Below are positions 1 to 53,246 of a stretch of 53,246 bases of DNA, piece after piece. This DNA comes from Gammaproteobacteria bacterium (lineage in GTDB: Bacteria; Pseudomonadota; Gammaproteobacteria; Steroidobacterales; Woeseiaceae). The stretch lies in the NCBI GenBank assembly GCA_029881015.1, contig JAOUNK010000002.1, positions 1 to 53,246 on the forward strand. The letters run 5' to 3'. The notes under the pieces were generated by a model. It was not told where the DNA came from. It worked only from the letters and a program-made list of their open reading frames with translations, and did not search any database. A program made the translations under genes and the position numbers. The number at the start of each line of letters is the position of its first letter. The first letter of the stretch is position 1.

Positions 1-82
1 TTCCGGCATGACGCAGGCGGCGGCTCGCACCTTTCCCCTGGTCTTCACGGATGTCCGCAATCAGATCGAAATCGTCATTCAT
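1..82 (-). CDS. rplY: 50S ribosomal protein L25/Ctc, N-terminal fragment (runs off window edge)
   Basis: Reverse-strand translation from ATG at 82: MNDDFDLIADIREDQGKGASRRLRHAG, the typical L25 N-terminus; sits directly downstream of prs as in many gammaproteobacteria. Confidence 0.85.
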   Translation of the reverse strand, partial: MNDDFDLIADIREDQGKGASRRLRHAG

Positions 83-267
83 GACTCTTCTCCATATCCG
101 ATTGATTTTGCTAGAGTTTACCTAGCAATTGCTAACGCGCAGGTCGCGACCAACCCACGCAAGGGCGCGCATCTTAACGTACGGCAGCAGCAATTAGAAG
201 GGGGGAGGACAGGCTATTGCGCGTCCCCTCCGGCCGAGACAGGCGCGGTACGCCGGCAAGAACTCCG

Positions 268-1206
268 TCAGTCTACGTACAAACTCGAAACCGACTCTTC
301 GTAGCTGATCCGGCGCATCGTTTCGGCGAGCATCTCGGCCACCGACAGCTGCCGGATCTTGCTGCAGTTCTGCGCCTCCTCGTTGAGAGGAATCGTGTCG
401 GTCACCACCATCTCGTCTAGGCTGGAATCCGAGATCCGCGACACGGCCGGCCCGGACAGGACCGGATGGGTGATATAGGCCGCCACCGTGACGGCACCAT
501 GTTCCTTGAGCGCACCGGCGGCGTGACACAGCGTACCGGCCGTGTCGACCATGTCGTCGATCATCACGCAGTTCTTGCCCTCGACCTCACCGATGATGTT
601 CATGACCTCGGACTGGTTGGCCCTTGCCCGCCGCTTGTCGATGATCGCGAGGTCGGCATCGCCCAGGCGCTTGGCCAGTGCACGGGCACGAACCACGCCA
701 CCGACGTCGGGCGAAACCACCACCATGTTCTGGTATTTCTGCTTCCAGACATCGGCCAGCAAAATCGGCGATGCGTAGACATTGTCCACGGCAATATCGA
801 AAAATCCCTGGATCTGGTCCGCGTGCAAATCGACCGTCAGCACGCGGTCAACGCCGGCCGTACCGATCAGTTTGGCGACGAGCTTTGCCGTGATCGGTAC
901 GCGCGCGGCGCGCGGGCGACGATCCTGCCGGGCGAAGCCGAAGTACGGGATCACGGCCGTGATTCGGGCCGCCGACGCTCGCCTGGCCGCGTCGACCATG
1001 ACCAGCAATTCCATGAGGTTTTCGGATGTCGGCGGACACGTAGGCTGGACAATAAAGGTCTCCCGGCCGCGGATATTTTCGAGGATTTCGACGTGATGCT
1101 CGCCGTCCGAGAAATGGCCGACATGGGCGCGAGCAAGCGGGATACGGAGGTAGCGAGCGATGTCCTGTGCGAGTTGCGGATGGGCATTGCCCGAAAATAC
1201 CGCCAT
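268..1206 (-). CDS. prs: ribose-phosphate pyrophosphokinase (PRPP synthetase)
   Basis: [20 protein letters not shown]..., [42 protein letters not shown]. Start placed at ATG 1206; the upstream part of the ORF is read-through of the tRNA. Confidence 0.97.
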
Positions 1207-1243
1207 TGTTCCCAGTTCCACAGCGACTCCCTGATCGGTTAGA

Positions 1244-1318
1244 TGGCTGGGGCGGCAGGATTCGAACCTGCGGTACACGGGATCAAAACCCGATGCCTTA
1301 CCACTTGGCTACGCCCCA
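1244..1318 (-). tRNA. tRNA-Gln (anticodon TTG), CCA encoded
   Basis: Reverse strand TGGGGCGTAGCCAAGTGGTAAGGCATCGGGTTTTGATCCCGTGTACCGCAGGTTCGAATCCTGCCGCCCCAGCCA; acceptor TGGGGCG/CGCCCCA, GGTTCGAATCC T-arm, anticodon loop TTTTGAT. Confidence 0.96.
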
Positions 1319-1373
1319 ATTGCACTGAAATCCGCGTTTGCGGGCGCAATTGTGCGGTGAGGCCCCCTGGGTG

Positions 1374-1967
1374 TCAACGCTCGAAAAATAACCAGCGGTC
1401 TATGACCATGCGCACGCGCGTGTCGGGATTCGTCGCCGACAGAATGCGCGGCATCTGTTGCCCGCCGCCTTCCTGGTAGCGGGCGATCTCTACGATCCAG
1501 CCGCCCTGCTCCAGCCGCTCGAGGCGGCCGTCGTCGTCGAGTTCGGTGACGGCGGCTGCGGCAGGGTCCGGAATCCCCAACGCCCAGAAGCGCAGGCTGT
1601 TGACCGGAATCGTCCAGCCGTAGCGCCAGCGCAACTCAAGCTCCGCGTCCTCGAGCACCGTCGACTCGCCGTTCTTGTCCGTCAGTACCACGGTCTTGCC
1701 ATCCCCCTCGATGCGAACGGTACCCATGCCCAGCGGACCGCCGACCGTTGCCGTGAAGGCCTCATCCTCCTGTGTCCAGTTGAACTTGCCGTTGAAGCCC
1801 TCATCGCCGGCTTTCACCGCGATGCGGCCCTTGAAGGACCAACTCTCGATTCTGCCGAGCACTTCGTTGCGAACTTCCCAATTGTCGATGGGCGGCAGGT
1901 CGATGCCAGTGGGCGTCGTCGCACAGCCCGTCAGCACGGCGAGGACGACCACAAGCCCGGCGCGGCG
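1374..1967 (-). CDS. lolB: outer membrane lipoprotein LolB
   Basis: MRRAGLVVVLAVLTGCATT lipobox, then RIESWSFKGRIAVK...FNWTQ...GPLGMGTVRI...LRWRYGWTIPVNSLRFWALG...; located between hemA and prs. ORF track start is 2000; MRRAG is about 11 codons downstream. Confidence 0.88.
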   Translation of the reverse strand, partial: RRAGLVVVLAVLTGCATTPTGIDLPPIDNWEVRNEVLGRIESWSFKGRIAVKAGDEGFNGKFNWTQEDEAFTATVGGPLGMGTVRIEGDGKTVVLTDKNGESTVLEDAELELRWRYGWTIPVNSLRFWALGIPDPAAAAVTELDDDGRLERLEQGGWIVEIARYQEGGGQQMPRILSATNPDTRVRMVIDRWLFFER

Positions 1968-1971
1968 CATC

Positions 1972-3654
1972 TCAGGGAACATCGTCGAACAACCTGGCAC
2001 GCACGGCTTCGAGCAGCGGGCTATCCGGCGTCAGGGCCTCGGCCTCTTCAAGGCGCTTCATCGCAGCGTCCTTGCGGCCCATCATGAACAACGTCTCGAC
2101 GATATGCGCGGCGACCTCGTGATCCTGCATGCCCTGATAGGCACGTTCGAGTTCGACGAGCGCCGCGTCGTATTGCCCGAGCTTGAACAGCACCCAACCC
2201 AGGCTGTCGATAATCGCCGGGTTGTCGGGCTCATAGCGCAGCGCCTTGCGTATCAGTTTCTCCGCTTCCTTGTAACGGTCCGTGCGATCGGCGAGCGTGT
2301 ACCCGTAGGCATTGAGCGCCAGCGCGCTCTTCGGCCAGCGCCGGGCTGCATCGGCATAGCCATCGAGCGCCTCTTCCAGGCGACCCATCTTGAGCAGGAG
2401 CTCGGACCGGCCGAGTGCCGTTCCTTCATGATCGGGGCGGACTTCCCGGGCCTTGTCGAACAGCTTCAGCGCATCGTCATTCTCATCGAGCGAGGACAGC
2501 AGTTGTGCTTTCAGCACCAGGACATCCACCGCATCGCCGGGCGACGCCTTCGCGAATTCATCGAGCAGCGCCAGCGCGCCCTTCAGGTCGTCATTGCGGT
2601 GTGCCAGCAACACGGCCGCCCGGCGCTGTGACTCCAGCGCGTTGGACCCCTGGCGCACATCGCTGAAGAACCGAATCGCTTGCTCCGTCTCGTCGCGATA
2701 GTCCGCGATCCGCCCCAGGTAGTAGAGGGCGTCCATGATGTACTGGCGGCTGGCGAGCAGGTCATTGAAGTCGTCCCGGGCCGCATCCAGGTGTCCCTGG
2801 TGGAAGTGGATAATCGCCCCCAGCCGCAGCGCATCCGGCCGATTGGACTGCTCCAGCAACACCTGGTTGACCTGGCTCAGGGCATCGTCCCCACGCTCGA
2901 CCATGGCATACAAGATCGCCAGTTCCATGCGCGCATCGGGGTCCGGGTCCGGGTCGTCCCCGACGATTCGGGCCACGTACTCGATGGCCTCGTCGACTTC
3001 GCCGCTCGCCAGCAGCGCCCGCGCATAGAGCAACTTCGGCTTCAGGCCGTCGGGATCGAGCTCTGCCGAACGCGCGGCGCGCTTCTGCGCGTGCTCATAG
3101 TCTCCCGCCCGCAGCGCCATTGTCGCGACGGCATAGTGCGCCGATGCGGAGTCGGGGTAGGGTCGCGCCAACGAGCGCATCAGGCTATCGGCTTTCTCGG
3201 GATCACCCTTTTCCGACAGGTACTGCGTGAGCATCAGCAGTGCCTCGCCCGGCGGCTCCTTACCCTGATCGACCAGGTGGGTGAAGTGACGACGGGCCGA
3301 CTTGAGATCGCCCGTACGAAAGTACAGCTGGGCGAGAACCACTCGGGCATCGCTGCTCTTGGGGTCCAGCTTGAACCAGCGCTTGGCGGCAACCAGTGCC
3401 TCGCGGTCGAAGCCGTAGGCCATGCTGGTCACCGCGGCCCGTCGAGCCACGTCCGGACTGTCGCTGAGTTCGGCGGCCTTGCGGTACTCCCCGGCGGCCA
3501 TCCGATAGTCCTCGCGCTGCAACGCCATCTCCGCCTGCAGGATATAGGCACTGGCGTCGGCAGTGGGGTCTGCTTCCGCGGCAACAGGACTGTTGCCAGC
3601 GGCGACAAGCGTAAACAGCACGGCGGCTGCCAGCCATCGTCGAATTTCATGCAT
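1972..3654 (-). CDS. exported tetratricopeptide-repeat protein
   Basis: Signal peptide (MHEIRRWLAAAVLFTLVAAGNSPVAAEA) followed by many TPR-like repeats (e.g. NAYGYTLADRTDRYKEAEKLIRKALRYEPDNPAIIDSLGWVLFKLGQYDAAL). Confidence 0.88.
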   Translation of the reverse strand: MHEIRRWLAAAVLFTLVAAGNSPVAAEADPTADASAYILQAEMALQREDYRMAAGEYRKAAELSDSPDVARRAAVTSMAYGFDREALVAAKRWFKLDPKSSDARVVLAQLYFRTGDLKSARRHFTHLVDQGKEPPGEALLMLTQYLSEKGDPEKADSLMRSLARPYPDSASAHYAVATMALRAGDYEHAQKRAARSAELDPDGLKPKLLYARALLASGEVDEAIEYVARIVGDDPDPDPDARMELAILYAMVERGDDALSQVNQVLLEQSNRPDALRLGAIIHFHQGHLDAARDDFNDLLASRQYIMDALYYLGRIADYRDETEQAIRFFSDVRQGSNALESQRRAAVLLAHRNDDLKGALALLDEFAKASPGDAVDVLVLKAQLLSSLDENDDALKLFDKAREVRPDHEGTALGRSELLLKMGRLEEALDGYADAARRWPKSALALNAYGYTLADRTDRYKEAEKLIRKALRYEPDNPAIIDSLGWVLFKLGQYDAALVELERAYQGMQDHEVAAHIVETLFMMGRKDAAMKRLEEAEALTPDSPLLEAVRARLFDDVP

Positions 3655-3772
3655 AAATAGTCGTCCGTTTTGTCGCAGGCGGTCTCAAACAGACAAGGAA
3701 CTCGCCGTTCAGTTCGCTTATCATACGCACTTCGTAAATCCTGAGTGGCCGTAAAGGCCCACTACATAACGT

Positions 3773-5026
3773 ATGCCGCTGCAAATACTCGGCCTGAACC
3801 ATAACACGGCGCCCATAGAGATACGTGAGCAGGTCGCTTTCGCGGGTGACGAGGTCGCGCTTGCCCTGAAGCGCCTGGCCACGCTGGACGGGGTCGATGA
3901 GGCCGTGCTCCTGTCGACCTGCAATCGCACCGAGTTTTACCTGGTCGGCGAGGACGGTGGCCGCGAGCGACTCAAGCAATGGCTGCATGACGACCGGCGC
4001 CTGGGCGACAACTTTGCCGAGTCTCTTTTTACGCTGGATGAAGAGGAGGCGATCCGGCACATATTCCGGGTTGCCTGCGGACTGGACTCCATGGTGCTGG
4101 GCGAACCGCAAATCCTCGGCCAGCTCAAGGATGCCTACCGCTACGCACTGGAAGCCGACACGTTGGGCGGCAATCTTGGTCGTCTCTTCCAGCACACCTT
4201 TGCCGTGGCCAAGAAGATCCGTACGGACACCGAGATCGGCGCAAGCCCGGTCTCGGTTGCGTCGGCGGCTGTCAGCCTCGCGCAGCAGTTCTTTGCCGGC
4301 TTCAAGAAACACACGGCCTTGCTGGTCGGTGCCGGGGTCACTATCGAGCTCGTCGCCAAACACCTGGTCAGCCACGGTATCGGACGTTTGTTCGTCGCGA
4401 ACCGCAGCGTGGAACGGGCACGCGATCTCGCCCACCAGTTCGGCGGTTTTGCACTGCCCCTGTCCGAGATCGAGGGCACTTTGCCGGAAGCCGACATCCT
4501 GATCACCTCGACCGCGGCAACCGAACCGGTCGTTATGACCAGGCAGATCGCGGCCGCGCTCAAGGCCCGCAAGCGTAAACCGATCTTCGCGTGTGATATC
4601 GCCGTACCTCGCGATATCGAAGCCAGCGCCGCCGATTTATCCGACTTCTATCTCTACACGATTGACGATCTCGATAAAGTCATCCTCGAAGGCCAGGGCA
4701 ATCGCGAAGCCGCGGCCATCGAGGCGCATCGCCTGCTCGACGACGAGATCCGGCGCTACGCCGCGATCGAGAGATCCAAGCAGGTCGCGCCCATTATCGC
4801 CACGCTGCGCGACAACAACGAGGCCATGCGCAAACAGGTCGCCAGGAAAGCGCGTAAACGCATGGCCCGGGGCGAATCGGCGGAGGATGCAATCGAGTTC
4901 GCGACGGCTGCGCTGATGAAGAAGATCCTCCACCAGCCCAGCGTCGCCCTGCGCAAGGCCGGCGAAGCCGAGGACCACGAGCTGATCGCATCGGCTCGCA
5001 AGCTGTTCGGCATCGACGGCGACTGA
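3773..5026 (+). CDS. hemA: glutamyl-tRNA reductase
   Basis: [62 protein letters not shown]. Confidence 0.97.
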
Positions 5027-5036
5027 GCAGCGATCG

Positions 5037-6119
5037 ATGAAAGACTCCATCCGCCTCAAGCTCGAGACCGTGCGCGACCGGTTCGAGGAGATCGCCGGCC
5101 TGCTTGCCGACCCTGATGTGATCGGCGACCAGAACCGCTTCCGTGATCTCTCGAAGGAATACGCGCGCGTCGAGCCTGTCGTGCAATCGTTTCAGCGCTA
5201 CGAGGGGCTTCTTGGAGACATTGCCGCTGCCGAGGAGATGGCCCGCGACGACGATGCCGAGGTGCGCGAGATGGGCCAGGAGGAACTTGCCAGCCTCGAA
5301 GAACGCCGCGAACACATGCTGCTCGAGCTGCAGAAGGCGCTGATTCCGCCCGACCCGTACGACAACAGCAATGTCTTCCTGGAAGTGCGTGCCGGAACCG
5401 GCGGTGACGAAGCCGCGATTTTTGCCGGCGACCTGTTTCGCATGTACTCCAAGTATGCCGAGACGGCGGGCTGGAGCGTCGAAATCCTGTCGGCCCGCGA
5501 GGGTGAGCACGGCGGCTACAAGGAAATCATCAGCCGCGTCACGGGCACCAATACCTACGGCAAGTTGAAGTTCGAGTCGGGCGCCCACCGCGTACAGCGT
5601 GTGCCGGCAACCGAGTCACAGGGGCGTATTCACACGTCGGCCTGCACCGTGGCTGTGCTGCCTGAGCCCGACGAAGTCGAAGAGATCGAGATCAATCCGG
5701 CCGACTTGCGCGTCGATACCTATCGCGCATCCGGCGCCGGCGGCCAGCATGTGAACAAGACGGATTCGGCCGTGCGGCTCACCCACCTGCCCACCGGTAT
5801 CGTCGTCGAGTGCCAGGATGAACGCTCGCAGCACAAGAACCGGGCACGAGCGATGTCGTTGTTGCAGGCGCGCCTGCTCGACCAGCAGGTAACGGCCCGG
5901 CAGACTGAGCAGGCCGAAAAACGCCGGCTCCTGGTGGGTTCCGGCGACCGCTCGGAGCGCATCCGCACCTACAATTATCCGCAGGGCCGGGTGACCGACC
6001 ATCGCATCAACCTGACCCTTTACAAGCTGGACGAGATCCTCGAGGGCGGCCTCGACCAGGTCGTGGATCCTTTAATAAATGAGTACCAGGCCGATAAACT
6101 GGCCGCGCTGAACGATTAA
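5037..6119 (+). CDS. prfA: peptide chain release factor 1
   Basis: [61 protein letters not shown] (GGQ motif). Confidence 0.98.
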
Positions 6120-6157
6120 ACTGCATCGATACCCTTGGAACCCGGGGAGGGCCGAAC

Positions 6158-6685
6158 ATGCACATAATCATTGGGTTACTGGGATCGCTCGTGACGATCT
6201 TCTACCTGCTGGACCGCCTGGGAGTGGATATCGGCGGTCTGAATCCTTTCTATTGGTACCGCCGACGCGCGTTTGCGAAGAAATTCGGCGCCGATCCCAT
6301 TTACTCGATCGAAGACCCGCTCCACATCGCGTCCCTGCTCGTTATCGGAGTTGCGAAACTGGAAGGCGACCTGACGGCCGAGCAAAAGCGCGTTGCGCGG
6401 GAACAGTTCGAGTCGAGCTTCTCGATGGACGCCAGGGCCTCGTCCGATTTGTTTGGCTCCGCCGCCCACCTGCTGGCCGCGCCGCAGCTGATCAGCGACC
6501 AGCTCGAGAAACTCGTCATCAGGAACAAGGGCACGTTCTCTGCGGCACAGGCCGAGTCCATTCTCGAGATGATGAGCTGCGTTGCGGCCGCCGAGGGCGA
6601 GCCTTCCGACGCGCAGCGCCAGTTCATCGGTGCCGTGCGGTCCTGGCTCGCCGTTCCGCAACCCGTCGCAGGAACCTGGGCCTGA
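6158..6685 (+). CDS. small membrane-anchored protein with TerB-like helical domain
   Basis: N-terminal TM (MHIIIGLLGSLVTIFYLLDRLG), then acidic helical repeats typical of TerB-like proteins (KLEGDLTAEQKRVAREQFE...MSCVAAAEGEPSDAQRQFI). Confidence 0.6.
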   Translation: MHIIIGLLGSLVTIFYLLDRLGVDIGGLNPFYWYRRRAFAKKFGADPIYSIEDPLHIASLLVIGVAKLEGDLTAEQKRVAREQFESSFSMDARASSDLFGSAAHLLAAPQLISDQLEKLVIRNKGTFSAAQAESILEMMSCVAAAEGEPSDAQRQFIGAVRSWLAVPQPVAGTWA

Positions 6686-6701
6686 GGTCCGGAGCGTGAG
6701 C

Positions 6702-7067
6702 ATGACCAAGACGATCAGCGACCTGACGTTCTTCTCCGAACACGAACCCGACTATGCGGAAGAACTGACCGCGGCGGAGAAATGCACCCGGGGACAGCCG
6801 CTGCAGCGCACATGGCACCATTTCACGAGCGACGATGAGAAGTTCTTCGCAGGATTCTGGGAGGCAGAACCCGGTTGCTGGAAGGTCAGCTACACGGAGA
6901 ACGAGTTTTGCCGGATTGTGCACGGGCGATCCATCCTGCGCGACGCGCACGGCAATGAACATGCACTTGAAGCCGGTGACAACTTTACGATCCCGTCCGG
7001 CTTCGAGGGTGAGTGGGAAGTGGTCGAGACCACGAAGAAAATCTACGTCATCTACGAGCCGGACTGA
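6702..7067 (+). CDS. cupin-domain protein
   Basis: MTKTISDLTFF...FAGFWEAEPGCWKVSYTENEFCRIVHGRSILRDAHGNEHALEAGDNFTIPSGFEGEWEVVETTKKIYVIYE, matching cupin core motifs. Start chosen at ATG 6702. Confidence 0.85.
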   Translation: MTKTISDLTFFSEHEPDYAEELTAAEKCTRGQPLQRTWHHFTSDDEKFFAGFWEAEPGCWKVSYTENEFCRIVHGRSILRDAHGNEHALEAGDNFTIPSGFEGEWEVVETTKKIYVIYEPD

Positions 7068-7296
7068 TGGAAGTTCGCTCCAGCAGGCCTTCATCGATTT
7101 TGGACTGGCTATCGCAACGATCGTGCTATTCCTGTCGGGCGAGCCTCTTTGGGGTCTGCTGGTCGCGGCAGTCGATGCCATCCACACGTTCATCGTCACG
7201 ATAATGCTGTTGACCGGTTCGTTCCGGGACGGTCACGGCAAACTGGTTTGTTACCCGGGTCAGAGAATCAACGAGGAGATACTTCATGAGCAGTGA
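7067..7296 (+). pseudogene. TM2-like small membrane protein; frame of the natural ATG does not match the coding frame (possible frameshift)
   Basis: Frame 1 encodes LQQAFIDFGLAIATIVLFLSGEPLWGLLVAAVDAIHTFIVTIMLLTGSFRDGHGKLVCYPGQRINEEILHEQ*, whose C-terminal half resembles the adjacent TM2 protein. ATG 7067 (TGATG overlap with the cupin stop) is in frame 2. Confidence 0.5.
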
Positions 7297-7510
7297 TACC
7301 AGCATCAAGGGCTTCGTCCCGACAGTACTGCTGTGCTTTTTCTTTGGTGTGTTCGGCGTGCACCGTTTCTACGTCGGCAAGATAGGTACCGGATTATTGC
7401 AGCTCGTCACCCTGGGCGGCCTCGGTATCTGGGCGCTCGTCGATTTCATCATGATCATCGTGGGATCATTCACCGACAAGCAGGGCAAGTTCGTCAAACC
7501 CGGGAACTAG
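7286..7510 (+). CDS. TM2 domain protein
   Basis: VLLCFFFGVFGVHRFYVGKIGTGLLQLVTLGGLGIWALVDFIMIIVGSFTDKQGK, canonical TM2 GxHRFY / GGLGIWxLVDxI. Confidence 0.92.
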   Translation: MSSDTSIKGFVPTVLLCFFFGVFGVHRFYVGKIGTGLLQLVTLGGLGIWALVDFIMIIVGSFTDKQGKFVKPGN

Positions 7511-8016
7511 TAGACGGCGCCGCTATCGTAAATGTTATGCCCGGCACCGGCCGGGCTGGTCGTGCAGTTGTCGTCATCTGTCGTTTCGGGAACGACGTTG
7601 TCGACATCGATGCACGCCGCGAGAAACAGCGGCGGGTCTCCAGCCCCTTCGGGTATCTCGAAAGGTATCTCCAGGCTCTCGTCGCTTTCGCGTGGCTTCA
7701 GGCCACGCAATTCGCGTTCGCCAATAACCAATGCCGTTGAGACGTCGACCGGCGACGCGTTCGAGATGTAATACCGCACCAGCGTAGGTGCGGAAATATT
7801 TTCGCCTACGTTGGTTGCCAGGTCGGAGAGATAAATGGTGTCGCCCTCGCCGGCCAGGATCACGGGTGGAATAAATGCCTGTATCACCAGGTTGGGTAGT
7901 CCCCAGTAGTTCTCAGCTTCCTCCGCCATCGGCTGTACGGGCGCCTTGGCACAGGAACAGAGCACGCTCGCGGCGAGGCCGCCGCCAATAATCCGGAGCG
8001 TCTCGCGTGCCGTCAC
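7507..8016 (-). CDS. CARDB-like domain lipoprotein
   Basis: Lipobox ASVLCSC; LPNLVIQAFIPPVILAGEGDTIYLSDLATNVGENISAPTLVRYYIS...CIDVDNVVPETTDDDNC resembles CARDB repeats. Confidence 0.7.
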   Translation of the reverse strand: MTARETLRIIGGGLAASVLCSCAKAPVQPMAEEAENYWGLPNLVIQAFIPPVILAGEGDTIYLSDLATNVGENISAPTLVRYYISNASPVDVSTALVIGERELRGLKPRESDESLEIPFEIPEGAGDPPLFLAACIDVDNVVPETTDDDNCTTSPAGAGHNIYDSGAVY

Positions 8017-9167
8017 CGGGCAAGCGCCTGGTCGAGGTCGGCGACCAGGTCGTCAACGGCCTCGATACCGACGGAGAGTCGAATCAGCGTGTCGCTGATC
8101 CCGAGCTTGGCTCGCTCCTCGGCAGGCACACTGGCGTGCGTCATGATCGCCGGATGATCCACAAGACTCTCGACACCACCCAGGCTCTCGGCCAGCGAGA
8201 ACACCCGGCAGCGCTCGAGGAATGAACGCGCATTGTCGAGATCGCCTTTTATAAAGAACGTCACGATACCGCCGAAGCCGGGCATTTGCTGTTGCGCAAG
8301 ATCGTGCTGCGGATGTGAAGGTAAGCCCGGATAGAGCACGCTGTCCACGCGCTCATCCTGTTCGAGCCATACAGCGATCTTCATCGCGCTTGCACAGTGA
8401 CGCTCCATGCGAACGTCCAGTGTCTTCACGCCACGCAGCGCCAGGAAACTGTCGAACGGCCCTGCAACTGAACCGATGGAGTTCTGCAAGAACGCAAGGC
8501 GCTCGGCAAGTTCGCCATCGCCGACAACGACAATGCCGCCGACCATGTCCGAGTGGCCGTTGATAAACTTCGTCGCCGAGTGCATGACGATGTCCGCACC
8601 GAGTTCAAGCGGTCGCTGCAGGTACGGCGTCGCGAACGTGTTGTCGACGACGACCAGCGCACCGCGCCGCCTGGCCAGCGCCGAGATTGCCTTCAGATCC
8701 ACAAGCTTGAGCAGCGGATTGGTCGGCGATTCGATCCAGACCATCGCGGTGTCCTCTCGCAATGCCGCCTCGGCGGCGACAAGATCACTGAGGTCTGCAT
8801 AACTGAACTCCAGTCCCGCACTGCGCTCGCGCACTCCCGAAAACAGGCGGCGTGTACCGCCGTACAGGTCGTCCATTGCCAGGATATGGCTGCCGCTGTC
8901 GACGAGTTCGAGAATCGTGCCGGTGGCGGCCATGCCCGAGGCAAACGCGAACCCATGACTGCCCGACTCGAGATCGGCGACGCAACGTTCGTAGGCCATA
9001 CGCGTCGGGTTCTGGGTCCGCGAGTATTCGTAGCCCTTGTGCACGCCCGGGCTTTCCTGCACGTACGTCGATGTCGCGTAGATCGGTGGCATGATGGCGC
9101 CCGTTGTCGGATCGGGACTCTGGCCTGCGTGAATCGCGCGTGTCGCAAATTTTTTCTTGTCTTTCAT
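8013..9167 (-). CDS. PLP-dependent trans-sulfuration enzyme (cystathionine gamma-lyase/gamma-synthase family)
   Basis: TRAIHAGQSPDPTTGAIMPPIYATSTY, YSRTQNPTR, SATKFINGHSDMVGG, SLGGVESLVDHPAIMTHASVP. Lyase versus synthase not decidable from sequence alone; the adjacent CBS favours lyase. Confidence 0.92.
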   Translation of the reverse strand: MKDKKKFATRAIHAGQSPDPTTGAIMPPIYATSTYVQESPGVHKGYEYSRTQNPTRMAYERCVADLESGSHGFAFASGMAATGTILELVDSGSHILAMDDLYGGTRRLFSGVRERSAGLEFSYADLSDLVAAEAALREDTAMVWIESPTNPLLKLVDLKAISALARRRGALVVVDNTFATPYLQRPLELGADIVMHSATKFINGHSDMVGGIVVVGDGELAERLAFLQNSIGSVAGPFDSFLALRGVKTLDVRMERHCASAMKIAVWLEQDERVDSVLYPGLPSHPQHDLAQQQMPGFGGIVTFFIKGDLDNARSFLERCRVFSLAESLGGVESLVDHPAIMTHASVPAEERAKLGISDTLIRLSVGIEAVDDLVADLDQALAR

Positions 9168-9175
9168 TTGTCGTC

Positions 9176-10537
9176 CTACATCTGCCGCCGCAGGTAATTG
9201 AGTACGTCGGAGCGCGTAATCAGCCCCTGGAAGTCGTCACCGTCCATGATGGCAGCATAGGGTTGTACGCGCAGCATCGCGACAAGGTTGTTGAGGCTTT
9301 CCGATTTGTCGAGCTTGATAAAAGCCGATTCCATTGCCTGCTCAACCGGAGCGGTCATCAGGTCGGGATGGCCGTACACGAACTGGATGATGGCGTCTTC
9401 CGTCACGATGCCGACCAGCCGGCCATCGTGCATGACCGGCAGCTGTGAGAACCCGGCATTGCGCAAGCGATTGTGCGCGGTCGTGAGGATGTCGGTCGGC
9501 CCGACTGTCGTCGTTGCGCGCTCACCGTGCGGGCGGCCGATCAGGTCACGCAGATCGCCACATTGCTCGCGCTCGATAAAGCCCTGGTCTTCCATCCAGA
9601 AATCGTTGTACAGCTTGGAGAGATACTTGTTGCCGGTATCGCAGGCGAACGTCACGACGCGCTTCGGCTCGGTCTGTTCGCGGCAATACCTCAGTGCCGC
9701 GGCCAGCAGCGTGCCCGACGATGAACCCGCCAGCACACCTTCCTTGCGTAGCAGCTCGCGTGCGACTGCGAACGACTCGGCGTCACTGATCGCAAAGGCC
9801 TTGACCACCTTGTCGAAGTCCGCGATGTCCGGAATGAAGTCCTCGCCAATACCTTCGACCAGCCAGCTGCCGCCTTCGCCGATGACACCCTCGTTGATGT
9901 AGTCCGTCAGGATCGAACCCTCCGGGTCCGCGAGAACCATGTCGACGTGCGGCGCATGCTCCTTGAGGAACTTGCCGATACCGGAGACCGTGCCACTCGA
10001 GCCGACACCCAGCACGATCGCATCGAGGTCGCCGCCCATTTGTTCGAGAATCTCGGGGGCCGTCCCGGTCTCGTGGGCCAGCGGGTTATCGGGATTGCCG
10101 AACTGGTTGATGAAGTAGGCGCCGCGCTCTTCGGCAATTCGCTTGCCAAGGTCCTGGTAATACTCCGGGTGGCCGCGCCCGACGTCGGACCGCGTCAGGA
10201 TGACCTCCGCGCCCATGGCGCGAAGATTGAAGATTTTTTCCTGGCTCATCTTGTCCGGCAGGACGATGACGAGCCGGTAGTCTTTTTGTGCCGCGACCAG
10301 CGCAAGACCGAGGCCCGTGTTGCCCGCGGTCGCCTCGACTATTGTGTCACCGGGCCTGATGTCCCCGCGTTTCTCGGCCTCCTCGATCATGGAGATACCG
10401 ATACGGTCCTTGATCGATCCGCCCGGATTCATCAGCTCCAGTTTCAGGAACAGGCGGCATGGACCCGTGTCAAGATGCGTCACCTCGAGCATCGGCGTTT
10501 GGCCTACCATGTCGAGGATGTTGGAATACACGTTCAT
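9176..10537 (-). CDS. cystathionine beta-synthase (PLP domain plus C-terminal CBS pair)
   Basis: LFLKLELMNPGGSIKDRIGISMIEEAE, EATAGNTGLGLALVAAQKDY, GVGSSGTVSGIGKFLKE, then two CBS motifs (LPVMHDGRLVGIVTEDAII..., YAAIMDGDDFQGLITRSDVLNYL). Confidence 0.93.
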   Translation of the reverse strand: MNVYSNILDMVGQTPMLEVTHLDTGPCRLFLKLELMNPGGSIKDRIGISMIEEAEKRGDIRPGDTIVEATAGNTGLGLALVAAQKDYRLVIVLPDKMSQEKIFNLRAMGAEVILTRSDVGRGHPEYYQDLGKRIAEERGAYFINQFGNPDNPLAHETGTAPEILEQMGGDLDAIVLGVGSSGTVSGIGKFLKEHAPHVDMVLADPEGSILTDYINEGVIGEGGSWLVEGIGEDFIPDIADFDKVVKAFAISDAESFAVARELLRKEGVLAGSSSGTLLAAALRYCREQTEPKRVVTFACDTGNKYLSKLYNDFWMEDQGFIEREQCGDLRDLIGRPHGERATTTVGPTDILTTAHNRLRNAGFSQLPVMHDGRLVGIVTEDAIIQFVYGHPDLMTAPVEQAMESAFIKLDKSESLNNLVAMLRVQPYAAIMDGDDFQGLITRSDVLNYLRRQM

Positions 10538-10582
10538 GGGCAAAGAAGTTACATTGGTAAGTTTCGGCGAGTGTACGCGATC

Positions 10583-11419
10583 ATGAGACTCGATGCTGCT
10601 ATTGCGGAGGCGACGGAGCGTCTGTCGCAGGTGAGCGAATCACCGCGCCTCGACGCCGAGATCCTGTTATGCCGGACAATCGACATGCCGCGCAGCTACC
10701 TGTTCGCACACCCGGAAGACGAACTCGACGACCTGACCGCCGAGCGCTTTGGCGCCGTACTCGAGCGGCGCCTTGGCGGTGAACCCATGGCCTACATCAT
10801 GGGTACCCGGGAGTTCTGGTCCCATGAACTGCTGGTCAGTCCCGCCACTCTCGTGCCACGCCCCGAGACGGAACTGCTGGTCGACCTCGCGCTGCGCGAG
10901 ATTCCGCGCAAGGCCGAGTGGCAGGTGCTCGATCTTGGCACGGGCAGTGGCGCGATCGCGATTGCCATCGCGGGTGAGCGCCGCCTGTGCCGGGTTACAG
11001 CCGTCGACATCAGCGAAGGCGCACTGGCGATCGCCCGTGAAAACGTCCGCGCGTTGGCGCGTGGCAATATCGACCTCCTGCACGGCAGCTGGACGGCACC
11101 GGTCCGGGGTCGGGAATTCAATATCATCGTTGCCAATCCGCCGTACGTGCGCAGCGATGACGAGGTCCTGCTGAACCTGCAGCATGAACCGCTAACCGCG
11201 CTGGCCGCGGGCAGGGACGGGCTCGACGCGATCCGCGTACTCGCGGCCGAATGCGGCGCCATTCTCGCCAACAACGGCGTACTCCTGATCGAGCATGGCG
11301 CGGAGCAGCCGGCCGCCGTGGCCGAGCTGCTGCAGAAGCACGGCTGGACGGATATTTGCTGCCATAATGACCTTGCCGGGCTGCCACGCGTGACAGTAGC
11401 GCGCCGGGGTGGTAAATAA
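10583..11419 (+). CDS. prmC: peptide chain release factor N5-glutamine methyltransferase
   Basis: [59 protein letters not shown] (NPPY). ATG 10583 chosen over upstream ORF extension. Confidence 0.95.
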
Positions 11420-11447
11420 CGGCCCTCATTCACGCTTGCGAGACATC

Positions 11448-11933
11448 ATGATCACGATCAAGACCAACCACGGCGACATTGGCGTCGAACTCTTCGACGA
11501 CAAAGCCCCGATTACCTGCGAAAATTTTCGCCAGTACATCACCGACGGCCACTACGCCGGCACCGTTTTCCACCGCGTCATTCCTAACTTCATGATCCAG
11601 GGAGGCGGCATGGACGCGAGCATGGCCTCGAAAACGACTCGCGACCCGATCAAGAACGAAGCGGATAATGGCGAATCGAATGTCCGCGGCACGCTCGCGA
11701 TGGCCCGCACCGGTGTCGTCGACAGTGCGACATCGCAGTTCTTTATCAACCTGCGTGACAACGATTTCCTGAATCACGGAACGCGCGACTTCGGCTACGC
11801 CGTTTTCGGCAAGGTCAGCACCGGCATGGACGTCGTGGATACCATCGGCGGCGTCCCGACGGGCAACCAGGGCGGTCACCAGGATGTGCCGGTCGAGGCC
11901 GTCGAGATCATCGAAGTCACGATCGACGAATGA
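11448..11933 (+). CDS. ppiB: cyclophilin-type peptidyl-prolyl cis-trans isomerase
   Basis: [31 protein letters not shown]...[17 protein letters not shown]...[20 protein letters not shown]...FGYAVFGKV. Confidence 0.95.
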
Positions 11934-12652
11934 CCCGCGACGCCCGTCACCTTGCACTACCGCAGGTTGGTGCGGACGGGCAGCAGCGCATTGCCGCGGG
12001 CAGCGTCCTGCTAATCGGCGTGGGCGGTATCGGCTGCGCCGCGGCTGCTTACCTGGCATCGAGCGGCGTCGGACACGTCACGGTGTGCGATTTCGATACC
12101 GTCGACGAGACCAACCTCGGCCGCCAGGTCCTGTACGCAAAGGGGCATATCGGCGAACTCAAGGCCGAGGTGGCTGCGACGAGGCTGCGCAAGATCAATC
12201 CGCACATCGAGGTTACCGCTGTCAGCGAGCGCCTGACCGGCGGGGCGCTGGCCACGGCGGTGGCCGCCGCCGACGTGGTGCTCGACGGCAGCGACAATTT
12301 CCCGACTCGCTTCGCGGTCAACGACGCCTGCGTTGCCGGGTCCCGTCGCCTCGTGTCGGGTTCGGCGATTCGACTCGAAGGCCAGCTCGCCGTGTTCGGC
12401 CCGGACTATGCGCACTCGCCCTGCTACCGCTGCCTCTATGTCGATGCCGATGAATCCCTCGGCGACTGCGCCGGCAACGGCGTTCTCGCGCCGGTACCGG
12501 GCGTCATCGGTACGCTTATGGCGGTCGAGTGTCTCAAGTACCTCGCGGGCATCGCGCCGCCGGCACCGCTGCTCAGGCTCTACGACGGCATGGCCAGCGA
12601 GTTTCGCCACCTGGGTGTCGGCAAGCGAGCGGACTGTCCGGCATGCGGGTGA
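11930..12652 (+). CDS. HesA/MoeB/ThiF family adenylyltransferase
   Basis: [64 protein letters not shown]-terminal CPACG. Confidence 0.93.
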
Positions 12653-13569
12653 CGAGAACCGGTCTCGTCGAAGCGGTAGCGGTCGCGACGATCGCCTTCT
12701 CGGTGGTGACCGTGCTGCCGATTGACCAGTTCTTCGTACAACTGTTCACGCATTTCAGGTTGCAGTACCTGGGCATCTCGCTGCTGTTGCTCGCCGTCTT
12801 CCTGAGACTACGCAAGCCCTGGTTCATCGGCGGCATCGCGGTTTCGGTGGTCATCAACGGCATCGCAGTTCTGCCCTGGTATTTCGGCAAGGACGCTCCG
12901 GGAACAGGCACACCGCTGAAGGTGCTGCACGCGAATGTACTGTCCGGCAATACCGAGTACGAACGCCTGTTCGCACTCCTTGCCGCCGAGCAACCCGACG
13001 TTGTCATGCTGCAGGAGGTTTCGCCCGCCTGGCTGGCCGCACTGGAGGGACTTCGAGCCGACTATCCCTATTCCTACGCCGAAGCGCGCGAAGGCAATTT
13101 CGGTATCGCGTTGTTCTCACGATTGCCGATGGTGTCCGCCAGTCACTTCGACAGTCCTCCCCGGGGCTACCCGACCATCGTGGCGTCGATAGAGGTCGGC
13201 CAGGACGTCGTGCGCGTCATCGGCACTCATGCGATGATCCCGGTCAGCGGCAACTTCTATGAGGCACGCAACACGCAGCTCAGGGACATCGCCGAACGCC
13301 TCGGCAAGCAAACCGGGCCGAGGCTGCTCATTGGTGACCTGAACCTGAGTCAGTGGGATGTCAATTACCGCGTGCTGGAGCAGGTGTCCGGGTTGCGCAA
13401 CGCCAGGCAGGGATTCGGCGTTGTACCTACGTGGCCTGTATTCATGCCGCCTGCGATGATCCCGATCGACCACGTACTGGTGTCCGATGCCTTTGCGGTG
13501 ACCGACATTTACAGCGGACCCCGCATCGGTTCGGATCATCTGCCGCTGGTCGTCACGCTCAGTCTGTGA
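12643..13569 (+). CDS. membrane-anchored endonuclease/exonuclease/phosphatase family protein
   Basis: Several N-terminal TM segments, then VLHANVLSGNTEYERLFALLAAEQPDVVMLQEV...RLLIGDLNLSQW...IDHVLVSD...GSDHLPLVVTLSL. Confidence 0.9.
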   Translation: MRVTRTGLVEAVAVATIAFSVVTVLPIDQFFVQLFTHFRLQYLGISLLLLAVFLRLRKPWFIGGIAVSVVINGIAVLPWYFGKDAPGTGTPLKVLHANVLSGNTEYERLFALLAAEQPDVVMLQEVSPAWLAALEGLRADYPYSYAEAREGNFGIALFSRLPMVSASHFDSPPRGYPTIVASIEVGQDVVRVIGTHAMIPVSGNFYEARNTQLRDIAERLGKQTGPRLLIGDLNLSQWDVNYRVLEQVSGLRNARQGFGVVPTWPVFMPPAMIPIDHVLVSDAFAVTDIYSGPRIGSDHLPLVVTLSL

Positions 13570-13594
13570 CGACCAGTGGCAGGTCTGCTGTCGA

Positions 13595-13930
13595 TCACTT
13601 GTTCTTCTGGCGAATCTGGAATCGCTTGATCCGGGACTGGTCATTGACCGCGCAGGCAGCCGCGTACTCGCGAATGACCGTGTCGCCGTCAGCGCCGTAT
13701 ACCAGCGTCTGAATTCGCAGCTTGTGCCCTGAAACCCGGCGATCCTCGGTCTGCACGTTGTAGACCACGTTGGCGGCGTCCGAAAAATCGGCGTGGCTCG
13801 CCACCTCGGCAACGCAGGTGTCAATGCTGCTCTGCGGTGCGTCTGACGTGAAGCCGGGTACGGCGAAGGCGACATTGGCGGCGAACAAGCCGAGCAGGGT
13901 CAGCGCGACAGCAATCTTGCAATTCATCAT
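13595..13930 (-). CDS. small exported protein of unknown function
   Basis: MMNCKIAVALTLLGLFAANVAFA signal peptide; two conserved-looking Cys; no recognised domain. Confidence 0.7.
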   Translation of the reverse strand: MMNCKIAVALTLLGLFAANVAFAVPGFTSDAPQSSIDTCVAEVASHADFSDAANVVYNVQTEDRRVSGHKLRIQTLVYGADGDTVIREYAAACAVNDQSRIKRFQIRQKNK

Positions 13931-13954
13931 GGTCTTGTCCTCTGGTTATATAGT

Positions 13955-13970
13955 CAGAATATTCATTCTG
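13955..13970. promoter_or_regulatory. TetR-type operator palindrome, copy 1
   Basis: CAGAAT-ATTC-ATTCTG; perfect 6-bp arms, 24 bp upstream of the start of the 13595..13930 gene. Confidence 0.75.
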
Positions 13971-14010
13971 TTTAGCGGAAAAAAAACGCACCTCGCGATG
14001 CCTGGTGTAT

Positions 14011-14026
14011 CAGAACAATCGTTCTG
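14011..14026. promoter_or_regulatory. TetR-type operator palindrome, copy 2
   Basis: CAGAAC-AATC-GTTCTG; same architecture and spacer length as copies 1 and 3. Confidence 0.72.
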
Positions 14027-14042
14027 TTTTAAGCAAAAAAAC

Positions 14043-14639
14043 TCAGCTCCTGGCACCGGGACGCAATGCATCCAGTGTGCTGTCGACGATTCCGTCCAGT
14101 GTCGACTTCGGGAACCCGGTTCGCCCAAGCACGGCGAGGCCAAACATGGAGCTCGTCAGCAATTCGCCGGCTGCGTCGACATCGACATCGCCGGCCACCT
14201 CACCCCTGCCCTTCGCCGAGTCGAGGCCAATGGCGAAGGCCTTCGACATGCGCTTCATGAAGCGCTGCAGGACGCCGCGCAGTTCTTCGTCCTGCGGGGC
14301 CAGTTCCATGGCCGTATGGATGAACAAGCAGCCCTTGTTTTCCTCAGCGCAACACATGTCCGCGACCCTCTCATCGAAGATCCGGCGGATGTGATCCAGT
14401 GAGGCTCCCGGCTCCAGCAAGCGCAGGAAGGACTGCTTGCCCATGCCTTCTGCGTACTGCTCGAGCGCCTGCTCGAACAGCTCTCGTTTGTTGCCAAATG
14501 TGCCATAGAGCCCGTAGCGGCTCACGCCGGTGGTCCGCACGATGTCCTCCATCGAGGTCTCGGAGTACCCCTTGGAGGCAAACAGATCCACCACTTGGCC
14601 CAGGGCTGTCGTTGGATCAAAGGTGCGGGCTCTATTCAT
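14043..14639 (-). CDS. TetR family transcriptional regulator
   Basis: TALGQVVDLFASKGYSETSMEDIVRTTGVSRYGLYGTFGNKRELFEQAL, canonical TetR HTH. Confidence 0.95.
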   Translation of the reverse strand: MNRARTFDPTTALGQVVDLFASKGYSETSMEDIVRTTGVSRYGLYGTFGNKRELFEQALEQYAEGMGKQSFLRLLEPGASLDHIRRIFDERVADMCCAEENKGCLFIHTAMELAPQDEELRGVLQRFMKRMSKAFAIGLDSAKGRGEVAGDVDVDAAGELLTSSMFGLAVLGRTGFPKSTLDGIVDSTLDALRPGARS

Positions 14640-14646
14640 GACGAAA

Positions 14647-14662
14647 CAGAATAGTCATTCTG
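14647..14662. promoter_or_regulatory. TetR-type operator palindrome, copy 3 (autoregulatory position)
   Basis: CAGAAT-AGTC-ATTCTG, flanked to AACAGAAT/ATTCTGTT; 7 bp upstream of the tetR start codon. Confidence 0.75.
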
Positions 14663-14684
14663 TTACAGGAAGTCAAGCGCTCCT

Positions 14685-15977
14685 CTAGCGTAGCGACAAT
14701 TTCAGAACGATGGGTCCGGAAAGCCCGTCCGGCAGCCGGTTTTCGGCATCGAAGCGGTTCCAGTGGCTGTTGGCCACGAAATAAAAGTCATCGCCGACGA
14801 CGACACCGAGAGTCGGCTCATCGAACTGGGGCAGGTTCGCTGCGAGTGTCCGCCCCGCCTCTATGCGGTGACCGTCGTCGCTGAGCCGCAGCGCAGCGAC
14901 GCGATGCGGCCGAATGCCGTTCTGAATCGCGATCAACTCGTTGTTGTAGCGGTACAGGCCGTCGATCCCGTAGTCGCTGAGCGAGTCCGGAACCCCGAGC
15001 TTCACCCTCGAGCCGTCCGCCAGCGAAATGCGCGACAGGCCGCCGATGTAATCCGCGACATACAGGAAGCCCCCGGACTCATCGAGCACCAGTCCCTGGG
15101 GTGAACCGAGTGCGCCCGGGGCAAGAATCGCCGTGAAGGTGCCGGTATCGATGTCGAAGGCGTAGACCGCCCCCGAGAGGCTGTCTGTCGTATATATCGT
15201 GTCGCCGTTGATGACGAGATCACCCAGGAGCTGCGCCTCGGCCAGTGGCGGCAGGACGGCGGCAACGGTGACCTCACCCGTCTGCGCATCGACACGGAAC
15301 AGCCCGGTCTTGCCTTTATCTTCTCCGACATCGGCCAATTGTGCGATGGCGGCGCTGGCAAACCAGAGCCCGCCGTCAGCGTGGAACCGCATGCCGAAGA
15401 CGCTCCAGTGCCCGGCGCGATCACTGACAACCTGCGGCTCGTCGGCAACTCGAACCAGCCGGCCCGTATGAATGCTGCCGAGGTAAGCGGACCCGTCAGG
15501 GGCCAATGCAATGCCCTCCGGTACAAAGCGATCCATCTCCAGCCGGACGGCAATCTCCGCCTGGCCAACGGGCTCGTACAGGTCTTCGACACGCTTTTGA
15601 AAGCTGTCCCAGTCCGGTAACTCGCGCAATGCGGCAAACTCGTCCATCCCGCCAACACCGAAGTCTATGCCGCGCTCCAGTAGCCGGTTGAGCGTCGCGA
15701 GCGATGCCGTTGCATCGCCGCGCAGTGCTTCCGCCAGCGCCAGGTTAAATAATGCACCGGGATAGCCCGGCCGTGCGTCCAGTGATTTCCCTGCCGCGGC
15801 AAGCATGGCGTCAAAGTCCTGCGCCTGGTAAGCCGCAACAAGCTCCGCCCTGGCGTCAGCGTAGTCATCGGCGTGCGTACCCGCTGCGGCCAGCAGGGCC
15901 GCAAGAAAACCCAGGCTGGACCACCTGGAATGAAGATTCGTCACTCGCGCGCGCCTCTTGTTCCGACCTGGCGCCAT
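14685..15977 (-). CDS. secreted SMP-30/NHL-like beta-propeller protein with N-terminal TPR-like helices
   Basis: Signal SRWSSLGFLAALLAAAGTHADD; repeats FVPEGIALAPDGSAYLGSIHTGRLVRV..., SPQGLVLDESGGFLYVADYIGGLSRI. Possible GTG start at 15944 just before the signal peptide. Confidence 0.78.
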   Translation of the reverse strand: MAPGRNKRRARVTNLHSRWSSLGFLAALLAAAGTHADDYADARAELVAAYQAQDFDAMLAAAGKSLDARPGYPGALFNLALAEALRGDATASLATLNRLLERGIDFGVGGMDEFAALRELPDWDSFQKRVEDLYEPVGQAEIAVRLEMDRFVPEGIALAPDGSAYLGSIHTGRLVRVADEPQVVSDRAGHWSVFGMRFHADGGLWFASAAIAQLADVGEDKGKTGLFRVDAQTGEVTVAAVLPPLAEAQLLGDLVINGDTIYTTDSLSGAVYAFDIDTGTFTAILAPGALGSPQGLVLDESGGFLYVADYIGGLSRISLADGSRVKLGVPDSLSDYGIDGLYRYNNELIAIQNGIRPHRVAALRLSDDGHRIEAGRTLAANLPQFDEPTLGVVVGDDFYFVANSHWNRFDAENRLPDGLSGPIVLKLSLR

Positions 15978-16080
15978 GATACAGCACGTCCCCGTTGCAG
16001 AGCGTGCATTGCGCGTTGGCCGATCCGGGCATATGCTCGGCACGACGATGCGGCGAAAACCGATAATCAGGAGCCGAGCA

Positions 16081-17334
16081 ATGCGATCCGACCTCACAGC
16101 CGTCATTCTTGCGGCCAGTCTCGCGCTCACGAGTCCGATTCTTCTTGCCGATGACTGCGTTGACTGTCACCGGGATGAAACGCCGAATGTCGTCAACGAC
16201 TGGCAGATCAGCAGGCACCACACAGAGAATGTCGATTGCCGCGATTGCCACAAGGGACGGCACGCATCCGCCGACGATGTGGACAAGCTCAGGACGGTAA
16301 CGGCCCAGACCTGTGCAAAGTGTCATGAAGAACGCTTTGAGCAATTCTCGAAAGGCAAGCACGCGCTGGCCTGGGCCGCTGTCGAAGCCATGCCGACAAC
16401 GCATGCCTTGCCGATCGCGTTGTCGCACGGCATGAAAGGCTGTGGCGGCTGCCATAAGCTGGGCCTCAAGGACGAAGAAACCGTCGCACAACTCAAGGCC
16501 GAAGGCAGCATGTTCGGCCACGCATCCTGCGATGCCTGCCATACGCGGCACACGTTCTCCGTCGTCGAGGCCCAGCAGCCACAGGCCTGTCAGACCTGCC
16601 ACATGGGCTTCGATCATCCACAGTGGGAAATGTGGTCTTCATCGAAGCACGGCGTGCGTTACCTCCTTGCCCAGAACGGCACGCTGCCGGCCAATACACC
16701 GGCACCGACCTGCCAGGACTGCCACATGGTCGATGGCGACCACGAGGTCCGCACCGCCTGGGGTTTCCTCGCCGTACGCCTGCCGTTAGCCGACGACGAG
16801 CAATGGGCCGCCGACCAGGTCACTATTCTGCAGGCACTGGGTGTCCTCGATCCGGACGGCGACCCAACGCCACGGCTCGATGTCGTCAAGGCCGCCGATG
16901 TTGCCCGGCTGACGCAGGAAGATTTCGACCGCGAACGCAACAAGATGATCGCGGTTTGCGAGGACTGTCATTCGAAGAATTTCGCCCTCGGCGAACTCGC
17001 GAAAGCGGATGACCTGATTCGCGAAGCGGACCATCTGCTCGCCGCGGCCATTCGTGAAATTGCGTCACTGTACGAAGACGGGATACTCGAGCAACCCGAG
17101 GGATACGCTCGACCGTTCCCGGACCTGCTGACATTCCACGACGCACCGACATCGATCGAGCAGACCCTGTTCGAGATGCACCTGAAGCATCGTATGCGCG
17201 CGTTCCAGGGTGCGTTCCACGCCAACCCGGACTACGCGCTGTGGTACGGCTGGAGCGAGATGGTCCGCGACCTGCAGAGCATCAGGGAACAAGCACAGGA
17301 ACTGCGGCGCCACGCCGAGCACCACCCGGAATAG
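16081..17334 (+). CDS. octaheme c-type cytochrome, hydroxylamine oxidoreductase (HAO)-like family
   Basis: Signal peptide plus eight CxxCH motifs (CVDCH, CRDCH, CAKCH, CGGCH, CDACH, CQTCH, CQDCH, CEDCH); blocks like CDACHTRHTFSVVEAQQPQACQTCHMGFDHPQWEMWSSSKHG and C-terminal FHANPDYALWYGWSEM match the HAO family layout. Confidence 0.88.
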   Translation: MRSDLTAVILAASLALTSPILLADDCVDCHRDETPNVVNDWQISRHHTENVDCRDCHKGRHASADDVDKLRTVTAQTCAKCHEERFEQFSKGKHALAWAAVEAMPTTHALPIALSHGMKGCGGCHKLGLKDEETVAQLKAEGSMFGHASCDACHTRHTFSVVEAQQPQACQTCHMGFDHPQWEMWSSSKHGVRYLLAQNGTLPANTPAPTCQDCHMVDGDHEVRTAWGFLAVRLPLADDEQWAADQVTILQALGVLDPDGDPTPRLDVVKAADVARLTQEDFDRERNKMIAVCEDCHSKNFALGELAKADDLIREADHLLAAAIREIASLYEDGILEQPEGYARPFPDLLTFHDAPTSIEQTLFEMHLKHRMRAFQGAFHANPDYALWYGWSEMVRDLQSIREQAQELRRHAEHHPE

Positions 17335-17355
17335 TACCGACGTATTCTCCGAGCG

Positions 17356-21069
<3,714 letters not shown>

Positions 21070-21078
21070 GATGTTTTC

Positions 21079-22811
<1,733 letters not shown>

Positions 22812-22815
22812 ATAA

Positions 22816-22839
22816 AAATATAAGGATTCTTTTATATTT
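22816..22839. promoter_or_regulatory. AT-rich inverted repeat, putative operator of the ArsR-methyltransferase/metF/metH operon
   Basis: AAATATAA-GGATTCTT-TTATATTT, perfect 8-bp arms, immediately upstream of start codon 22811 in an otherwise GC-rich region. Confidence 0.6.
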
Positions 22840-22880
22840 AAGGCCGGACAGTATAGCAGCGACGGGATGGCGGGTACCAG

Positions 22881-23741
22881 CTATTGCATGGAATCGGGCG
22901 CCGGGACGACGTTCGTGGCAAACAGCCGCTCCACATCGACGGCATCGAAATGCCGGCGCTCGCCGCAATACTCGCAGACGACCTCGATACGCCCCTGCTC
23001 GGCCAGGGTGGCACGGGCCTCGTCCGCGCCGAGCATCTGCAGAACGTCTTCGGTCTTGCGGGTCGAGCAACGGCACTGGAACCTGACGGGACGGGGCTCA
23101 TAAACACGAACGTCGTCTTCCGCGAACAACTTGCCGATGAGCGGCAGCCCGGCTTCACCGGCGAAGTCCGTCGCCGACAGGGTTGCGATCAGGAAACGCA
23201 GGCGGCGCCAATCGTCCTCGTCAAGCGGCTGGCCGGGGACCTGTTGCAACAACAGGCCCGCGGCGAACGCGTCGTTCGCCAGCAACGCCACGTGGCTCGG
23301 AACCTGCACCGAGTGCGCGAAATAATGCTCCAGGCTCGCCGCCAGTGAGGACTCGTCGATTGCCACGATGCCCTGGTAGGGGCGTTCCCCGGCATCAACG
23401 GTCACGGCGCAGCGGGCTCCCCGGGTGAGTTCCGCGAAGTCCTTCGCGGCCGACCCCGTCTCGATGGCCGCCATGCCGCGCAGGTCGAGGTCACCGGTGC
23501 ATTGCATGACGAGCATCTGCAGGGCGCCGGAGCCCTGGATCTGCAGCGTGATGGTGCCATCGAATTTGAGGCTCTGGGCGACAAGCCCGGTCGCCGCGGC
23601 AGCGTGGCCCAGGGTCTCGGTAACGAGCAGGTCGTACTGGTGATCGCGCAGCATGCGCTGCCACGTGTTCGACAGGTGAATGAGCGCGCCCCGTACGGGA
23701 AGCGCCTCGAACCCGAAGGGAATGACGCTGTCCGCGGACAT
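22881..23741 (-). CDS. hslO: redox-regulated chaperone Hsp33
   Basis: C-terminal CRCSTRKTEDVLQMLGADEARATLAEQGRIEVVCEYCGERRHFDAVDVERLF (CxC...CxxC zinc switch). Confidence 0.95.
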   Translation of the reverse strand: MSADSVIPFGFEALPVRGALIHLSNTWQRMLRDHQYDLLVTETLGHAAAATGLVAQSLKFDGTITLQIQGSGALQMLVMQCTGDLDLRGMAAIETGSAAKDFAELTRGARCAVTVDAGERPYQGIVAIDESSLAASLEHYFAHSVQVPSHVALLANDAFAAGLLLQQVPGQPLDEDDWRRLRFLIATLSATDFAGEAGLPLIGKLFAEDDVRVYEPRPVRFQCRCSTRKTEDVLQMLGADEARATLAEQGRIEVVCEYCGERRHFDAVDVERLFATNVVPAPDSMQ

Positions 23742-23742
23742 G

Positions 23743-25179
23743 TCAGCCGTCGAGCTTGGCTTTCAGGATCTGGTTGACCTGCCCCGGGTTCGCCTGGCCC
23801 CTGGTCTCTTTCATGACCTGGCCAACGAAGAAGCCCATGAGCTTGTCCTTACCCGACCGGTACTCGGCGACCTGGCCCGGGTTGGCCGCGATCACCTTGT
23901 CGACAGCGGCCTCGATCGCGGAGCTGTCGGTAATCTGCCTGAGACCCTTTGCCTCGATGACCTCGTCGGCGGATCCATCGCCCGCCCACATGGCCTCGAA
24001 CACCTGTTTCGCGATCTTGCCCGAGATCGTATTGTCGTGAACGCGCGTCAACAGGCCGGCAAGCTCGTCCGCCGAGACCCTGCTGTCGCCGATCTCGAGA
24101 CCGTCCTTGTTCAGCGCACCCGACAGGTCACCAACGACCCAGTTTGCGACGAGTTGTGCGCCGGCCCCGGTCTTCGCGACCGCGGCTTCAAAGTAGTCCG
24201 CAACCGGTCGCGAGGCGGTGAGAATGGCCGCATCGTCCTTCCTGACGTCGTACTGCGCGACGAACCGCTGCTGTTTCGCATCCGGCAGCTCCGGCAATTC
24301 CTTGCGCACCGCTTCGATGTACGCTTCGCTGATCTCGACCGGCAACAGGTCCGGGTCCGGGAAATAGCGGTAGTCGTTCGCCTCTTCTTTCGAGCGCATC
24401 GACCGCGTCTCGTCCTTGTCCGCATCGTACAGACGTGTTTCCTGCACGACCTCGCCACCGTCTTCGATGAGATCGATCTGGCGCTCGATTTCGAAGTTGA
24501 TCGCTTTCTCGACAAAGCGGAACGAATTCAGGTTCTTGATTTCGGCGCGTGTGCCGAACGCTTCCTGCCCTTGCGGGCGGACCGAGACGTTGGCGTCGCA
24601 ACGGAACGATCCTTCCTGCATGTTGCCGTCGGAAATACCGAGATACCGCACGATCGTGTGGATCTTGCGCATGTAGGCAACCGCCTCTTTCGCGGAGCGA
24701 ATGTCCGGCTCGGAGACGATCTCGAGCAAAGGCGTTCCCGCCCGGTTCAGGTCGATGCCGGATGACTTGTCGAGCCCCTCGTGAATCGACTTGCCGGCAT
24801 CTTCCTCGAGGTGCGCGCGCGTGATGCCGATTCGTTTCTCATTGCCGTCCGCGTCGGTGATGAACAGTTCGCCGTGTTCCACGATCGGCAGTTCGTACTG
24901 GCTGATCTGGTAGCCCTTCGGCAGGTCCGGGTAGAAGTAGTTCTTGCGCGCGAACACCGAGCGCGGTGCCACGGTCGCGTTCACGGCGAGTCCGAACATG
25001 GCCGCCATGTGCACGACCTCTTTGTTCAGGACCGGCAGTACGCCCGGGTAGCCGAGATCCACGAGGCAGGCCTGCGTGTTGGGCTCGGCACCATACGCTG
25101 TTGATGCGGCGGAGAAAATCTTGGACTTCGTTGCGAGCTGCGCGTGTATTTCAAGCCCGATGACGACTTCCCAGCTCAT
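23743..25179 (-). CDS. gatB: Asp-tRNA(Asn)/Glu-tRNA(Gln) amidotransferase subunit B
   Basis: [70 protein letters not shown]. Confidence 0.98.
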
Positions 25180-26639
25180 GCGAAGCCCTCCGGGCACGCC
25201 GCGAGCCAGTCCGTCGCCTGCTCGTACGCATGCGCACAGCGCAACAGGGTGCTTTCGGCGAAATGGTGTCCCACCAGGTGCAGGCCGACCGGCAGATCGT
25301 TCACGAATCCGCAGGGTACGGACAGCGCGGGGAAGCCGCCGAGGTTGGCGCCGATCGTATAGATGTCGTTGAGATACATCGTGATCGGATCGTCAACCTT
25401 GTCGCCGAGCCTGAACGCCGGCGTCGGTGCCGTCGGGCCGGCGATGACATCGACTTTTTCGAAAGCACGCTTGAAATCGTCGGCGATCAGGTGACGCACC
25501 TGCTGTGCTTTCAGGTAATAGGCATCGTAATAGCCGGCGGACAACACGTACGTGCCTGTCATGATGCGGCGCTTTACCTCATCGCCAAAACCCTCGCCGC
25601 GGCTGCGACAATACAGGTCGAACAGGTCTTCGACATTCCCGGCACGATGCCCGAAACGCACGCCGTCGAACCGCGACAGGTTCGAGGAACACTCGGCCGG
25701 TGCCACGACGTAATAGGTCGGCACGGAGTAGTCGATATTCGGCATATCCACTTCCACGGCGGTCGCTCCAAGCGACTCGATGACGGCGATCGCCTCCTTC
25801 ACTCTTGCGCCGCAGTCGGCATCGAGGCCTGCATCGAAATGCTGTCGCACGACGCCGACCTTCAGGCCCTTGATGGACTGGCCGAGTTCGGCAACGTAGT
25901 CCGGCACGGGTACGTCCAGGCACGTCGAGTCACGCTCATCGAAACCGGCCATGACGCCGAGCAGGCGGGCGGCATCTTCGGCCGACCGTGTGATGACGCC
26001 GGCCTGGTCGAGGCTCGAGGCAAACGCGATCATGCCGTAGCGCGACACGCGGCCGTAGGTAGGCTTGATGCCGAGTGTGCCGGTCAGCGCGGCCGGTTGG
26101 CGAATCGAACCGCCCGTGTCGGTCGCCGTTGCGGCCGGCGAGAAACGCGCCGCTACGGCCGCGGCAGACCCGCCTGACGAACCACCCGGCGATCGTTCAC
26201 GATCCCACGGGTTCCTGACCGGTCCGAAGTAACTCGTCTCGTTCGACGAGCCCATCGCGAACTCGTCCATGTTGGCCTTGCCCAGCACAACGGCGCCGGC
26301 AGCAGCGAGTCTTTCGACGATCGTCGCATCGTAAGGCGAAATGAAGTTGTCGAGCATCCTCGAGCCGCAGGTCGTTTTGATGCCGCGCGTACAGAAGATG
26401 TCCTTGTGGATGATCGGCAAACCGTTCAGCACTCCCCCGGCGCCGGCCGCCCGCGCGTCGTCCGCGCGTTCCGCAGCGGCAAGCGCCTCGTCGCCGGTCA
26501 CCGTGATCAGCGCATTCAGCTGGTCGTCGTGGGCCGCGATGCGGTCGAGCAACGACTGCGTCAGCTCGACGGACGAGAATTCACCGCCATCCAGACCGGC
26601 CTTGAGCTCGGTCAGCGTCTTGGCATGCAGGCCCGTCAT
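25176..26639 (-). CDS. gatA: Asp-tRNA(Asn)/Glu-tRNA(Gln) amidotransferase subunit A
   Basis: Amidase signature [73 protein letters not shown]. Confidence 0.98.
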
Positions 26640-26923
26640 TCTATGACCTTCGGTACGAGATACAGGCCATTCGCGACGGCTGGCGCATTTTCCTGGAAGC
26701 GATCGCGGTCATTCTGCTCGGTAACGACGTCGGCACGGAGGCGCTGGGCCACGTTCAACGGGTGCGCCATGGGCATGACGCCGCTCGTGTCGGCGGCCGA
26801 CAGGTGGTCGACGAAATCGACGATTTTCGAGAGCTTTTCGACACTCTCGGCGTACTCGTCTTCGCTTAATTCGAGTCGCGCCAGCTTTGCGATCTGCCGG
26901 ACCTGGTCTTTATCGAGTGACAC
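26636..26923 (-). CDS. gatC: Asp-tRNA(Asn)/Glu-tRNA(Gln) amidotransferase subunit C
   Basis: [57 protein letters not shown]. Confidence 0.95.
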
Positions 26924-27045
26924 GGTATTTTTTCGCTAGTTTCAACTGGGTTACCGGGACCCGCCGCAGCGGGCACGCAATAATACACGGCGCCTTGTGG
27001 AATGTCGTGCGCATTGCTAGATTACGCCGTTAATTCTGTTTCTAG

Positions 27046-28101
<1,056 letters not shown>

Positions 28102-28123
28102 TCGTCGTTAGACGCGCGTAACC

Positions 28124-28987
28124 ATGGTCGCGTCCCGGGGAAATAACAGCAATCCAGCGCGCATACCGGCACTGGGTCTACGGGTTCTCGCGCTCATCCT
28201 GATCAGCATCCTGCTGATGTACCTCGATCACCGGCGCAATCACCTCGACGGCATCAGGCGTGGTATCGGCGCAGCCGTCTATCCTGTGCAGGTCGTCGTC
28301 GACGCACCCGTGCGCATGTGGAAGTGGCTGCGCCAGTCCACGACGTCACGCAACGAACTCGAACTCGAACTGGGCCGCTTGCGGGCAGAACGGCTGCTGA
28401 CCAATGCGCGACTGCAGCGGCTGACGGCACTCGAGGCCGAAAACGCCCGTCTGCGCGCGTTGCTGGATGCGCGCACGACCGTGCGCGACGAAGTGCGTGT
28501 CGCCGAAATCATGGCCGTCGATGCCAATCCCTATGAGCACAACCTGATCATCGATATCGGCAGCACGGACGGCGTGTACGACGGCCAGGCCATCGTCGAC
28601 GCCAACGGCGTGGTCGGTCAGGTCATTCGCACGGGCATCATGACGGCACAGGCCGTACTGATCAGTGACGCCGACCATGCGCTGCCTGTCGAGGTAAACC
28701 GCAACGGCCTGCGCACCATCGCTGTTGGTACGGGCGAGATCGACCGGCTGGACCTGCCGTTCCTCCCCAACAACGCTGACATTCGTGCCGGCGACCTGCT
28801 GGTCACGTCCGGACTCGGCGGCGCGTTTCCTTCGGGTTACCCGGTCGCTGTGGTGAACTCGGTGACGAGGATACCGCAGGAGCCGTTCGCAGACGTCACG
28901 GCGACGCCGTCGGCCGCGCTGGACCAGGTTCGCGAGGTGATGCTGATCTGGTCTGCGCCGCCGGCCAGTGAGGAGACAGACGAATGA
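28124..28987 (+). CDS. mreC: rod shape-determining protein MreC
   Basis: One TM, coiled coil, then ANPYEHNLIIDIGSTDGVYDGQAIVDANGVVGQVIRTG...GDLLVTSGLGGAFPSGYPVA; follows mreB. Confidence 0.95.
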   Translation: MVASRGNNSNPARIPALGLRVLALILISILLMYLDHRRNHLDGIRRGIGAAVYPVQVVVDAPVRMWKWLRQSTTSRNELELELGRLRAERLLTNARLQRLTALEAENARLRALLDARTTVRDEVRVAEIMAVDANPYEHNLIIDIGSTDGVYDGQAIVDANGVVGQVIRTGIMTAQAVLISDADHALPVEVNRNGLRTIAVGTGEIDRLDLPFLPNNADIRAGDLLVTSGLGGAFPSGYPVAVVNSVTRIPQEPFADVTATPSAALDQVREVMLIWSAPPASEETDE

Positions 28988-29475
28988 GCCGGGATCGCGA
29001 CTCGCGCAGACTGCCGGTCATCGTCACGTTCGTCGTCGGACTGATGCTGACGGTCATGCCTCTGCCCGAGACCGTCGAGGCGTTTCGTCCCGACTGGCTC
29101 GCGCTGGTAGTGATCTTCTGGGCCATGCAGCTGCCACGCACGTGGAGTGTGGGAACGGCCTGGTTCATTGGCATCATTCTCGACGTTTCCTACGGCACCC
29201 TGCTTGGCCAGCATGCGCTGGCGCTGTGTGTCGTCGCGTTCGCCACCGTGCGCTCACACCTGCTCATGCGCGTATTCCCGCTGTCGCAGCTATCCGCCAC
29301 GATCTTCGCGCTGCTCGCGCTCTACCAGTTCATCCTGTTCTGGGTAAACGGGGTCGCCGGTGTCTCGGCGCCCGCAGTCACCTACTGGGCGCCGGTCATC
29401 ACCGGGACGCTGATCTGGCCGTTCCTGTACATGTTCCTCTCGGGAGTTCGTTACCGATCGCGGTCGGGGGCCTGA
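28984..29475 (+). CDS. mreD: rod shape-determining protein MreD
   Basis: Multi-TM 163 aa; FRPDWLALVVIFWAMQLPRTWSVGTAWFIGIILDVSYGTLLGQHALAL. Confidence 0.93.
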   Translation: MSRDRDSRRLPVIVTFVVGLMLTVMPLPETVEAFRPDWLALVVIFWAMQLPRTWSVGTAWFIGIILDVSYGTLLGQHALALCVVAFATVRSHLLMRVFPLSQLSATIFALLALYQFILFWVNGVAGVSAPAVTYWAPVITGTLIWPFLYMFLSGVRYRSRSGA

Positions 29476-29493
29476 GGACGTGGTTCTCTCGAC

Positions 29494-31392
29494 ATGATCG
29501 GCCTCCTGTCACCGATCAAGGACGTCCACTCCGAACGCCGGTTGTTCCTGGCGCGTGTCGTGATGGCCAGCGTCGTGTCTCTGTTGCTCATGGGCGCTGT
29601 GGTTGCACGGCTCGTGCAACTACAGGTGGTCGACCATGAACTGTTTGCAGAGAAGTCGCAGGGTAACCGTGTCCGGATCGAACCGGTTCCGCCAATACGC
29701 GGACTCATCTTCGATCGCCGGGGACGCGTCATTGCCGAGAACCTGCCGGCCTATCAGCTCGAACTGATTCCCGAGCAGGTTCACGATCTCGACGACACAC
29801 TCAATCGCCTCGCCGTCATCGGTCTTATCGAGGTCGAGGACATTCCGCGTTTCAAGGACTTGAGCCGCAGCGGCCCGCGCTTCAAGCCAGTGACGCTCAA
29901 GTTCCGCCTGACCGAAGAGGAGATCGCCAATTTCGCCATCCAGAGGCCACGCTTCCCGGGCGTCGATTTCCAGCCACGCCTGGTACGGCACTACCCGGAC
30001 GGTGCACTCGTGGCCCACGCCGTCGGCTATGTAGGCGCCCTCAGTCCGGAAGACCTGCCGCGCCTCGACCCGGCGAGCTACGCGGGCACGTCGCACACCG
30101 GCAAGACCGGCGTGGAGGGCAGTTTCGAATCGGACCTGCATGGCGACGCGGGTTATCGGCACCTGATCACGAACGCGCGCGGCCGGGAAGTACCCAGCGA
30201 CACGAGCGAACTGCTCGACTCGCTGCCCGTCGACCAGACTCCGGTGCCTGGTGCCAACGTCTACCTGAGTCTCGACCTCGAACTGCAGAGAATTGCAGCG
30301 CAGGCGTTCGAAGGCCGGCGCGGGGCGCTGGTCGCGCTCGACCCCGGCAATGGTGAAATTCTCGCGTTGATCAGTTCGCCGTCGTTCGACCCGAACCTGT
30401 TTGCCGTGGGGATGTCGACGTCGCAGTACCGCGAGTTAAGTGAGAACCCGGACCGGCCATTGTTCAACCGAGCCTTGCGCGGCGCCTACCCGCCCGGCTC
30501 GACCATCAAGCCCATGCTGGCACTGGCTGCGCTGGAGACGGGGGCGACCAACCTGACGCGCAAGAGCCTGTGCCGGGGCTACTTCCAGTTACCCAACGAC
30601 GACCATCGTTACCGCGACTGGAAGCCGGAGGGCCACGGACCCGTCGACCTGCATGACGCGATTGCCCAATCCTGCGATGTCTACTTCTACGAGATCAGCG
30701 GTGAGATCGGGATCGACAACATGCACGACTACCTGACCCGGTTCGGGCTCGGCTCCAGAACCGGCGCCGACGTCGGTGGTGAAAGCCCGGGCCTGGTCCC
30801 ATCCCGCGAATGGAAGCAGAACAACTTTCGCGACCGGGATAACCAGCGCTGGTATCACGGTGAGACAGTTATCGCCTCGATCGGCCAGGGCTATATGCTT
30901 GCAACGCCCTTACAACTGGCTGCGGCCGCAAGCGCGCTCGCGACCCAGGGCAAGCGCTATCGACCGCACATGGTGGCTGCCGTCGAGGATGCGCTGACCG
31001 GCGAGCGCCGCATGGTCACGCCGGAACGCCTTCCCGACGTGGAGATCAGCAACGAGTTCTATTGGGAGACCGTGATCGACGCAATGCATGACGTCATGCA
31101 GGGACCTCGCGGTACTGCGCGCGCCGTGGGCACCGGCGCTCCTTACGAGATGGCGGGTAAGAGCGGTACGGCCCAGGTGGTATCGATTGCGCAGGATGAA
31201 AAGTACGACGACGCGGAACTCGAGGAACGCCAGCGCGACCACGCGCTGTTCATTGCCTTCGCGCCACTCGACAACCCGCGCATCGCCGTTGCGCTGATCG
31301 TCGAAAACGCGGAGAGCGGCAGCGGCGTTGCGGCGCCGATTGCGAAGGCCGTCATGGATGCTTACCTGGGGTTCGATGACGATGCGCCTTAG
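29494..31392 (+). CDS. mrdA: penicillin-binding protein 2 (elongasome transpeptidase)
   Basis: NRVRIEPVPPIRGLIFDRRGRVIAENLPAY, ALRGAYPPGSTIKPMLALAAL (SxxK), AQSCDVYFYE, GKSGTAQVV (KSGT). Confidence 0.97.
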   Translation: MIGLLSPIKDVHSERRLFLARVVMASVVSLLLMGAVVARLVQLQVVDHELFAEKSQGNRVRIEPVPPIRGLIFDRRGRVIAENLPAYQLELIPEQVHDLDDTLNRLAVIGLIEVEDIPRFKDLSRSGPRFKPVTLKFRLTEEEIANFAIQRPRFPGVDFQPRLVRHYPDGALVAHAVGYVGALSPEDLPRLDPASYAGTSHTGKTGVEGSFESDLHGDAGYRHLITNARGREVPSDTSELLDSLPVDQTPVPGANVYLSLDLELQRIAAQAFEGRRGALVALDPGNGEILALISSPSFDPNLFAVGMSTSQYRELSENPDRPLFNRALRGAYPPGSTIKPMLALAALETGATNLTRKSLCRGYFQLPNDDHRYRDWKPEGHGPVDLHDAIAQSCDVYFYEISGEIGIDNMHDYLTRFGLGSRTGADVGGESPGLVPSREWKQNNFRDRDNQRWYHGETVIASIGQGYMLATPLQLAAAASALATQGKRYRPHMVAAVEDALTGERRMVTPERLPDVEISNEFYWETVIDAMHDVMQGPRGTARAVGTGAPYEMAGKSGTAQVVSIAQDEKYDDAELEERQRDHALFIAFAPLDNPRIAVALIVENAESGSGVAAPIAKAVMDAYLGFDDDAP

Positions 31393-32521
31393 CGAAACCC
31401 AGCGCCTGTTCGCGTCGAATGCCGTGCCGATGACGAGCTTCTCGGGCATCCTGCGCCGTTTGCATATCGACGGCCCCCTGCTGGGCGGACTGCTGCTGGT
31501 ATGCGCGTTCGGCCTGTTCATTTTGTACAGCGCCGTCGGCGAGAGCAATCGACTGCTGATGAACCAGGCCATACGCCTTGGCGTCGCCTTCGTCGCCATG
31601 CTGATCGTTGCGCAACTGCCGCCGGACTTTCTGCGGCGCTGGACACCCTGGGGCTATGCCGCCGGCCTTGCCCTCCTCGTGCTGGTACTGATTAAGGGTG
31701 ACGTCGGCCAGGGCGCGCGTCGCTGGCTCGATCTTGGCATTCGTTTTCAACCGTCCGAGGCAATGAAACTCGCGGTGCCGATGATGACCGCCTGGTACCT
31801 GCACGATCGCCAGATTCCACCGCGGCTGGGCCAGCTCGCCATTATCGCCGTCCTGATCATCGTGCCGACGCTCCTCATCGCGAAACAACCCGACCTCGGC
31901 ACGTCCCTGCTCATCGCCGCATCCGGCGTCATCGTCATCGTACTCGCGGGCATGTCGTTGCGGCTGATGCTCGGCCTCGCGGTCGCCGCCGTGCCCGGCG
32001 CACTCGTGCTCTGGAACTTCATGCAGGATTACCAGAAGCAGCGCGTCCTCACCTTGCTCAACCCCGACAGTGACCCACTCGGGGCCGGCTACAACATCAT
32101 CCAGTCGAAGATCGCGATCGGCTCGGGCGGCATGTTCGGCAAGGGCTGGACCAACGGCTCCCAGGCACAACTGGAGTTCTTGCCGGAACGCGACACCGAC
32201 TTCATTTTCGCGGTACTCGGCGAGGAGTTCGGCCTGCTCGGTGTCCTGACGCTGCTCGCCTTGTACATGTTCGTCGTTGGCCGGGGCCTGTATATCGCCG
32301 TGCAGGCACGCGATACCTATTCGCGCCTGCTCGCCGGCTCGATCAGCCTGACTTTCATGGTCTACGTCTTTGTGAACACCGCCATGGTGACCGGCCTGGT
32401 GCCGGTCGTGGGCATACCTTTGCCGCTCGTATCGTTCGGAGGCACGTCCATGGTGACGCTGATGGCGGGTTTCGGTATTCTCATGTCCATTCACTCGCAC
32501 CGGAAATTGTTACCGCATTGA
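31376..32521 (+). CDS. rodA: rod shape-determining protein RodA (SEDS glycosyltransferase)
   Basis: Multi-TM; ARRWLDLGIRFQPSEAMKLAVPMM, IIQSKIAIGSGGMFGKGWTNGSQAQLEFLPERDTDFIFAVLGEEFG, PLPLVSFGGTSMV. Confidence 0.97.
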   Translation: MTMRLSETQRLFASNAVPMTSFSGILRRLHIDGPLLGGLLLVCAFGLFILYSAVGESNRLLMNQAIRLGVAFVAMLIVAQLPPDFLRRWTPWGYAAGLALLVLVLIKGDVGQGARRWLDLGIRFQPSEAMKLAVPMMTAWYLHDRQIPPRLGQLAIIAVLIIVPTLLIAKQPDLGTSLLIAASGVIVIVLAGMSLRLMLGLAVAAVPGALVLWNFMQDYQKQRVLTLLNPDSDPLGAGYNIIQSKIAIGSGGMFGKGWTNGSQAQLEFLPERDTDFIFAVLGEEFGLLGVLTLLALYMFVVGRGLYIAVQARDTYSRLLAGSISLTFMVYVFVNTAMVTGLVPVVGIPLPLVSFGGTSMVTLMAGFGILMSIHSHRKLLPH

Positions 32522-33531
32522 TGAAAAACCGATTACTCGCCGTCGTTGCCGTCTTCGCTGTTTCCATTTCCTGCTCTCAAGCCGCTGACAAGACGTTTGT
32601 GGACGTGACGCGTCCCGACGTCGCTGCGTTCATTGACGAAATGGTGACCGAGCATGCGTTCAGCCGGGAAGCGCTTGCTGAGGTGCTCGGCAAAGCGGAA
32701 CTCAAGCCGTCCATCATCGAGAAAATCTCCACGCCGGCGGAGAAAAAACTGACCTGGGCCGAGTATCGCAAGATTTTCGTGACCAACGAGCGAATTGCGG
32801 CCGGTACGAGTTTCTGGCTCGAGAACCGCGACATGCTCGAACGCATCGAGAAGGAATCCGGTGTCTCGATCGAGATGATCGTGGGCATCATCGGTGTCGA
32901 GACGTACTACGGCCGGATAACCGGCAAGGATCGCGTCATCGACGCGCTTGCCACCCTGGCATTTGACTATCCCCCGCGCGCACAATTCTTCCGCAAGGAG
33001 CTCGTGCAGTTCCTGATACTTGCCCGCGAAGAAGAACTCGATGCGACGGTGCCCGTCGGCTCCTATGCAGGCGCGATGGGTCGACCGCAATTCATGCCAT
33101 CGAGTTTCCGCGCGTATGCGGTCGACGCCACGGGCGATGGCAAGCGAGACATATGGAACAACTGGGCCGACGTTGCCGGCAGTGTGGCCAATTACTTCGT
33201 CAAGCACGGCTGGCGCAGCGGCGAAGAGGTCGTTAGCCAGGCAACGCTGAGTAGTCGCTGGAACAAGCCCTTGCCGCAACCGAGGAACACGCTGAAAGCG
33301 GCGAGCACGGTCGAGTCCCTCAGCAAGCAGGGCGTCGTGTTCGCCACCGATTTATGCGCGGACAGTAAGGGCGAACTCCTCACCTACGAAGGCGTTGGCG
33401 GTACCGAACACTGGGTCGGCTTCCACAATTTCTTCGTCATCACGCGGTACAACCGCAGCGCGATGTATGCGCTCGCCGCACATCAACTCGGACAGGAAAT
33501 CGCACAAGAGGTGGCGGCCGATGCAGGCTAG
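32518..33531 (+). CDS. mltB: membrane-bound lytic murein transglycosylase B
   Basis: VSIEMIVGIIGVETYYGRITGKDRVIDALATLAFDYPPRAQFFRKEL...GSYAGAMGRPQFMPSSFRAYAVDATGDGKRDIWNNWADVAGSVANYFVKHGW. Confidence 0.96.
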   Translation: MMKNRLLAVVAVFAVSISCSQAADKTFVDVTRPDVAAFIDEMVTEHAFSREALAEVLGKAELKPSIIEKISTPAEKKLTWAEYRKIFVTNERIAAGTSFWLENRDMLERIEKESGVSIEMIVGIIGVETYYGRITGKDRVIDALATLAFDYPPRAQFFRKELVQFLILAREEELDATVPVGSYAGAMGRPQFMPSSFRAYAVDATGDGKRDIWNNWADVAGSVANYFVKHGWRSGEEVVSQATLSSRWNKPLPQPRNTLKAASTVESLSKQGVVFATDLCADSKGELLTYEGVGGTEHWVGFHNFFVITRYNRSAMYALAAHQLGQEIAQEVAADAG

Positions 33532-34357
33532 GTTGCCGCTGCTGGCGATCAGCCTGCTTGCGCTTGCGGCCTGTGGCGGCAGCAACGTCAAGCGCGACGG
33601 ACCGCCGTCAGGCAGTTCTCGCATCCCCGGCCAGGCCGGAGACGTAACGCCCCGTCCGGAAGCGCGCAGCCGCTATGGCAACGGGCCCGTCTACGAAGTG
33701 CTGGGCAAGCGTTACACGGTCATGCCGTCGAGCCTTGGCTACCAGGAACGCGGCGTTGCCTCGTGGTACGGCAAGAAATTTCACGGCCGACTCACATCCA
33801 ATCGCGAGACCTATGACATGCACGCGATGACGGCTGCGCACAAGACGCTGCCGTTGCCGACGTATGTGCGCGTCCGCAACCTGCGCAACAACAAGTCGAT
33901 CGTGGTACGCGTGAACGATCGCGGACCGTTTGTTCACAACCGCATCATCGATCTGTCCTATGCGGCAGCCATGAAGCTCGACATGATCAAGGACGGCACG
34001 AGCATGGTGGAGGTGACGGCGATAAGTTTTGACCAGCCGTCCGGCGACAGGCCGACGCGAAGCAGCACCCCGCCACCGGCCGCTCAGCCGGAAGCCGTTG
34101 CCGAGCAGCCGCAGCCGGTCGAAAACCAGGTCTATGTCCAGGTTGGCGCCTTCGGTGACCGGGCCAATGCGGAGCGCCGGCTCGGCGTACTGTCTGTTGC
34201 GGGCATCAGGGGCGCGTTTATTCACGAAGAACGGCTGCCCGACAGCGTCCTTTACCGGGTGCGCATAGGGCCCGTCGCCGATGTTGTGCAATACGACATT
34301 ATTGTCGAAGAGCTCGACGGCATCGGCATCACCGATCCTTACCTAATTACCGAATAG
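33521..34357 (+). CDS. rlpA: septal ring lytic transglycosylase RlpA with SPOR domain
   Basis: Lipobox LALAACGG; GVASWYGKKFHGRLTSNRETYDMHAMTAAHKTLPLPTYVRVRNLRNNKSIVVRVNDRGPF; C-terminal SPOR YVQVGAFGDRANAERR. Confidence 0.95.
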   Translation: MQARLPLLAISLLALAACGGSNVKRDGPPSGSSRIPGQAGDVTPRPEARSRYGNGPVYEVLGKRYTVMPSSLGYQERGVASWYGKKFHGRLTSNRETYDMHAMTAAHKTLPLPTYVRVRNLRNNKSIVVRVNDRGPFVHNRIIDLSYAAAMKLDMIKDGTSMVEVTAISFDQPSGDRPTRSSTPPPAAQPEAVAEQPQPVENQVYVQVGAFGDRANAERRLGVLSVAGIRGAFIHEERLPDSVLYRVRIGPVADVVQYDIIVEELDGIGITDPYLITE

Positions 34358-34404
34358 CCGCGTACAATACGCGGCCAACTCGATCTACCTTGTCAAGAGG
34401 TCAC

Positions 34405-35550
34405 ATGTCTATACGTACGTCCGGCGCCCTCCTCGCACTCGTTTTCCTGTTCACGACCAATACCTACGCCCAGTCCGCGCTGCCCGTGCCTGCGCCACCG
34501 ATCGTTGGCGCCAAGAGCTACCACGTGATCGATGCCACCACCGGCCATGAGCTCGCGTCGCTGGACCCGGATACACCGCTCCCCCCGGCCAGCCTGACCA
34601 AGATCATGACGACCTACGTGGTGTTCAAAGCCCTCCGGCAAGGCCAGATCCTGCTCGACGACGAAGTGACGATATCCGAACGCGCCTGGCGCATGCCCGG
34701 ATCGCGCATGTTCATCGAGGTCGGCAAGCGCGTAAGAGTCGAAGACCTGCTGATGGGCATGATCGTCCAGTCCGGCAATGACGCCAGCGTCGCACTGGCG
34801 GAGCATATCGCCGGCAGCGAGGACGTATTCGCCCAGATGATGAACCAGTACGCGCAGCAGCTCGGCATGCTTTCGAGCAACTTCCTGAACGCGACCGGCC
34901 TGCCCGCGGAAGGCCATGTCACGACCGCACGCGATCTCGCCACGCTCGCCCGCGCAATCGTGCAGGAATTTCCGGACTACTACGCCTGGCACGCCGTGAA
35001 GGAATTCACGTACAACGACATCAAGCAGGACAACCGCAATTCCCTGTTGTGGCGAGACTCGTCGGTGGACGGACTCAAAACAGGTCACACAGAAGAGGCC
35101 GGCTTTTGCCTGGTTGCCTCGGCACAACGCGATGGCATGCGCATCGTCTCTGTTGTGCTTGGCACGTCGAGCACCCGGGCACGCACGGAGGGCAGCCAGG
35201 CCCTGATCAACTACGGTTTCCGTTTCTTCGAAACCCGCTTGCTGTTCAAGGCCGGCGAGGAAGTGACCACCGCGCGCATCTGGAAATCGCAAAACCTCAC
35301 GTCACGCCTCGGCGTGCTTGAAGACCTTTACATCACGCTGCGCCGCGGCAGTTACGACAGGCTGGAGTCGACCATCGATATACCGGCGATCGTCGAAGCG
35401 CCGATTGCGGCAGGTCAACCCGTCGCCGAGCTCAAGGTCCGCCTGGATGGGCAGCAACTCGTGAGTGTCCCGCTGCGTGCCCTCGAGGACAATCCGACCG
35501 GCTCACTCTGGCAGCGCAGCAAGGACAGCGTCAGCCTCTGGTTCGAGTAA
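34405..35550 (+). CDS. D-alanyl-D-alanine carboxypeptidase (PBP5/6 family)
   Basis: LPPASLTKIMTTYVVF (SxxK), VQSGNDASVALAEHIAG (SGN), VDGLKTGHTEEAGFCLVASA (KTG). Confidence 0.96.
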   Translation: MSIRTSGALLALVFLFTTNTYAQSALPVPAPPIVGAKSYHVIDATTGHELASLDPDTPLPPASLTKIMTTYVVFKALRQGQILLDDEVTISERAWRMPGSRMFIEVGKRVRVEDLLMGMIVQSGNDASVALAEHIAGSEDVFAQMMNQYAQQLGMLSSNFLNATGLPAEGHVTTARDLATLARAIVQEFPDYYAWHAVKEFTYNDIKQDNRNSLLWRDSSVDGLKTGHTEEAGFCLVASAQRDGMRIVSVVLGTSSTRARTEGSQALINYGFRFFETRLLFKAGEEVTTARIWKSQNLTSRLGVLEDLYITLRRGSYDRLESTIDIPAIVEAPIAAGQPVAELKVRLDGQQLVSVPLRALEDNPTGSLWQRSKDSVSLWFE

Positions 35551-35552
35551 CC

Positions 35553-35816
35553 ATGACAGAAGAATCTGCAATCGAATTTCCCTGCGAGTTTCCCATAAAG
35601 ATGATGGGAAGAAACGCGCCGGAGTTCCGTGCGATCGCGGTGGCTCTCGTGGAGAAGCATGCGGGCAGCGTGAGCGACGACGCCGTCCAGGTGGCACTGA
35701 GCCGCAACGAGCGATTTGTTTCGATCACCGTCACGATCACGGCGACGAGCCAGCAACAGCTTGACGCAATCTACCAGGACGTCACGGACCACGAAGACGT
35801 TCTGATGGCGCTGTGA
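35553..35816 (+). CDS. DUF493/YbeD family protein
   Basis: [32 protein letters not shown]...[38 protein letters not shown] between dacC-like gene and lipB. Confidence 0.9.
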
Positions 35817-36445
35817 AGACCCGCTACCTCGGTCGCCGGGAGTACGTGCCACTGTGGCGCGCGATGCAGACCTTCACCGACGAGCGCGATGCATCGACGC
35901 CGGATGAAATCTGGTTCTGCGAACACCCGCCCGTATTCACCCTGGGATTGAACGCAAGCAAGGAACACCTGCTGGCACCGGGCGATATCCCCGTGGTGCA
36001 GATCGACCGCGGTGGCCAGGTCACGTTTCACGGGCCGGGCCAGCTCATGGTTTATCCGCTCATCGATATTCGACGCGCCAACATCGGCGTGCGCAAGCTC
36101 GTCACCGCGCTCGAACAAAGCGTTGTCGACCTGGCTGCTGAGTTCGACGTGACAGCGGCGGCGCGGGCGGACGCGCCGGGCGTTTACGTTGACGGCGATA
36201 AGCTGGCAAGCGTCGGGCTACGTATCCGGCGCGGTTCGAGTTTTCACGGCATGGCGTTGAATGTCGGCGTTGACCTCGAACCGTTTACGCGCATCAACCC
36301 TTGCGGCTACGCGGAACTCAAGATGACCGACCTGCACAGGCTCGGCATTGAACTGCAGCTCGAAGACACTTCGACTAGACTGTTACCGCACTTCCTGAGG
36401 CATCTTGGCATGCCCGGTCCCGATAATGGCGAACGGACGGCCTGA
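35813..36445 (+). CDS. lipB: lipoyl(octanoyl) transferase
   Basis: [72 protein letters not shown]. Confidence 0.97.
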
Positions 36446-36459
36446 ACGAGGCAAAATTC

Positions 36460-36942
36460 ATGAAATCGTATCTACTCGCAATCCTGGCCGTCGGCCTTCT
36501 CATCCAGCACGATGCAATTGCCGGGACCGTCGCGACTGCCTCTCACGAACAGGCCGCGCTCGAACTTCTCGAGCTCATGGGGGCCGAGGACCAGATGCTG
36601 CAAGGCGCCAACATGATGATCGACGTTATGACTTCCCAGTCGCCTGGCCTGGCGCAATATCGCGACGTCCTGACCGAGTGGTCGACGTCGGTAATGCGTT
36701 GGGAGGTTTTCGGTCCAAAGATGGTCACGATCTACACGGACGCGTTCACCGAGGTGGAGCTCCGGGAGTTAGCTGCGTTCTACCGCACGCCGACGGGCAT
36801 GAAGGCCATCAGGGCGATACCCGAACTGATGCAAAAAGGTGCGGAAATCGGGGCGCAGGAAGCGCAGCTCCACATGCCGAGATTACAGGAAATGATCCAG
36901 GCGCGACGCGCGGAACTGGAAGCCGCCGCAGCCGAAGAATAG
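36460..36942 (+). CDS. exported DUF2059 domain protein
   Basis: Signal peptide; YTDAFTEVELRELAAFYRTPTGMKAIRAIPELMQKGAEIG. Confidence 0.88.
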   Translation: MKSYLLAILAVGLLIQHDAIAGTVATASHEQAALELLELMGAEDQMLQGANMMIDVMTSQSPGLAQYRDVLTEWSTSVMRWEVFGPKMVTIYTDAFTEVELRELAAFYRTPTGMKAIRAIPELMQKGAEIGAQEAQLHMPRLQEMIQARRAELEAAAAEE

Positions 36943-36959
36943 CGCCGGGGCCGCGGGAC

Positions 36960-37604
36960 CTAGAGCCTGGCGAGTCGCTCCGGCGTGCCGACATCGGTCC
37001 AGAGCCCCTCGTAAAGCGAACCGGACAGCTGCCCGCGATCCGCTGCCTCGCGCCACATCGGTACGATTGAAAACCGCCCGGCTTCGCAGCCATCGAAAAA
37101 CTCCGGACGATAGATCGCCACGCCGCTGTACGTGTACGCGGCACGTTCGTCGTTGCGTATCAGCCCGGCATCGAGATCGAAATCCCCGTGATCCCGGTAC
37201 CCGGGCGTCGGCACCAGGACCAGGTGTCCGAGGTGCCTGTCCTCAAGTTGCAGGTCGGGAACCGGCATGTCCGTGTAAACATCGGCGTTGACCACAAGAA
37301 ACGGCGCGCTGCCGAGACTCGGCAGCGCGTTGTGGATACCGCCGCCCGTTTCGAGGACGTCGTCGCCCTCGTGGCTGTAGATGACGTCCAGCCCGTATCG
37401 TTTGCCCGAGCCGACCCGTGCGACGATCTGGTCACCCAGCCAACCGAGGTTGATAACGACGGTGCGGATACCTGCGGAAGCGATGTTGCTGAGGTGGCGT
37501 TCGAGCAGGCTCTCGCCGCGAACCTCGACGAGCGCCTTCGGGATCCTGTCCGTTAGCGGGCGCAGGCGTTCGCCACGACCCGCGGCGAGAATCATCGCCC
37601 TCAT
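36960..37604 (-). CDS. murU: nucleotidyltransferase, MurU-like (N-acetylmuramate-1-P uridylyltransferase)
   Basis: MRAMILAAGRGERLRPLTDRIPKALVEVRGESLLERHLSNIASAG...VVNADVYTDMP; ATG overlaps TGA of the upstream kinase gene. Confidence 0.88.
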   Translation of the reverse strand: MRAMILAAGRGERLRPLTDRIPKALVEVRGESLLERHLSNIASAGIRTVVINLGWLGDQIVARVGSGKRYGLDVIYSHEGDDVLETGGGIHNALPSLGSAPFLVVNADVYTDMPVPDLQLEDRHLGHLVLVPTPGYRDHGDFDLDAGLIRNDERAAYTYSGVAIYRPEFFDGCEAGRFSIVPMWREAADRGQLSGSLYEGLWTDVGTPERLARL

Positions 37605-38623
37605 GCAGTGCCGGCCATAGCGGGGAGCACGCGCGACTCGACCAAGCGCACCAGGAACGCCAGTTCCGGGTAGCGCGGACCCAGTGCAACGATATAGGAC
37701 AGCGTGCGCGGCACATCGGCGAGGTAGCCGGGCTTGCCGTCGCGGTGATTCAGTCGCGCGAAAATGCCGGCGGCCTTCAGGTGGCGCTGCACGCCCATGA
37801 GATCGAAGTAGCGGCGAAACTGAACGACGTCGATGCGACGGCGTACGGTAGCGTCCAGCCCGTTGTAAAAGTCGAGCGCCCATTGCCAGGTCTGCTCTGC
37901 CGGCCACTGCACGTAACAGTCCTTGAGCAATGACACGAGGTCGTAGGTCAGCGGACCTTCCACGGCATCCTGGAAGTCGAGAATGCCCGGGTTGTGCGCA
38001 GGCGTCTGCATGAGATTGCGCGAATGATAGTCCCGGTGCACAAACACCTGCGGCTGGTCGAGTGCATTTTGCACAAGCAAGTTGCAGCAGTCCTGCCAGG
38101 CCCGTTCCCCGTCGGCTGTCCATTCGATGCCGAGATGTGTCTCGCACAGCCAGTCATGAAACAATGACAGCTCGAAGCGCAGCAGCGTGTCATCGTAGGG
38201 TGGTAGCTGCGACTGATACGCGGCGCCATGCCGTTGCATGGCCAGCAACGCCCCGGTCGCATCCGCATACAAAGCAGGCGCCTGCAAGGAGTCCTCCAGC
38301 AATGTTTCGAGATACTGGCGATTGCCGAGGTCGCTCAATAACAGGAATCCCTCGTCGAGATTGGCCTCGATGATTCGAGGTGCATTCAATCCCATCGCCT
38401 CGAGGTAACCGGCGACGCGTACGAACGGCAGGCAGTCCTCCTGTTCAGGCGGCGCATCCATTACGATGAAACTACTGGCCCCCGAGCGCAATCGAAAATA
38501 ACGGCGGAAGCTCGCATCGACCGATGCTGGCGCGGGCTTGCTGTACGCGATGGCATCGATGCGGCGGGTCCAGGCGATTAGCGCGGCGAGGCGCGTGTCG
38601 GCCTGTAGCGGGGGGCTTTCGAT
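37601..38623 (-). CDS. amgK: AmgK-like N-acetylmuramate/N-acetylglucosamine kinase (APH fold); 5' end uncertain
   Basis: VFVHRDYHSRNLMQTPAHNPGILDFQDAVEGPLTYDLVSLLKDCYVQWP. Reading frame continues upstream of the listed start (38491) with LQADTRLAALIAWTRRIDAIAYSKPAPASVDASFRRYFRLRSGASSF but lacks an ATG/GTG/TTG; 38623 is an arbitrary upstream limit (ATC). Confidence 0.85.
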   Translation of the reverse strand: MESPPLQADTRLAALIAWTRRIDAIAYSKPAPASVDASFRRYFRLRSGASSFIVMDAPPEQEDCLPFVRVAGYLEAMGLNAPRIIEANLDEGFLLLSDLGNRQYLETLLEDSLQAPALYADATGALLAMQRHGAAYQSQLPPYDDTLLRFELSLFHDWLCETHLGIEWTADGERAWQDCCNLLVQNALDQPQVFVHRDYHSRNLMQTPAHNPGILDFQDAVEGPLTYDLVSLLKDCYVQWPAEQTWQWALDFYNGLDATVRRRIDVVQFRRYFDLMGVQRHLKAAGIFARLNHRDGKPGYLADVPRTLSYIVALGPRYPELAFLVRLVESRVLPAMAGTA

Positions 38624-38686
38624 CTCAATTCTCCGTAACGCGTTGAAGCACCTAAAAAACTATGCGAAGGTATCAAATCCCGATGC

Positions 38687-40939
38687 TTGATAACATCCCG
38701 TTACCACAAGCCACGGCCCACAGCTGATCCGAACACTGTTTTGTCCGCGAAACCACTGATTTTTGCCTGTACCTTACTGGCCGTGTCCCACGCACACGGT
38801 GCCGACGAGCTGTCGTGCCGAACATCCGTCAGCAAGCCGCTGTTGGAAGACTCGCCGTTCAACACGGTCATTGCCGATAATCCGGAGACAATCCTGTTCG
38901 AGCTCGGCTCATTCGAAATGCGGCTGGGCGAGAACCCGACGGCCAGCATGACAGGTGGGGTACTGCTGCGCCGTGACGACAAACTCGCCGCCGCCGAGGC
39001 TGCGCGCTACGACCCGGTGCAACGCGCCCTGTTCCTCGAGGGCGGCGTCCGCTACGAGGACCCCCGCACCCAGATCCGCAGCACGCTTGCCGAGTTCGGC
39101 TATGGCACCGGCCGCATTCGATTCGAGGGCGCGAGTTTCTCGCTGGGCAGCAGCAGCGGGCGCGGCGCTGCCGACCTGCTGGAAATCAACGAGAACGGCA
39201 CCTTGTCCCTGGGCGGCGTGGAGTACACGACCTGTCCACCCGGTTCCGAGGACTGGTTGCTGCAAGGCAAGTCCATCGTGCTCGACACCCAGAAGGGTGT
39301 CGGTACTGCGAAGAACATGAAGCTGCGCTTCCAGAATGTCCCGATACTCTACCTGCCCTACATTTCGTTTCCGATCGGCGATGCCCGCAAGTCGGGCGTG
39401 CTGACACCGGAGATCGGCACGTCGGGTCGCAGCGGCAATGAGATCCGCGTGCCCTACTACTGGAACATCGCACCGAACTACGATGCGACCATCACGCCTC
39501 GCCTGCTGACGAGCCGCGGCCTCCAGCTGGAAACGCACTTTCGCTACCTGACCGAGCGCAACAGCGGCGGCATCACCGCCGACTACCTGCCCGACGACAG
39601 TGTCGTCGATGACTCGCGTCGCCAGATCCGCTTCAATCACCGCACATTGTGGAACAACGGCTGGCGCGGTGTCGTCAATTTCAGGGAGGTCTCGGACAGC
39701 CAGTATTTCGAGGACCTGGGTGGCAGCCTGAGCATTTCGAGTATCACTCACCTGGATCGTCACGTTCGCTTCGACTATTACTCAAGGCACCTCTCGTTCA
39801 TCGCTCAGGCGCAGGACTACCAGACCATAGATGACGCGATCCTGCCGATCGACGAACCATACCGCCGCCTGCCACAGGTTGTCGTCAGCGCAACTTGGCC
39901 CGTGGGTCCGTTCAAGCTGGGTCTCGACAGCGAAGTCGTCAACTTTGATCGCGACGTCGGTGTGACCGGCTGGCGATTCAACGCGACACCGTCGCTGGAA
40001 GCTCCGATTACAGGTGCCGGGTGGTTCTTCACACCGGCCGTTTCGCTCGATCACACGCGCTACGATTTGGCCGATACTTTGCCTGGCGAGACGGTGGATC
40101 CGACGCGCACCGTCCCGATTACCAGCGTCGACACAGGCCTGGTGCTCGAACGCACGATGGCTGACGCCAACCGTATCCAGACGATCGAGCCGCGGCTGCT
40201 GTACGTCAATATCCCGTACCGCGACCAGGACGGGCTCCCGGTGTTCGACACGATTACGCCGGATATCAATCTCGTGCAGCTCTATCGGAAGAACCGCTTC
40301 CTCGGTGGCGATCGCATCGGCGACACGGAACAGGTCAGCGTTGGTGTAACGACACGCGTGCTTGACCTCGACTCGGGCCGCGAGATGATGACAGCGACGA
40401 TCGGCCAGACCCGCTATTTCAGCGATCGTGACGTCGCCCTGCCTGGCATGACGGCCTCAACCTTCGAAACGTCGGACTACATTGCACTGGTTCGCTTCGG
40501 TTTGCTCAGGAACGTGAATTTCGATATCGGCCACCAGTGGGGCACGGGAGACCAGGGCACCACCAAGTCGGAGGCGCGTCTCCAGTATCGCCCCGCGACC
40601 AACAGGATCGTGAACCTCGCGTATCGTTTTCGGCGAGACTCGCTCGAACAGGGCGACCTTTCATGGTCGTGGCCGGTAGCCTCGAGCTGGAATTTCGTCG
40701 GGCGTTATAACTACTCGTTCCGCGACCAGGAGGCACTGGAGCAGTTCTTCGGCCTCGAATACGAGAGCTGCTGCTGGGGCTTGCGCCTGGTGTCCCGCCG
40801 CCATATTTCGACCCGCGACGGAACTCGCGATTCCTCGATCGGTCTGCAATTGGTACTGAAGGGGATGACGAGTGTCGGCACAGCAGCTGACAAACTCCTC
40901 GAACGTGGTATTCTTGGCTATTCTGCAGATCTCCGGTAG
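38687..40939 (+). CDS. lptD: LPS-assembly outer membrane protein LptD
   Basis: GGVLLRRDDKLAAAEAARYDPVQRALFLEGGVRYEDP..., FRFQNVPILYLPYISFPIGDARKSGVLTPEIGTSGRSGNEIRVPYYWNIAPNYDATITPR, C-terminal YESCCWGLRLVSRRHI. A TTG start at 38741 is possible. Confidence 0.96.
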   Translation: MITSRYHKPRPTADPNTVLSAKPLIFACTLLAVSHAHGADELSCRTSVSKPLLEDSPFNTVIADNPETILFELGSFEMRLGENPTASMTGGVLLRRDDKLAAAEAARYDPVQRALFLEGGVRYEDPRTQIRSTLAEFGYGTGRIRFEGASFSLGSSSGRGAADLLEINENGTLSLGGVEYTTCPPGSEDWLLQGKSIVLDTQKGVGTAKNMKLRFQNVPILYLPYISFPIGDARKSGVLTPEIGTSGRSGNEIRVPYYWNIAPNYDATITPRLLTSRGLQLETHFRYLTERNSGGITADYLPDDSVVDDSRRQIRFNHRTLWNNGWRGVVNFREVSDSQYFEDLGGSLSISSITHLDRHVRFDYYSRHLSFIAQAQDYQTIDDAILPIDEPYRRLPQVVVSATWPVGPFKLGLDSEVVNFDRDVGVTGWRFNATPSLEAPITGAGWFFTPAVSLDHTRYDLADTLPGETVDPTRTVPITSVDTGLVLERTMADANRIQTIEPRLLYVNIPYRDQDGLPVFDTITPDINLVQLYRKNRFLGGDRIGDTEQVSVGVTTRVLDLDSGREMMTATIGQTRYFSDRDVALPGMTASTFETSDYIALVRFGLLRNVNFDIGHQWGTGDQGTTKSEARLQYRPATNRIVNLAYRFRRDSLEQGDLSWSWPVASSWNFVGRYNYSFRDQEALEQFFGLEYESCCWGLRLVSRRHISTRDGTRDSSIGLQLVLKGMTSVGTAADKLLERGILGYSADLR

Positions 40940-40945
40940 TAAAAA

Positions 40946-42247
40946 TTGTTAAAATTCAATAATTTATGCGCTGTCGTCGCATTGGCCGCCGCGCCCGTCG
41001 CCGTCGCTGACGAACTCTCCGATAACGGTGAGTTCCTTGACGGCGTCGCCGCGATCGTCAATGAGGGCGTCGTGCTCAAGAGCCAGCTCGCCGAGCAGAT
41101 TGCCATCATCAGCGAGCGCGCCATCGCCCAGGGCATGCAGTTGCCACCGGCCAACATCCTCGAGGAGCAGATTCTCGAGCGCCTCATTATTTCGGAAATC
41201 CAGTTGCAGAGAGCCGACCGCATCGGCTTGAACGTCAGTGACGAAATGCTCAACCGCGCAATTGCCGGTATCGCCCAGGAAAACGGCGTGGCGTTCGACG
41301 ACATGCCGCGCCTGCTGGCCGCGGATGGCGTCGACTACGGCGCATTCCGTCGCCAGTTGCGGGAAGAAATCACGATCAGCAACCTGCGCCAGATCGAAGT
41401 CGGCGAACGGATCAATGTCAGCGAGCGTGAAATCGAACAGTGCGTTGCCGATCTCGAGGGCAATGTTGTCGCCAACTCCGAGTACGCGTTGTCGCATATC
41501 CTGTTGACGCTGCCGGAAAGCGCGAACGCGCAACAGGTCAAAGAGGTCGAAGACCTGGCCAACGAGATTTACGCCCAGCTCCAGGACGGCGCGGATTTTC
41601 GCGAGTTGGCGGTTCGTTATTCCGCCGGCCCGACCGCCCTCGAAGGTGGGGCGCTGGGCTGGATGCAGGGTCAGCAGGTACCGACGCTGTTTACCGATGT
41701 ATTGCAGGATATGGGCAGAGGCGATGTTTCGGCACCGATACGCGCAGCGAGCAGCTTCCATATCGTCAAAGTCGACGACCTGCGCAGTGCCGTCGAACGC
41801 AGTGAAATTGAGCAGGCGAACGTTCGCCACATCCTGATCATGCCGAACGAGATCATCGACGACGCAACGGCAAGGCAGCGGCTCGAAGAAGCGCTGGCCA
41901 AGATCCGGGCCGGTGAGGAAGACTTTGGCGAGCAGGCCAAGCTGCTGTCCGACGACCCGGGTTCAGGAAACCTCGGTGGTGAGCTTGGCTGGGCAAGTCC
42001 TGACAGTTTTGCGCCCGAGTTCGCACAGATGATCCGCGATAGCGAGATCGGCGTGATCTCCGAACCGTTCCGCACGCAATTCGGCTGGCATATCCTCGAA
42101 GTCATGGAACGTCGCGTCTACGACAATACGGAAGATCTGAAGCAGCGTAACTGCGCTGCCAGGATCCGCCAGGGCAAGATGGAAGAAGAGTCACAGCTGT
42201 GGATGCAGCGCCTGCGTGACGAAGCTTTCGTCGAGACGCGCATCTAG
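40946..42247 (+). CDS. surA: peptidyl-prolyl isomerase / OMP chaperone SurA
   Basis: LDGVAAIVNEGVVLKSQL..., two parvulin domains (ALSHILLTLPESAN..., NVRHILIMPNEIID...GGELGWASPDSFAPEF). Start appears to be TTG. Confidence 0.95.
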   Translation: MLKFNNLCAVVALAAAPVAVADELSDNGEFLDGVAAIVNEGVVLKSQLAEQIAIISERAIAQGMQLPPANILEEQILERLIISEIQLQRADRIGLNVSDEMLNRAIAGIAQENGVAFDDMPRLLAADGVDYGAFRRQLREEITISNLRQIEVGERINVSEREIEQCVADLEGNVVANSEYALSHILLTLPESANAQQVKEVEDLANEIYAQLQDGADFRELAVRYSAGPTALEGGALGWMQGQQVPTLFTDVLQDMGRGDVSAPIRAASSFHIVKVDDLRSAVERSEIEQANVRHILIMPNEIIDDATARQRLEEALAKIRAGEEDFGEQAKLLSDDPGSGNLGGELGWASPDSFAPEFAQMIRDSEIGVISEPFRTQFGWHILEVMERRVYDNTEDLKQRNCAARIRQGKMEEESQLWMQRLRDEAFVETRI

Positions 42248-42249
42248 GT

Positions 42250-43155
42250 GTGACGCTCGCCAAACCTCTCGTAATCACAGCCGGCGAACCCGCCGGCGTC
42301 GGACCGGAACTGTGCAACGCCCTGGTCGGCAGCACCTGTGCCGACGATGTCGTCGTGATCGGTGACCGCCGACAACTCGACAGCCGTCTGCGCGTCATCG
42401 ACATGCCGTTTCCCGTTGCAGCGATTCCCGGTCAACCGAACCCGGCCAATGCAGCAACGCTACTGGACGGGCTGCGGGCCGCGGCGCAGGGTTGTCTCGC
42501 CGGCGATTATGCGGGCATGGTTACGGCACCGCTCGCCAAAAGCGTCATCGCCGACAGTGGCGTGGCATTTACGGGGCATACCGAGTTTCTTGCCGAGGTA
42601 ACCGGGGCCGCACATCCTGTCATGATGCTCGTCGCAGGTGACCTGCGTGTTGCGCTCGCGAGCACACACCTGCCCCTGCGCGATGTGGCTGACTACCTGA
42701 CACCGGGTATTCTCAAACGCGTCTTGCGCATTCTCGACGCAGACCTCAGGCACAAGTTCGGCATCGAGGCGCCGGACATCGTCGTTTGCGGACTGAATCC
42801 GCATGCCGGGGAAGGCGGCCATCTCGGCCACGAGGAAATCGAATGCATCGCGCCGGTGCTCGAGGAGTTGCGCGCCGAAGGGTTGCGCTTGCGCGGCCCC
42901 ATGCCGGCCGACACGGCATTTACGCCTGCTGCGGGGCACAAGGATGCGGTACTTGCGATGTACCACGACCAGGGGCTCCCCGTGCTCAAGTACGCGGGCT
43001 TCGGCCATGCTGTCAACGTAACACTGGGCCTGCCGATCATTCGCACCTCCGTTGACCACGGCACGGCTTTCGATATCGCCGGCACCGGCACTGCCGACCC
43101 GGGCAGTTTGCTCGCTGCCGTGGAGCTGGCCGCGACGATGGCGCGTAGCCGATGA
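42250..43155 (+). CDS. pdxA: 4-hydroxythreonine-4-phosphate dehydrogenase
   Basis: LVITAGEPAGVGPEL, GMVTAPLAKSVIADSGVAFTGHTEFLAE, GLNPHAGEGGHLGHEEIE, DQGLPVLKYAGFGHAVNVTLGLPIIRTSVDHGTAFDIAGTG. Confidence 0.98.
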   Translation: MTLAKPLVITAGEPAGVGPELCNALVGSTCADDVVVIGDRRQLDSRLRVIDMPFPVAAIPGQPNPANAATLLDGLRAAAQGCLAGDYAGMVTAPLAKSVIADSGVAFTGHTEFLAEVTGAAHPVMMLVAGDLRVALASTHLPLRDVADYLTPGILKRVLRILDADLRHKFGIEAPDIVVCGLNPHAGEGGHLGHEEIECIAPVLEELRAEGLRLRGPMPADTAFTPAAGHKDAVLAMYHDQGLPVLKYAGFGHAVNVTLGLPIIRTSVDHGTAFDIAGTGTADPGSLLAAVELAATMARSR

Positions 43156-43934
43156 CCAAACACCGCGCTCGCAAACGCTTCGGTCAGCATTTTCTGACAG
43201 ACCCTGGCGTCATTGACGCCATTATCCGGGCCGTGCACCCGACCGGCGACGATGTCGTCGTGGAGATCGGCCCGGGCCAGGGCGCCATCACGGATGCCCT
43301 CGCCCGCAACGCCGGCCACCTGCACGCCGTGGAACTGGACCGGGACCTCGCCGCGCGTTTGCGACGCCAGTATGGCGACCATCCCAATGTCACGGTGCAC
43401 GAAGGTGATGCCCTGCAGTTCGACTTCGCGGCATTGGGCGAAAAACTGCGCATTGTCGGCAACCTGCCCTACAACATCTCGACGCCGCTGCTCTTTCACC
43501 TGCTGAAGAGCCGCGACCACATTCTCGACATGCACTTCATGCTGCAGAAAGAGGTCGTTGCGCGCATGGCCGCATCGCCCGGCAGCAAAGCCTACGGCCG
43601 ACTCGGGATCATGCTCGGCTGCCATTTACAGGTCGAGTCGCTGTTCGACGTCGACCCTGGCGCGTTTTCGCCGCCACCGGACGTCACATCCGCCGTCGTG
43701 CGTCTTGACCCCCTGCCGCCGGGTACGTTTGAGATAGCTGATGAGCCCGGCCTGTCCACACTCGTCGCGACTGCCTTCATGCAACGGCGCAAGACGTTGC
43801 GAAACGCGTTAAAGAAGTTAGTGGAACCCGGCGACCTCGAAGCCGTCGGCATCGACGGTGGTGCGCGGCCGGAGCAGGTGTCCATTGCCGACTACATTCG
43901 GTTGAGCAATCATCTCTGGCGGAAATCGCGTTAG
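43152..43934 (+). CDS. rsmA: 16S rRNA (adenine1518/1519-N6) dimethyltransferase
   Basis: RKRFGQHFLTDPGVIDAI, VVEIGPGQGAITDAL, VGNLPYNISTPLLFHLL, MLQKEVVARM. Confidence 0.98.
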   Translation: MTKHRARKRFGQHFLTDPGVIDAIIRAVHPTGDDVVVEIGPGQGAITDALARNAGHLHAVELDRDLAARLRRQYGDHPNVTVHEGDALQFDFAALGEKLRIVGNLPYNISTPLLFHLLKSRDHILDMHFMLQKEVVARMAASPGSKAYGRLGIMLGCHLQVESLFDVDPGAFSPPPDVTSAVVRLDPLPPGTFEIADEPGLSTLVATAFMQRRKTLRNALKKLVEPGDLEAVGIDGGARPEQVSIADYIRLSNHLWRKSR

Positions 43935-43943
43935 AATATCGGC

Positions 43944-44324
43944 ATGACAGGCAAGCAGCACGACATCCGTATCAACGTCGCCACAAGATACATCGACGAT
44001 CAGTCCGAACCCGATGCGGATCGCTATGTGTTTGCCTATACCATCACCATTTCCAACGATGGCAAAGTTCCCGCGACGCTGCGGAGTCGTCACTGGATCA
44101 TCACCGACGCAAACGGCAAGGTGCAGGAAGTGAATGGCGATGGCGTCGTCGGCGAGCAACCGCACCTGAACCCCGGGGAACGATTCCGTTACTCGAGCGG
44201 GGCGGTTCTCGAAACGCCCGTCGGTGCGATGCAGGGCCTGTATCGAATGGAAACGGACAACGGTGCCAGTTTCGACGCGCCCATCGAAGCGTTCACGCTC
44301 GCTGTGCCTGGCCTGCTCCACTAG
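43944..44324 (+). CDS. apaG: Co2+/Mg2+ efflux-associated protein ApaG
   Basis: DIRINVATRYIDDQSEPDADRYVFAYTITISNDGKVPATLRSRHWIITDANGKVQEVNGDGVVGEQPHLNPGERFRYSSG. Confidence 0.96.
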   Translation: MTGKQHDIRINVATRYIDDQSEPDADRYVFAYTITISNDGKVPATLRSRHWIITDANGKVQEVNGDGVVGEQPHLNPGERFRYSSGAVLETPVGAMQGLYRMETDNGASFDAPIEAFTLAVPGLLH

Positions 44325-44332
44325 GCATCCGA

Positions 44333-45151
44333 ATGGCCGTCTACGCAATCGGCGACATACAGGGTTGTTACGATCCGTTCCGGCACCTGCTCGATGAAAT
44401 TGACTTCGACCCCGACAAGGACACGCTCTGGCTCGTGGGTGACCTCGTCAACCGCGGACCCAAATCACTGAAAACATTGCGCTTTGTACGTGACCTCGGC
44501 GACTCGGCGATTACGGTGCTCGGCAACCACGACCTGCACCTGCTGGCACTCGAAGCCGGTTCCGTGCGCTTCGGGAAGCGCTTTGGCTCCCTGGCCAAGC
44601 TACTGCAATCCAGCGATGCGGGAGAGCTTTGTAACTGGTTGCGACACCGGCCGCTGGCGCACTACGACAAGGCCCTGGGTACGATGATGGTACACGCCGG
44701 TACGTATCCGGCGTGGGACGTCAAAAAGACATTGGCGCGCGCTGCCGAAGTCGAGACAGCACTGCAACAGGATGGGTACCGGACGTTACTGGGGAAGATG
44801 TACGGCGATACGCCGGCCGTATGGAACGGCAAACTCAAGGGCTATCCCCGCCTGCGGTTCATTATCAATTGCCTCACGCGCATGCGCATGATCACGAACA
44901 GCAATCACCTTGCCCTGTCCTTCAGTGGTTCACCCTGGCGTGCGCGCAAGGGCCAGCTTCCCTGGTACGATGCGCCGAATGCTGCCTGGGCGGGCACGCG
45001 TATCGTGTTTGGTCACTGGTCAGCCCTGGGATTGATTGTGCTTCCCGACCTCATCTGTGTCGACACGGGCTGTATTTGGGGACGGCAACTCACTGCCGTG
45101 CGCCTGGACAAACGGCTGCCACGGGTCGTCCAGGTGCCGGGACAGCACTGA
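44333..45151 (+). CDS. apaH: symmetrical bis(5'-nucleosyl)-tetraphosphatase
   Basis: MAVYAIGDIQGCYDPFRHLLDEIDFDPDKDTLWLVGDLVNRGPKSLKTLRFV...VLGNHDLHLLAL. Confidence 0.97.
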   Translation: MAVYAIGDIQGCYDPFRHLLDEIDFDPDKDTLWLVGDLVNRGPKSLKTLRFVRDLGDSAITVLGNHDLHLLALEAGSVRFGKRFGSLAKLLQSSDAGELCNWLRHRPLAHYDKALGTMMVHAGTYPAWDVKKTLARAAEVETALQQDGYRTLLGKMYGDTPAVWNGKLKGYPRLRFIINCLTRMRMITNSNHLALSFSGSPWRARKGQLPWYDAPNAAWAGTRIVFGHWSALGLIVLPDLICVDTGCIWGRQLTAVRLDKRLPRVVQVPGQH

Positions 45152-45152
45152 C

Positions 45153-46061
45153 TCAGGGTTGCAATCCGGACGTCTCGAACGCCTCCCGGATCGCCGCTTT
45201 CTCATCGTCCCTCAACTCCAGCATTGGCGGCCGCACGCGACCACCAACCTGCCCCAGCAGTTCCTGCCAGTACTTGCCGAATGCCTGCGGCTTGTCTGCG
45301 GGCTTGCTGCGGGCCATCGCCTCACGCACAGGATCGAGGCTGTCGCGTACACGCCGCGCTGCCGCGAACTTCCCGGCGAAAGCAAGGCGCGTGTACTCAT
45401 CCATGCGTTTGTCGTTACGAGTCTGCAAGTGGTATGGCGGTGACGAACAGAGATAGAGCCGCCATCCCAGTTCCTCGATATTGTCGAGCCAGTCGTCCTC
45501 CGCCGAGGTAGACACCTGGATCTTGTCACCGACCAGGTGGCTCAGCTGCACGTACATCTCGCGCGGGACAGAGTACTTGATGGCGACTATGTTCGGGAGC
45601 TCGGCGATACGGGCACATTCGTCGGGTCGCATCAGGTAGCCGGAGTCCGGATGACTCCACATGGCAATGCCGATATCGAGTCGATCGCAGAGCGACTTGT
45701 AGTACTGGTACAGTACCTCGCCGCGCTCGTGCACGAAGCTCAGCACCGGTGCGTGAACGACGATGTAATCGGCCCCGCAGTTCTGCGCATGCAGCGCGAG
45801 TTCAAACACGGTATCGAAGTTCTGGTCCGAGACCGAAACGATAACCCCTGCCTTGCCGTCGCATTCCTCAACCGCGATTTCGAAGTTGCGCTTTCTCTCG
45901 TCGAGGCTCATCGAGAAGAACTCGCCCTGTTTGCCGGCGATGAAGAGCCCCTTGATGTCGAGATCGTCGATCCAGTGACGAATATTCGAGCGCAAGCCCG
46001 CCTCGTCCAGGGACAGGTCCTCGTTAAAGGGATTCAGCGCGGCGGCCCAGATCCCGCGCAT
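45153..46061 (-). CDS. dihydrodipicolinate synthase/N-acetylneuraminate lyase superfamily protein, divergent active site
   Basis: TIM-barrel layout with IKGLFIAGKQGEFFSMSLDERK (cf. GTTGE), Schiff-base lysine in LPNIVAIKYSV; YNxP-type motif replaced by AMWSHPDSGY. Confidence 0.85.
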   Translation of the reverse strand: MRGIWAAALNPFNEDLSLDEAGLRSNIRHWIDDLDIKGLFIAGKQGEFFSMSLDERKRNFEIAVEECDGKAGVIVSVSDQNFDTVFELALHAQNCGADYIVVHAPVLSFVHERGEVLYQYYKSLCDRLDIGIAMWSHPDSGYLMRPDECARIAELPNIVAIKYSVPREMYVQLSHLVGDKIQVSTSAEDDWLDNIEELGWRLYLCSSPPYHLQTRNDKRMDEYTRLAFAGKFAAARRVRDSLDPVREAMARSKPADKPQAFGKYWQELLGQVGGRVRPPMLELRDDEKAAIREAFETSGLQP

Positions 46062-46239
46062 GTGCTCACGGGCATAATCCTTGGCATCTGACTTTGAATA
46101 CTTGATGGCGACACATCTCGCGGGTTGACCGGGTCCGCGACAAGCCGCGAACCTCAGGCCGAAATATACTTATAATTCGTCGGGTCGTACATTTAGCGCC
46201 TAATGCGGCGGGCCGCGACGGACCGCACGTGAGAATTCA

Positions 46240-47676
46240 ATGAGTACTTATCCAGACCTGCATCTCTATATCGACGGCGAATGGCGCAAGACACCCAGCG
46301 ATCTGCCGGTCCTGAACCCGGCCACTGAAGAGGAAATCGGCCGCCTGCCGCACGCGGAGCAGAGCGACCTGCAGGACGCTGTCCGGGCCGCCGAGCGTGG
46401 ACTCAGGGCGTGGAGACAGGTAGCACCGGTCGAGCGGGCAAACGTTCTGTACAAGGCGGCGGCCCTCATGCGTGAGCGCCAGGTAGAGATCGCGGCCGCG
46501 ATCACGGCTGAACATGGCAAGCCGCTCAGCCAGGCACGGCTCGAAGTGATCCGCGGGTGCGAGTTCTTTGAATGGGACGCAGGGGAAGCGACGCGCACGT
46601 ATGGCCGCGTCATTCCGAGCGCACCGGGCGTCCGGCATACCGTTCACCACCAGCCGATCGGCGTCGTGGCGGCATTTTCGCCCTGGAATTTCCCGATGAG
46701 CCAGCCTTGCAGGAAAGTGGCGGGCGCCATTGCCTCGGGCTGTTCGATCATCCTCAAGGCGGCTGAAGAAACGCCTGCCGGTGCGTTGCACATTGCCAGG
46801 GCACTGCAGGACGCAGGCCTGCCACCGGGCGTTTTCAACCTCGTGTTCGGCACACCGGCTGAAATCTCCGACTATCTCATCCGGCAGGACCCGGTTCGCC
46901 TTGTGGCCTTCACCGGCTCCACGGCAGTCGGCAAGCACCTCACCACGCTGGCTGCCAGGCATATGACCCCGGTCCTGATGGAGCTCGGTGGTCATGCGCC
47001 CGTCATCGTCTGCGAGGACACGGACGTCGAGGCCGCCGCCCTGTCCGGCGCCGTGCGCAAGATGCGCAATGCGGGCCAGGTCTGTACCTCACCGACGCGC
47101 TTCTTCGTTCATGAGAGTATTTTCGACGCCTACACTGAGACGTTCGTGCGGCGCGCTGCGGCGACAGTGGTGGGCAATGGCGTTGATCCGAATGTCGAAA
47201 TGGGACCCCTCGCCAACGAGCGCCGCATCGGTGCGCTGGCAGACCTCGTCGAGGACGCCGTCAACCAGGGCGCAGAACTCAAGACCGGCGGCAGCAGAAT
47301 CGGTTCCAGGGGCTATTTCTTCCAGCCGACCGTACTGGCCAATGTGCCCGATTCTGCGCGGGTCATGCAGGAAGAACCCTTTGGCCCGCTGGCGATCATC
47401 AATCCTGTCGCCAGCCTCGACGAAGCGATCCGCAAGGCGAATGCCGTGCCCTACGGCCTGGCAGCGTACGGCTTCACCAACCGGGCGGACTACGTGGATC
47501 GCATGATCGAGGAGATCGAGGCCGGCAACGTATCGATCAATACACTGGAGGCCTCGCTACCGGAAACGCCCTTCGGCGGAGTGAAGTCCAGCGGCTACGG
47601 ACGTGAAGGCGGCACGGAAGGACTGCACAACTACATGGTTACGAAGAACATCTCGCACAGCCTGACTATCGTGTAG
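46240..47676 (+). CDS. NAD(P)-dependent aldehyde dehydrogenase
   Basis: GVVAAFSPWNFPMSQPCRKVAGAIASGCSIILKAAEETP, AFTGSTAVGKHL, MELGGHAPVIV, RNAGQVCTSPTRFFVHE, EEPFGPLAII. Substrate not assignable. Confidence 0.93.
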   Translation: MSTYPDLHLYIDGEWRKTPSDLPVLNPATEEEIGRLPHAEQSDLQDAVRAAERGLRAWRQVAPVERANVLYKAAALMRERQVEIAAAITAEHGKPLSQARLEVIRGCEFFEWDAGEATRTYGRVIPSAPGVRHTVHHQPIGVVAAFSPWNFPMSQPCRKVAGAIASGCSIILKAAEETPAGALHIARALQDAGLPPGVFNLVFGTPAEISDYLIRQDPVRLVAFTGSTAVGKHLTTLAARHMTPVLMELGGHAPVIVCEDTDVEAAALSGAVRKMRNAGQVCTSPTRFFVHESIFDAYTETFVRRAAATVVGNGVDPNVEMGPLANERRIGALADLVEDAVNQGAELKTGGSRIGSRGYFFQPTVLANVPDSARVMQEEPFGPLAIINPVASLDEAIRKANAVPYGLAAYGFTNRADYVDRMIEEIEAGNVSINTLEASLPETPFGGVKSSGYGREGGTEGLHNYMVTKNISHSLTIV

Positions 47677-49024
47677 CAACCTCGACGGCCAGCTCATGAA
47701 GCCGGTCCATGACGTATTGTCTGTCCCAGTCGTCCTCGATGTTCGGCAGCGCCATGATGATTTCCATTACCCGGTTCTGCTCGTCGCCAATGCGCAGCGC
47801 TTCGGCGTAGGGGATGTCGGGTGAGAACGTGACCAGCGAGTACAGCGGCGTCCACAACTCCGGGAAGCGTGCACTGAACTTTGCCTCGATCATCTTGCGA
47901 AGCTGAAACAGCCTGTCGCCGGACAAGTCGCTCATCTCGACGAAGTTCCGCTTGGAGAGCTCGGCGATAGCGTCACCGTTCGGCTTGCGCGCTTTCTCGT
48001 AGGCCGGGAAGATCGCATCCCAGTCGTGATCGCAGGACGCGATCAGTCGATTCAACTCGGCGCAGTCCTCGAACCCGCAATTCATGCCCTGACCATAGAA
48101 CGGCACGATCGCGTGCGCTGCATCGCCGATGAGCCCGACCTTCCGGTTGAACGACCAGGGGAAGACCTGCACCAGGAACAAAGGCGACGCCGTCTTCTCG
48201 AGAAAGGTGCCGACAGGATCTTCCAGGTAGTCCATTGCGTCTGCAAAATTCGATGCAAAGAACGCCTGCACGGCAGCACTTTCCTGCAAGGACTCAAACG
48301 AGGGGTCTCCCGAGAAATTCAGGAACAAGGTGCAGGTAAACGTGCCGTCCGCGTTCGGCAGTGCGATCAGCATGAAGTCCTTGCGCGGCCAGATATGCAG
48401 CGCGTTCTTCTCCAGCTTGTGAGAACCGTCGGGGTTCGCGGGAATAGTTAGCTCGATGTAGCTCTGCGGCATGTACGTCTGGCTGTAACTGAAGCGGGGC
48501 AGGTTGTGCGCAAGACGCCGCACCTTTGAATGTGCACCATCGGCGCCGAACAGATAGTCGGCATCGACAACCAGCTCACGCGCGTCCTGCCTCCGGAATA
48601 CGGCACTCGCGGTCTTGAAGTCGACGTCCACCAGGCGGTGTTCGAAATGCGTCGCGATGTTCGGTTCTGCATCTGCGATGTCCAGTAACTGCTCGTTGAT
48701 ACCACCTCGTGAGACCGACCAGATCGCGTCCCCTTCCCTGCCATACGGCAACGCGCTGAGATTGCCATCCAGGCCGTGGATGGCACGGTGATACATCGGT
48801 ATGGCCTGTGCCTTCGCATCCGAGCTGATGCCGATCTGCTCCAGCGAGTGCCAACCGCGGTCGGACAGGGCGATGTTGATCGACCTGCCCTGGTAGATGC
48901 TGGTCACCCGTGAATCCGGGCGCCCCTCGTACAGGCCGACGTCGTACCCGTGCCGGCCGAGCACGATCGCGAGGAGGGAACCCACCGGGCCGCCACCCGC
49001 CACCGTGAACCTGCCACGACTCAT
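47666..49024 (-). CDS. kmo: kynurenine 3-monooxygenase (FAD)
   Basis: [34 protein letters not shown]...[22 protein letters not shown]...[25 protein letters not shown]. Confidence 0.95.
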
Positions 49025-50310
49025 TGGGCCCGTCCCGCGGCCAGCAATTCGCGCAATACCCGGCCAAACGTGAACACGTCCTCGAAAGAGTTATAAAGCG
49101 GCACCGGTGCCATGCGAATGACACAGGGCTCTCGGAAGTCGACGATCACACCCGCGGCAACCAGGTCGTCGAACAGTTTGCGCTCGCGCCCGGCGACATC
49201 CATCGAGATCTGGCAGCCCCGATCGCAGGCGTCCCGCGGCGTGATCACACTGATCCTGGCATCGGGGAACGCTCCTGCGATTTCGTCGATCGTGTACTCG
49301 AGATAACCCGTCAGGCGTTCGCTCTTCGCACGCAATGCCGGCATGCCTGCTTCCGCGAATATCGCCAGGGACGCTTTCATAGCCGCCATGCCGAGAACGG
49401 GGACGTTGCTTAGCTGCCAGCCTTCGGCCCCCTCCATTGGCTGAAATCCATGCTTCATCTGGAAACGTGTCTTCTTGTCATGGCCCCACCAGCCGCCAAA
49501 TCGCGGCAGGTCGAAACTGCGGCCATGACGTTCGTGCACGAAGATGCCCCCGACGTTGCCCGGGCTCGAATTCAGGTACTTGTAGGAGCACCATGCCGCG
49601 AAGTCCACGTCCCACTCGTGCAGGGACAAGAGTACGTTGCCTGCCGCGTGAGCCAGGTCGAAACCGGCGACAGCGCCGACGGCATGGGCCGCCGCGGTGA
49701 GGCGCGGCATGTTGAACAACTGGCCGGTGAAGAAATTCACACCACCGAAGAAGACCAGCGCGAGCTCATCGGCGTTGGCCTCGATCGCCTCCAGGATATC
49801 CGCCTCCCGGACCAGGGTCTCGCCGTCCCTGGGCGCCACCTCGACGATGGCGTCCTCGGGCTCGAAGCCGTGGAACTTCGCCTGGGTCTCCAGCAGGTAT
49901 CGATCCGAGGGAAACATCTTTGCCTCGCTGATGATCTTGTAGCGGGTCTTCGTCGGACGATAGAAGGACACGAACAACAGGTGAATATTGGTCGTCAGCG
50001 AATTCATGCAGACCACCTCGGACTCTTTCGCGCCGACGATTCCGGCCATCGCCGGCGTCAGGAGTTCGTGGTAGCTGTACCAGGGGTTGGTCGAGTGAAA
50101 ATGCCCTTCGACGCCGTACTTCGCCCACTCGTCGAGCTCCAGCTCAACGGCCGCCTTCACGGTCCTCGGCTGCAGCCCGAGCGAATGCCCCGTGAAGTAG
50201 ACGAGCTCCGGCGTGCCCAGCGACGGAAAAAGAAAGCGGTCGCGATAAGCCCGGAGCGGGTCCGCCGCATCCTGGGCCCTGGCGAACTCGAGCGTTGCTG
50301 CGTAGTGCAT
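49021..50310 (-). CDS. kynU: kynureninase
   Basis: [36 protein letters not shown]...[10 protein letters not shown]...[19 protein letters not shown]...[23 protein letters not shown]. Confidence 0.96.
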
Positions 50311-50311
50311 G

Positions 50312-50917
<606 letters not shown>

Positions 50918-51715
50918 TCAGATTACGATTGGCGAAGCAGGATTCAGGATCTCGCGCACAACGCTCATGGCCGTGATCGCCGACGAGCGAGGATTGCCGG
51001 GCAGCGAATCGCCGTCGATCCGGAATTCGAGACGGCCAAAATCGCCCTCGGCAACGATTTCGTGAATGTTGCGCGCCACGGCGGGGTCCGCGATGAGCTC
51101 GACGACAGTATCGTCAAAGCCGATGCCGGCCAGCGCCACCGATGCAGCCACGTTGGCGTTCCTGGGATATTGGAGCGCGGCGTTTCGGGCGCTGCCGCTG
51201 TAATGCACGGTTGCCTCGGCCAGCGAGTCTAGATCGAGCTTGGACTCGGCAGGAGAGCCACGCCATCCCTGCGGTGGCTTGCGGCCCCGATAGGTCACGC
51301 GCTGCAGCGCGCCAATGCTCGCCGCCGACAGTGCATCCAGGGCGCCGATTGCGCCCGAGGCGATGCGCAACTGCGAGCCGCCAAGCCGCGCCGCGGCCGC
51401 GAGCCTGTCGTAGAGCACCGCGTCGGCCAACGCACCGGAGGACACAGACACGAGATCAATTCCGCGAGAGAGCAGTGCTGCACCGTGCTGGCGCAGGGCC
51501 GCGTGGCCTGCGCAATCGACCGCGAGATCAACCCGCATGGCAATCTCGTCGACGTTACCTACAACATCGACGGCCTCGCCGAACGCGGCGCGCGTTCGCG
51601 CGTCGCCACCGGGGCCCGCAATGGCTACAGCGATGTCGACGTCGGGGTGGCCGGCGAGGTATCCGGCGACCGCCTGGCCAATGGCGCCGCTGCCGATCAT
51701 TGCAATGGTCTGCAT
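50918..51715 (-). CDS. nadX: L-aspartate dehydrogenase-like (NadX/DUF108 family)
   Basis: MIGSGAIGQAVAGYL, DLAVDCAGHAALRQHGAALLSRGIDLVSVSSGALAD, IASGAIGALDALSAASIGALQRVTYRGRKPPQGW, YPRNANVAASVALAGIGFDDTVVELIADP. Confidence 0.85.
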   Translation of the reverse strand: MQTIAMIGSGAIGQAVAGYLAGHPDVDIAVAIAGPGGDARTRAAFGEAVDVVGNVDEIAMRVDLAVDCAGHAALRQHGAALLSRGIDLVSVSSGALADAVLYDRLAAAARLGGSQLRIASGAIGALDALSAASIGALQRVTYRGRKPPQGWRGSPAESKLDLDSLAEATVHYSGSARNAALQYPRNANVAASVALAGIGFDDTVVELIADPAVARNIHEIVAEGDFGRLEFRIDGDSLPGNPRSSAITAMSVVREILNPASPIVI

Positions 51716-51730
51716 TCGGGGGCTCCTGCG

Positions 51731-53246
51731 CTACAACTGCACTTGGACGGTCTGTAATGCGTTCGCCGGGATGACGATCTCCGCATGCTGGGCACCAATT
51801 TGCAGCGCGTAACGGATCGGCTCCCTGGTCGTGTTCAACAACTGGACACTCAGCAGGTCGGCGTCGTTTATCGTCGCACTCGCGTGCAGCGCGTCATCAT
51901 CGAGGCCTTCGAGATGCTTGTCCGCCTGCACGGCTTTGTCGCCGGGCCGGATCGTCCGGCTGAACTGCGCGAGAACATGATAGATCGGCGTGTAGTAAAC
52001 CTGGCCGGAATCCACGTCGATCATGATCGGCGCTCCACAGAAATTGCCGACATGATTCGGCCCGCCATTGCGATCCAGGACAACGTTCCAGTCGATCCAA
52101 CCCGCCACCCAATGATTCAGGCTGACAATGATGTTTCTCGCATAGCGATGAACGGGCGTATAAACCGGGTGATCCTCAGGGCTTGGCGCCCAGGTCGCCG
52201 TGTATGCCCAGTCTGTGGCATTGTCGTTCCACCAGAAGGCATCGTTGTCGAACCAGCCTGTTTCCTCGAATCGCTCCGGATCCAGTACACCGCCGGGTGC
52301 CGGCTTGCCCAGATCGTCAATCGTGCCCTCCGTGTGAAAAATCGGAAAAGACGGAAACTTTTCGTGCACCCTGTCGAATACATCCTCATGAACCTTGTAG
52401 GTGCTGGAGTACCAATGCACCGCGGCGCCGTAAACAAACGCTGCAGTTTCCGGATCGCCGAAGATCGTGTCGGTCCACTCCTCCAGGCCATCGCGATTCT
52501 GATCGTATATCAATACTTTGACATTACCGTTGCCAGTCGCTTGTAGCGTCGGCCCGAGATGATTCCGGATGAATTCGTTTTGCGATTCGGGCGTGAAGTG
52601 CATGCTCTCCCAGTTTCCGCTGTTGCCATGCGGCTCGTTAACCGGTGTCACGGCCCAGATATCAACGCCCTCTGCGCGATAGGCAAGCAGGTACTTCGCG
52701 ATGTAGTCGGCGTAGGTCTGGACGTATTCCGGCTTCAAGGCACCACCGGTGCCCTGGTAGTGGTTCTCCGGCGTTCCGGGAATGTACCAATCCTCGATAT
52801 CCTTCATCCATGGCGGTGCCGTCCAGGCCGACGCAACGATTCCCAGCTTGCTGTCGGTCTGGCCGCTCTTTATGGCAAGGGCTTCCCTGATCATGGGCAG
52901 CAGATCGAAACGCTCGTCCCTGATTCCCGGGTAGTCGGTCGCCTCGAAACCGTCCCGATCCGGCAAGATGCTGAAGTGCTGCAGCGCATGGTCATTCTCC
53001 GCTTCGGCATACGAATACTTGCCTTGCACGGAAAAATCGGTTGAGCCAATAGGCGTTCGCGCCAGCGAAAAATTGGCGCCATCCTCGCCGTAGATCTTCT
53101 CCATCACCTCAGACCGCCGTGCGGCATCAAGATGGGCAAGAACGAAAGCCGAGGACTCGGTAAAGGACGACCCGATACCGAGTATGGTCTGCTTAACCAC
53201 GTCTGGTTGGATGACGATTCCTGTCCCGCTCCCGGCACCGTCGCGA
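51731..53246 (-). CDS. glycoside hydrolase family 30-like protein (5' end outside window)
   Basis: TILGIGSSFTESSAFVL, WTAPPWMKD, AVTPVNEPHGN (acid/base Glu), PIFHTEGTID (nucleophile Glu), GWIDWNVVLDRNGGPNHVGNFCGAPIMID. Frame stays open to 53246, so the listed start 53200 (GTG) is not the true start. Confidence 0.9.
   Translation of the reverse strand, partial: RDGAGSGTGIVIQPDVVKQTILGIGSSFTESSAFVLAHLDAARRSEVMEKIYGEDGANFSLARTPIGSTDFSVQGKYSYAEAENDHALQHFSILPDRDGFEATDYPGIRDERFDLLPMIREALAIKSGQTDSKLGIVASAWTAPPWMKDIEDWYIPGTPENHYQGTGGALKPEYVQTYADYIAKYLLAYRAEGVDIWAVTPVNEPHGNSGNWESMHFTPESQNEFIRNHLGPTLQATGNGNVKVLIYDQNRDGLEEWTDTIFGDPETAAFVYGAAVHWYSSTYKVHEDVFDRVHEKFPSFPIFHTEGTIDDLGKPAPGGVLDPERFEETGWFDNDAFWWNDNATDWAYTATWAPSPEDHPVYTPVHRYARNIIVSLNHWVAGWIDWNVVLDRNGGPNHVGNFCGAPIMIDVDSGQVYYTPIYHVLAQFSRTIRPGDKAVQADKHLEGLDDDALHASATINDADLLSVQLLNTTREPIRYALQIGAQHAEIVIPANALQTVQVQL

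Follow-up and report, generated by a model that had tools for sequence, protein, structure and literature searches.

A Stand-Alone Octaheme HAO-Like Cytochrome c without the P460 Cross-Link Tyrosine in a Woeseiaceae Gammaproteobacterium

Octaheme Gene and Flanking Genes

The window, i.e., the whole stretch of 53,246 nucleotides that was analysed, carries a gene for an HAO-like octaheme cytochrome c between two oppositely directed neighbours (Table 1). The gene is a single open frame, and the CxxCH motifs start at C26, C53, C78, C121, C150, C170, C211, and C293. The first-pass annotation had described a signal peptide and eight CxxCH motifs in about 417 aa, which agreed with the translation; the signal peptide was judged by eye, and the protein is apparently secreted by the Sec-type route. 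The pattern of eight motifs is far beyond chance, because all eight are kept by 85 family members (one row is gapped at heme 1).

Table 1. Positions of the octaheme gene, its motifs, and its neighbours in the window.
Feature	Position	Strand	Evidence
Protein with SMP-30/gluconolactonase-like region, divergent neighbour	14688..15971	-	PF08450, 4.7e-6
AGGAG, likely ribosome-binding site of octaheme gene	16069..16073	+	read directly; 7 nt before ATG at 16081
Octaheme HAO-like cytochrome c gene, 417 aa	16081..17334	+	translation; PF13447, 3e-24; PDB HAO family; predicted fold
Signal peptide, residues 1-23	16081..16149	+	probable cleavage after ...ILLA, by eye; N-terminal helix in model
Heme 1 motif CVDCH (26-30)	16156..16170	+	84/84 rows having letters there
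Heme 2 motif CRDCH (53-57)	16237..16251	+	85/85 family members
Heme 3 motif CAKCH (78-82)	16312..16326	+	85/85 family members
Heme 4 motif CGGCH (121-125)	16441..16455	+	catalytic by HAO homology; profile-aligned with AOB-type HAO heme 4 motif
Heme 5 motif CDACH (150-154)	16528..16542	+	85/85 family members
Heme 6 motif CQTCH (170-174)	16588..16602	+	85/85 family members
Asp178-His179, counterpart of HAO active-site pair (FDHPQWE / VDHNNWE)	16612..16617	+	85/85; aligned
Heme 7 motif CQDCH (211-215)	16711..16725	+	85/85 family members
Heme 8 motif CEDCH (293-297)	16957..16971	+	85/85 family members
Key-site segment Y385-A-L-W-Y-G-W391	17233..17253	+	Leu387 (17239-17241) in column of HAO P460 cross-link Tyr467; phmmer, MAFFT, hhalign
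MetH-like methionine synthase, convergent neighbour	17356..21069	-	named from its sequence; only marks the site

Upstream of the gene, neither a sigma-70-like site nor an FNR/DNR-type box was found, and the sequence there is poorly conserved among relatives. Across the window, FNR/DNR-type box matches were at about chance level, i.e., 51 against 42 expected.

The SMP-30-like neighbour also adjoins the octaheme gene in two other loci (L048 and L049). It is not conserved in other phyla and is not thought to be a partner of the octaheme protein. In six further genomes of the genus, the octaheme gene likewise adjoins the MetH-like gene; in genome G021, the octaheme copy is located elsewhere. A TetR regulator was also found among the flanks.

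Family Assignment

The octaheme protein matched Pfam PF13447 at 3e-24 (86.2 bits, cut-off 21.9), which places it among the HAO-like octahemes. In the PDB search, the matches were 6h5l (1.8e-29), 4n4j (5e-24), 6t5e, 1fgj (5e-22), and 6hif, all of the HAO family. The solved relatives found by sequence were Kustc0458 (6h5l), Kuenenia and Brocadia HAO/HOX, N. europaea HAO, and hydrazine dehydrogenase. A profile of 13 diverse octahemes matched Kustc0458 at 1.9e-78 and IhOCC at 1.6e-65. The AlphaFold model had a mean pLDDT of 84.5 and a pTM of 0.82. In fold search with this model, ten chains were matched below E = 0.001, all of the HAO family, the best being Kustc0458 (TM 0.69) followed by N. europaea HAO (TM 0.66). 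The octaheme protein thus belongs to the HAO family by sequence, profile, and predicted fold, as the first-pass annotation had proposed.

In the ONR/OTR group, the catalytic heme sits in a CxxCK motif. Membership in this group was ruled out, since all eight motifs of the window protein are CxxCH, the best ONR hit in the PDB sequence search was not significant (E = 0.11), and in fold search NrfA and ONR appeared only at E 0.07 and above, with ONR at E>=0.2. Canonical HAO was ruled out by the residue at the key column (Leu387) and by the tree, in which the protein stands in a separate clade. Placements in either group, by tree or by alignment, were looked for and not found, and the position outside both groups given by the first-pass annotation was kept.

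The marks of a reductive HAO-like protein of the HAOr type, i.e., HAO family, no cross-link tyrosine, and the Asp-His pair, are all present. An adjoining partner cytochrome of the Kustc0457 type is not, as no heme ORF lies beside the window gene.

Cross-Link Tyrosine Column

In canonical P460 enzymes, i.e., HAO, HDH, and HOX, the tyrosine that corresponds to N. europaea Tyr467 is cross-linked to heme 4 of the adjoining subunit. The Tyr467 segment of N. europaea HAO reads H-V-N-P-G-G-W-T-Y-T-E-G-W, and the segment of the window protein, H-A-N-P-D-Y-A-L-W-Y-G-W, is one residue shorter. Tyr467 was placed opposite Leu387 by phmmer, MAFFT, and profile-profile hhalign, all in agreement; in the last, a profile of 17 family members was aligned with a profile of seven AOB-type HAOs (E = 1.4e-49). 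Shifting the one-residue gap gives a single alternative opposite Tyr467, i.e., Trp388. Kuenenia HOX, a cross-linked enzyme, aligns poorly around the key column, so the gap placement there is not certain. The first-pass annotation had reported the cross-link tyrosine as missing, which stands, and had put its place on a gap or Trp, which is corrected to Leu387 by the three alignment methods. A tyrosine of NPDYALWYGW at the cross-link position was checked by profile alignment and not found. By these sequence alignments, the window protein is without a counterpart of Tyr467 and lies outside the canonical P460 HAO/HDH/HOX type.

Among the 85 family members, the key column holds Leu in 78, Phe in three, Trp in two, Asn in one, Met in one, and Tyr in none. 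Trp388-Tyr389, next to Leu387, is invariant in the family, and Tyr385 and Tyr389, each two residues from the key column, are kept in 85/85. As a control, the AOB-type loci (L059, L066, L072-L074, L013, and L014) keep Tyr in this column in the MAFFT alignment. In the other Tyr-less octahemes sampled, the residue is mostly His, with Trp in the L022 group and in Kustc0458, Gln in a few, and others. The prevalence of His agrees with the 'key site' of PMC12758564. Leu in place of His at the key site is distinctive of the window protein and its clade.

Conserved Residues and Architecture

Asp178-His179 and His46, 94, 108, 157, 190, 221, 370, and 380 are invariant in the 85 members, and His61 is kept in 84/85. 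His46, 61, 94, 108, 157, 190, and 221 would be enough as seven distal ligands, with heme 4 left open.

The heme order is that of HAO, in line with the first-pass annotation, but the spacing, which it had also called HAO-like, is not kept between hemes 4 and 5, where the CxxCH starts are 29 residues apart against 10 in N. europaea HAO. This linker is also longer in IhOCC. Compared with N. europaea HAO, the window protein is also without about 70 N-terminal residues and without a segment between hemes 1 and 2.

Phylogeny and Distribution

In a tree of 88 octahemes, the window protein was placed in a clade of its own, split from AOB HAO by supported branches. Its clade mates come from Woeseiaceae-like genomes, Ferrimonas, Shewanella, Zixibacteria, Calditrichota, Gemmatimonadota, Acidobacteriota, Nitrospirota, and others. 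The sister group consists of four gammaproteobacterial genomes (L018-L021, 43-45% identical). With full support, N. europaea HAO is grouped apart, together with seven AOB-type HAOs. Paralogs often tied to pentaheme genes, and IhOCC, lie elsewhere behind supported branches; the PDB rows of this tree come from alignments in which X fills the missing parts, and four rows are long-branched, so their exact places are unsure.

At least 524 relatives were found in one scan, and the best 80 of these, from many phyla, showed 64-87% identity; the Calditrichota relatives are about 67-70% identical. Named strains in this set include Ferrimonas sediminum (L091) and Shewanella gelidii (L092) at 73-75% identity, and the nearest relatives with names point to a Woeseiaceae/Chromatiales host. 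The rarity implied by the first-pass annotation is therefore not borne out, the more so as Tyr-less HAO-like proteins have been published (PMC12758564, PMC8940962, and PMC9213671). They were reported as the dominant HAO-like forms in a microbial mat (PMC8940962), and HAO-family proteins were found in 65 phyla, with mostly unknown function and, in one group, a suggested sulfur role (PMC9213671). What the present analysis adds is the Leu-Trp-Tyr motif at the key site, together with the sets of N-oxide genes around the gene in distant relatives.

In several Gammaproteobacteria (G646, G400, G381, G639, and others), more than one PF13447-type octaheme paralog was observed, of different clades and some with adjacent tetraheme or pentaheme genes. 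In a plasmid search, three distant octahemes of 26-29% identity were hits, i.e., NZ_AP021877.1, NZ_CP090010.1, and NC_006569.1. The hosts of these plasmid-borne HAO-like genes are Desulfosarcina, Desulfobaculum, and Ruegeria pomeroyi.

Gene Neighbourhoods in Relatives

A dedicated partner gene was sought in the window, in loci from the genus, and across 80 named loci, and no conserved one was found. The first-pass annotation had seen no partner gene nearby, and indeed no heme protein is encoded beside the window gene. Of the 46 loci longer than 15 kb, 33 were without any other heme ORF; another heme ORF within 1.5 kb was found in 11 of the 80 loci, and no neighbour was generally conserved across these 80. 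Since most loci are without another heme ORF and none is conserved, coding as a stand-alone gene is a trait of the family.

In about a dozen distant genomes, the octaheme gene lies near nosZD, nrfAH, NapH-like, Rrf2, DUF438-hemerythrin, and DUF2249 genes. N-oxide genes were found near the octaheme gene neither in most of the 80 named loci nor in the window. The fullest run was read in a Calditrichota locus (L113), in the order Rrf2, octaheme, NapH-like ferredoxin, DUF438/hemerythrin, DUF1858/DUF2249, methyltransferase, cytochrome c, and a heme-copper oxidase of the NorB/CcoN kind. Versions of this set were found in Actinomycetota (L163), Bacteroidota (L123, L142, and L146), and Ignavibacteriales (L128). 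L142 adds nrfA (PF02335, 475 bits) and an nrfH over its cut-off. In L128 (2206-11236), the octaheme gene stands behind nosZ (TIGR04246, 963 bits) and nosD, and two ORFs after nosZ-nosD have the size of NosF and NosY. An assumed density of 3-8 Rrf2 genes per 4 Mb predicts about 1-2.5 in 1.24 Mb, and 12 were counted. DUF2249 proteins were reported to be induced under denitrification in a haloarchaeon (PMC11218638).

As a separate observation, the Bacteroidota locus L142 (3150-11795) combines in a single run nrfA-nrfH, Rrf2, NapH-like, ferredoxin, and methyltransferase genes with two different octaheme genes.

Host Genome and Genus

The host genome is 94.6% complete, and the octaheme gene is the only PF13447 gene found in it. 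It carries a candidate cd1-type nitrite reductase (PF02239, 495 bits). Genome-wide, no NrfA, no Hcp, no NapA over cut-off, and no full NapC/NrfH were detected. The NosZ propeller model matched no control genome either, so absence of NosZ from the host is not to be read from it. Another contig (C246) encodes a membrane protein that weakly matches NrfH/NapC and is truncated where the contig ends. The search for partner cytochromes, which the first-pass annotation had named as a check, thus gave this weak NapC/NrfH-like protein, which may conceivably act as electron donor to the octaheme protein.

The same contig (C246 of G000, locus L179, 1-9824) encodes 5-heme, diheme c4-like, 19-heme, and 11-heme proteins, a transporter-like membrane protein, and the NapC/NrfH-like cytochrome. 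This group of genes looks like an electron-transfer cluster.

In the genus, the octaheme gene is patchy, with nine intact copies and one truncated among the genomes sampled. No pattern linked it genus-wide with NirS, NapA, Hcp, or NapC. The cd1-type gene was present in 6/9 genomes with an intact octaheme gene against 15/21 without an intact copy. Among the genus members tested, NapA was over the cut-off only in G096, where the octaheme copy is truncated only. This remnant (L060, 8392-8748, minus strand) has 119 aa and three hemes and shares a contig with napA and a strong NapC-family gene.

Comparison with Known Octahemes

Kustc0458, the HAOr of Kuenenia stuttgartiensis (6h5l), was the top match in both sequence and fold, and it shares the eight hemes, the missing cross-link tyrosine, and the Asp-His pair. 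However, identity in the fold alignment is about 24%, the Kustc0458 key column is Trp, and its heme 4-heme 5 linker is short. Kustc0458 also has a redox partner, Kustc0457 (PMC12485887), whereas the window gene stands alone.

By description, epsilon-HAO of Campylobacterota and Cabys_2556 of C. abyssi (PMC5317091) are likewise Tyr-less HAO-like octahemes, reported or proposed as nitrite reductases. Cabys_2556 adjoins nap genes; the window gene does not. Also by description, BOGUAY_0691, the Beggiatoaceae orange octaheme, is a nitrite-reducing octaheme of sulfur-oxidising Gammaproteobacteria, and homologs were reported in Shewanella (PMC6449678).

IhOCC of Ignicoccus hospitalis (4qo5) resembles the window protein in the short N-terminus, the longer heme 4-heme 5 linker, and a key column without tyrosine. 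It differs in its place elsewhere in the tree, on a long branch, and in an identity of about 20% in the fold alignment. N. europaea HAO (1fgj, 4fas, and 6m0p) shares with the window protein the fold, the eight-heme order, the Asp-His pair, and the H-x-N-P and G-W anchors that surround the key site. Unlike it, the window protein lacks a counterpart of Tyr467, the N-terminal segment of about 70 residues, and a hao cluster, and it belongs to a separate clade.

Proposed Function

The window protein is best explained as a soluble periplasmic octaheme of the reductive HAO-like (HAOr/epsilon-HAO) type, i.e., a nitrite, NO, or hydroxylamine reductase that would be fed by the periplasmic cytochrome pool. 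A probability of roughly 0.6 is given to this reading. Eight hemes c would be bound, seven of them probably bis-His, with heme 4 five-coordinate below Asp178-His179. In the oligomer, the adjoining subunit would bring Leu387, flanked by Trp388-Tyr389, to heme 4. Because Leu387 takes the place of the cross-linking Tyr, heme 4 would remain a plain heme c instead of becoming P460, and the reductive direction is expected, i.e., electrons would be pushed into a nitrogen oxide rather than taken from hydroxylamine. The most likely substrate would be nitrite, converted to NO as by HAOr or to hydroxylamine/ammonium as reported for epsilon-HAO; NO or hydroxylamine itself may also be used. The donor is probably the general periplasmic cytochrome pool, because no dedicated redox partner is encoded beside the gene.

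Nitrite/hydroxylamine reductase activity is plausible from HAOr, from epsilon-HAO, and from the N-oxide neighbourhoods in distant relatives. Kustc0458, without the cross-link, is tied to the conversion of nitrite to NO (PMC12485887). The Tyr-less epsilon-Hao of Caldithrix abyssi, next to nap genes, was put forward as the nitrite reductase of this organism (PMC5317091). HAO-like proteins of bacteria outside anammox are mostly inferred to be reductive (PMC12758564). Some points do not favour the reductive reading. Nothing in the host's own neighbourhood of the gene supports it, the octaheme gene is without N-oxide genes nearby in most of the 80 named loci, and it shows no link with NirS in the genus. 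The cd1-type nitrite reductase candidate puts the need for a second one in doubt, and the Leu of the clade differs from the His described in reductive HAOs (PMC12758564). A search for experiments on any protein known to be of this clade gave none.

A more specific version of the reductive reading, overlapping with it, is a detoxifying reductase of NO or hydroxylamine that does not serve nitrite respiration. The recurring neighbours in part of the family, i.e., Rrf2, DUF438-hemerythrin (distantly YtfE-like), and hemerythrin, resemble a nitrosative-stress set. However, two of those loci hold the respiratory genes nosZ or nrfA, and for the Rrf2 proteins the match to IscR models is no worse than that to NsrR. 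This version is possible but doubtful.

It is also conceivable, though unlikely, that the clade represents a separate functional type, marked at the key site by Leu with the invariant Trp-Tyr beside it, in place of the Tyr of oxidative or the His usual in reductive enzymes. Its substrate might then be new to the HAO family, e.g., free NO or a sulfur species, or Tyr389 or Tyr385 might contact or be bonded to heme 4.

Reduction (or oxidation) of sulfur compounds, e.g., sulfite, polysulfide, or tetrathionate, which has been suggested for the HAO-family proteins of Tharpellota, is somewhat less likely still. Many organisms outside nitrogen cycling carry HAO-family proteins, and for clade I members a sulfur role has been put forward (PMC9213671). 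In G360 (L053, 8452-11796), an octaheme gene 68% identical to that of the window is followed by a diheme cytochrome c gene and a gene for a flavoprotein resembling sulfide dehydrogenase. However, this is the only locus with sulfur genes among those read, whereas N-oxide neighbours recur in several phyla, and significant similarity to OTR/ONR was found neither by sequence nor by fold.

An oxidative enzyme, acting on hydroxylamine or hydrazine and perhaps with a non-canonical cross-link of Tyr385 or Tyr389 to heme 4, is improbable. The two tyrosines, invariant and close on either side of the key column, would be at hand for such a bond. The gap placement is also uncertain against Kuenenia HOX, which is cross-linked according to PMC12758564, and the Beggiatoaceae orange protein was reported to oxidise hydroxylamine and hydrazine besides reducing nitrite (PMC6449678). 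However, in the profile alignment a match of Tyr467 to Tyr389 or Tyr385 costs extra gaps, and no hao-type cluster with partner cytochromes adjoins the gene. A non-enzymatic electron carrier or storage cytochrome, e.g., in extracellular electron transfer, has a similarly slim chance. In its favour are the eight hemes packed into one small protein, the multiheme cluster L179 on another host contig, and relatives in the known metal reducers Shewanella and Ferrimonas. Against it, the Asp-His active-site pair, which a pure wire would not need, is kept in 85/85 members, and the octaheme gene is not near that cluster.

Implications for the HAO Family

In nature, the P460 tyrosine is missing from most HAO-family proteins, and no function has been assigned to them. 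The clade of the window protein is compact and highly conserved (64-87% identity across phyla in the best 80 of at least 524 relatives), is usually coded by a single stand-alone gene, and is present in named Shewanella and Ferrimonas strains. It would therefore be a convenient test of whether nitrite reduction really follows from the loss of the cross-link. If the protein does reduce nitrite or NO, surveys that count NirS, NirK, and NrfA would overlook a widespread N-oxide enzyme, and the label 'hydroxylamine dehydrogenase' would misread the gene as a nitrification gene.
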